Shown one piece after another: positions 1-45,324 of a stretch of DNA of 45,324 bases (positions within the stretch are counted from its first letter, which is position 1; each line of letters opens with the position of its first letter). The translations under genes and the position numbers were made by a program. The DNA comes from a bacterium endosymbiont of Pedicinus badii. GTDB taxonomy: Bacteria > Pseudomonadota > Gammaproteobacteria > Enterobacterales > Enterobacteriaceae. The stretch lies in assembly GCF_002075085.1 (NCBI RefSeq), contig NZ_LKAS01000002.1, positions 125,168-170,491 of the forward strand. The letters are read 5' to 3'. The notes below the pieces were generated by a model that saw only the letters and a program-made list of their open reading frames with translations, was not told the DNA's origin and made no database searches.

Positions 1-450
1 ATCTTATTACTTTGTTCTGCTTTTATAGGAGGATGCTCAGGATCTACAGCTGGAGGAATTAAAGTAATTAGAATACTACTATTTTATTTACAAGGTATTC
101 GAGAATTAAAAAAACTTATTCATCCAAATGCAGTCTATATTATAAAAGTAGGTAATAAGTATTTTTCTTCTGCGTTTTTGGAAACAGTTTGGGGATACTT
201 TTCCGCTTATATTTTTGTTTTTATATCTAGTATGTTAGCAATAATTTCTACTGGGATAGAAAATTTTTCTGCTTTTACTGCAGTAACAGCAACTTTAAAT
301 AATTTAGGTCCTGGATTAGGAATATTTTCAGAAAATTTTTCATCTATTAATAATACTGCGAAATGGATCTTAGTATTAAATATGCTTTTTGGAAGACTAG
401 AAATTTTTACTTTACTGGTAATATTTACTCCTACTTTTTGGAAAGAATAA
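1..450 (+). CDS. trkH: TrkH potassium uptake protein, C-terminal part (cut by window edge)
   Basis: Membrane subunit of the Trk potassium uptake system, which works with the cytoplasmic regulator TrkA encoded at 29673-31037. The frame is open from base 1 to the TAA at 448-450, giving the last 149 residues. The segment reading IGGCSGSTAGGIKVIRILL and the pore-loop segment TLNNLGPGLG near the end match the C-terminal half of E. coli TrkH almost residue for residue, and the protein ends in FTPTFWKE like the E. coli protein. Hydrophobic membrane stretches are evident. In E. coli trkH is followed by hemG and the rrnA operon; here hemG is absent and the tRNAs follow after about 96 bases. The start lies outside the window. 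Confidence 0.95.
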   Translation: MLLLCSAFIGGCSGSTAGGIKVIRILLFYLQGIRELKKLIHPNAVYIIKVGNKYFSSAFLETVWGYFSAYIFVFISSMLAIISTGIENFSAFTAVTATLNNLGPGLGIFSENFSSINNTAKWILVLNMLFGRLEIFTLLVIFTPTFWKE

Positions 451-546
451 AATACATAAATTTTGTAAAATAATTTATATATTTTATATTTTGAATGTAT
501 AATATAATAAAATTAGATTTAGTAAAAAATAAAAATAAAAATTTCT

Positions 547-620
547 AGGCTTGTAGCTCAGTTGGTTAGAGCACACCCCTGATAAGGGTGAGGTCGGTGG
601 TTCAAGTCCACTCAGGCCTA
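547..620 (+). tRNA. ileT: tRNA-Ile (GAT anticodon)
   Basis: A 74-base cloverleaf with a 7-bp acceptor stem closed by one G-U pair, anticodon GAT, the T-loop block GGTTCAAGTCC and discriminator A. It is nearly identical to the tRNA-Ile of the 16S-23S spacer of E. coli rrnA. The 3' CCA is not encoded (TTT follows). A TATAAT at 498-503 is a possible -10 element, with no clear -35. The flanking 16S and 23S genes are missing. Confidence 0.97.
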
Positions 621-627
621 TTTTAAG

Positions 628-700
628 GGGGCTATAGCTCAATTGGAAGAGCATCTGCTTTGCACGCAGAAGGTTAGCGGTTCAATCCCGCTTAGCTCCA
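628..700 (+). tRNA. alaT: tRNA-Ala (TGC anticodon)
   Basis: A 73-base cloverleaf with acceptor strands GGGGCTA and TAGCTCC (one G-U pair), anticodon TGC and discriminator A. It is the usual rRNA-spacer partner of tRNA-Ile(GAT), seven bases downstream of it. No CCA is encoded; three A follow. No 23S rRNA follows: the next gene is tRNA-Asp after six bases. Confidence 0.97.
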
Positions 701-706
701 AAATTT

Positions 707-780
707 GGTGCGGTAGTTCAGATGGTAAGAATACTGGCCTGTCACGTCAGGGGTCGCGGGTTCGAATCCCGTCCGCACCG
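707..780 (+). tRNA. aspT: tRNA-Asp (GTC anticodon)
   Basis: A 74-base cloverleaf with perfectly paired acceptor strands GGTGCGG and CCGCACC, anticodon GTC and discriminator G. It matches E. coli tRNA-Asp, which sits distal to the rrnC operon just before tRNA-Trp. No CCA is encoded. Confidence 0.97.
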
Positions 781-785
781 ATTTT

Positions 786-858
786 AGGGATGTAACTCAA
801 TTGGTAGAGTATCGGTCTCCAAAACCGAAAGTTGAGAGTTCGAATCTCTCCGTCCCTG
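786..858 (+). tRNA. trpT: tRNA-Trp (CCA anticodon)
   Basis: A 73-base cloverleaf with anticodon CCA in the loop CTCCAAAA, discriminator G, and acceptor strands AGGGATG and CGTCCCT. As in E. coli, aspT-trpT is followed by maoP, so this is the downstream flank of rrnC. The 3' CCA is not encoded (TGT follows). Confidence 0.97.
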
Positions 859-895
859 TGTATTTATTTATGCAAATTTTATAAAATTTAAAATA

Positions 896-923
896 TTGAT
901 TTTTAAAAATTTTTATTTATAAT
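896..923 (+). promoter_or_regulatory. Candidate sigma-70 promoter for maoP-trxA
   Basis: TTGATT at 896-901 and a perfect TATAAT at 918-923 are 16 bases apart. Transcription would start near 930, just after an in-frame ATG at 928, which argues that maoP starts at the ATG at 964. In such AT-rich DNA chance matches are common. Confidence 0.5.
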
Positions 924-963
924 AACTATGCTTATTATAAATTTTATTTTTGAATTTCAATTT

Positions 964-1329
964 ATGAAAATTATAAGAAAGCGAGAAAAAGTACAAAACA
1001 GTTTTATAACTAAAAAACTTTATTTTGATAAAAAAAACTATCCATATGGATTTTCTAGACACGGAAATTTTACAATCAAGGAAGCAAAACTTTTAGAAAA
1101 TTTTGGTCATGCTTATAAAGAATTAAGTCAAGGAATAAGAATACCAAAAACAGAAATAGAGAAACAATTTATTAGAATGTGTAACGGAAAAAAAAAACCT
1201 TCGAATAAGCATGAAAAAGTATGGCATAAATACGTTGAGTTTGTAAATAAGCCAAAAAAATTTCATACTTTATCTGGAGGAAAACCTGAAATACACTGCT
1301 TAGAAGAATATTCTGAAAACGAAGAATAA
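964..1329 (+). CDS. maoP: MaoP (YifE), Ori macrodomain organising protein, DUF413 family
   Basis: In E. coli MaoP (formerly YifE, 112 residues) acts with the maoS site to organise the Ori region of the chromosome. The copy here is about 121 residues. It carries the family blocks YFDKKNYPYGFSRHGNFTIKEAKLLE and near the C-terminus KPKKFHTLSGGKPE, followed by an acidic tail. An ATG at 928 would add 12 hydrophobic residues unlike the family and would precede the predicted transcription start, so I chose 964. trxA follows after 14 bases. The hdfR gene that is its divergent neighbour in E. coli is absent. Identity is firm; whether it still organises DNA in a small chromosome is unknown. Confidence 0.9.
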   Translation: MKIIRKREKVQNSFITKKLYFDKKNYPYGFSRHGNFTIKEAKLLENFGHAYKELSQGIRIPKTEIEKQFIRMCNGKKKPSNKHEKVWHKYVEFVNKPKKFHTLSGGKPEIHCLEEYSENEE

Positions 1330-1343
1330 AATTATAGGAAAAT

Positions 1344-1676
1344 ATGAAAGAAAATATTATTTTTGAATTAAACGAAAAAAATTTTCAAGAAACTTTAAAA
1401 AAAAATAATTTTGTCATAGTAGATTTTTGGGCAGATTGGTGTTCTCCTTGTAAACAAATGAGTGATATATTTTTAGAAGTTGCAAAAGAACTAGGAAAAA
1501 AAGTAGTTTTTTCTAAGGTTAATATAGATACTTGCTCTTCAATAGCAGAAAAATACAACATAAGAAGTATACCTTCTTTTTTATTTTTTAAGTACAATAA
1601 ACTTATAGATACAAAAATTGGAATGATTTCCGCTGAAAAAATAAAAGAACTTATAAAAAAAAATTTTAATACTTAA
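1344..1676 (+). CDS. trxA: Thioredoxin 1, with variant active site CSPC
   Basis: Small cytoplasmic disulfide reductase, 110 residues (E. coli 109). The redox centre at residues 32-36 reads WCSPC rather than the near-universal WCGPC, so Gly is replaced by Ser between the two cysteines. The cis-proline loop (SIPSFLF) and the NID segment are kept, while the proline shortly after the active-site helix start (Pro40 in E. coli) is lost. A good ribosome site, AGGA, lies seven bases before the ATG. In E. coli trxA also lies just upstream of rho, so the neighbourhood is ancestral. Confidence 0.95.
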   Translation: MKENIIFELNEKNFQETLKKNNFVIVDFWADWCSPCKQMSDIFLEVAKELGKKVVFSKVNIDTCSSIAEKYNIRSIPSFLFFKYNKLIDTKIGMISAEKIKELIKKNFNT

Positions 1677-1702
1677 AATCTTTAATGAAAGTAAGATATA
1701 AA

Positions 1703-1716
1703 AGTCTTATAAGACT
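1703..1716. repeat. 14-base palindrome in the rho leader
   Basis: AGTCTTATAAGACT is a perfect palindrome in the 110-base gap between trxA and rho, where E. coli has the rhoL leader used in Rho autoregulation. It could form a 5-bp stem with a 4-base loop or be a protein site. It has no T-run directly after it, so it is not a convincing terminator. Confidence 0.4.
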
Positions 1717-1786
1717 CTTCTATAAATACATTTCTTTTTCGATTGATTTTATAACTTTTTCAAATCCTTTAAATAGAAAATAAAAT

Positions 1787-3046
1787 ATGAATCTCTCCGA
1801 ATTCAAAAACATATCAGTTTCAGAACTAGTCTCTATTGGAGAAAATATGGAACTAGAAAATTTAGCTCGTATGAGAAAACAAGATATTATATTCGCCATT
1901 CTGAAACAACATGCTAAAAGTGGAGAAGACATTTTCGGAGGAGGTGTTCTGGAAATTTTACAAGATGGATTCGGTTTTTTACGATCTAGTGATAGCTCAT
2001 ACTTGGCTGGACCAGATGACATATACGTATCTCCTAGTCAAATAAGAAGATTTAATTTACGTACAGGTGATACAATATTCGGAAAAATCAGACCTCCTAA
2101 AGAAGGAGAAAGATACTTTGCTTTACTAAAAGTAAATGAAGTTAATTACGACAAACCAGAAATTTCTAGAAATAAAATTTTATTTGAAAATTTAACTCCT
2201 TTGCATGCAAATTCCAGACTACGAATGGAAAGAGGTAATGGTTCCACAGAAGACTTAACTGCTAGAGTACTAGATTTAGCTGCTCCTATAGGAAGAGGTC
2301 AAAGGGGACTGATTGTAGCTCCTCCGAAAGCTGGAAAAACTATGCTTTTACAAAATATATCTCAAAGTATAGCATATAATCATCCAGACTGCATACTAAT
2401 GGTTCTATTAATAGACGAAAGACCTGAAGAAGTAACTGAAATGCAAAGACTAGTAAAAGGAGAAGTAATTGCATCTACCTTTGATGAACCATTTTTAAGA
2501 CATGTACAAGTTTCTGAAATGGTAATAGAAAAGGCGAAAAGATTGGTAGAACATAAAAAAAATGTTGTAATACTACTAGATTCTATAACTAGACTAGCTA
2601 GAGCGTATAATAGTATAGTACCTGCTTCCGGTAAAATATTAACTGGAGGAGTTGATTCTAATGCTTTACATAGACCAAAAAGATTTTTTGGAGCAGCAAG
2701 AAATATGGAAGAAGGAGGAAGCTTGACTATTATTGCTACTGCTTTAATCGACACTGGATCAAAAATGGATGAAGTGATATACGAAGAATTTAAAGGAACT
2801 GGAAATATGGAGCTTCATCTTTCAAGAAAAATTTCAGAAAAAAGAGTATTTCCTGCTATAGACTATAATAGATCAGGTACAAGAAAAGAAGAACTTCTTA
2901 CAACAAAAGAAGAATTACAAAAAATGTGGATTTTAAGAAAAATTATGCATCCTATGAATGAAATCGATGCTATAGAATTTTTAATTAATAAATTATCTAT
3001 GACCAAAACAAATAAAGAATTTTTCGTTATGATGAAAAGATCATAA
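1787..3046 (+). CDS. rho: Transcription termination factor Rho
   Basis: Hexameric RNA-dependent ATPase/helicase that terminates transcription. At 419 residues it has exactly the E. coli length and is among the most conserved proteins in the window. The N-terminal RNA-binding domain keeps the GFGFLR motif and [10 protein letters not shown] block; the ATPase domain keeps the Walker A motif APPKAGKT (Lys near 184), the Walker B block [16 protein letters not shown] and the Q/R-loop region. It follows trxA as in E. coli. Retention of a near-intact Rho fits a genome where few intrinsic terminators are visible. Confidence 0.98.
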
Positions 3047-3068
3047 AATAAAAATATAAAAAATATAT

Positions 3069-3142
3069 GGTGATTGTAGCTCAGTTGGTAGAGCTCTGGA
3101 TTGTGGTTCCGGATGTCGTGGGTTCGAATCCCATCAATCACC
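3069..3142 (+). tRNA. hisR: tRNA-His (GTG anticodon)
   Basis: A 74-base cloverleaf with the 8-bp acceptor stem typical of tRNA-His: GGTGATTG pairs with CAATCACC, including the extra G(-1):C73 pair. Anticodon GTG, T-loop GGGTTCGAATCCC. The bases after the acceptor are CAT, so CCA is not encoded. In E. coli hisR lies in argX-hisR-leuT-proM; argX and leuT have been lost here. Confidence 0.97.
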
Positions 3143-3149
3143 CATCATT

Positions 3150-3223
3150 CGGCGAGTAGCGCAGTTTGGTAGCGCAACTGGTTTGGGACCAGTGGGTCAG
3201 AGGTTCAAATCCTCTCTCGCCGA
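3150..3223 (+). tRNA. proM: tRNA-Pro (TGG anticodon)
   Basis: A 74-base cloverleaf with perfectly paired acceptor strands CGGCGAG and CTCGCCG, anticodon TGG and discriminator A; no encoded CCA. It is the last member of the E. coli argX-hisR-leuT-proM cluster. dapF starts 17 bases downstream, so the two are probably co-transcribed. Confidence 0.97.
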
Positions 3224-3240
3224 ATTAAAAATAACTATTT

Positions 3241-4035
3241 ATGAAGAAAATTATTTTTTTCACAAAAATGCATTGCAACGGAAACGATTGTATACTTTTG
3301 CAAAGTAAAAATTTTCTAAAAAAAAAACAAATTTCTTTAATTTCAAACAGATATTTCGGGATAGGATTTGATCAACTAATCTATTTTTATAAGTCAAACA
3401 TAAAAGAAGTAGACTATTTTTATACAGTTTTTAATTCAGATGGAAGTTTAGCTAAACAATGCGGAAATGGATTGAGATGTCTTTCTAAATATCTACAAAA
3501 AAAAGTTCCAAAAAAAAAAATTTATCTTAGTAATAAAAAAAGAATTTTTTGTGCAACTTTTTTAAAAAAAAATCTTGTAAAAATCAACATGGGAAAACCA
3601 AAATTTTTATACCAAAAAAAAATTATATTAGAAAAAAACGAAAAGCTCATTTGTTACATTGTCTCTGTTGAAAACATGCATAGTATAATTTTTTTTAAAA
3701 ATATTTTTTATAAAAAACTTTTTAAATTTAATTATTATTTAAGAAAAAAATACGATTTTTTAAAAAAATTAAATATCAGTTTTGTTAAAGTAGTAAATAA
3801 AACATCATTAATAATTAGAACTTTTGAATTTGGTTCAGGACAAACTTTATCTTGTGGAAGTGCTTCTTGTGCAGCAGTTTGTATTTCTTCTATAAAAAAA
3901 AAATTGCTTTTTAATAAAAACATTAATGTAAAATCTAAAGGAGGTGCACTAAAAGTTTTTTGGAAAAAACAAGATAGCGAAATATATACAACCGGAATAG
4001 CTCACCAAATATACGAAGGAAAAATAACTTTATAA
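3241..4035 (+). CDS. dapF: Diaminopimelate epimerase
   Basis: Converts LL- to meso-diaminopimelate, for peptidoglycan and the last steps of lysine synthesis. 264 residues (E. coli 274). The two catalytic cysteines are visible: Cys74 in QCGNGLRC and Cys205 in SCGSASCAA. The GFDQL motif and the NSDGS motif are kept. Oddities: the substrate-binding pair usually read as ERG reads EFG at 196-198, so the conserved Arg is Phe; the usual GNPH segment reads ENMH at 144-147; the GAGET motif reads GSGQT. It may be under relaxed constraint. It ends two bases from the convergent yigB. Confidence 0.95.
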   Translation: MKKIIFFTKMHCNGNDCILLQSKNFLKKKQISLISNRYFGIGFDQLIYFYKSNIKEVDYFYTVFNSDGSLAKQCGNGLRCLSKYLQKKVPKKKIYLSNKKRIFCATFLKKNLVKINMGKPKFLYQKKIILEKNEKLICYIVSVENMHSIIFFKNIFYKKLFKFNYYLRKKYDFLKKLNISFVKVVNKTSLIIRTFEFGSGQTLSCGSASCAAVCISSIKKKLLFNKNINVKSKGGALKVFWKKQDSEIYTTGIAHQIYEGKITL

Positions 4036-4037
4036 CA

Positions 4038-4766
4038 CTATTTTTCTTCCAAAATATCCAAAAGAGAATGTAAATTTGATATTTCTAAATGAGGAAGGAT
4101 TCTTTCTCTTTTTAAATTTTTAAAATTTTTTGCTTTATTTTTATTAATCCAGCATGCTTGCATTCCAGAATCTATTGCACCTTTAATATCTGTAATAATG
4201 TCATCTCCTACATGAAGAATACTATTAATAGGTAAGCACAATTTTAAAGAAGCCAGCTTATACATATCTTTATAAGGTTTAGATCTTCCGTCTATTCCAG
4301 CTCTTAGTATACAAAAAAAGTATTTTCCAATTCCAAAGAGATAGGGATTAGCATTTCCATTAGTAATAATAATTAAAGGAAAGCTATTTTTTAATTTTTT
4401 TAGTATTTCGTGTGTTTGTTTAGGTATGTGTATTCTACTTCTCCAATATTGGACAATTTTCATAGCAATATTTGCTCCATTTTTAGCTTGTTTTTCTGAT
4501 ATGCCAACGTTTTTCATTACTAAATATATAGAAAACCATCTCCAATAGTTAACATCATGAAAATAATGAGGATACTTATTTCTTAAAAATTCCCTGAGTT
4601 TTTGATATTCTTTTTTTTTTATTTTTTTCAACTTAGGATGATAGTCTTTAAGAAACTTCATAGATTCATAGTCTGCTTTTTTTACTATAGGTTTATCGTC
4701 GTATAATGTATTATCAAGATCAAAAGTTATAGCTCTCACATTGATAAGATTTTTATAAATTCGCAT
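4038..4766 (-). CDS. yigB: YigB, HAD-family 5-amino-6-(5-phosphoribitylamino)uracil phosphatase
   Basis: HAD-superfamily hydrolase; the E. coli protein is one of the phosphatases that dephosphorylate the riboflavin precursor. About 242 residues from the ATG at 4766 (E. coli 238). HAD motif I is AITFDLDNTLYDDKP, motif II ITNGNA, motif III in GRSKP, motif IV HVGDDIITDIKGA, and the GMQACWIN segment matches YigB closely. A longer reading from an ATG at 4829 adds 21 hydrophobic residues unlike the family; the start at 4766 aligns with the E. coli start (MRIY against MRFY). In E. coli it is separated from dapF by yigA and xerC, both lost here. Confidence 0.9.
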   Translation of the reverse strand: MRIYKNLINVRAITFDLDNTLYDDKPIVKKADYESMKFLKDYHPKLKKIKKKEYQKLREFLRNKYPHYFHDVNYWRWFSIYLVMKNVGISEKQAKNGANIAMKIVQYWRSRIHIPKQTHEILKKLKNSFPLIIITNGNANPYLFGIGKYFFCILRAGIDGRSKPYKDMYKLASLKLCLPINSILHVGDDIITDIKGAIDSGMQACWINKNKAKNFKNLKRERILPHLEISNLHSLLDILEEK

Positions 4767-4909
4767 TTTTTTCCTTTTTAAAAATAAAAATTCAAAAATT
4801 ATTTCTAGTTTTTCTAATAAAAATATCAATATATAATAAAATAAATTTTATATACAGAACAATTTCAGAAAGAAATTTAAAATTTTTAATATTTTTAAAG
4901 GATTTTGAT

Positions 4910-5710
4910 ATGTTTCGAATTGTTGTATCCGATCTTGATGGCACTCTGTTATCTAAAAATCATAGGATAGAAATTTTTACAAAAAAAATCTTACAAAGAG
5001 TAATAAAAAAAGGAATACATTTTATATTTGCAACAGGAAGACATCACATTGATGTAAAAAAAATTCAAAATGATTTAAAAATAAAAACTTATATGATTAC
5101 TTCTAATGGAGCTAGAATACATGATAATTTTGGAAATCTAATTTTTTCTCACGATTTTGAAGAAAGTATAGTAAGAGAATTAGCAAGTATGTTTTATAAA
5201 GACAAAAAAATATCTACAAATATATTTAGAGATAAAGAATGGTTTATCAGTAAAGAAGAAATAAATAGAAAAGACTTTTTTTTTGAATCTTCATTCAACT
5301 ACAAAATTTATAAAAATGGAAAACTTCCAAACTATTTGGGAGTATGTAAAATATACTTTACGTGTCATGATCCTAAATATCTTTTAAAAATAGAAAGATT
5401 TTTAAAAATCAATTTGGAGGATAAAATTAATGTAAGTTTCTCTCTTCCAATATGTTTAGAAATTATGCCAAAAGGAGTGTGCAAAGGAAAATCTTTAAAA
5501 AAAGTTATTAAAATATTGGGATATCAAATGAAAGATTGTATATCTTTTGGAGATGGAATGAACGATATAGAAATGCTCTCTAGTACAGGAAAAGGATGTA
5601 TTATGAAAAATGGACATAAGAGATTAAAAGAAAAACTACCTCATTTAGAAATAATTGGAACAAATGAAGAACAAGCAGTCGCAAAATACTTAAAAAAAAT
5701 ATTTTTGTAA
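4910..5710 (+). CDS. yigL: YigL, Cof-type HAD sugar/pyridoxal phosphate phosphatase
   Basis: 266 residues, the same length as E. coli YigL, a Cof-like HAD phosphatase active on sugar phosphates and pyridoxal 5'-phosphate. Motif I is VVSDLDGTLLSKNH at the N-terminus, motif II lies in ITSNGARIHD, and motifs III/IV are KGKSLKKV and SFGDGMNDIEML. A cap domain occupies the middle. An AAGG ribosome site precedes the ATG. The assignment to yigL rather than another Cof paralogue rests on length and on its position in the yigB-side block, so family is certain and paralogue likely. Confidence 0.83.
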   Translation: MFRIVVSDLDGTLLSKNHRIEIFTKKILQRVIKKGIHFIFATGRHHIDVKKIQNDLKIKTYMITSNGARIHDNFGNLIFSHDFEESIVRELASMFYKDKKISTNIFRDKEWFISKEEINRKDFFFESSFNYKIYKNGKLPNYLGVCKIYFTCHDPKYLLKIERFLKINLEDKINVSFSLPICLEIMPKGVCKGKSLKKVIKILGYQMKDCISFGDGMNDIEMLSSTGKGCIMKNGHKRLKEKLPHLEIIGTNEEQAVAKYLKKIFL

Positions 5711-5713
5711 ATG

Positions 5714-5752
5714 CTAAAATATTTTCTGGTACTTTTGTACCAGAAATTTTAG
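5714..5752. terminator. Bidirectional intrinsic terminator between yigL and yhgN
   Basis: CTGGTAC at 5726-5732, a TTTT loop, and GTACCAG at 5737-5743 form a perfect stem that extends outward through A-T pairs; the outer arms CTAAAAT (5714) and ATTTTAG (to 5752) are also complementary. U-rich stretches follow on both strands, as expected between convergent genes. The structure overlaps the yhgN stop codon (5749-5751). It is the clearest intrinsic terminator in the window. Confidence 0.75.
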
Positions 5753-6345
5753 TAATTATTCATATATACTTTTGCACCTTCTAGTATCATTTGCATAGAA
5801 ATCATAACAAATAACAATCCCATAATTTTTTCTAGTGCGGAAAATCCTTTTTTTCCTAAAATACGAAATAAAGTACCAGACATCATAAGCACTATAAGTG
5901 ATAAAACCCAAGAGATTAATAAAGAAATGCACAAATCTAGTATTTGTTTTGGATATTTTTGTGATAATGAAATTAAAGTTGCTAGAATAGAAGGTCCTGC
6001 AATTAGAGGTATTGCTAAAGGCACTAAAAATGGTTCTTCTCCTTTTTTTAAACCAATTGCATTTCCATTTTTTGAAGGAAATATCATTTTCATAGCTATA
6101 ATAAATAAGACTATTCCTCCTGATATAGAAATAGTTTCTGATTTTAGATTCAAAATCTCAAGAATTTTTTTACTGGCGAATAGAAAAAAAAACATAGCTA
6201 ATAAAGCTAAAATCATTTCTCTAAAAATAATAAAATTTCTTTTTTTTTGTTCCATATCTTTTAGTATAGACATAAAAATTGGCAAATTTCCAATTGGATC
6301 TATAATAAGAAACATTAGTATAGTAAAAGACATTATATTATTCAT
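5749..6345 (-). CDS. yhgN: YhgN, MarC-family inner-membrane protein
   Basis: 198 residues (E. coli YhgN 197), with about six strongly hydrophobic segments. The family signatures are present: LIIDPIGNLPIF near the N-terminus and PLAIPLIAGPSILATLISL in the middle. It lies divergent to asd, the same pair as in E. coli and in Buchnera. The function of the MarC family is poorly known; an archaeal member (SnatA) transports small neutral amino acids, so an amino-acid transport role here is only an inference. Confidence 0.9.
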   Translation of the reverse strand: MNNIMSFTILMFLIIDPIGNLPIFMSILKDMEQKKRNFIIFREMILALLAMFFFLFASKKILEILNLKSETISISGGIVLFIIAMKMIFPSKNGNAIGLKKGEEPFLVPLAIPLIAGPSILATLISLSQKYPKQILDLCISLLISWVLSLIVLMMSGTLFRILGKKGFSALEKIMGLLFVMISMQMILEGAKVYMNNY

Positions 6346-6414
6346 TTTTTTATTCCCTTTAAAATCATTTTTGTATAGATTATTAGATTAAATAAAAAAT
6401 AAATAGGAGATTTT

Positions 6415-7518
6415 ATGAAAAAAGTAGGTTTTGTAGGTTGGAGAGGTATGGTTGGTTCAATTTTACTAGAAAGAATTATTGAAAAAAATTTTTTTAGTTT
6501 CGTAAACATAGTTTTTTTGTCCACTTCTAAATTTAGTAATTCATTTTTAAAAAAAAAAGTAAAAAACCGAGTTTTACAAAACGCTTTTGATTTAAAAATT
6601 TTATATAATTTAGACATTATTATTAACTGTCAAGGAGAACATTATACTAAAAAAATTTATTATACCCTTAGAAAGATAGGATGGAAAGGATATTGGTTAG
6701 ATTCTTCAAAAACTTTAAGAATGCAAGAAGATACAATGATAGCTTTAGATCCAATCAATTCAAAAGAATTAGAAAATTCTATATCAAAAGGAATAAAAAA
6801 TTTTGCAGTTGGAAACTGCACTGTAAATTTAATGCTAATGTCTCTTGGAGGACTTTTTCAAAAAAATCTTGTAGAAAAAATTTTTGTTTCTACCTATCAG
6901 TCTATTTCTGGAGGAGGATCAAAATTTTTAAAAACTTGGTTTCTTCAAATGAAGAGATTTTACGAAGTTTCCTCAAAGTTTTTTGAGAAAAAATATATTT
7001 CTATTTCTCAAATAAATAAAGCAATTTCACATGAAATGCAAAAAAATAAAAAAACTTTTAAAAAAGTTGTATCCTGGAATGTAATTCCTTGGATCGGTAA
7101 AACAAAATTTGAATTTCTTCCTGAAGAAGAGTGGAAAGGTGAAGTAGAAACTAAAAAAATACTAAATCAAAATGTATCTGTTTATAGCACTTGTGTCAGA
7201 ATTAACGCTTTATGTTGCCATAGTCAATCATTTATAATCAAACTTAAAAAAGATATTTCTTTAAATGAGATTGAAAATATTTTAAAAAATCATAGTAAAT
7301 GGATTAGAATTGTACCAAATAAAAAAAAATATACAGAAAAGTTTTTAAATCCATTTTATGTTTCTGGAAGCACAAAAATATTTGTAGGAAGAATTGCAAA
7401 ATCTAAAAATTTAGGTAAGAATTATGTTTCTGTTTTTTCTGTAGCAGATCAATTAATATGGGGTTCTTCTGAACCTATTCTAAGGGTCTTAAAAAGATTA
7501 ATTTTTGGAGTTTTTTAA
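6415..7518 (+). CDS. asd: Aspartate-semialdehyde dehydrogenase
   Basis: NADPH-dependent reduction of aspartyl phosphate, the second step shared by lysine, threonine, methionine and diaminopimelate synthesis. 367 residues, exactly the E. coli length. The N-terminal Rossmann segment VGFVGWRGMVGSILLERI, the nucleophile Cys135 in GNCTVNL and the SGGGSK segment are all visible. A GGAG ribosome site precedes the ATG. It ends by a 4-base overlap with the convergent nfuA. It fits with lysC and dapF in the same window. Confidence 0.97.
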   Translation: MKKVGFVGWRGMVGSILLERIIEKNFFSFVNIVFLSTSKFSNSFLKKKVKNRVLQNAFDLKILYNLDIIINCQGEHYTKKIYYTLRKIGWKGYWLDSSKTLRMQEDTMIALDPINSKELENSISKGIKNFAVGNCTVNLMLMSLGGLFQKNLVEKIFVSTYQSISGGGSKFLKTWFLQMKRFYEVSSKFFEKKYISISQINKAISHEMQKNKKTFKKVVSWNVIPWIGKTKFEFLPEEEWKGEVETKKILNQNVSVYSTCVRINALCCHSQSFIIKLKKDISLNEIENILKNHSKWIRIVPNKKKYTEKFLNPFYVSGSTKIFVGRIAKSKNLGKNYVSVFSVADQLIWGSSEPILRVLKRLIFGVF

Positions 7519-8102
7519 AAATCAAAGCTTGTAAAATAGTTTTTTCTAGTTTTTTTATGTTTCGTAACATCTATGATACCTTTAATTTCTGGAAATCTTT
7601 TAATAACAGATTTTTCTATGCCTTCTCTTAGTGTAAGATTACTCATAGAGCAACCATTGCAAGATCCATGAAATTGCACTAACAATTTCATATTTTCTGT
7701 AATTTTTACTAATTTTATCTTTCCATTGTGTATACTTAATTTTTTATCTATATATTTTTTAAAAAATTTTTTTATTTCGTTAAAAATTTCTTTTTTGCTA
7801 TACTTATTTTTTGTATTTTTTTTTGGAACTTTTAAGACTAGTTTTGATTCTATTTCAGTATTTATAAAATCAATTTTTGCTTTTTTTAAAAATTTAAAAC
7901 TTTTTTCGTCTATATATACAGAAAATTTTGAAAATTTTATTTCTTTAATGTTGTCTTTTTTATCTTTTTTTTTACAATAAAGTATACTACATTCCGTATA
8001 ATTTGTATTAGGATACAGTACAGAAATTTTTATACATTTATCTTTTTTTCTCTTTAATATATTTGAAAAGTGATTTTGAGCTGATTTGCTAATTGTAATC
8101 AT
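7515..8102 (-). CDS. nfuA: NfuA Fe-S biogenesis/carrier protein
   Basis: 195 residues (E. coli 191). The N-terminal half is a degenerate A-type scaffold-like domain; the C-terminal NifU-like domain keeps the cluster-binding CxxC in GSCNGCSMSNLTLREGIE. It delivers 4Fe-4S clusters to client enzymes. It is divergent from bioH with a 44-base gap; gntX, which separates these genes in E. coli, is lost. Confidence 0.92.
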   Translation of the reverse strand: MITISKSAQNHFSNILKRKKDKCIKISVLYPNTNYTECSILYCKKKDKKDNIKEIKFSKFSVYIDEKSFKFLKKAKIDFINTEIESKLVLKVPKKNTKNKYSKKEIFNEIKKFFKKYIDKKLSIHNGKIKLVKITENMKLLVQFHGSCNGCSMSNLTLREGIEKSVIKRFPEIKGIIDVTKHKKTRKNYFTSFDF

Positions 8103-8146
8103 TCTTATTTAAAAAAATCGTTAAATTACTAAAATTCTATTATTTT

Positions 8147-8899
8147 ATGAAAAGAAATACAAGAAAAAAATTAGTATTTATACACGGTTGGGGAATAAAT
8201 TCTATAATTTGGTCAAAAATTTTAAAGTTTTTTTCAAAAAATTTTTTAATTTATACTATAGATATTCCAGGGTATAAAAAAAATTTTATTGATGCTTCTT
8301 TTGAAGAACTATGTGATTTAATTAAAAAAAAGATTCCTAAAAATGCTATTTTATTAGCATGGTCTTTAGGAGGTTTGTTTGCTATACAATGTATAAATCA
8401 AAAAAAAGATGATTTCCTTGGATGCATACTAGTTTGTTGCTCTCCTTATTTTATTGAAAAAGAGAATTGGTCAGGAGTGTCGGAAAAAATTTTTTTACAA
8501 TTCGAAAATAGAGTAAAAACAAACAGACTACAAAGTATAGAAAAATTTTTATTGCTAAACTTTATTAAAACTAAAAATTGTGTGCACAAATTTAAAAAAA
8601 GTAAAAAAGATTTTTTACAAAAGCAGTATATTCCTTGTAAAAGAACTTTACTGCAAGGATTAGATATTATTAAAAATTGCGATTTAAGAAATTCTTTAAA
8701 AAACATTGATATTCCTTTATTAAGAATTTATGGAAGATTAGATTTTTTAATTTCTGAAAAATGTATTAAAAATATTGATGTTCTTGTAAAAAAAAGTAAA
8801 AAAAAAGTTTTTTTTCTTTCAGGACATGCCCCTTTTATATCAGAAAAAGAACAGTTTGTTTCAGTAATAGAGAAATTTTCTAAAATCTCATTCAAGTAA
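8147..8899 (+). CDS. bioH: BioH, pimeloyl-ACP methyl ester carboxylesterase
   Basis: Alpha/beta hydrolase that ends pimelate synthesis for biotin by removing the methyl ester from pimeloyl-ACP. 250 residues (E. coli 256). The nucleophile Ser73 sits in AWSLGG, the acid in RIYGRLDFL, the catalytic His in SGHAPFISE, and the oxyanion segment FIHGWG at the N-terminus; the pattern matches BioH rather than other esterases. Context (nfuA beside it, the E. coli order) supports the name. The other bio genes are not in the window. It suggests that biotin is made for the partnership. Confidence 0.88.
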   Translation: MKRNTRKKLVFIHGWGINSIIWSKILKFFSKNFLIYTIDIPGYKKNFIDASFEELCDLIKKKIPKNAILLAWSLGGLFAIQCINQKKDDFLGCILVCCSPYFIEKENWSGVSEKIFLQFENRVKTNRLQSIEKFLLLNFIKTKNCVHKFKKSKKDFLQKQYIPCKRTLLQGLDIIKNCDLRNSLKNIDIPLLRIYGRLDFLISEKCIKNIDVLVKKSKKKVFFLSGHAPFISEKEQFVSVIEKFSKISFK

Positions 8900-8915
8900 A
8901 TCTATAAATAAAATA

Positions 8916-8945
8916 TTGATTAATTGTAAAATAATTCTGTATACT
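8916..8945 (+). promoter_or_regulatory. Candidate sigma-70 promoter for aroK-aroB
   Basis: TTGATT at 8916-8921 and TATACT at 8940-8945 are separated by 18 bases, 37 bases before the aroK ATG. The 83-base gap after bioH contains no gene. Position and spacing are good, but AT-rich DNA makes chance matches likely. Confidence 0.45.
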
Positions 8946-8982
8946 ACTAAAATAGTCTTAAAATTAATAGTTATAGGATTTT

Positions 8983-9513
8983 ATGATAACAAAAAATAGA
9001 AATATTTTTTTAATTGGACCTTTAGGAGCTGGAAAAAGTACAATTGGAAGATATTTAGCTCAACAACTTAATATGGAATTTTTTGATTCAGATTTTGAAA
9101 TAGAAAAAAGAACAGGTGCAGATATTGGATGGGTATTTGACGTAGAAGGAGAAAATGGATTCAGAATAAGAGAAGAAAAAATCATAGAAGAGTTGACAAA
9201 AAAAAATGGAATTGTTTTAGCAACAGGAGGAGGATCAATTCAATCTCAAAAAAATAGAAATTGTCTCTCTTCAAATGGTACAGTTGTATACTTAAAAACT
9301 ACAATAGAAAAACAACTTTCTAGAACAAAAAGAGATAAAAAAAGACCCTTTATTCAACAATATAAAGGAGAGTCTTTATATAATGCTTTGAAAAAATTAG
9401 CAAAAGAAAGAAATCCTTTATACGAACAAATATCTGATTTTATCATTCCTACTGATTCACAAAGTGCAAAAGTAATAGTAAATCAAATCATATCTTCTAT
9501 AGAAGATATCTAG
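8983..9513 (+). CDS. aroK: Shikimate kinase I
   Basis: ATP-dependent 3-phosphorylation of shikimate on the way to chorismate. 176 residues (E. coli AroK 173). The P-loop GPLGAGKST is at residues 12-20, followed by [18 protein letters not shown], the shikimate-binding LATGGGSI, and the lid segment RDKKRPFI. It is one of the better conserved proteins here. aroB follows after four bases; damX, dam and gph, which follow aroB in E. coli, are missing. Confidence 0.96.
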
Positions 9514-9517
9514 TTTT

Positions 9518-10609
9518 ATGAAAAAAATAAGTTTAAAAAATCAAAATTTTACATATCCTATCTATATTGGAAAAAATATTTTTTCTAAATTTCTAGTTTT
9601 TTCTTCTATTTTTTCTATCCAAAAAAACAGAAAAATTATCTTGATAACCGAAAAGAAAATTTTTTCAAAATATATAAAAAAAATGATTTTAAACTTGAAA
9701 AATACGAAATTGTATATTGTACCTGGAGGAGAAAAAATTAAATCTTTTTTTTACTATAAGAAAATACTGTTTTTTTTACTAAAAAATTTAATTCGTAGAA
9801 ATTCTTGTATAATTGCTATCGGAGGAGGTTCTTTAATTGATTTAGTAGGATTTGCTTCCTCTACCTATTTAAGAGGAATAAGTTTATTTATTTTTCCAAC
9901 TACTTTATTATCACAAGTAGATTCTTCAATAGGAGGAAAAAATTCTATTAACTTTAGCAACAAAAAAAATATTATAGGAACTTTCTATCAACCTAGCTTA
10001 GTAGTTATAGATATAATTTTCCTATCTTCTCTAAAAAGTAAAGAATTGTCCAATGGTTTAGCAGAAATTATTAAATATGCTATTAGTTTCGACAAAATTT
10101 TCTTTCATTGGTTAGAAAAAAATATTGATTCTATATTTTCTTTGAAAGAAAAAGAAATTTTTTATTGCATTGAAAAATGCTGTAAAATTAAGTGCAGGAT
10201 AGTTTCTAAAGATGAAAAAGAAAAAGGGATTCGATCTTTATTAAATTTGGGACATACCTATGGACATGCTATAGAATCTTTATTTAAAGGAAAATGGAAT
10301 CATGGTGAATCAGTTTCTTTAGGGATAGTGCTTGCTTCTTATTCTTCTTTTTTACTAAAAATTTTTTCTAAAAAAGAAATACAAAGAACTAAAGAAATTT
10401 TAGAAAAGTCAAATCTTCCTATTAATTTCCCTCATAAGATTAAAATAGATAAATTTTTAAAAATTATGAAATACGATAAAAAAAATTTAGAAAAAAAAAA
10501 TGCTTTAATTCTTCCTTTAAAAATAGGAAAGGTAAAAAAATTTTATGGAATTTCCGAAGATATAATAATTTCATCAATAGAATCTATAAACAATAAAATC
10601 TTTTATTAA
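9518..10609 (+). CDS. aroB: 3-dehydroquinate synthase
   Basis: NAD- and metal-dependent cyclisation of DAHP to 3-dehydroquinate, second step of the shikimate pathway. 363 residues (E. coli 362). Visible motifs are the NAD-binding GGGSLIDLVGFASSTYLRG, the FPTTLLSQVDSSIGGKNSIN active-site segment, and metal-ligand histidines in NLGHTYGHAIES and WNHGESVSLG. Translationally coupled to aroK. Confidence 0.97.
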   Translation: MKKISLKNQNFTYPIYIGKNIFSKFLVFSSIFSIQKNRKIILITEKKIFSKYIKKMILNLKNTKLYIVPGGEKIKSFFYYKKILFFLLKNLIRRNSCIIAIGGGSLIDLVGFASSTYLRGISLFIFPTTLLSQVDSSIGGKNSINFSNKKNIIGTFYQPSLVVIDIIFLSSLKSKELSNGLAEIIKYAISFDKIFFHWLEKNIDSIFSLKEKEIFYCIEKCCKIKCRIVSKDEKEKGIRSLLNLGHTYGHAIESLFKGKWNHGESVSLGIVLASYSSFLLKIFSKKEIQRTKEILEKSNLPINFPHKIKIDKFLKIMKYDKKNLEKKNALILPLKIGKVKKFYGISEDIIISSIESINNKIFY

Positions 10610-10626
10610 AAATAGTACTACAAAAT

Positions 10627-11304
10627 ATGAAAATTAAAAAATTTTTAATTAAACCATCTATCATATGTGCTAATTTTGCAATTCTTGGAAAAGAAATAGA
10701 GAATCTAATTCATTGTGGAATAGATAGTATACATTTTGACGTTATGGATAATCATTATGTACCAAATTTAACTATAGGACCTTTAGTATTAAAATCTATC
10801 AGAGAATACGGAATTAATATTCCTATTGATGTACACCTAATGATAAAACCATTAGAAGAAAAAATAGTACTAGATTTTATAGAATTTGGAGCAAATTGTA
10901 TTATATTGCATTCTGATTCCACTGATCATTTGGATAAATTTTTGCAAATTGTCAAAAATAAAAATTGCTGTTCTGGAATTGCATTAAGTCCTACCTCTTC
11001 TATTGAAATACTAGAATATGTTATAGATAAACTGGATATAATTCTAATTATGCTAGTTAATCCTGGATTTTCTGGACAAAAATATATACCATCCATAATA
11101 AAAAAAATTAAAAAAGTTAAAAAAATTATTCAAAATTTGGGAAGAAGAAATATAATTTTAGAAGTAGATGGTGGAATTAATACTAAGAATATTAAAAAAT
11201 TGTATGATTCTGGAGCAAGTTCTTTCGTCATAGGAAAAGAAATTTTTAAAGAAAAAAACTATTTTAAAATTATCAGAAAAATTAATAAAATATTATCTAA
11301 TTGA
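10627..11304 (+). CDS. rpe: Ribulose-phosphate 3-epimerase
   Basis: Pentose phosphate pathway enzyme interconverting ribulose 5-phosphate and xylulose 5-phosphate. 225 residues, the E. coli length. TIM-barrel markers are KPSIICANFAILG, FDVMDNHYVPNLTIGP, DVHLMI, MLVNPGFSGQ and EVDGGIN, which carry the metal ligands and catalytic aspartates. In the E. coli order dam-rpe-gph-trpS, dam and gph have been lost, leaving aroB-rpe-trpS. Confidence 0.96.
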   Translation: MKIKKFLIKPSIICANFAILGKEIENLIHCGIDSIHFDVMDNHYVPNLTIGPLVLKSIREYGINIPIDVHLMIKPLEEKIVLDFIEFGANCIILHSDSTDHLDKFLQIVKNKNCCSGIALSPTSSIEILEYVIDKLDIILIMLVNPGFSGQKYIPSIIKKIKKVKKIIQNLGRRNIILEVDGGINTKNIKKLYDSGASSFVIGKEIFKEKNYFKIIRKINKILSN

Positions 11305-11314
11305 AAGAAAAAAT

Positions 11315-12316
11315 ATGAAAAAAAGAATAGTTTTTAGCAGCATACAGCCATCTGGACAAATAACATTAGGAAATTATTTAGGTTGTTTACTACATTGGAA
11401 ATCTTTTCAAAAAAATTATAAATGTATTTATGGAATAGCGGATTTGCACTCTATAACTACAAAAAAAATAAGAAAAGAAAAAGAAATCTATAAATTTTCT
11501 TTAGATTTATGTGCTTACTATTTGTCTTGTGGAATAAATCATAAAAAAAGTATTATTTTTTTACAATCTGAAGTTCCTCAACATACTCAATTATATTGGA
11601 TTTTAAATTGTTTTACGAAAGTGAATGATTTAAAAAGAATGACACAATTTAAAAAAATACTATTAGAAAAAAGAGTAACAAACTCTGGAATTTTTACTTA
11701 TCCCGTTCTTATGGCATCTGATATACTACTCTATCAAACAAATCTAGTTCCTATAGGATTAGATCAAAAACAACATATGGAACTAGTAAAAAAAATAGGA
11801 AAAAATTTTAATGCAATTTATGGAAAAACATTTATTTTACCTAAATATTTTATTCCTAGAATAGGATCTAAGATTATGTCTTTACAAAATCCGAAATTAA
11901 AAATGTCTAAATCAGATCCAAATAATAGTGGAAAAATACTCGTCTTAGAAAATGTAGAGCTAATAAAAAAAAAAATATTAAAATCTGTAACAGATAGTGA
12001 AAATCCACCTAATATACGATATGATCTATCTAAAAAACCTGGAGTTTCTAATTTACTAGAAATTTTAGCATGCATAAAAAAGAAAAATATAAAAGAATTA
12101 GAAAAAAAATTTTTTGATACTAAATCATACAAAAAATTCAAATGTATAGTTGCTGAAGAAGTATGTAAAAAAATTGAGAAAATACAAAAAAAATATTTTT
12201 TTATTAGAAAAGAAGAGAATTATCTTAAATCTATTTTATTAAAAGGCTCTATTATAGCTAAAAAAATAGCAAAAAAAAATCTTACAAAAATTTATCAAAA
12301 ATTACACTTAAAATAA
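11315..12316 (+). CDS. trpS: Tryptophanyl-tRNA synthetase
   Basis: Class I aminoacyl-tRNA synthetase, 333 residues (E. coli 334). The HIGH-like motif reads TLGNYLG near residue 20, and the KMSKS motif is LKMSKSDPN. The GLDQKQHMEL segment is the tryptophan-binding region. It charges the tRNA-Trp encoded at 786-858. A run of eleven A lies inside the gene near 11965-11975 with the frame intact. Ten bases separate it from rpe. Confidence 0.97.
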   Translation: MKKRIVFSSIQPSGQITLGNYLGCLLHWKSFQKNYKCIYGIADLHSITTKKIRKEKEIYKFSLDLCAYYLSCGINHKKSIIFLQSEVPQHTQLYWILNCFTKVNDLKRMTQFKKILLEKRVTNSGIFTYPVLMASDILLYQTNLVPIGLDQKQHMELVKKIGKNFNAIYGKTFILPKYFIPRIGSKIMSLQNPKLKMSKSDPNNSGKILVLENVELIKKKILKSVTDSENPPNIRYDLSKKPGVSNLLEILACIKKKNIKELEKKFFDTKSYKKFKCIVAEEVCKKIEKIQKKYFFIRKEENYLKSILLKGSIIAKKIAKKNLTKIYQKLHLK

Positions 12317-12354
12317 AAATTACTACTATTTTGTTTATAAAAATAGAAATTTTA

Positions 12355-12381
12355 TATATACTACTAAGAATTTTGTATATA
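12355..12381 (+). terminator. Possible hairpin after trpS
   Basis: TATATAC at 12355-12361 and GTATATA at 12375-12381 can pair, and flanking T and A stretches lengthen the stem with one bulge. It lies in the 171-base gap between trpS and pabA. All-AT stems arise easily by chance here, so this is weak. I see nothing else in the gap except an 18-base repeat at 12447-12464. Confidence 0.3.
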
Positions 12382-12487
12382 AAAATTGTAAAATTTTGTA
12401 CTAATTTTTTTAAAAATAAAAAATTACTTAATAAAATTTATAGAATTTATTAAAAATAGTACTAGACAAAAATTAAAATTTATTTTA

Positions 12488-13084
12488 ATGAAAGAAAATA
12501 TTTTAAAAAAAAAAATTCTGATTATTGATAATTATGATTCTTTTACTTGGAATATATACCAATATATAAAAATATTTTGCAAAAAAGTATTCGTTTTTTA
12601 TAACGATAAAATTGATATAAAAAAAATTAGAAAAATCAATCCGAATAGTATTATTATTTCTCCTGGTCCTGGTATACCAAAAGATTCTGGAGTCTGTAAA
12701 AAAATAATGAAAAATTTCCATAAGAAAATCCCTATACTAGGAGTATGTTTAGGGCATCAAATTATAGGAGAATTCTTTGGAGCTAAATTAAAAAATTCAC
12801 CAATCATAATGCATGGAAAAACTTCTATTCTTTTTAGAAAAAAATCTAAAATATTTTATAAGATTCCTAATAAAATTTTAGTTAACAGGTACCATTCTTA
12901 CGTAGTAAGTTTAAAAAAATTTCCAAATTGTCTAAAAATTATAGCTCATACAAAATCAAAAAGAAATTTAGAAATTATGGCAATTGAACATAAAAAATTT
13001 CCAGTATATGGAGTGCAATTTCATCCAGAAAGTATATTTACAGAATTTGGAAAAGAAATATTATATAATTTTTTATCTATTTAA
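12488..13084 (+). CDS. pabA: Aminodeoxychorismate synthase glutamine amidotransferase subunit (PabA)
   Basis: Class I glutamine amidotransferase, 198 residues (E. coli PabA 187). It supplies ammonia to PabB for p-aminobenzoate and folate synthesis. The catalytic Cys87 lies in GVCLGHQ, the His-Glu pair in QFHPES, and the N-terminus has IDNYDSFTWN. TrpG, the anthranilate homologue, is very similar; the position between trpS and rpsL is that of pabA in E. coli, which decides the call. In some bacteria one subunit serves both partners; pabB and trpE are not in the window. Confidence 0.83.
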   Translation: MKENILKKKILIIDNYDSFTWNIYQYIKIFCKKVFVFYNDKIDIKKIRKINPNSIIISPGPGIPKDSGVCKKIMKNFHKKIPILGVCLGHQIIGEFFGAKLKNSPIIMHGKTSILFRKKSKIFYKIPNKILVNRYHSYVVSLKKFPNCLKIIAHTKSKRNLEIMAIEHKKFPVYGVQFHPESIFTEFGKEILYNFLSI

Positions 13085-13167
13085 CTCATTTTATTATTTG
13101 ATCCTAAAATTTCATTTTAAATAAAATATAAAAATTTTTATAATAGAAAGAATCTAATTTATAATTT

Positions 13168-13186
13168 ACTAATTTTAAAAATTAGT
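13168..13186. repeat. Inverted repeat upstream of rpsL
   Basis: ACTAATTTT, one A, AAAATTAGT form a perfect 9-bp inverted repeat in the 176-base gap before the str operon. Two TATAAT words (13139-13144 and 13160-13165) lie just upstream and could be -10 elements of the operon promoter, without a clear -35. The gap holds no gene. The repeat may be an RNA hairpin or chance. Confidence 0.35.
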
Positions 13187-13260
13187 ACAATTTTGTAAAA
13201 ATTAAAAAACTTTATTTATGAATTAATAAAAACAACAAAATTTCTATAAGGAAGGTACTT

Positions 13261-13635
13261 ATGAGTACAATTAATCAATTAGTTAGAAAAAAAAGATCTA
13301 TAAAATCTATAAAAAGTAGTGTTCCAGCTTTATCTAAGTGTCCACAAAAAAGAGGAGTTTGTACTAGAGTGTATACTACTACTCCTAAAAAACCAAATTC
13401 TGCTCTTCGTAAAGTATGTAGAGTTAGATTAACTAATGGGTTTGAAGTTACCTCTTATATAGGAGGAGAAGGTCATAATTTACAAGAGCATTCCGTAGTT
13501 TTGATAAGAGGAGGTAGAGTAAAAGATCTTCCAGGAGTGAGGTATCATACAATTAGAGGTGCTTTGGATTGTTCTGGGGTAAAAAATAGAAAAAAAAGCA
13601 GATCTAAGTACGGAGTAAAAAAAAATAAAACATAA
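13261..13635 (+). CDS. rpsL: 30S ribosomal protein S12
   Basis: 124 residues, the E. coli length. The decoding-centre segments [15 protein letters not shown] and [13 protein letters not shown] (with the aspartate that RimO modifies in other bacteria) are intact. First gene of the str operon, with a strong AAGGAAGG ribosome site before the ATG. Confidence 0.99.
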
Positions 13636-13665
13636 TAAAATAGTAAAAATTTTGGAGTTCTACAA

Positions 13666-14136
13666 ATGTCTAGAAAAAAATTTATTGGACAGAGAAAAAT
13701 ACTACCAGATCCTAAATTCGGTTCTGTTCTTTTAGCAAAATTTATTAATATTTTGATGTTCGATGGAAAAAAATCTTTAGCAGAAAAAATAGTGTATAAA
13801 GCACTCAAAATATGTGCTAAAAAATCAGGAAAAAGTAGGATTGAAACTTTCGAATCCGCATTAGAAAATGTTAAACCTAGTGTTGAAGTTAAATCTAGAA
13901 GAGTAGGAGGATCAACATATCAAGTTCCAGTAGAAGTAAAAAGTAGCAGAAAAAATACTTTAGCAATGCGTTGGATTATAGAATCTGCTAGAAAGAGAAA
14001 AGAAAAATCTATGTTCTTAAAATTAGCAGAAGAAATTTCTGACGCAGAAAAAAATAGAGGTTTTTCTGTTAAAAGAAAAGAAGATATGCATAAAATTGCT
14101 GAAGCAAATAAAGCTTTTGCTCATTATAGATGGTAA
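13666..14136 (+). CDS. rpsG: 30S ribosomal protein S7
   Basis: 156 residues, the usual length for S7 outside E. coli K-12, whose protein is longer. Conserved blocks are [36 protein letters not shown] and [18 protein letters not shown]. It nucleates assembly of the 30S head. Second gene of the str operon, 25 bases before fusA. Confidence 0.99.
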
Positions 14137-14161
14137 CTTAATTTAAATAAAGGAGTATAAT

Positions 14162-16267
14162 TTGACAAAAACTACACCAATTCAAAGATATAGGAATATA
14201 GGAATTAGTGCTCACATAGATGCTGGAAAAACAACAACTACTGAAAGAATACTGTTTTATACAGGAGTAAACCATAAAATTGGAGAAGTCCATCATGGTT
14301 CAGCTACTATGGATTGGATGGATCAAGAACAAGAAAGAGGCATTACAATTACTTCTGCAGCAACAACTTGTTTTTGGAGTGGTATGGCAAATCAATTTGA
14401 GCCTCATAGAATTAATATCATTGATACTCCAGGACATGTAGATTTTACTATAGAAGTAGAAAGATCTATGAGAATTCTAGATGGAGTAGTAATGATATAC
14501 TGCGCTGTTGGAGGAGTACAACCTCAATCAGAAACTGTTTGGAGACAGGCAAATAGATATAAAATTCCCAGAATTGCTTTCGTAAATAAAATGGACAGAA
14601 TTGGAGCGAATTATTTTCTTGTTATAAAACAGTTAAAAGAAAGATTACTTGCAAATCCTATTCCAATTCATCTATCTATAGGATCTGAAGAAAATTTTAC
14701 AGGTATTATTGATTTAATAAAGATGAAGGCAATACATTGGAAAGACAATGATCAAGGAATATCTTTCACATATTCAGAAATTCCTCATTTTCTAAAAGAA
14801 ATTTCTTTTAAATACAATCAAAAAATTATAGAATCTGCTGCAGAATCTTCAGAAGATCTTTTAGAAAAATATATTTCAGGAAAAAAATTAACAGAAAAAG
14901 AAATAAAATCTGGACTAAGAAAAAGAGTTCTAAATAACGAAATTACTTTAGTAACTTGTGGTTCAGCATTCAAAAATAAAGGAGTGCAGTCCATGTTAGA
15001 TGCTATAGTAGAATACCTTCCTTCTCCAAAAGATCTTCCTCCAATTTATGGAATAGATGAGAAGAGTGAAAAGAAAATTTTTAGAAAATCTGATGAAAAT
15101 GAGCCTTTTTCAGCTTTAGCTTTTAAAATATCCAACGATGCATTTTCTGGAAATTTAACATTTTTTAGAGTATATTCTGGAAAAATACATTCTGGTTGTA
15201 CAATTTTAAACTCTACAAAGAAAAAAAAAGAAAGAATAGGAAGAATAGTACAGATGCATGCTAATAAAAGAGAAGAAATTAGGGAAGTAAAAGCTGGAGA
15301 TATTGCAGCTGCAGTAGGGCTTAAACAAATTACAACTGGAGATACTCTTTGTGATTTAGAAAATCCCATTATACTAGAAAAAATGGCATTTCCTGATCCA
15401 GTTATTTCAGTTGCTATAGAACCAAAAACAAGAGCAGATCAGGAAAAAATGAGTTTGGCACTAAATAAATTAGCACAGGAAGATCCTTCATTTAAAGTAT
15501 GGATTGATCAAGAATCTGGACAAACAGTAATTGCAGGTATGGGAGAACTTCATTTAGAAATACTGATAGAAAGAATGAAAAGAGAATTTCAAGTTCTTGC
15601 TAATGTTGGAAAAACTCAAGTAGCTTATAGAGAAACTATAAAAAAATCTGTAGAACAAGAAGGAAAATTTATTAGACAATCTGGTGGTAGAGGACAATTT
15701 GGGCATGTTTGGATCAGAATAGAACCCATAAAAAAATCTGAAAATAAAATTTATAGATTTGTTAATAAGATAGTTGGAGGAACTATACCGAAAGAATACA
15801 TACCTGCTATTGATAAAGGAATAAGAGAACAAATTAAAAGTGGAGTTTTAGCTGGATATCCCATAGTAAATGTTCAAGTTACAGTGTTTGATGGATCATT
15901 TCATGAAGTAGATTCTTCTGAAATAGCTTTTAAAATAGCTAGTTCTATTGCATTTAAAGAGGGATTTATGAAAGCTAATCCTGTAATTTTAGAACCAATT
16001 ATGTCTGTAGAAATAGAGACTCCAGAGCAATATATGGGAGATGTAATAGGAGATCTAAATAGAAGAAGAGGAACAATAGAAAGTATGGAAAGTTTTTCTT
16101 TTGGAAAAAAAATTAAATCAAGTATTCCTTTATCTGAAATGTTTGGTTACGCCACTGATTTAAGATCTCAAACACAAGGAAGAGCTTGCTATTCTATGGA
16201 ATTTTTGAAATACCAAGAGGCTCCAAAAAATATTTCTGAAAAAATTATTATTGAAAGAAAAAAATAA
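14162..16267 (+). CDS. fusA: Translation elongation factor G
   Basis: GTPase that drives ribosomal translocation and helps recycling, 701 residues (E. coli 704). The P-loop AHIDAGKT is at 17-24, followed by G3 DTPGH and G4 NKMD; domain IV keeps its [10 protein letters not shown] loop. The start is a TTG, preceded by a perfect AAGGAG at the right distance, and the N-terminal sequence [14 protein letters not shown] aligns with E. coli from this codon. The tufA gene that follows fusA in E. coli is absent. Confidence 0.98.
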
Positions 16268-16297
16268 ATATTATTTATAATTTTCAAATAGTTTCTA

Positions 16298-16325
16298 TTG
16301 CTTACTGAAAATATTTGTGTATAGT
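16298..16325 (+). promoter_or_regulatory. Candidate S10 operon promoter
   Basis: TTGCTT at 16298-16303 and TATAGT at 16320-16325 are 16 bases apart, 70 bases before rpsJ, in the 128-base gap where tufA stood in the ancestor. The leader is shorter than the E. coli S10 leader and I see no L4-binding hairpin. A second TATAAT occurs at about 16369. Confidence 0.45.
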
Positions 16326-16392
16326 AAAGATTTATAATTTCTGCAAAATTTATTTTTAAATATATTTATAATCTAATAATAGAGAATTATAG

Positions 16393-16707
<315 letters not shown>

Positions 16708-16721
16708 ATAAAGGTAATTTT

Positions 16722-17357
16722 ATGATAGGTTTAGTAGGAAAAAAAATTGGTATAACTAGAATTTTTGATCAAAAAGGAAATTCAATACCAGTTACAATTG
16801 TAAAATTTGAAGATAACTTTATAGTTTCTATTAAAACAAAAAAAAAACATGGATATTCTGCTATACAAGTGACAACAGGAGAAAAAAAAAATAAAAAAGT
16901 CAAAAAACCATATTTAGGAATTTTTTTAAAGTCCTCTTTAACTCCAGGTATAGGATTATGGGAATTTAGAACAAATAAAGAAAATTATAAGATTGGTCAA
17001 AAAATAAATCTAAAAATATTTTCAAAAGTCAAAAAAGTAGATATCTTGGGATATTCAAAAGGTAAAGGATTTTCCGGTACCATAAAAAGATGGCATTTTA
17101 GATCTCAAGATGCCACACATGGTAATTCTCTATCTCATAGAGCGCCTGGTTCTATTGGACAAAATCAAACTCCAGGAAGGACATTTAAAGGAAAAAAAAT
17201 GTCTGGAAGGTTAGGCAATAAAAAAGTCACTATACAAAATTTAAAAATTATTCGTATTGATGAAGAAAAAAATATTTTGCTAGTAAAAGGATGTGTCCCT
17301 GGATCAGTAGGAGGAAATATTATCGTAAAACCAGCAATTAAAATTTATTTTAAATAA
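16722..17357 (+). CDS. rplC: 50S ribosomal protein L3
   Basis: 211 residues (E. coli 209). The tip that reaches the peptidyl transferase centre, [20 protein letters not shown], is conserved, including the glutamine that PrmB methylates in E. coli. An AAGG ribosome site precedes the ATG; the gap to rpsJ is 14 bases. Confidence 0.98.
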
Positions 17358-17366
17358 AGAGGAAAT

Positions 17367-17981
17367 ATGTATATTCCTATAGAAAAAGTTATAAAAAAAA
17401 AAAAAGAACTATTTAGTATTTTTCAAACTCAATATAATCCAAACTTAGTACATCAAGTATTGAACTACTATAATTACAGTATACATAAAGGTAGATCTGT
17501 ACAAAAAAATAGATCGTGTGTAAAAGGATCAAATAGAAAACCTTGGAAACAGAAAGGTACTGGAAGAGCAAGATCAGGAAGTGTGAAAAGTCCGATATGG
17601 AGATCAGGTGGAGTAACTTTTGGTACTAAAATAAAAAAAGGAAAAATAAAAATTAATAAAAGAATGTACAAATTAGCTATAAAATCAATTTTTTCAGAGC
17701 TATTTAGAAAAAAAAAAATATTTTTTATAGAAAAAATAGATTTAAAAACTAATAAAACTAAAGATTTTTTAAATTCTATAGAATTTATGGAACCAAAAAA
17801 GTACAACATTTTAATTATTTCAGAAGAAATTTCAAAAAATCTTTTTCTTGCTTCTAGAAATTTAAAAAAAATAAAAATTATAAAAGTTCAAAATATTAAT
17901 CCAGTTAATTTAATTTCTTATCAAAAAATAGTAATTTTTTTAAATTCTATTAAAAAAATAAAGGAAAACCTGCATGAATGA
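17367..17981 (+). CDS. rplD: 50S ribosomal protein L4
   Basis: 204 residues (E. coli 201). The exit-tunnel loop RKPWKQKGTGRARSGSVKSPIWRSGG is well kept, while the rest is heavily lysine-substituted. Two long A-runs lie inside the frame: thirteen at 17393-17405 and eleven at 17708-17718, both currently in frame. It overlaps the start of rplW by 8 bases. In E. coli L4 autoregulates the S10 operon. Confidence 0.97.
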   Translation: MYIPIEKVIKKKKELFSIFQTQYNPNLVHQVLNYYNYSIHKGRSVQKNRSCVKGSNRKPWKQKGTGRARSGSVKSPIWRSGGVTFGTKIKKGKIKINKRMYKLAIKSIFSELFRKKKIFFIEKIDLKTNKTKDFLNSIEFMEPKKYNILIISEEISKNLFLASRNLKKIKIIKVQNINPVNLISYQKIVIFLNSIKKIKENLHE

Positions 17982-18276
17982 TAATTTCCATCCTTTTAAA
18001 GTAATAAAAAATATGCATATTTCAGAAAAATCTTCTGTTTCTTTTGAAAAAAATAGAACAATTGTTGTTAGAGTTCCAAAAAATACTAATAAAAAAATTA
18101 TTAAATATTGTTTTGAAAAAATTTTTAAAATTAAAATCAAAAAAATTAATACTTTAGTTGTGAAAGGAAAGAAAAAAAAGTATAAAAATTTTTTTGGAAG
18201 AAGAAAAGATTATAAAAAAGCTTATTTGATTGCTGAAAAAGGACAAAATTTGAAGTCTATTAGTAATATTAGATAA
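17974..18276 (+). CDS. rplW: 50S ribosomal protein L23
   Basis: 100 residues, the E. coli length. It forms part of the tunnel exit where trigger factor and SRP dock. Conserved elements are the N-terminal VIKNMHISEKSS segment and the C-terminal GRRKDYKKAYL motif. Overlaps the end of rplD by 8 bases, so it is translationally coupled. Confidence 0.96.
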   Translation: MNDNFHPFKVIKNMHISEKSSVSFEKNRTIVVRVPKNTNKKIIKYCFEKIFKIKIKKINTLVVKGKKKKYKNFFGRRKDYKKAYLIAEKGQNLKSISNIR

Positions 18277-18296
18277 AATATTAATTGAATAAAATT

Positions 18297-19127
18297 ATGA
18301 TAATTATAAGATGTAAACCAACTTCTCCTGGTAGAAGGCATTTAATAAAAATAAAAAGTCAAGAAATAACTAAATTTAAGAAAAAAAAAAATAAATCTTT
18401 ATTAAAGAAAATTAAAAAAACTGGAGGAAGAAATAATATTGGAAGAATTACCACAAGACATATAGGAGGGGGACAAAAAAGAAAATACAGATTAATAGAT
18501 TTTAAGAGAAACAAAGATAATATCTTTGCTAAAGTTTTAAGAATAGAATACGATCCTAATCGTTCTGCAAATATAGCGTATTTAGTATATCAAGATGGGG
18601 AGAAAAGATATGTTATTGCTCCAAAAGGGATAAAAGTTGGAGATAAAATACAATCTGGAGAAAATATAGATATTAGAATAGGAAATTGTTTACCAATTAA
18701 AAATATTCCTATAGGAATAAATATTTTTAATATAGAAATTAAAGCAAAAAAAGGGGGTCAAATAGCAAGATCTGCAGGATCTTACGCACAAATTTTATCA
18801 AAAGAAGAAAATTATGCAACTATTAGATTACGATCAGGAGAAATTCGAAAAATACATACTAGTTGTAGAGCTACAATAGGAGAAGTTGGAAATAACGAAC
18901 ATATGCTACGTTCTTTAGGAAAAGCAGGAGCAAAAAGATGGCATGGAATTAGACCAACAGTAAGAGGAACTGCAATGAATCCTATAGATCATCCTCATGG
19001 AGGAGGAGAAGGAAAAAATTTTGGTAAACATCCTGTTTCTCCTTCTGGAATACAAAGTAAGGGAAAAAAAACAAGAAAAAATAAAAGAACTGATAAATAT
19101 ATAATTAAGAAAAAAACAAAAAAATAA
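18297..19127 (+). CDS. rplB: 50S ribosomal protein L2
   Basis: 276 residues from the ATG at 18297 (E. coli 273). That start gives [15 protein letters not shown], aligning with the E. coli N-terminus, whereas an upstream in-frame TTG at 18285 adds four unsupported residues. Conserved blocks are [22 protein letters not shown] and the peptidyl-transferase loop [15 protein letters not shown] run of eleven A lies in frame at 18381-18391. No clear Shine-Dalgarno sequence precedes the ATG. Confidence 0.97.
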
Positions 19128-19146
19128 TAAATAATGGAGAAAAATT

Positions 19147-19437
19147 TTGCCAAGATCTATTAAAAAAGGTCCATTTATTGATAAACATTTACTAAAAAAA
19201 GTAGAAAAAGCAATAAAAGAAAAAAGTAGAAAACCAATTCGTACCTGGTCTCGTCGCTCTACTATTTTCCCTAATATGGTAGGTTTAACTATTTCCGTTC
19301 ATAATGGTAAAACTCACATACCGATTTACATTTTAGACGAAATGGTAGGACATAAATTAGGAGAATTTGCTCCTACTAGAACTTATAGAGGGCATAATAA
19401 AGAGAAAAAAGAAAAAAACAAAGGAAAAAGAGAGTAA
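19147..19437 (+). CDS. rpsS: 30S ribosomal protein S19
   Basis: 96 residues (E. coli 92) with a short lysine-rich tail. The start is a TTG giving [15 protein letters not shown] right after it, matching the family start, with GGAG upstream. [18 protein letters not shown] and [15 protein letters not shown] are conserved. Confidence 0.97.
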
Positions 19438-19440
19438 TAT

Positions 19441-19782
19441 ATGAAAGAAATATTAGCAAAGCATCTTTATGCTAAATCTTCAGCACAAAAAATTCGTTTA
19501 ATAGCAAATTTAATAAAAGGAAAAAAAGCTATTCTTGCTTTACAAATACTACAGTTTAGTAAAAAAAAATCTGCTTTTCTTTTATATAAAGTACTAAAAT
19601 CTGCTATAGCAAATTCTGAAAATAATTATGGAATTTTACCTAAATACCTATTTATAAAGAAAGTTTTTATTGATAAAGCAGTATCAATGAAACGAATTAT
19701 GCCAAGAGCTAAAGGAAAAGCTGATAGAATTCTTAAAAGAACAAGTCATATTACTTTAATTCTATCTTCAAAACAACGATAA
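19441..19782 (+). CDS. rplV: 50S ribosomal protein L22
   Basis: 113 residues (E. coli 110). [16 protein letters not shown] and the tunnel-lining hairpin region [23 protein letters not shown] are intact. It begins three bases after the rpsS stop. Confidence 0.98.
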
Positions 19783-19798
19783 AAGGAGATTTGCTAAA

Positions 19799-20482
19799 AT
19801 GGGACAAAAAGTTCATCCTAATGGAATTCGATTAGGTATAATAAGATCTTGGAGTTCAATTTGGTATGTAGAAAAAAAAGAATTTGCTAAAAATTTACAA
19901 AGTGATTTTGAAGTTAGAGAATTTTTAAAGAAAAAATTATCTAAAGCATCAGTTTCAAAAGTTATTATAGAAAGACCAGCAAAAAGTATTCGTGTTACGA
20001 TATATACAGCTAGACCTGGAATTATAATAGGAAAAAAAGGAGAAGATGTAGAAAAACTAAGAAAGGATATAGCAAAAATATCTGGTGTTCCAGCAAAAAT
20101 TAATATTTCTGAAATTAGAAAACCAGAAATAAATGCAAAATTAGTAGCTGAATCAATTTCAATGCAATTAGAAAAAAGAGCTATGTTTCGTAGAGTAATC
20201 AAACGTTCTGTACAAAATGCTATTAGAACAGGAGCTAAAGGTATAAAAATTGAAATTAGTGGAAGATTAGGAGGAACAGAAATAGCTAGAACAGAATGGC
20301 ATAGAGAAGGAAGAGTACCTCTTCATACTTTTAGAGCAGATATAGATTATAGTGACTCTGTAGCAAAAACAAACTACGGAATTATAGGTGTAAAAGTTTG
20401 GATTTTTAAAGGAGAAATACTTGGTAAAACTAATATAGAAAGAAAAAAAAAGAAAAATAACAGTAAATATAATAAAAATTGA
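19799..20482 (+). CDS. rpsC: 30S ribosomal protein S3
   Basis: 227 residues (E. coli 233). The KH domain motif [15 protein letters not shown] and the mRNA-entry segment [23 protein letters not shown] are conserved; the lysine-rich tail is shortened. An AAGGAG ribosome site precedes the ATG. Confidence 0.98.
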
Positions 20483-20493
20483 GAATACTTATT

Positions 20494-20901
20494 ATGTTAC
20501 AACCAAAAAATACAAAATATAGAAAAATGCAAAAAGGAAGAAATAAGGGAATTGCTTCAAAAACAACACTACAATTTGGATCTTATGGATTAAAAGCTGT
20601 TACAAGAGGAAGAATTACTGCTCAACAGATAGAATCAGCTAGAAGAGTAATAACTAGATCTGTAAAAAGACAAGGAAAAATTTGGATATGTATTTTCCCA
20701 GATAAACCAATTACTAAAAAACCTCTTGAAGTCAGAATGGGAAAAGGAAAAGGAAATGTAGAATATTGGGTTGCAATAGTGAAACCAGGAACTATTTTAT
20801 ATGAAGTAGAAAATTTTTCTGAAGAAGAAGCAAAATGTGCTTTTAATCTTGCCTCTGCTAAACTTCCTGTAAAAACTATTTTTGTAAAAAAGGAATACTA
20901 A
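20494..20901 (+). CDS. rplP: 50S ribosomal protein L16
   Basis: 135 residues (E. coli 136). The ATG at 20494 gives [19 protein letters not shown], aligning exactly with the family start; an in-frame ATG five codons upstream overlaps the rpsC end and is rejected. The segment [13 protein letters not shown] is kept. It organises the A-site region of the 50S subunit. Confidence 0.98.
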
Positions 20902-20902
20902 A

Positions 20903-21109
20903 ATGAATATTGACGAAATGAGAAAAAAAAATAGTAAGCAACTATTTGATGAAATTCTTCTTCTTTTAAAAGAACAATTTAATTTAAGAATGCAAATTTC
21001 TAAAGAAAAGAAAAAAACACATCTTTTTAGTAGATCAAGAAAAAATATTGCTAGAATTAAAACAATATTGAAAGAAAGAGAAAGGTCTTCCAATGTCAAA
21101 AAAAAATAG
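20903..21109 (+). CDS. rpmC: 50S ribosomal protein L29
   Basis: 68 residues (E. coli 63). The core LLLKEQFNLRMQ is unmistakable, flanked by two helices. The C-terminus runs five residues past the E. coli end and overlaps the start of rpsQ by 17 bases, a small overprinting of two ribosomal genes. Starts one base after the rplP stop codon. Confidence 0.95.
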   Translation: MNIDEMRKKNSKQLFDEILLLLKEQFNLRMQISKEKKKTHLFSRSRKNIARIKTILKERERSSNVKKK

Positions 21110-21353
21110 TAAAACTTTATTAGGATATATTGTTAATAATAAAATGAAGAAAACTATTATAGTTTCTGTAAACAGAATTGTAAAGCATAAAATCTATAAG
21201 AAAATAATCAGAAAAACCACAAAACTACAAGTTCATGACGAAAAAAATATTGGAAAAATAGGAGATTTAGTTAGAATAAAAGAATGCAGACCTATTTCAA
21301 AAAAAAAATCTTGGATTCTAATCAAAATAGTACAAAAAACCAAAAATTTATAA
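21093..21353 (+). CDS. rpsQ: 30S ribosomal protein S17
   Basis: 86 residues (E. coli 84). Conserved blocks are [27 protein letters not shown] and [17 protein letters not shown]. The beginning lies within the last codons of rpmC in another frame. Last gene of the S10 operon in E. coli. Confidence 0.97.
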
Positions 21354-21369
21354 AAATAAGAGAAATACT

Positions 21370-21741
21370 ATGATTCAAGAAAGAACTATATTGCGTGTTG
21401 CAGATAATTCTGGAGCAAAAAATGTAATTTGTATAAAAGTATTAGGAGGTTCAAAAAGAAGATATGCAAATATTGGAGATATTATAAAAATTGCAGTTAA
21501 AGAAGCAATACCAAGATCAAAAGTAAATAAAGGAGAAGTACTAAAAGCAGTAGTAATAAGAACAAAGTTTGGAATCAGAAGGAAAGACGGAACTCAAATA
21601 AAATTCGATCAAAATGAATGCGTTCTTCTTAATAATACTACAGAACAAATTATAGGAACAAGGATATTTGGTCCTGTTACTAGAGAATTAAGAAAAGATA
21701 AATTCATGAAAATAATTTCTTTAGCACCAGAAGTGCTGTAA
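21370..21741 (+). CDS. rplN: 50S ribosomal protein L14
   Basis: 123 residues, exactly the E. coli length. [19 protein letters not shown] at the start and [23 protein letters not shown] at the end match closely. First gene of the spc operon in E. coli; only 16 bases follow rpsQ, so S10 and spc probably form one transcription unit here. Confidence 0.99.
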
Positions 21742-21756
21742 TTTTTGGAGGAAAAT

Positions 21757-22068
21757 TTGTCAAGAAAAATTAAGAAAGATGACGAAGTCATAGTTATATC
21801 AGGAAAAGAAAAAGGAAAAGTTGGAAAAGTGATAAAAATAAAAAATAAATTAAAAGTATTTATTTCTGGTATTAATATGGTCAAAAAACATAAAAAACCA
21901 AATCCAAATGAAAAAGATTCTGGAGGAATTATAGAAAAAGAAGCTCCTATCAATATATCCAATGTAGCTATCTTTAATAGATACACAAAAAAAGCAGATA
22001 AAGTTAGGTTTATATTTGAAAAAGAAAAAAAAATAAGAATTTTTAAATCCAATAAGAAGCGTATATAA
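21757..22068 (+). CDS. rplX: 50S ribosomal protein L24
   Basis: 103 residues (E. coli 104). I place the start at the TTG at 21757, directly after the ribosome site GGAGGAA (21747-21753); it gives [21 protein letters not shown], aligning with E. coli. An in-frame TTG at 21745 overlaps the ribosome site and is rejected. The KOW motif ([18 protein letters not shown]) and the FKSNKK tail are present. Confidence 0.95.
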
Positions 22069-22081
22069 AATTTAAAATAAT

Positions 22082-22612
22082 ATGAAAGAATACTACAAGA
22101 GTAAAATAGTACACAGAATGATGGAAAAGTTTTCTTACAAATCAATTATGCAAGTACCAAAAATAAAAAAAATTGTCATTAACATAGGAGTTGGAAAATC
22201 TATTTTAGATAAAAAATTTTTAGAAAATGCTATAGTTGATTTGCAAAAAATATCTTGCCAAAAACCAATTGTCACAAAAGCTAAAAAATCTATATCTAGT
22301 TTTAAACTAAGACAAGGATACGCAATTGGTTGCAAAGTAACACTTAGAAAAAATAATATGTGGAATTTTTTAAAAAAGATTATTTTTATAGCAATACCTA
22401 GAATTAGGGATTTTAGAGGATTTTCAAAAAAATCTTTTGATCAAAAGGGAAACTATAATATAGGTATTAGAGAACAAATTATATTTCCAGAAATAGATTA
22501 CGAAAAAATTGATTGTATTAGAGGCATGAATATAACTTTAGTAACAAGTGCGAAATCAAAAATAGAAGGTTATGAACTTTTAAAATTTTTTGGTTTTCCT
22601 TTTTATGATTAG
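22082..22612 (+). CDS. rplE: 50S ribosomal protein L5
   Basis: 176 residues (E. coli 179). [29 protein letters not shown] and [17 protein letters not shown] are clear. It binds 5S rRNA in the central protuberance. Confidence 0.98.
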
Positions 22613-22628
22613 CTTTTTAGGAGAAAAT

Positions 22629-22934
22629 ATGACCAAAAAATCAATAATAGCTAGAGAATTAAAAAGAAAAAAATTAGCAAAAAAATTTTTTAAAAAAAGA
22701 AAAAAATTAAAAAAAATTATATCTGATAGAACAGTAAATCAAAAAGAAAGATGGAAAGCTGTTATGCAGTTACAATCTTTACCTAGAGATTCTAGTATTT
22801 CTAGACAAAGAAATAGATGTATGCAAACTGGAAGACCTCATGCATTTTTAAGAAAATTTGGAATGAGTCGTATGAAAGTTAGAGAAGCAGCTATGAAAGG
22901 AGAAATACCTGGCCTCAGAAAGGCAAGTTGGTAA
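22629..22934 (+). CDS. rpsN: 30S ribosomal protein S14
   Basis: 101 residues, the E. coli length, from the ATG at 22629, which follows a good TAGGAG ribosome site. The upstream in-frame ATGs near 22590 lie inside rplE and add unrelated residues. [28 protein letters not shown] is conserved; this is the long, zinc-free form of S14, as in E. coli. Confidence 0.97.
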
Positions 22935-22950
22935 AATATTAGGAGAAATT

Positions 22951-23343
22951 ATGAGTCTACAAGATCCAATTGCAAATTTTTTAACTAGCATAAGAAATGC
23001 TCAAAAAGCTAGAAAAAAATCAATTTTTTCAACTTATTCAAAAATAAAATACGAAATTGCCAAAATTTTAGAAAAAGAGGGATATATACAAAATTGTGAT
23101 TTAAAAAAAAAAAAGTTTTTTTGTATTAAAATTGTACTAAAGTACTTCCAAAAGCAACCAGTAATAGAAAATATTAAAAGAATTAGTAAACCTGGGTTAA
23201 GAATATATTCTAAAAAAAAAGATATTCCTAAAATTATGGGAGGTATGGGAATCGTAATACTTTCCACATCTAAAGGAATTATGACAGATAAGAAAGCAAG
23301 AAAAATGAATCTAGGTGGAGAAATTATTTGTTCTATTTCATAA
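22951..23343 (+). CDS. rpsH: 30S ribosomal protein S8
   Basis: 130 residues, the E. coli length. SLQDPIANFLTSIRNAQKA at the start and the C-terminal STSKGIMTDKKARKMNLGGEIIC are conserved; the middle is more divergent. In E. coli S8 is the spc operon autoregulator. Confidence 0.97.
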   Translation: MSLQDPIANFLTSIRNAQKARKKSIFSTYSKIKYEIAKILEKEGYIQNCDLKKKKFFCIKIVLKYFQKQPVIENIKRISKPGLRIYSKKKDIPKIMGGMGIVILSTSKGIMTDKKARKMNLGGEIICSIS

Positions 23344-23355
23344 ATTGGAAATAAC

Positions 23356-23889
23356 ATGTCTCGTATAGCTAAATTGCCAATAGAAATTCCTACAGAAGTA
23401 GTAGTTTCATTGAGAAAAAAATCAATTTTTATAGAAGGAAAAAAAGGAAAATTAGAATTTTTTATTCATAATTGCTTAATTATAGAAATAAAAAAAAATA
23501 AAATCTATATAAAAGTAGGAAAAGATACTTCAAAAAACTGGTCTATTGCAGGAACATCAAGAGCAATACTAAACAATATGATTTTAGGAGTAAAAAATGG
23601 TTTTGTAAAAAAACTTATTTTATTTGGTGTAGGATATAGAGCTTCTGTTAAAAATAGTATTTTAGAATTATTTTTAGGATTTTCGCATAGTATTAAGTAC
23701 AAATTACCAGAAGGAATATTAGCAGAATGTAAAAAAAATTCGCAAATTCTTATTAAAGGTATTGATAAACAAAAAGTTGGACAAGTAGCTGCAGAAATTC
23801 GTTCTTATAGACCACCAGAACCGTATAAAGGAAAAGGAATAAGGTATAGTGATGAAATTATTAAAATTAAAGAAACTAAAAAGAAATAA
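23356..23889 (+). CDS. rplF: 50S ribosomal protein L6
   Basis: 177 residues, exactly the E. coli length. Two repeated L6 domains; GVGYRASVKNSILELFLGFSH in the second and the C-terminal RSYRPPEPYKGKGIRY that contacts 23S rRNA are conserved. Confidence 0.98.
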   Translation: MSRIAKLPIEIPTEVVVSLRKKSIFIEGKKGKLEFFIHNCLIIEIKKNKIYIKVGKDTSKNWSIAGTSRAILNNMILGVKNGFVKKLILFGVGYRASVKNSILELFLGFSHSIKYKLPEGILAECKKNSQILIKGIDKQKVGQVAAEIRSYRPPEPYKGKGIRYSDEIIKIKETKKK

Positions 23890-23894
23890 AGATT

Positions 23895-24248
23895 ATGAAA
23901 AAAAAAATAATTAGAAAAAGAAGAGCAAAAAATGCTAGAAAAAAAATAGAAAATTTAGATATCTTTAGACTTTCTGTATACAAAACTGCTAAACATATTT
24001 ATTCACAAATTTTTTCTATTGATAACAAATCAACAATTGTTTCTGCTTCTACAATAGAAAAAAAAATTAGAAAAGATCTTTCTAAAACTGGAAGTATAGA
24101 AGCAGCTAAAAAAATAGGAAGAATAATAGCTAAAAGAGCTATTGCTAAAAATATCAAAAGAGTAGCATTTGATCGATCTGGTTTTAAGTATCATGGAAAA
24201 ATAAAAATTTTAGCGGAATCTGCAAGAGAATTTGGACTGAAGTTTTAA
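23895..24248 (+). CDS. rplR: 50S ribosomal protein L18
   Basis: 117 residues, the E. coli length. RLSVYKTAKHIYSQIF, the AAKKIGRIIAKRAIAKNI helix and the C-terminal FDRSGFKYHGKIKILAESAREFGLKF match. Binds 5S rRNA with L5. Confidence 0.97.
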   Translation: MKKKIIRKRRAKNARKKIENLDIFRLSVYKTAKHIYSQIFSIDNKSTIVSASTIEKKIRKDLSKTGSIEAAKKIGRIIAKRAIAKNIKRVAFDRSGFKYHGKIKILAESAREFGLKF

Positions 24249-24273
24249 ATATTATGAAATTTAAGAAGGAATT

Positions 24274-24771
24274 ATGCAAATAGATAAAATAAACGGAGAT
24301 CTTAAAGAAAAATTAATTTCTGTAAATCGAGTTTCTAAAACAGTTAAGGGAGGAAGAATATTTAGTTTTACAGCATTAACGGTTGTAGGAAACGGAAACG
24401 GAAAAGTAGGTTTTGGATACGGAAAGGCAAGAGAAGTTCCTATAGCAATACAAAAGGCTATGGAAAAAGCTAAAAAAAACATGATTAATGTATTTTTAAA
24501 GAATGGAACAATACAGTACAAAATATACGGGAAATACATAAAATCTAAAATTTTTATGCAACCTGCATCTGAAGGTACAGGAATTATTGCAGGTGGATCC
24601 ATGAGGCCAATATTAGAAGTTTTAGGAATAAGAAATATACTCACTAAAATATACGGTTCTACTAATCCTATGAATGTTGTTAGAGCTACTATTGAATCTC
24701 TAAAAAATATGAAATCAGTGTACTATATTTCTAAAAAGAGAGGAAAATCAATACAAGAGATTTTTGAATAA
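24274..24771 (+). CDS. rpsE: 30S ribosomal protein S5
   Basis: 165 residues (E. coli 167). [40 protein letters not shown] and [20 protein letters not shown] are strongly conserved. An AAGGA ribosome site precedes the ATG. Confidence 0.99.
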
Positions 24772-24772
24772 G

Positions 24773-24970
24773 ATGAAAAATAAATTTTTTAAAATTGTAC
24801 AAATAAAAAGTACTATAGGGAAAAAACCAAAACACAGAGCTACTATTTTATGTTTAGGTTTGAAAAAAATAGGAAGTATATCTATAGTAAAAAATACTAA
24901 ATCAATAAGAGGTATGATGAATTTAGTTTCTTATATGATCAAATTTGAGGAATTTTATGAAAATAAATAA
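24773..24970 (+). CDS. rpmD: 50S ribosomal protein L30
   Basis: 65 residues (E. coli 59). The ATG at 24773, one base after the rpsE stop codon, aligns with the family; an upstream in-frame TTG at 24764 lies in rps[20 protein letters not shown] and the [16 protein letters not shown] end are recognisable. Six extra C-terminal residues overlap the start of rplO by 14 bases, probably after loss of the original stop. Confidence 0.95.
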
Positions 24971-25400
24971 AATTTCTTTAAAAACTAAAAAAAAAAAGAA
25001 AAAAAGATTGGGAAGAGGAATTGGATCAGGATTTGGAAAAACATGTGGAAGAGGACATAAGGGGCAAAAATCTAGATCTGGATTTTCTATAAAAAGAGGT
25101 TTTGAGGGAGGACAGATGCCTTTGTACAGAAGGCTTCCGAAATTTGGATTCAATTCAAGAAAATCTAAAGTTAGATTTAAGGAGATTCAACTTTTTAGTC
25201 TTCAAAAAATTTTCGATAGTAGTAAAAAAATAAATCTGAATTTTTTAAAAGAAAAAAAGATTATTTCTAAAAACATAAAATTCGTAAAAATAATACTATC
25301 TAAAAAGATACTTAAAAATCCATTAAAAATAGAAGGACTAAAAATTACTAAGGGAGTGAATTTAGCAATTAAAAAATTGAGTGAAAATTTGGAGAAATAA
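24957..25400 (+). CDS. rplO: 50S ribosomal protein L15
   Basis: 147 residues from the ATG at 24957 (E. coli 144), which has GAGG upstream; a TTG or ATG further upstream is inside rpm[29 protein letters not shown] and [17 protein letters not shown] are intact; the C-terminal half is divergent. Eleven A at 24987-24997 are in frame. Confidence 0.97.
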
Positions 25401-25403
25401 CAC

Positions 25404-26735
25404 ATGGTGCAAAATTTTTATTCAACAATTTTGAGAAATAAAAATGGAATAAAAGAAATTAAAAAAAGAGTTTTTTTTGTATTTTTGATACTAGTTGTAT
25501 TTAGAATAGGATCTTATATTCCTATACCAGGTATAGATACCACAATACTATCAAAACTCTTAGAAAAAAATAAAGGAACGATAATAGAAATGTTTAATAT
25601 GTTTTCTGGAGGTTCTTTTAGTAGAGCTTCTATATTTTCTTTAGGTATTATGCCGTATATATCTTCTTCCATAATAGTGCAAATGCTAACAGTTGTACAT
25701 CCTTCTTTTTCAGAAATGAAAAAAAATGGAGAATCTGGAAGAAAAAAAATTAGTCTATACACTAGATATGGAGCATTATGCATTTCTATTTTACAAGCAA
25801 TTGGAATATCATTTGGACTTCCTAATTTACCAGGAATGCAAGATCTTATAATAAATTCTAGTTTCGAATTTTATTCTACAGCAATTATAAGTTTGGTTTG
25901 TGGTTCAGTGTTTCTAATGTGGTTGGGAGAAATTGCCTCAGAAAGAGGTATAGGAAGTGGAACATCTATAATAATTTTCGCTGGAATTGTTGCTGGATTA
26001 CCTCAAGCAATAGCAAATACTATAGAACAAACTAGACAAGGGGAATTGCATTTTTTTTCGTTTCTGTTCGTTTGTTTGCTAGTTTTTTTAACAACTTTTC
26101 TAGTAGTTTTTGTAGAAAGGGGACAAAGAAAAATTACTGTGCATTATCCAAAAAGACAACAAGGAAGAAAAATATATAACTCTCATTGTACACATCTTCC
26201 TCTAAAAGTTAATATGGCTGGAGTTATCCCTGCTATATTTGCATCCAGTGTTGTTTTGTTTCCTGTTACCTTACTTTCTTGGTTTGGAAATAAAAATATA
26301 AAATTCCTTAACTTTATTACTTACAATTTGCAACCGGGAAAGCTTTTCTATATCTTTTTATACACTGCTACGATTATATTTTTTTGTTTTTTTTACACAC
26401 ATTTAATGTTTAATGCAAAAGAAACAGCAGAAAATTTAAAAAAATCTGGTGCTTTCTTACCTGGAATCAGACCTGGAATACAAACTTCTATACATATAGA
26501 AAAGATTATGAATAGATTAACTTTTTTAGGATCAATATATATATCATTAATTTGCTTAGTTCCAGAATTTATGCATAATGCGCTGAAAGTACCATTTTAT
26601 TTTGGAGGGACTTCTTTATTAATTGTAGTTGTAGTAATAATCGATTTTATTTCGCAAATTCAAACTTTAATTTTGTCTAATCAGTACGAATCTGTTTTCA
26701 AAAAAGCAAATCTGAAAAGTTTTTATAAAAAATAA
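25404..26735 (+). CDS. secY: Protein translocase subunit SecY
   Basis: 443 residues, exactly the E. coli length, with ten hydrophobic membrane segments. Central channel of the Sec translocon in the inner membrane. Clear blocks include [28 protein letters not shown], the pore-region [13 protein letters not shown], the ribosome-binding loop [24 protein letters not shown] and the loop with [12 protein letters not shown]. It begins four bases after the rplO stop. Confidence 0.99.
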
Positions 26736-26748
26736 CGGATATTTTAAA

Positions 26749-26865
26749 ATGAAAGTTAGAGCTTCAGTAAAAAAAATATGTAGAAACTGTAAAATTGTAC
26801 GAAGAAAAAGAGTTTTGAGAATTATTTGTAAAGTCGATCCAAAACATAAACAAAGACAAGGTTAA
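26749..26865 (+). CDS. rpmJ: 50S ribosomal protein L36
   Basis: 38 residues, exactly the E. coli length, running from [19 protein letters not shown] to PKHKQRQG. The zinc ligands of the C+ form are kept (the CxxC in CRNC, a later Cys and the His of PKHK). It sits between secY and rpsM as in E. coli, 13 bases after secY and 3 before rpsM. Confidence 0.97.
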
Positions 26866-26868
26866 AAT

Positions 26869-27225
26869 ATGATCCGAATTGCTGGAATTAATATATCAGA
26901 CGAAAAACATGTTTTTATTGGATTAACTTCTATATATGGAATAGGAAAGAGTCTTTCTTATAAAATTTGTAATTCTTTAAAAATAGAAGCAAATAAAAAA
27001 ATTAAGTACTTATCTGAGGAAGAAATTGAAAAAATAAGACATGAAGTATCAAAGCTATTAATAGAAGGGGATTTAAGAAGAGAAAAAAATCTAAATATTA
27101 AAAGATTAATAGATATTGGATCGTATAGAGGAATTAGACATAAATGGCGTCTTCCAGTTCGTGGTCAGAGAACAAAGACAAATGCTAGAACCAGAAAAGG
27201 TCCTAGAAAACCAATAAAAAGGTAA
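26869..27225 (+). CDS. rpsM: 30S ribosomal protein S13
   Basis: 118 residues, the E. coli length. Helix-turn-helix core [13 protein letters not shown] and the C-terminal [25 protein letters not shown] are intact. It sits in the head of the 30S near the P-site tRNA. First gene of the alpha operon. Confidence 0.98.
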
Positions 27226-27234
27226 GGAAAATTT

Positions 27235-27624
27235 ATGAAAAAAACTTTTTCTAAAAATAAAAAAAAAAAAAGAAAAAATATAAAAGATGGAATTGCACAT
27301 ATACATGCTTCTTTTAATAATACAATCATAACTATAAGTGATAGACAAGGAAATACTTTAGGTTGGGCTACTTCTGGAGGTTCCGGTTTTAGAGGTTCTA
27401 GAAAATCTACTCCTTTTGCTGCACAAGTTGCTACAGAAAGATGTATAGAATCTGTTAAAGAATATGGAATAAAAAATTTAGAAGTTATGGTAAAGGGTCC
27501 TGGTCCAGGTAGAGAATCTGCAATTAGAACTCTAAATTCTGCAGGTTTTAGAATAACTAATATTACTGATGTAACTCCTATACCTCATAATGGTTGTAGA
27601 CCTCCTAAAAAAAGAAGAGTATAA
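27235..27624 (+). CDS. rpsK: 30S ribosomal protein S11
   Basis: 129 residues, the E. coli length. [33 protein letters not shown] and [11 protein letters not shown] are conserved. A run of thirteen A at 27259-27271 codes for lysines near the N-terminus and is in frame, a slippage-prone spot in an essential gene. Confidence 0.98.
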
Positions 27625-27639
27625 AATAGGGGGATTTAA

Positions 27640-28260
27640 ATGGCAAAATATTTAGGATCAAAACTCAAAATTAGTAGAAGAGAAGGGACAGATTTATTTT
27701 TAAAATCTGGAATTAGATCTATAGAATCAAAATGTAAAATTGGACAATTACCTGGACAACATAATTTAAAAAAACCAAGATTTTCTGATTATGGAAAACA
27801 ACTGAGAGAAAAACAAAAAGTAAAAAAAATTTATGGAATATTAGAAAAACAATTTAGAAATTATTATAAAAAATCTTCTAAAATGAAAGGTATACCTGGA
27901 GAAAATCTACTTCTTCTTTTAGAAAGAAGATTAGATAATATAATTTATCGTATGGGATTTGGATGTACTAGAATAGAATCAAGGCAGATTGTAAATCATA
28001 AATTCGTTTTAGTAAATAAAAAAATTGTTAATATTCCTTCCTATCAAATTAAAGTAGGAGATAAAATTTATATAAAAAAGAAAGCACAAAATCATTCTAG
28101 AATTATTTCTTCTATAGAAATATCTGAATCTAGAGAAAAAGCATCTTGGATAGAAGTAGATTATAAAAAAATGCAAGGAACTATAAAAAGATTTCCAGAA
28201 AGAAATGAACTTTATTCAGATATAAATGAGCATTTAATTATTGAATTTTATTCAAAATAA
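27640..28260 (+). CDS. rpsD: 30S ribosomal protein S4
   Basis: 206 residues, the E. coli length. [26 protein letters not shown]-like helix and the S4 RNA-binding domain [29 protein letters not shown] are present, with the [12 protein letters not shown] end. In E. coli S4 represses the alpha operon. Confidence 0.98.
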
Positions 28261-28277
28261 AATTTTGTGAGGAAAAA

Positions 28278-29273
28278 ATGCAAAATTCTATAATGAATTT
28301 TTTAACTCCTAGAATTGTAGAAATAGAAAAAATTGATTTAACACATAGCAAAGTTACTTTGGAACCGTTAGAAAGAGGTTTTGGTCACACTTTAGGAAAT
28401 GCATTAAGAAGAGTTCTTTTATCATCCATGCCAGGTTATGCAGTTACAGAAGTAGAGATAGAAGGTGTACTACATGAGTACAGTACAAAAGAAGGAGTTC
28501 GTGAAGATATTTTAGAAATACTACTAAATCTAAAAGAACTCTCAGTTGTACTAAAAGAAAAACAAAGTACTATTGTAACTGTTGAAAAATTTGGAATTGG
28601 AAAAGTGACGGCAGCAGATATAATCCATTCAGAAGAAATTAAAATTGTAAAACCAGATCAAGTTTTATGCCATTTAACAGACAAAAAATCTTCTATAAAA
28701 ATGAAAATTAAAATAGAAAAAGGAAGAGGATATTCAACTGCTGCTAATAGAATTAGAAATTTAAAAAATTCTAGACCAATAGGTAGATTATTTTTAGATG
28801 CTTGTTATAGTCCTATAGAAAGAATATCATATGCAGTAGAAGCTGCTAGAGTAGAACAAAGAACTGATTTAGATAAACTAATTATAGAGATTAAAACAAA
28901 CGGAACAATAGAACCAGATTTTGCAATAAGAAAAGCAGCAACAATACTATCAGAACAACTATCATCTTTCGTAGATTTACAAGATATTAAAAAACAAAAA
29001 AAAGAAAAAGAATTACCAAAATTTGATCCTATACTACTTAAGAATGTGGATGATTTAGAATTGACAGTAAGATCAGCAAATTGCTTAAAAGCTGAATCTA
29101 TACAGTATATAGGAGATTTAGTGCAAAAAACAGAAGTAGAACTACTAAAAACTCCTAATTTAGGAAAAAAATCTCTTACAGAAATTAAAGATGTTCTATC
29201 TTCTAGAGGATTATCTTTAGGAACTAAACTAAAAAATTGGAATCCAGAAAAAATAAAAAAAGAAAATAAATAA
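28278..29273 (+). CDS. rpoA: RNA polymerase alpha subunit
   Basis: 331 residues (E. coli 329). The N-terminal dimerisation domain has [26 protein letters not shown]; the C-terminal domain that binds UP elements and activators has [44 protein letters not shown]. Both are intact. AGGA ribosome site before the ATG. The linker and domain boundaries match E. coli. Confidence 0.99.
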
Positions 29274-29291
29274 AATTCAAAAAGAGAGAAT

Positions 29292-29669
29292 ATGAGACAT
29301 AAAAAAATTGGAAAAAGATTAAATCTTAAATCAGATCATAGAAGATCATTATTTAAAAATCTAGCATATTCTTTAATAAAAAAAGAAATAGTTCTTACTA
29401 CTTTGCAAAAAGCAAAGGAATTAAAGAGATTTATAGAACCTATAATTAATTTAACAAAGAAAAATAGTATACACAATAAAAGAAAAGTCTTTTCTCTTAT
29501 GAAAGATAAAGGAATTGTTAAAAAATTATTTTCTGAAATACGTAATAGATTTATGCATACGAAAGGAGGATACACAAGAATTATAAAATCTCATTTTAGA
29601 AAAGGAGATAGTGCAAATATGGCATACATAGAAATTTTAAGAAGAAAAAAAAATAAAATAAAAAAATAG
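29292..29669 (+). CDS. rplQ: 50S ribosomal protein L17
   Basis: 125 residues (E. coli 127). MRHKKIGKRLNLKSDHRRSLFKNLAYSLI and YTRIIKSHFRKGDSANMAYIEIL are conserved. Last gene of the ribosomal run; its stop is three bases from the end of the convergent trkA, with no terminator hairpin visible between them. Confidence 0.98.
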   Translation: MRHKKIGKRLNLKSDHRRSLFKNLAYSLIKKEIVLTTLQKAKELKRFIEPIINLTKKNSIHNKRKVFSLMKDKGIVKKLFSEIRNRFMHTKGGYTRIIKSHFRKGDSANMAYIEILRRKKNKIKK

Positions 29670-29672
29670 CAA

Positions 29673-31037
29673 CTACAAATTTTTTATCATAGAAAATAAT
29701 TCTTCTTCTTTTTCTAAAAAGAAGATTATTCTATCTCCATCTTCTATTAAAATTTCAATACTTTCTCTATATATGTAGACTTTTTCCTTTTTTACAATTG
29801 CTATAATAAAAAAGTTTGTAGAAAATTTTATTGTATTTATCTTAATTCCTATCATTTTAGAAAAATTTTTATTTTTTTTTACTATAATTTCTATAACTTT
29901 TTTATCATTCTTATATTGAAGAAGAGTTAAATTATTTATAGAATACTGTTTTTTATATTTATATTTCAAAAAAGAAGAAAAAATTTCTAATTTTTTAGAA
30001 AAAAAATAATCTATTTTATCAATTTCTTTTATAATATTTATATAAGAAACTTTTGTAATCATTGCTAAATTACTTTTAGCTCCCATCTTTTTAGCTAGGA
30101 TTGCTGATATAATATTTTCTTCGTCATTTTTTGTAATTGAAATAAATAAATCTACTTGTTTGATATTTTCCTCTTTCATTAAATTTCGATCTGAATATTT
30201 TCCAAATAAAATAGTAACGTTCTGTAATTTTTTTGCTAAATTATCTGCTCTTTTAAAATTTTTTTCAATCAATTTTATAATATAATTATTTTTTAAATAC
30301 TTAATTAACTCTATCCCTATACTATTTCCTCCGAAAATCATAATTCTTTTATAGACTCTATTTTTAATTTGTTTTACAAATTTTTTTAAATTTTTTGTAT
30401 CTAAAATGCAAAAAATTTCATCTTTTAAATAAATTTTTGTTTCTTCTTTTGGGTAAAAAATTCTGTTTTTTCTGAGTATAGCAAATAAAAAAAAGTTTAT
30501 ACTAAAGTACTGGTATAATTCTTTTATTCTTTTTCCTAAAAAAATGCTTTTCTTACAAATATCTACGGATACAAAACTGATTTTCTTTTTTGCAAATTCT
30601 ACTACTCTCAAGAGTCCTGGATATTTAATAATTTTATAGATACTTTTTGAAAGAATTTTTTTTGGAATTATTAAAAAATCTATAGGTATGCTTTTTTTTC
30701 TGAAAAGGTTTTTTGATTCTTGAATATATTTATTTGATTTTATTTTTGCTATACAAGTTGGAATTTTAAAAAGAATACTAGATATTTGACAAATGATAAT
30801 ATTTATTTCATCTGAATTAGTTGTAGCTATTAAAATGTCACATTCTTGTGCTTGTGCACTTCTTAAAATTTTTGGATGAGAACCAAATCCATTGATTGTT
30901 TTTAAATCAAATTTATTTTGTATACTTCTAATTTGATTTTTATCAACATCTATGATCGTAATATCATGATTTTTTCTAACTAAATTTTCTATTAAAATTT
31001 TTCCTATCTTTCCTGCTCCAACAATTATGATTTTCAT
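29673..31037 (-). CDS. trkA: TrkA, NAD-binding regulatory subunit of Trk potassium uptake
   Basis: 454 residues (E. coli 458). Two RCK (TrkA-N) units: the first begins KIIIVGAGKIGKILIENL with a GxGxxG nucleotide site followed by DIDK-like VDKNQ, the second begins near residue 235 with RIMIFGGNSIGIELIKYL. It gates the TrkH channel, whose end is at 1-450. In E. coli it is the last gene after def-fmt-rsmB, as here. Confidence 0.96.
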   Translation of the reverse strand: MKIIIVGAGKIGKILIENLVRKNHDITIIDVDKNQIRSIQNKFDLKTINGFGSHPKILRSAQAQECDILIATTNSDEINIIICQISSILFKIPTCIAKIKSNKYIQESKNLFRKKSIPIDFLIIPKKILSKSIYKIIKYPGLLRVVEFAKKKISFVSVDICKKSIFLGKRIKELYQYFSINFFLFAILRKNRIFYPKEETKIYLKDEIFCILDTKNLKKFVKQIKNRVYKRIMIFGGNSIGIELIKYLKNNYIIKLIEKNFKRADNLAKKLQNVTILFGKYSDRNLMKEENIKQVDLFISITKNDEENIISAILAKKMGAKSNLAMITKVSYINIIKEIDKIDYFFSKKLEIFSSFLKYKYKKQYSINNLTLLQYKNDKKVIEIIVKKNKNFSKMIGIKINTIKFSTNFFIIAIVKKEKVYIYRESIEILIEDGDRIIFFLEKEEELFSMIKNL

Positions 31038-31050
31038 TAAATTTCCAAAG

Positions 31051-32348
31051 TTAAAAATCTTTAAAATTTAAAAAATTTTTAAAAATTTTAACAAAATAAA
31101 AACCATCTCCTTGAGAAGATTTAGGAAGTAATTGTATACCAGTATGAAAAGATTTTCTATTTTTTTCTATCTTAGCATCAGGATGATTTGCAATAAAATT
31201 TAAAATTTGTTTTTCGTTTTCTTCTTTAAGAATAGAACAGGTAGAATATACTAAAATTCCACCAGGTTTTAAAAATTTCCAAACTGTATTTAGTAACTGT
31301 TTTTGAATTTTTACGAAATTAGCAATGTCTTCTTGACTCCTATTATACAAAATATCTGGATACCTTCTTATTATGCCTGTACTAGAACAAGGAGGATCTA
31401 ATAAAATTTTATCAAAAAGTTTTTTTTCTTTATTCCATTTTTTTGAATTTCTTCCATCTCCTAAAATTATTTTACAAGAAAGATTTAATCTAAATAAATT
31501 TTGATAAATTAGATTGATTCTACTTTTATTTTTTTCTACTGCAGTTAAAGAACATTTTGGAGCTATTTCTAGTATATAAGTTGTTTTACAACCAGGAGCT
31601 GCACACATATCTAAAATATTTTCTTTATTTTTTGGATTTAATAAAAGTACACTTTTTTGAGAAGAAAGATCTTGTATAGTACATATACCTTTTTTAAATC
31701 CTGGAATATTATTAGTACTACAATTTTTTTTTATTTGTACAGAATCTGGAAATTTACTAATGCTAAAATAAGGTATTTTACGTTTTTTAAGAATTTTTTG
31801 GTACTCTTTTTTTGTAATTTTTTTTCTATTTATTCTTATCCATAAAGGAGGTTTTTTTTGCATTTCTTGTACTATATAAAATAAAATCTTTTCAGAATAG
31901 CTAGAAATTATTCTTTTTTTAAACCATGATGGAATAGAATATTTTTTATTTACTAAAACATATTTTAAAAAATTTTCTCTATTTCTTTGAAATTTTCTTA
32001 GAATTGCATTTATAAATTTTTTTTGTTTTTCCATACGAAACATACACAAAGTTTTTACAGTTTCTGATATAGAAGCATAATCTGGAATTCTCATATAAAT
32101 CATTTGATACAGACCTAGTACTATAAAATAGTAGGAAATTTTTTTCTTATCTATATTACTAACTAATTTTTTTATTAAACTATCTAAAACTATCTTTCTT
32201 CTTAAAATTCCAAAACAAGCTTCTTTAAAAAAAGAAAAATCGTTTCTTTTAACTTTTTTAGCAGATTTTTGAAAAATTAATTTTAAACTTTTTTTTTATT
32301 TAAAACTTGAAAAATAGTGCTAATTATTTGCATTCTGACATTATACAT
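31051..32348 (-). pseudogene. rsmB: rsmB, 16S rRNA m5C967 methyltransferase, frame-broken in a poly(A) tract
   Basis: RsmB methylates C967 of 16S rRNA. The intact part (31051-32103 and its upstream extension) has the SAM site LDMCAAPGCKTTYILE, DPPCSSTGIIRR and the catalytic YSTCSILKEEN. The frame continues upstream through FFKEACFGILRRKIVLDSL and YYFIVLGLYQMIYMRIP, matching the E. coli NusB-like domain, then meets a stop at 32296-32298. The other frame, from an ATG at 32348 four bases after the fmt stop, reads MYNVRMQIISTIFQVLNKKK, also matching. The two join if the nine A (coding strand; T at 32289-32297) were ten; the restored protein is about 432 residues (E. coli 429). It may be a pseudogene, rescued by slippage, translated from an internal start, or a sequencing error. 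Confidence 0.85.
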
Positions 32349-32352
32349 ATTT

Positions 32353-33312
32353 CTATTTTAGTATTTCTCCTATACGAAAAATTTTTTTTTGATAATCTAA
32401 AGTATTTCTTACTGATACTATTTTTTTCCCAGGAAATTGGATTTTTTCTATTTTTAGTATACCATCTCCAGTTTGAATATATAGTCCAGATTTATCAATT
32501 TTTATTACAGTTCCAGATATTTTTTTTTTACTTTCCTGTTTTTTTTTTATTATTTTAGACTTAAAAACACGAATTCTATACTTATTTAGATAGAAATAAC
32601 AAACAGGCCAAGGAATAAAAGCTCTTATATATCTATTTATTTTTTTAGCAGGGAGATTCCAATCAATTTTCGCTTCGCATTTAGATATCTTATTTGCATA
32701 TGTAGCAGTTCCAATTTGTTTTTTAAAAAAAATTTTATGTCTTTTTTTTATATTTTTAAGTAAACAAACTAGTTTATGTTTACTAGATTCAAAAAGTTTT
32801 TTATAAAGTATCTCAGATGTATCAGTTTCTAGTATTCTACAAAAAATTTGTTCTATCATCATTCCTGTATCAATATTTTCATCCATGCTAATGAAGGTAA
32901 CTCCAGTATATTTATCTCCGTAAATTATTGATCTTTGTACAGGAGATGGACCTCTCCATCGTGGAAGAATAGAAGGATGTACATTGATACATCCAAATTT
33001 AGGAATTTGTATAATTTTTTTTGGAAATATTAATCCAAATGCTATTACTAATATTAAGTCTGGTTTTATAAAAGATATGTTTTGAAACACCTTTTTATCT
33101 TTCATACAGTTTGTTTGTAAAACAAAGATTTTATTGTTTTCTGCAAATTTTTTAATTGCATTTTTTTGAATTTTTCTCCCTCTTCCAAATTTTTTATCTT
33201 TATGAGTTATGAGCATAACAACATTAATATTTTTTTCTAGCAAAAATTTTAGGTAATTCAAAGAAAACTCTGTACTTCCTGCAAAAATAATTTTTAGATG
33301 AGATTTTTTCAT
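32353..33312 (-). CDS. fmt: Methionyl-tRNA formyltransferase
   Basis: Formylates initiator Met-tRNA. 319 residues (E. coli 315). The catalytic Asn-His pair lies in GCINVHPSILPRWRGPSPVQRS and the catalytic Asp in DENIDTGMM. The N-terminal KIIFAGSTEFSLNYL is the family start. It overlaps the end of def by four bases (ATGA), the same def-fmt coupling as in E. coli. Confidence 0.96.
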   Translation of the reverse strand: MKKSHLKIIFAGSTEFSLNYLKFLLEKNINVVMLITHKDKKFGRGRKIQKNAIKKFAENNKIFVLQTNCMKDKKVFQNISFIKPDLILVIAFGLIFPKKIIQIPKFGCINVHPSILPRWRGPSPVQRSIIYGDKYTGVTFISMDENIDTGMMIEQIFCRILETDTSEILYKKLFESSKHKLVCLLKNIKKRHKIFFKKQIGTATYANKISKCEAKIDWNLPAKKINRYIRAFIPWPVCYFYLNKYRIRVFKSKIIKKKQESKKKISGTVIKIDKSGLYIQTGDGILKIEKIQFPGKKIVSVRNTLDYQKKIFRIGEILK

Positions 33313-33764
33313 AAATTTTCTGAAATACGATCTATAAATAATTTTCCAAATAGATGATCTATCTCATGTTGTATGCATACAGATAATAAATCTTTTGCTT
33401 TTATTTCAAAGTATCTACTATTTTCATCTAAAGCACTTATTTTAATATTTTTATATCTTTTTACATAAGCAAACTTATTTGGTATGGAAAGACATCCCTC
33501 TTGCATTTTTATACTACCAGAATATTTCAACAATTTTGGATTTATAAAAACTAGTTTTTGATTGCGACTTTTTGTAATATCTATTACAATTATTCTTTTA
33601 TGAATATTTACTTGAGTTGCTGCTAATCCTATTCCTTTTGTATAGTACATTGTTTCAAACATATCTTGTATAATTTTTTTTATATATCTATCTACTTTAA
33701 TAACTTTTTTAGCTTCTTTTCTTAAGTTTTTATTTGGATACTGCAGTATTTTTAGTATAGTCAT
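33309..33764 (-). CDS. def: Peptide deformylase
   Basis: Metalloenzyme that removes the N-formyl group from nascent proteins. 151 residues against 169 in E. coli. The three motifs are all there: GIGLAATQV, EGCLSIP and the metal-binding HEIDH. The missing part is the C-terminal helix beyond LFIDRIS, which is outside the catalytic core. dprA, smg and yrdD, which follow in E. coli, are lost, so def is now divergent from tsaC with a 25-base gap. Confidence 0.95.
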   Translation of the reverse strand: MTILKILQYPNKNLRKEAKKVIKVDRYIKKIIQDMFETMYYTKGIGLAATQVNIHKRIIVIDITKSRNQKLVFINPKLLKYSGSIKMQEGCLSIPNKFAYVKRYKNIKISALDENSRYFEIKAKDLLSVCIQHEIDHLFGKLFIDRISENL

Positions 33765-33789
33765 AATTTACTATTTTAATAATTTTAAG

Positions 33790-34371
33790 ATGAAAAAAAT
33801 AAAAGACAAAAATAATTTTTATAAAATACTATATGCTTTAAAAAATAAAAAAGTTATAGCTTATCCTTCAGAATGTGTCTTTGCTTTAGGATGTGATCCA
33901 GATTGTGAACAAGCAGTTAATTCTATTATATCAATAAAAAAGAGAAATAAAAATAAAGGTTTTGTACTTGTATCAAGTAATTACGAAAAATTAAAAAAAT
34001 ACGTTAACGAATGCAGTATTTCCGACAAAATGAAAAAAAAAATTTTTTCTACTTGGCCAGGAAATGTTACTTGGACATTTCCTATTAATAAAACAACTCC
34101 TAAATGGATAATTGGAAATTATTCTACAATTGCTATAAGAATTAGTGCATTTGATGTAATAAGAAAAATTTGTATACTTTTTAAAAAACCAATAATTTCT
34201 ACTAGTGCTAATATTTCTGGAGAAAAACCGTATAAAAAATTCCATCAAGTGAAAAGAAAATTTCAATCTGTATATGTTCTACAAGAAAAGACTGGAGATT
34301 ACACAAATACTTCAGAAATTAGAAATGCAAAAGATGGGAAAATACTAAGAAAATATAAATTTTATGACTAA
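33790..34371 (+). CDS. tsaC: TsaC, threonylcarbamoyl-AMP synthase
   Basis: First enzyme of N6-threonylcarbamoyladenosine (t6A37) formation in ANN-decoding tRNAs. 193 residues (E. coli TsaC/YrdC 190), with the short form lacking the Sua5 C-terminal domain. VIAYPSECVFALGCDPD, KGFVLVSS and PIISTSANISGEKP are the YrdC motifs. It overlaps aroE by 8 bases. Confidence 0.93.
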   Translation: MKKIKDKNNFYKILYALKNKKVIAYPSECVFALGCDPDCEQAVNSIISIKKRNKNKGFVLVSSNYEKLKKYVNECSISDKMKKKIFSTWPGNVTWTFPINKTTPKWIIGNYSTIAIRISAFDVIRKICILFKKPIISTSANISGEKPYKKFHQVKRKFQSVYVLQEKTGDYTNTSEIRNAKDGKILRKYKFYD

Positions 34372-35170
34372 ATTTGCTCTTATTGGTAAAAACATAGAAG
34401 ATAGTTTGTCTCCTAGCATATATAAAGTATTTTTTGAGTACTATAATAAAAAGTCAGATTATCTATGCATATCTTGTAGTAAAAAGAATTTTTTTTACTA
34501 CATAAAAAAATTTTTTTTGAATGATGGTTTTGGTATGAATATTACTAGTCCTTTCAAAAATATTTCGTATAGTATATGTGATTTTCACACTGAAAGAAGT
34601 ATAAAATGTAGATCTGTTAATGTTATAAAAAAAATTAATGGATTTCTTATAGGAGATAATACTGATGGTATAGGACTACTGCAAGATTTAGTAAAAATTG
34701 GATTTTTAAAAAAAAATTATAAAATTTTAATTTTAGGATCTGGTGGAGTAATAAAATCTATAGTACTTAGTTTAATGAGTTTTAAAAGTATAAAAATATT
34801 TTTGCATGCTAGAAATGCTAGAAAAATCAAAGAAATACAGAATTTTTTTGGTAATAGAAATATTCAAATAGCAGATACTTGTAAAAAAAATCAAATTTAT
34901 AATTTGATTATTCAAGCTACTTCTATAGTAAGTTACAGAGAAATACAAAATCTAACTAAATTTGTGAAAATTTCAAAAAACACATTGTTCTATGATTTAA
35001 ATTATTCTAATAAAAAAACCACGTATTCTTCCTATTATAAAAAAAAAGTAAAGAAATATACCAATGGTATAGGAATGCTATTTTATCAAGCAGCGCATGC
35101 ATTTTTTTTTTGGAATGGAATTTTTCCTAATATAGAAATTCTAAAAAAAATTCTCTATAAACATAAGTAA
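34364..35170 (+). CDS. aroE: Shikimate dehydrogenase
   Basis: NADPH-dependent reduction of 3-dehydroshikimate, fourth step to chorismate. 268 residues (E. coli 272). The substrate site SLSPSIYKVFF, the catalytic Lys in NITSPFKN and Asp in GDNTDGIGLL are visible, then the Rossmann loop ILGSGGVIKSI, where a common alanine-rich GAGGA reads GSGGV. Together with aroK and aroB it covers three shikimate steps. In E. coli aroE lies just upstream of the rrnD operon; here murB follows directly. Confidence 0.95.
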   Translation: MTKFALIGKNIEDSLSPSIYKVFFEYYNKKSDYLCISCSKKNFFYYIKKFFLNDGFGMNITSPFKNISYSICDFHTERSIKCRSVNVIKKINGFLIGDNTDGIGLLQDLVKIGFLKKNYKILILGSGGVIKSIVLSLMSFKSIKIFLHARNARKIKEIQNFFGNRNIQIADTCKKNQIYNLIIQATSIVSYREIQNLTKFVKISKNTLFYDLNYSNKKTTYSSYYKKKVKKYTNGIGMLFYQAAHAFFFWNGIFPNIEILKKILYKHK

Positions 35171-35203
35171 ATTTATAAAAAATTTGTATAGTACAATATA
35201 AAT

Positions 35204-36217
35204 ATGTTTTCTTTAAAAAACAACAATACATTTGCATTAAATGCTTTTTCTAAAAAAATACTTTTTTTCTATTCTGTAAAACAAATGTACAATTATTGGA
35301 AGATAGAAAAATCAAAAAATCAGCCTATCCTATTTCTAGGAGATGGAAGTAACGTACTTTTTTTAAAAAATTACTATGGAACAATACTAGTTAATAGAAT
35401 CTATGGATACAAAGTTTTTGAAAAAAAATACTTATGGAAAATATATGTAAGATCTGGAGAAATATGGAAAAATTTAGTAAGAAAATGTATTGATCAAAAT
35501 ATTCCTGGACTGGAGAATTTAGCTTTAATACCAGGAAGAGTAGGAGGAGCACCAATACAAAATATAGGAGCCTATGGAGTGGAATTCAAAGATTTTTGTG
35601 AATACGTAGATGTATTTAATTTAAAGAAGGAAAGAGTAGAAAGAATCTATAGAGAAAATTGTAAATTTGAATATAGAAGTAGCATATTTAGCAATTTTTT
35701 TTCTGAATATGTCGTAATAGCTGTTGGTTTGATCATAAAAAAAAAATGGAATCCGAGAATTAATCACAAAAGTATTCTTTACTTAAAGAACCAGAATATT
35801 ACTCCAAAAAAAATTTATAAAGAAATTTGTAAAATCAGAAAAAAGAAATTTCCAAACATAAATATTTTTGGAAATGCTGGAAGTTTTTTTAAAAATCCTA
35901 TTGTTTCTTTTGAAAAATCAAAAAATATTATCCAAAAATATCCAGATATTCCTTATAAATTTTCTTTTTATAAAAAAAAATATAAATTTTTTGCTGGATG
36001 GATGATAGAAAAATGTGGATTAAAAGGATACAAATATTTAGGAGCAAAAATTTGGGATAAACAAGCTTTGATACTACTAAATACTGGAAAAGCAACTGGA
36101 AGATCTATTTTAAAACTTTCTAGAATTGTACAAAAAAAAGTAAAAAACAAATTCGGTGTTTTCTTGCTTCCAGAAGTACATCTAATTTCTAAATTTGGAA
36201 GAATAAAATGGAATTGA
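35204..36217 (+). CDS. murB: UDP-N-acetylenolpyruvoylglucosamine reductase
   Basis: FAD enzyme that makes UDP-N-acetylmuramate for peptidoglycan. 337 residues (E. coli 342), type I. FAD-binding LGDGSNVLFLK and RVGGAPIQNIGAYGVEF, and the catalytic serine segment GNAGSFFKNP near residue 228 are intact. In E. coli it is directly downstream of the rrnB operon. Overlaps birA by 10 bases, as it is adjacent in E. coli. Confidence 0.95.
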   Translation: MFSLKNNNTFALNAFSKKILFFYSVKQMYNYWKIEKSKNQPILFLGDGSNVLFLKNYYGTILVNRIYGYKVFEKKYLWKIYVRSGEIWKNLVRKCIDQNIPGLENLALIPGRVGGAPIQNIGAYGVEFKDFCEYVDVFNLKKERVERIYRENCKFEYRSSIFSNFFSEYVVIAVGLIIKKKWNPRINHKSILYLKNQNITPKKIYKEICKIRKKKFPNINIFGNAGSFFKNPIVSFEKSKNIIQKYPDIPYKFSFYKKKYKFFAGWMIEKCGLKGYKYLGAKIWDKQALILLNTGKATGRSILKLSRIVQKKVKNKFGVFLLPEVHLISKFGRIKWN

Positions 36218-37005
36218 AAAAATCTTTATTTTTAGAAATATTCCTTTTTTTATATAAAAAAAAATTTTTTTCTGTTAAAGAATTCTACGAATTTTTTAAA
36301 GTAAAAAAAAGTAATTTTTATTATTTTTATATAAAAATTTTTCAGGAAATTGGTATAAAAGTTTTTCAAATTAATAAAAAAGAATATTTTTTATCTTATT
36401 ATGCAAATTTTTTAAATAGAGAAAAAATACTTTCTGAATTAGATGGAAAAATTACTATCCTAACTATTACCAATTCTACAAACCAATACATTATTGATAA
36501 CATAGAAAAATATAAGAATGGAGATGTTTGTATAGCAGAATATCAAACAAATGGAAGAGGAAAAATGGGAAAAAGATGGGTTTCTCCTATTGGAAAAAAT
36601 TTAAATTTTTCTATATATTGGAAATTAGATAGAAATAAAAAACAAATTTATGGTTTAGATACAGCTATTAGTATTAAGATTGCAAAAATCTTAAAAAGTA
36701 TAGGATTTAAAGATATTAGCGTAAAATGGCCAAATGATCTATTTTTTAAAAATGAAAAAGTAGCAGGTATATTAGTAGAAATCTACAATAGAAGAAAAAT
36801 TTTTCATGTAATTATTGGAATTGGAATAAATATACAAAAAATACCTAAATTTATTGCAAAAAGTATAAATCAAGAATGGTCTTATCTTCAAAAATTTGGT
36901 ATGTCTGTTGATAGAGATGCTCTTCTAATCAAAATAATTAAAGAAGTAAGAGAGACAATTTTAGAATTTCAAAAATATGGTTTTGATCCGTATTTTTATA
37001 ATTAG
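36208..37005 (+). CDS. birA: Biotin-protein ligase BirA, lacking the C-terminal domain
   Basis: Attaches biotin to the BCCP subunit of acetyl-CoA carboxylase; in E. coli also the bio operon repressor. 265 residues against 321. The ligase core has TNSTNQYI, the biotinyl-AMP loop GRGKMGKRW at 116-124, VKWPNDLFFKNEKVAGILVE and IIGIGIN. The N-terminal winged helix remains in outline but is divergent. The protein stops after FQKYGFDPYFYN, where E. coli continues with about 50 residues of an SH3-like domain; no other frame downstream encodes it. Activity of a ligase without this domain is uncertain. Confidence 0.92.
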   Translation: MELKKSLFLEIFLFLYKKKFFSVKEFYEFFKVKKSNFYYFYIKIFQEIGIKVFQINKKEYFLSYYANFLNREKILSELDGKITILTITNSTNQYIIDNIEKYKNGDVCIAEYQTNGRGKMGKRWVSPIGKNLNFSIYWKLDRNKKQIYGLDTAISIKIAKILKSIGFKDISVKWPNDLFFKNEKVAGILVEIYNRRKIFHVIIGIGINIQKIPKFIAKSINQEWSYLQKFGMSVDRDALLIKIIKEVRETILEFQKYGFDPYFYN

Positions 37006-37055
37006 ATGCATTTTAAATAGGTATTTAAAAATATACTAATTTTATAAAAAGATTC

Positions 37056-37109
37056 ACAATTTTAAAAAATAAAAAAGCTAAAATTCTTAGTAAGAATCTT
37101 TTAAATTGT
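37056..37109. terminator. Possible bidirectional terminator between birA and lysC
   Basis: In the 125-base gap between these convergent genes, ACAATTTTAAAA (from 37056) and TTTTAAATTGT (to 37109) are complementary apart from one bulge, and inside them ATTCTT-AGT-AAGAAT (37083-37097) forms a second small stem. AT-richness limits confidence. Confidence 0.4.
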
Positions 37110-37130
37110 TATAAGTATACTGCAGAAAAT

Positions 37131-38468
37131 TCAAAATATAAAGACTTTGCATATTTGTTTAACTAAAAAATCAGATTCTTTTCTATTGGATAGTATGCAA
37201 AAATTTTTTTTGCTTCTTCCGAAAAATAGTGTTTCTATTTTAAATTTTTTAATAATTTTATAAAAAAATAAATCTTTTATTTTTTTTGTATTTTTACCTA
37301 TTATAGTTATCAAAAATAGATTTTTTATAATTTCTATGTTATAAATTTTCATTTTTTTAAAAATTTTTTCTAAGTCTAAATCATCTATAAAAATTTGTTT
37401 TTTTTTAGAATCTATTACAATATATAAAATTTTCTTAGAGAACACTAAAAAATCAAAAAAAATAAAATTTTTAAAAAGAATATTTACTACAGAATTTAGT
37501 ACGTATCTTATTTGTAGTATATTTTTTATAAATATTTTTAATAAAATTTGTTCTGTTCTTATAGCTATTGCATTAGAAAATTTTGCATTATTGCACACAA
37601 TAGTTCCTATTTTTTTTGGATGCGTAATAGAGTTAATATACAAAATTATTCTGTTTTTCATAATTGTTCCAACTGCTTTTTCATGTACTATATTTGCTCC
37701 AAAAAATGACATATCTTTTATAAATCTGTAATTAATTTTTCTTATAATATTTTTATTTTTAGCTATTTTAGGATCTATTTTATGTACTCCTACTACATCT
37801 TTCCAAATACTAATTTTTTTAAATTGCAGGAATTTCCCTAATAATGCAGCAGTATAATCACTACTTCCTCTTCCTAATAAAGTAGTGCATTTTGTATTAA
37901 TATCTTTGGCAATAAATCCTTGTGTAACAATAGTGTATCCTTTTTTTAATATTTCTGAAATTTTTTTTATTTTCTTTTTAATAATTTTATCAATAGGAAT
38001 ATTTTCATAAAATTCCATTTTTGTATAGAGTACATTTCTTATATCAAACCATTTAATTTTTTTTTTTTTTTGTCTTAATCTTTCTGCAAATACTAAAGTA
38101 GAAATTATTTCTCCGTATGAAAGTAATTGTTGATATTTAGATTTTTCGAATTTGAAAACTAGGTATTTTGCCAATTTTTTAATTTTTCTAATTATTTTCG
38201 AAACTTTTTTTTCTATTTTTCTTTTATTCTTTAAAAACTTTATTATTCTATATTGAATATTTTCAATTTTTGTAAAAAAATTATAAAAATTTTTTTTGTT
38301 TTTTTCTTTCGCTAAAGAAATTAAAAGTTCAGTAGTATTACTAAAAGCAGATAATACAATAACTTTAATATTATTTTTTACTACTATTTTAATAGCTGTA
38401 TCAATCAATTTTATATTTGAGATACTTTTTCCTCCAAATTTTGCAATTTCCATATTTTTTTTCTTCAT
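37131..38468 (-). CDS. lysC: Aspartate kinase III (LysC) with degenerate ACT domain
   Basis: Phosphorylates aspartate, the first step to lysine. About 445 residues (E. coli 449). Kinase motifs are IAKFGGKS (usually KFGGTS), QLLSYGEIISTLVFAERL and TTLLGRGSSDYTAALLG. Monofunctional length and adjacency to pgi, as in E. coli, identify LysC rather than ThrA or MetL. The regulatory region aligned with E. coli 318-346 is poorly kept: NILQIRYVL replaces NMLHSRGFL, and FDFLVFSKK replaces VDLITTSEV. An AGGA lies seven bases before the ATG at 38468; another ATG two codons upstream is too close to it. Confidence 0.92.
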   Translation of the reverse strand: MKKKNMEIAKFGGKSISNIKLIDTAIKIVVKNNIKVIVLSAFSNTTELLISLAKEKNKKNFYNFFTKIENIQYRIIKFLKNKRKIEKKVSKIIRKIKKLAKYLVFKFEKSKYQQLLSYGEIISTLVFAERLRQKKKKIKWFDIRNVLYTKMEFYENIPIDKIIKKKIKKISEILKKGYTIVTQGFIAKDINTKCTTLLGRGSSDYTAALLGKFLQFKKISIWKDVVGVHKIDPKIAKNKNIIRKINYRFIKDMSFFGANIVHEKAVGTIMKNRIILYINSITHPKKIGTIVCNNAKFSNAIAIRTEQILLKIFIKNILQIRYVLNSVVNILFKNFIFFDFLVFSKKILYIVIDSKKKQIFIDDLDLEKIFKKMKIYNIEIIKNLFLITIIGKNTKKIKDLFFYKIIKKFKIETLFFGRSKKNFCILSNRKESDFLVKQICKVFIF

Positions 38469-38586
38469 ATTCATTTCCTAATTTTAATGAAATTATCTAT
38501 TTATTTTACTTTGATTTAACTTTATAATTTAATTTTGAAGATAGATTTTGTAAAGTTTTTTAAATAAATTCAATCAAACAAATAAT

Positions 38587-40185
38587 ATGAAAAATATAAA
38601 TCCAAAAACAACAAATGCATGGAAAAAATTAGAAGCACATTATGAAAGTATAAAAAATACAAAAATTATTGAACTGTTTAAAAAAGACCTAAATAGATTT
38701 AAAAACTTTTCTAAAGTTTTTAATAATACGATACTTGTTGATTTTTCGAAAAACATAATAACAAAAAAGACTATTGAATTACTTATTCAGTTAGCAAAAG
38801 AATGCTATTTAAAAGAAGCAATTCTTTCCATGTTCAAAGGAGAAAAAATAAATTTAACAGAAAAAAAATCTGTTTTACATGTATCTTTAAGAAAAAGAGA
38901 ATTAAAAAATAGTCTTTTCAATAATAAAAAAATTAGTAAAAAAGTTCAAAAATCTTTAGAAAAAATAAAATTATTTTGTAAAGATATAATTTGCGGAAAT
39001 CGAAAAGGATATACAGGAAAAAGAATTACAGATGTAGTAAATATAGGAATTGGAGGATCTGAAATGGGTCCAAAAATGGTAATTGATGCTTTAAAAAATT
39101 ACAAAAATCATCTTAATATTCATTTTGTATCGAATATAGATGGAAAAAATGTTTTGGAAGTAGTAAAAAAAATAAATCCAGAAAGTACTATATTTTTAAT
39201 TTCTTCAAAGACTTTTTCTACTAAAGAAACTATAGTCAATGCTGAAACGATAAAGAGTTGGTTTTTAAATCATGCTAAGAAAAAAGAAAATATGAAAATG
39301 CATTTTTTTGCTATATCAAATAATTTTGAATCTGTAAAATCTTTTGGTATAGAAAAGAAAAATTTTTTTAAAATTTGGAATTGGGTAGGAGGAAGATACT
39401 CAGTTTGGTCTTCTATAGGATTATCTGTAGCTTTATCAATAGGATTTGAAAATTTTGAATCTTTCTTACTTGGAGCAAATCATATAGACGAACATTTTTA
39501 TAGTACAGATTATTGCAATAATATACCTGTTTTGTTAGCCCTAATAGGGATTTGGTACAATAATTTTTTTTCTTTTGAAACAGAAGCAATTCTATTTTAT
39601 GACTACAACATGGAATATTTTATTCAATTTATACAACAGGTTTGTATGGAATCTAATGGAAAATTTATAGATAGAAATGGAAAAATTGTAGATTATCAAA
39701 CAGGAAATATTATTTGGGGTGGAATAGGAACGAATTGTCAGCATTCATTTTTTCAATTAATGCACCAAGGTACTAGAAGAATTCCCTGTGATTTTATTAT
39801 TTCTATAAAAGAGAAGAATTCAATAAAATTGCATCATAATATGTTACTTGCTAATTTTTTAGCACAAACAAAAGTTTTAGCTTTTGGAGAAGAATATAAA
39901 AAAGAAGAATACGTTTATAAAAAAGTACGAGGAAATAATCCTAGTAATTCTATTCTATTAAAAGAAATTAATCCGTATAATTTAGGATCTCTAATAGCTA
40001 TATACGAGCATAAAATTTTTGTACAAGGAGTAATACTGAATATATGTAGTTTTGATCAATGGGGGGTAGAATTAGGTAAAAAAATAGCTGAAAAAATGTT
40101 AATTAATTTTAAAAAGAAAACCTCTGGTGATGAATATGATAGTTCTACAAATGGACTAATAAAATTCTGTAGAGATTTTATTTAA
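38587..40185 (+). CDS. pgi: Glucose-6-phosphate isomerase
   Basis: Interconverts glucose 6-phosphate and fructose 6-phosphate. 532 residues (E. coli 549). Signatures are GIGGSEMGPKMV, ISSKTFSTKET, the active-site GGRYSVWSSIGLS, the histidine segment NCQHSFFQLMHQG and the lysine segment DQWGVELGKKIAEKM. It follows lysC in divergent orientation across a 112-base gap. The loss is mainly at the C-terminal tail. Confidence 0.97.
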   Translation: MKNINPKTTNAWKKLEAHYESIKNTKIIELFKKDLNRFKNFSKVFNNTILVDFSKNIITKKTIELLIQLAKECYLKEAILSMFKGEKINLTEKKSVLHVSLRKRELKNSLFNNKKISKKVQKSLEKIKLFCKDIICGNRKGYTGKRITDVVNIGIGGSEMGPKMVIDALKNYKNHLNIHFVSNIDGKNVLEVVKKINPESTIFLISSKTFSTKETIVNAETIKSWFLNHAKKKENMKMHFFAISNNFESVKSFGIEKKNFFKIWNWVGGRYSVWSSIGLSVALSIGFENFESFLLGANHIDEHFYSTDYCNNIPVLLALIGIWYNNFFSFETEAILFYDYNMEYFIQFIQQVCMESNGKFIDRNGKIVDYQTGNIIWGGIGTNCQHSFFQLMHQGTRRIPCDFIISIKEKNSIKLHHNMLLANFLAQTKVLAFGEEYKKEEYVYKKVRGNNPSNSILLKEINPYNLGSLIAIYEHKIFVQGVILNICSFDQWGVELGKKIAEKMLINFKKKTSGDEYDSSTNGLIKFCRDFI

Positions 40186-40187
40186 AA

Positions 40188-41023
40188 ATGAAAAATTATC
40201 TTTTTTTAATGAGAATTAATAATCCAAATGGATTATTTCTACTTTTACATAGCACATTATCTGCTTTCTTTCTAGCTTCAAATAGTATTTCTTTAAATCT
40301 TCTAGTACTATTAATATTAGGTGCTTTTTTTTCTCGTTCATTAGGATGCATAATAAATGATTTTGTAGATAGAAAATTGGATGGATTTGTGCAAAGAACA
40401 AAAAAAAGACCATTTGTTACTAAAAAAGTTAAAAAAAAAAAGTTTTTTTATTATTCATTTTTCTTTCTACCGCATGTTTTCTAATATCTTTAAATCTAAG
40501 TATTTTTTCTATAATTAGTTCTATTTTTTCCTTTTTTTGTATGATTGTATATCCAAAATTGAAAAAATATACTAATTTCGTACAATTATTTTTAGCAATT
40601 ACTTTTAATTGGTCAATCGTAATAGTTTTTTTAGAAACGAAAAAGATTTTTTCTTTAGAATTTATTCTACTGTATCTAGCAAATTTTTTTTGGATTGTAT
40701 CTTATGATACTCAGTATGCAATGGTAGATATGAAATACGATATTAAGATAGGAATTAAATCAACTGCAATTTTATTTAAAGATCATATAGTATTTTTTAT
40801 TTCTATACTACAATTTTTAAAAATATTTTTTTTAATCTGTATAGGTATATATAAAAATTTTAATTTTTTATTTTATTTTTTTAATTTTTTGATTTTTTGT
40901 ACTTTTTTAGTGCAAAATATATATATTAGAAAGAAAAAAGATAAATACTATTATAAAGCTTTTTTAAATAATAACTTTTCTGGAATTTTTATGGTTTTAA
41001 GTTTTTTGCAGAAATTTTTTTAA
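40188..41023 (+). pseudogene. ubiA: ubiA, 4-hydroxybenzoate octaprenyltransferase, frame-broken in a poly(A) tract
   Basis: UbiA prenylates 4-hydroxybenzoate for ubiquinone and lies beside plsB as in E. coli. The first frame (40188-40484) reads LMRINNPNGLFLLLHSTL and the first aspartate motif NDFVDRKLD at residues 57-65, then runs into unrelated residues after an 11-A run at 40431-40441. A second frame, open from 40442 and carrying KLKKYTNFVQL and the second motif DTQYAMVDMKYDIKIGIKSTA, continues to 41023. With 12 (or 9) A the frames join exactly in register with E. coli, giving about 278 residues (E. coli 290). All catalytic motifs on both sides are intact, so it may be a recent break, be rescued by slippage, or be a read error. 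Confidence 0.88.
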
Positions 41024-41025
41024 TT

Positions 41026-43350
41026 CTATTTTTCTATTTTTTGAAGTACTTCATTATCTACAATTTTTCTAAGAATTCTATAAATTTTTTTAACTTTTTT
41101 ATAGTATTTTTTAATAGAAGTTTTTTGTTCTTTTTCAAAAAAAATTTTTTTAACTACGAAAAAAAAATGTTTATCAAAAAATTTACTACTCATTTCGTAT
41201 TCTGAAGAAATACTTTTTGCAATTTTTTTTGATTGTTTCTTTAGACAAGTATAACTAATTTTTGGATTCGAAAAAATTAAAAAAACAATTATGAGATATT
41301 GACAAAAAGATTCTGATCCATTTTTTGATAAATACTCTAATATATTCATATTTTTCTTATTTTTACGAATTTGTAGTTTTTTAGTAAAAATTAATTTTTT
41401 TTTTTGAAGAATTTTTATGTTTTTTTTTACAAAAGAAAACAGCATTTTTCTTTTAAAAAATAAAAAAAAGTCTAGTTCTAATATAGAATACAAACAATAA
41501 ACCTTATTAAAAATTTCTAAAAAATTATTCTTTTCATTAGAGAGTATAATTTTGGATACTAAAGTTTGTAATATAAATACATGTTGTATATTATTTTTAT
41601 AGTATCTATTTTCTAAAGCTTGTTTTTTAGAAAAAAAAATCAATTTTTTTTCTTTTTTACGAAAGTAAGTGAAATTTTTACTGGATACAGCATACAAAAA
41701 AATTTTTTTTGGATTTTTTTCAAAAATTATGAAATTAGAAGAGTAAGGTAAATTCTTTAAATAGCTTATATAAAATGTGATTAAAAACAAAAAATTTTTT
41801 TTTTCCATAGAATATTTTTTAGAACTAAATAGAATACTTGATCCTAAATTAATTGGATTTATTACAAAACAGGAATTAATTTTTTTCATAATTTCTATAG
41901 AAATTTTTTGAGCTATTTTAAATAATTTATGATCTTTTTTCTTTTTAAAAGAATAGTTTTTAAAAAAGTTTCTATCTTTATACTTAATTTCTTTTAACAA
42001 ATTAATAGGATTTCCAAAATTTATACATGCAATACCTAGTTTTTTTAAAAGAAACAATCCTAAAAATATTTGAAGTACATTTTCTTTTTTCTTTCTTTGT
42101 CCTAAACTTTCTTGAAGATAACTTTTAATTTCTAAAATTTTTTCGTATCCAAAATGTACAGGAACTAAATATATAGTTCTTTTTTTTTTCATTATGGATT
42201 GTATTGTCATAATAAGTATTCCTATTTTAGGATACAGCAATTTTCCTGTTCTAGATCTTCCTCCTTCAATAAAATATTCAACAGGATGTTTTGTTTTAAA
42301 TAATTCATGAAAATATTCTCTTAAAACTAAAGAATATAGTTTATTTCCTTGAAAAGTTCTTCTAATATAAAAAGCTCCTAGTTTTCTAAGAAAGTAACTA
42401 ATTGGAAAAAAATTTAAATTTGAACCGGCTGCTATATATGGTGGAGTCAACCCATTTTGATACAATACATACGATAATAAAAAATAATCTATATGACTTC
42501 TATGGCAAGGAAGATATATTATATTTTCATTTTTTTTTGCACAATTTTGAATTGATTCTATATTTTTTATTTTTAATTTACTAAACAAATTTTTTAAAAT
42601 AGGAGTAATGAAAAAATTGCATATTTTGATTGCAAAAAAAGAAAAATTAGCGGAAATTTCTTTAATAATATTTTCTATATTACTTTTTTTTTTATAATAG
42701 TATTTTTTTATTTCTTGTTTTTTTTTATTTTGTGAAATTTGTAAAAAATAAATATTTAAAATTTTTTTTATAAATAAATTTTTTTGTAAGAAATTTTTTT
42801 TGCTAAAAAAAATTTTTTGTCTAAAAAAATGAGTTTTAAAAGATTTTTTAATTTTTTTAAAAATATTTTTTTTATCTTTTTTGTTTTTATAAAAAAATTT
42901 TTTTACCAAAAAAAAATTTCCAAATTGTACAATATTTTTTTTTTGTAAAATAAAAAAAAAGAATATTTTTTTTATAAAAAGAAAAATATTTTTTATTTTT
43001 GAATTTAGAATATTTTTTTCTTCTTTTTCTATATAGACTGGCAAAAAAATAGTATTTTTAATAACTTTTATATTTTTTTTTGTAAAAAAATTATTAAAAA
43101 AATTATAAAATGCATTTTTTGAAAATTTTTTTTTCTCTTCCTTCAAACTAAGGTATCTTGTGTAAAAAAATTTATTAATTTTAATTTTTTCAAAAGGATT
43201 AGGAAATTTTTTTTTTTTACAAATTATTCTTAATAGTATAAGATCAAAAAAAGAATATTGAGAAAAAACATAGATAATATATTTTTTTTCTATTTTTTTA
43301 CTCTTTTCAGAGTTAAAGTATTTTATTTTTTTAAAAAGTACTTTTTCCAT
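41026..43350 (-). CDS. plsB: Glycerol-3-phosphate 1-O-acyltransferase, N-terminally shortened
   Basis: First acylation of phospholipid synthesis. 774 residues (E. coli 807). Acyltransferase motif I is PCHRSHIDYFLLSYVLY with His283; motif II GAFYIRRTFQGNKLYS; motif III YFIEGGRSRTGKLLYPK; motif IV LVPVHFGYE. The N-terminus begins at KKYIIYVFSQYSFFDLILLR, which aligns about 60 residues into the E. coli protein, so the hydrophobic N-terminal region is missing. Residues about 90-230 are very rich in Lys, Phe and Asn and hardly alignable. It ends two bases from the ubiA stop. Confidence 0.93.
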   Translation of the reverse strand: MEKVLFKKIKYFNSEKSKKIEKKYIIYVFSQYSFFDLILLRIICKKKKFPNPFEKIKINKFFYTRYLSLKEEKKKFSKNAFYNFFNNFFTKKNIKVIKNTIFLPVYIEKEEKNILNSKIKNIFLFIKKIFFFFILQKKNIVQFGNFFLVKKFFYKNKKDKKNIFKKIKKSFKTHFFRQKIFFSKKNFLQKNLFIKKILNIYFLQISQNKKKQEIKKYYYKKKSNIENIIKEISANFSFFAIKICNFFITPILKNLFSKLKIKNIESIQNCAKKNENIIYLPCHRSHIDYFLLSYVLYQNGLTPPYIAAGSNLNFFPISYFLRKLGAFYIRRTFQGNKLYSLVLREYFHELFKTKHPVEYFIEGGRSRTGKLLYPKIGILIMTIQSIMKKKRTIYLVPVHFGYEKILEIKSYLQESLGQRKKKENVLQIFLGLFLLKKLGIACINFGNPINLLKEIKYKDRNFFKNYSFKKKKDHKLFKIAQKISIEIMKKINSCFVINPINLGSSILFSSKKYSMEKKNFLFLITFYISYLKNLPYSSNFIIFEKNPKKIFLYAVSSKNFTYFRKKEKKLIFFSKKQALENRYYKNNIQHVFILQTLVSKIILSNEKNNFLEIFNKVYCLYSILELDFFLFFKRKMLFSFVKKNIKILQKKKLIFTKKLQIRKNKKNMNILEYLSKNGSESFCQYLIIVFLIFSNPKISYTCLKKQSKKIAKSISSEYEMSSKFFDKHFFFVVKKIFFEKEQKTSIKKYYKKVKKIYRILRKIVDNEVLQKIEK

Positions 43351-43402
43351 TTTTAGTAAGAATATTATAAATTTAAAATCTATCTTTATAAAAAAAATTT
43401 TG

Positions 43403-43419
43403 TAGAATTCAAAATTCTA
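43403..43419. repeat. Small inverted repeat between plsB and dnaB
   Basis: TAGAATT, loop CAA, AATTCTA lies in the 162-base divergent gap that must hold the promoters of both genes. I see no convincing -35/-10 pair and no lexA-type SOS box. It may be an operator, a hairpin or chance. Confidence 0.3.
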
Positions 43420-43512
43420 TGAAATTAATTATATACTAAATCTATTATTTTTAAATAAAAATAAAATTCTGTAGTAAAATGTAAAAAGTATTTATTACCT
43501 AAAAATTTAAAG

Positions 43513-44889
43513 ATGAAATTTTCTAAAAATCAATTGGAGAGCAAAATAAAAATTCTTCCTTATTCTTTAGAGGCAGAACAATCTTTTTTAGGAGGATTAA
43601 TGCTCGATAATGAAAAATGGCACGAAATTTCTAATAAAATTGTAGAAAAAGATTTTTTCAATTATGCACATCAAATTATCGTAAGAGAAATGCAAAATTT
43701 AGTGGAACAAAAAAAACCAATTGACTTAATTACTTTGTCAGATGCTTTGGAAAAAAAAAATCTTTTAGAAACAGCAGGTGGATTTGCTTATTTAGCAGAA
43801 CTTTCAAAAAATACTCCAAATGTTTCAAATATATCTGCATACGCAGATATCATTAGAGAAAAAGCTATAATTAGAGAAATAATCAATGCAGCTTCTAAAA
43901 TAGCAGAAATAGGTTACTATCCTTCTGGAAAAACAAGCCATGAACTTATGGATATTGCGGAAGAAAAAATTTTTCAAATATCAAAAAATAGATATAAAAT
44001 GCTTCAAGGTCCAAAAAAAATTACAGAAACTTTGAAAAATACAATAAAGAAAATAAAATTTTTAAAAAATAAAAAAGAAGATATTTTAGGATTACCAAGC
44101 GGATATATAGACTTAGACAGAAAAATATTAGGATTACAAAATTCAGATTTAATCATTATTGCAGCAAGACCATCTATGGGGAAAACAACTTTTGCAATCA
44201 ATATTTGTGAAAATGTAGCAATAAATTCTAAAAAACCAGTTTTAATATTTAGTTTAGAAATGCAACTTGAACAAATAATTTTTAAAATTTTGTCTTCTTT
44301 ATCAAGGGTAGAACAAACAAAAATTAGGACAGGAAATTTAAGTCATTCAGATTGGGATAGATTAAATAGCACTGTATCTATTTTACTAGAAAAAAATAAC
44401 ATATATATAGATGATTCTTCTTTCCTCACTTTAACAGAAATTAGATCTAAAGCAAGAAAAATATTTAGAGAATCTAATGGATTGAGTTTAATTATGATAG
44501 ACTATCTTCAATTAATGCGATCAAATGCAAAATTTGAAAATAGAGCTTTAGAAATTGCAGAAATATCTAGATCACTTAAATCTTTGGCTAAAGAACTGAA
44601 TCTTCCAATTATTGCTTTATCACAATTAAATAGAAGTTTAGAACAAAGATCTGATAAAAGACCAATAAATTCCGATTTAAGGGAATCTGGTTCTATTGAA
44701 CAAGATGCGGATATAGTAATATTTTTATACAGAGATGAAGTTTATAATGAAAATAGTAAGAAAAAAGGAATAGCAGAAATTATACTTAGTAAACACAGAA
44801 ATGGACCAATTGGAAAAATAAATTTGATATTTAATGGAAAATATTCTAGATTTGATAATTATTCTAATTTAGGTTATATGTATAAATAA
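43513..44889 (+). CDS. dnaB: Replicative DNA helicase DnaB
   Basis: Hexameric helicase at the replication fork. 458 residues (E. coli 471). The N-terminal domain has PYSLEAEQSFLGGLMLD; the RecA-like domain has Walker A AARPSMGKTT at 217-226, Walker B IMIDYLQLM and the SDLRESGSIEQDADIVIFLYR arginine-finger region. Unlike most proteins here it is well conserved throughout. In E. coli it lies between plsB and ssb, with many intervening genes that are lost here. Confidence 0.98.
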   Translation: MKFSKNQLESKIKILPYSLEAEQSFLGGLMLDNEKWHEISNKIVEKDFFNYAHQIIVREMQNLVEQKKPIDLITLSDALEKKNLLETAGGFAYLAELSKNTPNVSNISAYADIIREKAIIREIINAASKIAEIGYYPSGKTSHELMDIAEEKIFQISKNRYKMLQGPKKITETLKNTIKKIKFLKNKKEDILGLPSGYIDLDRKILGLQNSDLIIIAARPSMGKTTFAINICENVAINSKKPVLIFSLEMQLEQIIFKILSSLSRVEQTKIRTGNLSHSDWDRLNSTVSILLEKNNIYIDDSSFLTLTEIRSKARKIFRESNGLSLIMIDYLQLMRSNAKFENRALEIAEISRSLKSLAKELNLPIIALSQLNRSLEQRSDKRPINSDLRESGSIEQDADIVIFLYRDEVYNENSKKKGIAEIILSKHRNGPIGKINLIFNGKYSRFDNYSNLGYMYK

Positions 44890-44912
44890 TCTATAATTAT
44901 TAGGGAAATATA

Positions 44913-45324
44913 GTGAGTAAAGGAATTAATAAAGTAATTCTAATAGGATATTTAGGTCAAGATCCGGAAGTACGATATACACAAAATGGAAGTACTATTG
45001 CAAATTGTTCTCTAGCTACTTCCGAAATATGGAAAGATAAAAATACTGGGGAAAGAAAAGAAAAAACTGAGTGGCATAAAATAGTACTTTTTGGAAAAAT
45101 AGCGGAAATTGCTAAAAATTTTCTAAAAAAAGGTAGTCAAATTTATGTAGAAGGAAGTTTAAAAAATAGAAGATGGAAAGATCAAAACGGGAATGAAAGA
45201 ACTACTACAGAAATAATTGTAGGAAACAATGGAGTTATGCAAATGTTAGGAAAAAGATATAAAAAAGAAGATTTTGAGAATATAGAGAAAAAAAATATAA
45301 ATGAAGAAAAAAATGAAACAATTA
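44913..45324 (+). CDS. ssb: Single-stranded DNA-binding protein (cut by window edge)
   Basis: The frame starts with a GTG at 44913 (AGGGA upstream) and is open to the end of the window, 137 residues; E. coli SSB has 178. The OB fold shows [53 protein letters not shown] and [16 protein letters not shown]. The following residues belong to the variable linker; the acidic C-terminal tip lies outside the window. Confidence 0.96.

Follow-up and report, generated by a model that had tools for sequence, protein, structure and literature searches.

A cluster of four sole-copy tRNA genes between trkH and maoP in the louse symbiont Puchtella is probably what remains of a ribosomal RNA operon

In the genome of 'Candidatus Puchtella' sp. 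str. PRUG, identified in excerpts of PMC9376444 and PMC12175528 as the symbiont of the louse Pedicinus badii, the genes trkH, tRNA-Ile, tRNA-Ala, tRNA-Asp, tRNA-Trp and maoP stand in a row (positions 1-1329 of the window, by which we mean the whole stretch of 45,324 b analysed), laid out like a ribosomal RNA (rrn) operon from which the rRNA is missing. The locus raises the question of whether an operon lost its rRNA genes where it stood, whether two operons recombined within the symbiont lineage, as the preliminary description of this DNA had proposed, whether the tRNA genes were brought together by other means, or whether the rRNA disappeared in assembly. The row was confirmed with ARAGORN, Rfam and NCBIfam (Table 1). 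Rfam detected no rRNA at gathering score anywhere in the window, which holds six tRNA genes; the 16S, 23S and 5S genes are gone and the four tRNA genes survive, as had been described.

Table 1 Features of the trkH-maoP block and its surroundings (window positions), and of a second remnant in the same genome.
Feature	Position	Strand	Evidence or remark
trkH, 3' part (C-terminal 149 aa)	1..450	+	NCBIfam PRK10750, E 1.1e-74; 5' flank of the probable lost operon
AT-rich spacer, 95 b	451..545	+	Sequence; presumed place of hemG and 16S
tRNA-Ile(GAT), sole copy	546..621	+	ARAGORN; presumed former 16S-23S spacer tRNA
tRNA-Ala(TGC), sole copy	628..700	+	ARAGORN; presumed former spacer tRNA
Remaining 5 b	701..705	+	Sequence; presumed place of 23S and 5S
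tRNA-Asp(GTC), sole copy	706..781	+	ARAGORN; presumed former distal tRNA
tRNA-Trp(CCA), sole copy	785..859	+	ARAGORN; presumed former distal tRNA
maoP	928..1329	+	NCBIfam PRK11027, E 4.9e-46; 3' flank of the probable lost operon
trxA, rho, tRNA-His, tRNA-Pro, dapF, yigB(-), yigL	1344..5710	+	Order as in G004
yhgN(-), asd(+), nfuA(-), bioH(+)	5749..8899	mixed	Also after yigL in G004
murI, tRNA-Glu, coaA, thrU	L211 (G000:C2:78000-94000), 4069-6146		rRNA absent, spacer tRNA alone kept

All four tRNA genes lie on one strand in the operon order Ile-Ala-(23S-5S)-Asp-Trp, flanked by trkH and maoP, with 6 b between Ile and Ala, 5 b between Ala and Asp and 3 b between Asp and Trp; the preliminary description had given 6 bases between Ala and Asp. 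The trkH fragment is 70% identical to residues 335-483 of E. coli TrkH and is separated from the remainder of the gene by an assembly gap of five N directly left of the window. The NCBIfam matches of trkH and maoP, strong by E value, stay below the curated whole-protein cut-offs. The first 5.7 kb of the window read trkH(C-term)-Ile-Ala-Asp-Trp-maoP-trxA-rho-tRNA-His-tRNA-Pro-dapF-yigB-yigL; hdfR was not found between tRNA-Trp and maoP, the search for hdfR and hemG covering the stretches around the block.

E. coli K-12 carries trkH-hemG on the 5' side of rrnA and hdfR-maoP after rrnC-Asp-Trp, and the interval between rrnC and rrnA runs trxA-rho-...-yigL-...-ubiE-...-trkH. These flanks had been correctly given in the preliminary description, to which hdfR, between trpT and maoP, has to be added. 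It also holds, relative to E. coli, that the end of this interval has been joined to its own beginning: in the window the 5' flank of rrnA meets the 3' flank of rrnC, and the maoP...trkH interval is circularly permuted.

The rRNA of Puchtella is encoded elsewhere. The assembly (G000; 558,122 b) consists of two contigs, both of which match 16S and 23S at both ends, and these four copies, identical over 4,841 b, are read as two operons that the assembly would have written twice each. Operon 1 is flanked by proS and gloB-rnhA-dnaQ, as at the E. coli rrnH site, and operon 2 by bamD-rluD and pssA, as at the rrnG site. Their 16S-23S spacer measures 84 b, and ARAGORN found no tRNA gene in the five contig-end loci scanned. 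Mapping the rRNA of the whole genome, which had been proposed as a check, returned these two other operons, linked and without spacer tRNAs. The contig-end operons (L001-L008) lie in opposite orientation and would make two inverted repeats, which would account for an assembly in two contigs. The genome has 33 tRNA genes, and its single genes for tRNA-Ile(GAT), -Ala(TGC), -Asp and -Trp are the four in the block. As trkH and maoP also give one match each, the genome holds no second copy of either flank, such as the proposed check was to look for and as a standing duplication would leave, unless lost later.

Contigs broken at rRNA repeats, together with the gap of five N in trkH beside the block, could also mean that the assembler collapsed or dropped rRNA at this very site. 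The block itself is, however, contiguous, its 6-b and 5-b spacers retain no rRNA ends, the four contig-end copies of 16S and 23S are consistent with two operons, one at the rrnH and one at the rrnG site, and a similar block occurs independently in another reduced genome (G007, below), all of which makes an artefact extremely improbable.

The comparison that bears most directly on the origin of the joint is that with G004, probably Sodalis praecaptivus, a large-genome relative taken as free-living; we take this to be the name later given to strain HS. The G004 assembly totals 5.2 Mb in two contigs, one of 4,709,528 b, and excerpts of the account of strain HS give a 4.7 Mb chromosome, a megaplasmid of 449.8 kb and seven rRNA operons (PMC3914690). 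G004 (L237) reads ubiD-fre-pepQ-yigZ-trkH-hemG-16S-Glu-23S-5S-Asp-Trp-(ABC-transporter-like genes)-hdfR-maoP-yifB, a complete operon between the outer flanks seen in Puchtella. On a wider scale its order is bioP-metR-metE-...-ubiE-...-trkH-[operon]-maoP-...-trxA-rho-...-His-...-Pro-...-dapF-...-yigL, the same permutation as in the window. Nineteen Puchtella genes (C2:116,002-134,063) map in unbroken order to G004:C1:230,666-413,007, this number being made up of maoP and 18 genes drawn from 26 match rows after antisense ORFs were dropped and gene pieces merged. The two MaoP proteins are 56% identical. Relative strand agrees in 18 of the 19 genes; the exception, yigB (window 4038-4829), lies on the strand opposite to that in E. 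coli and G004, a single-gene inversion in an otherwise collinear stretch. Since yhgN-asd-nfuA-bioH follow yigL in G004 as well, the permuted segment ends alike on its right side in both genomes. No collinear match was found beyond C2:115,801 and C2:134,063 when Puchtella C2:97,000-115,800 and the rest of the window were compared with G004:C1:220,000-427,400, the only G004 region used.

Among the 60 genomes of family f1 in a set of 99, 39 had both trkH and maoP and 30 had them on one contig (the better match being taken where a genome had two trkH matches). In two of these 30, Puchtella and G004, trkH lay at most 20 kb upstream of maoP; in 19 it lay downstream at a distance of 40-135 kb, and in the other nine it had another position. 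Given a complete operon, the same flanks and 19 collinear genes in G004, Puchtella most likely inherited the trkH/maoP joint and lost the rRNA genes by deletion at the site. A relative carrying the row around one complete operon had been named beforehand as the finding that would speak for simple deletion. In kind, G004 is such a relative, with the flanks, a complete operon and the distal Asp-Trp pair, except that its spacer tRNA is Glu, not Ile-Ala.

Sixteen stretches upstream of maoP in relatives were compared for what precedes the Asp-Trp operon: ten have murI there (G009, G011, G014, G016, G017, G020, G025, G027, G041 and G056), three an E. coli-type flank (G001, G023 and G034), one trkH-hemG (G004) and two no rrn (G026 and G069). 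On the 3' side, trkH-hemG-16S leads to mobB-mobA in G034, to murB in G014, whose operon looks collapsed, and in G026, which gave no 23S match there, to metA in G053 and to yhdZ in G056. Flank pairs vary widely across the family, and the E. coli pairing is only one of several. The spacer is variable too: 13 complete Asp-Trp operons beside maoP hold Ile-Ala in nine cases and Glu in four. Because the spacer of this operon varies among genera, an Ile-Ala spacer is no marker of rrnA, and we rejected it as such.

Rearrangements through rrn-rrn recombination were reportedly described by Hill et al. in 1977, 1981 and 1982. Excerpts on Salmonella describe rRNA operons as recombination sites in strains of living serovars, where rrn recombination moves intervals and leaves hybrid operons with the flanks of different rrn loci (PMC2957434). 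Puchtella resembles these strains in its hybrid flanks and displaced interval and differs from them in that no rRNA remains and the flank pair would be an old one. Recombination between rrnA and rrnC within the symbiont lineage, as tandem duplication or as excision and re-insertion, with later loss of the rRNA, is the origin that the preliminary description had favoured. It agrees with the flanks and the permutation relative to E. coli, with the Salmonella precedent and with flank pairs that vary even among close kin. Nevertheless, it would have had to repeat the joint found in G004, the permutation and the right edge at yigL-yhgN-asd, and we regard it as unlikely; the presence of the same joint around a complete operon in G004 speaks against this part of the earlier account.

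Other emptied operons were found in Puchtella and its relatives. Puchtella has a second one, in which murI, a lone tRNA-Glu(TTC), coaA and tRNA-Thr (thrU) correspond to the E. coli rrnB site. Elsewhere, decay appears at various degrees: in G039 (2.4 Mb), trkH-hemG is accompanied by weak relics of 16S and, at operon spacing, by tRNA-Trp, tRNA-Asp being absent, and G007 (0.6 Mb) carries trkH-hemG-Glu-Asp-Trp with no rRNA there. These decaying versions, together with the murI-Glu-coaA-thrU remnant, support deletion in place. Further reduced arrangements are murI-Ala-Asp-Trp followed by ilvE-ilvD-ilvA-ilvC in G169, trkH-hemG-Ile-Ala in G047, trkH-Glu in G170 (an assembly with 8% contamination) and Glu-Asp-Trp in G123, a weak case because no 16S was found anywhere in its assembly. 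A pattern search from the Ala to the Asp anticodon (gap 52-82 b) matched six of 295 family genomes, ARAGORN placing tRNA genes at the match in the window and at none of the other five; this strict pattern passed over genus g6, where the block was found by BLAST. When 53 reduced genomes were searched for the four tRNAs in one match, only G005, besides the window, had them among the matches listed. The sets searched contain no other species of Puchtella's genus.

Transposition or other rearrangement could in principle have gathered four tRNA genes that never belonged to one operon at this site, and tRNA order is indeed not fixed, as seen in G052, where Asp-Trp is followed by Ile-Ala 1.2 kb further on. 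Such gathering would, however, have to have reproduced an operon minus its rRNA, with spacer tRNAs before distal ones, on one strand and between two operon flanks; the similar remnants between rrn flanks in G007 and G169, and the complete operon at the same place in G004, make it very improbable.

Split rRNA operons with 16S directly before Ile-Ala and no 23S were seen in two reduced genera, g6 and that of G101 (L195, L196, L212 and L213). G194 and G282 read proS-16S-Ile-Ala-Asp-Trp-gloB with no 23S between; G005 reads 16S-Ile-Ala-Asp-Trp and then gloB, its contig ending just before that 16S, and has a further 16S after ubiD-fre at the other contig end; G101 reads 16S-Ile-Ala-5S-Asp-Trp-Phe. 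The three g6 genomes were considered as intermediates at the Puchtella locus and rejected as such, as gloB after the block, and proS before it in G194 and G282, mark the rrnH site.

We conclude that the block is very probably what is left, at its original place, of a single ancestral rRNA operon. This operon would have been located between trkH-hemG and hdfR-maoP in an ancestor that resembled Sodalis and was presumably free-living, the flank pair that is hybrid relative to E. coli having presumably been made by rrn-rrn recombination before symbiosis. As the genome shrank, the 16S, 23S and 5S genes, being redundant, would have been deleted at the site together with the adjoining hemG and hdfR, an ancestry and order of events that we infer from the comparisons above. 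The spacer (Ile, Ala) and distal (Asp, Trp) tRNAs could not have been lost once they had become the only copies; erosion would thus have stopped at the tRNAs because the cluster holds the last ones. Several points weigh against this account or weaken it, among them the sequence trees, which do not place Puchtella firmly (below). The Glu spacer of G004 is counter-evidence to it, and an exchange of spacers is therefore also needed. Moreover, G026 and G053, whose S10-region proteins are nearly identical to those of G004, have other 3' flanks after trkH (murB and metA); the joint is therefore not stable between close relatives and could have formed on two occasions.

Outside an rRNA operon, the tight cluster would depend either on a promoter within the preceding 95 b or on transcription running on from trkH, and its product is probably a single precursor of all four tRNAs. 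A candidate sigma-70 promoter, assigned by consensus match only, lies at 474-503 within this spacer. A scan of positions 400-1000 on both strands gave seven promoter-like sites against 2.0 (sd 1.4) in shuffled sequence, an excess that makes them candidates and is no proof of function. The precursor would be cut by RNase P and, as none of the four genes encodes the CCA end, the CCA-adding enzyme would have to finish the tRNAs. Reading by eye suggests that an encoded CCA is likewise missing from most of Puchtella's 33 tRNA genes (L009-L038); by comparison, each of the 14 distinct E. coli tRNAs listed for seven flanking loci has one.

The position of Puchtella in sequence trees was also considered. 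In trees of the S10 region (24 genes, 3,924 columns, 61 taxa), reduced symbionts gather on long branches; Puchtella stands beside G161 and G170 by FastTree, which alone provides local support, and in a recoded IQ-TREE run, and is paired with G051 in an LG run, both IQ-TREE runs being partial and without bootstrap. G161 (a contig of 566,667 b) is a candidate Riesia pediculischaeffi. In the excerpted Bayesian tree of PMC12175528, Riesia groups with Arsenophonus, and Puchtella and Lightella with Wigglesworthia, Blochmannia and Baumannia; because of this position of Riesia, our trees are taken as distorted, and they give Puchtella no firm placement. Tentatively, and with some doubt, the permuted order ubiE-ubiB-ubiD-trkH-[rrn]-Asp-Trp-maoP-trxA-rho-...-yigL-yhgN-asd may be a shared derived character tying Puchtella, and probably G007, to the Sodalis praecaptivus lineage. 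If so, gene order would allow louse symbionts on long branches to be placed free of long-branch attraction, and the sites of eroded operons would act as fossils of ancestral operon flanks. Remnants of this kind would record the ancestral chromosome order because flank pairs vary among genera and stay readable after rRNA loss, and they could help to place symbionts whose sequence trees are unreliable, their main use being perhaps as gene-order markers.

The case is one of ordinary genome shrinkage and a further instance of rRNA loss in place, cleaner in that no rRNA is left; both ends of the path can be seen at a single site, one being the complete rRNA operon of a large-genome relative and the other the bare cluster of four tRNAs. 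The nearest parallel is SOPE, the Sodalis-type weevil symbiont, in which, according to excerpts of PMC3914690, lone 16S genes at sites with complete operons in strain HS were read as deletions and the operon tRNAs were retained. Both symbionts would thus have lost rRNA in place and kept the tRNAs. SOPE, however, has isolated 16S genes left, and its spacer tRNAs are still housed in two complete operons, whereas in Puchtella no rRNA is left at the site and the spacer tRNAs survive there, apart from both complete operons, which have none. Breakdown of the 16S-23S-5S operon is described, in the excerpted text of PMC7761764, as a general trend of reduced genomes, and a split operon is reported in part of PMC4122945 for another symbiont. 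The survey in PMC7761764 concerns, as excerpted, rRNA genes that are no longer linked; the Puchtella remnant is the tRNA part of an operon, and the retained operons are linked. Among the titles and abstracts listed in literature searches none concerned this site, from which we do not claim its absence from print.

Two minor observations concern other rrn sites of this genome. In the window, aroE is followed after 33 b (35171-35203) by murB, which may mark a third rrn site that has been emptied, here of its tRNAs too; in E. coli, aroE lies upstream of rrnD and murB is the 3' flank of rrnB. No genome with an rrn operon between aroE and murB was seen among those looked at, and the two genes also adjoin in G170 (about 70 b apart) and G161 (about 410 b apart). 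Beside the operon at the rrnG site, rluD (G000:C2:299631-300337, L004) matches in two frames, with a frame switch near 299,972 close to an A run, for which slippage, a pseudogene or a sequencing error are possible readings.
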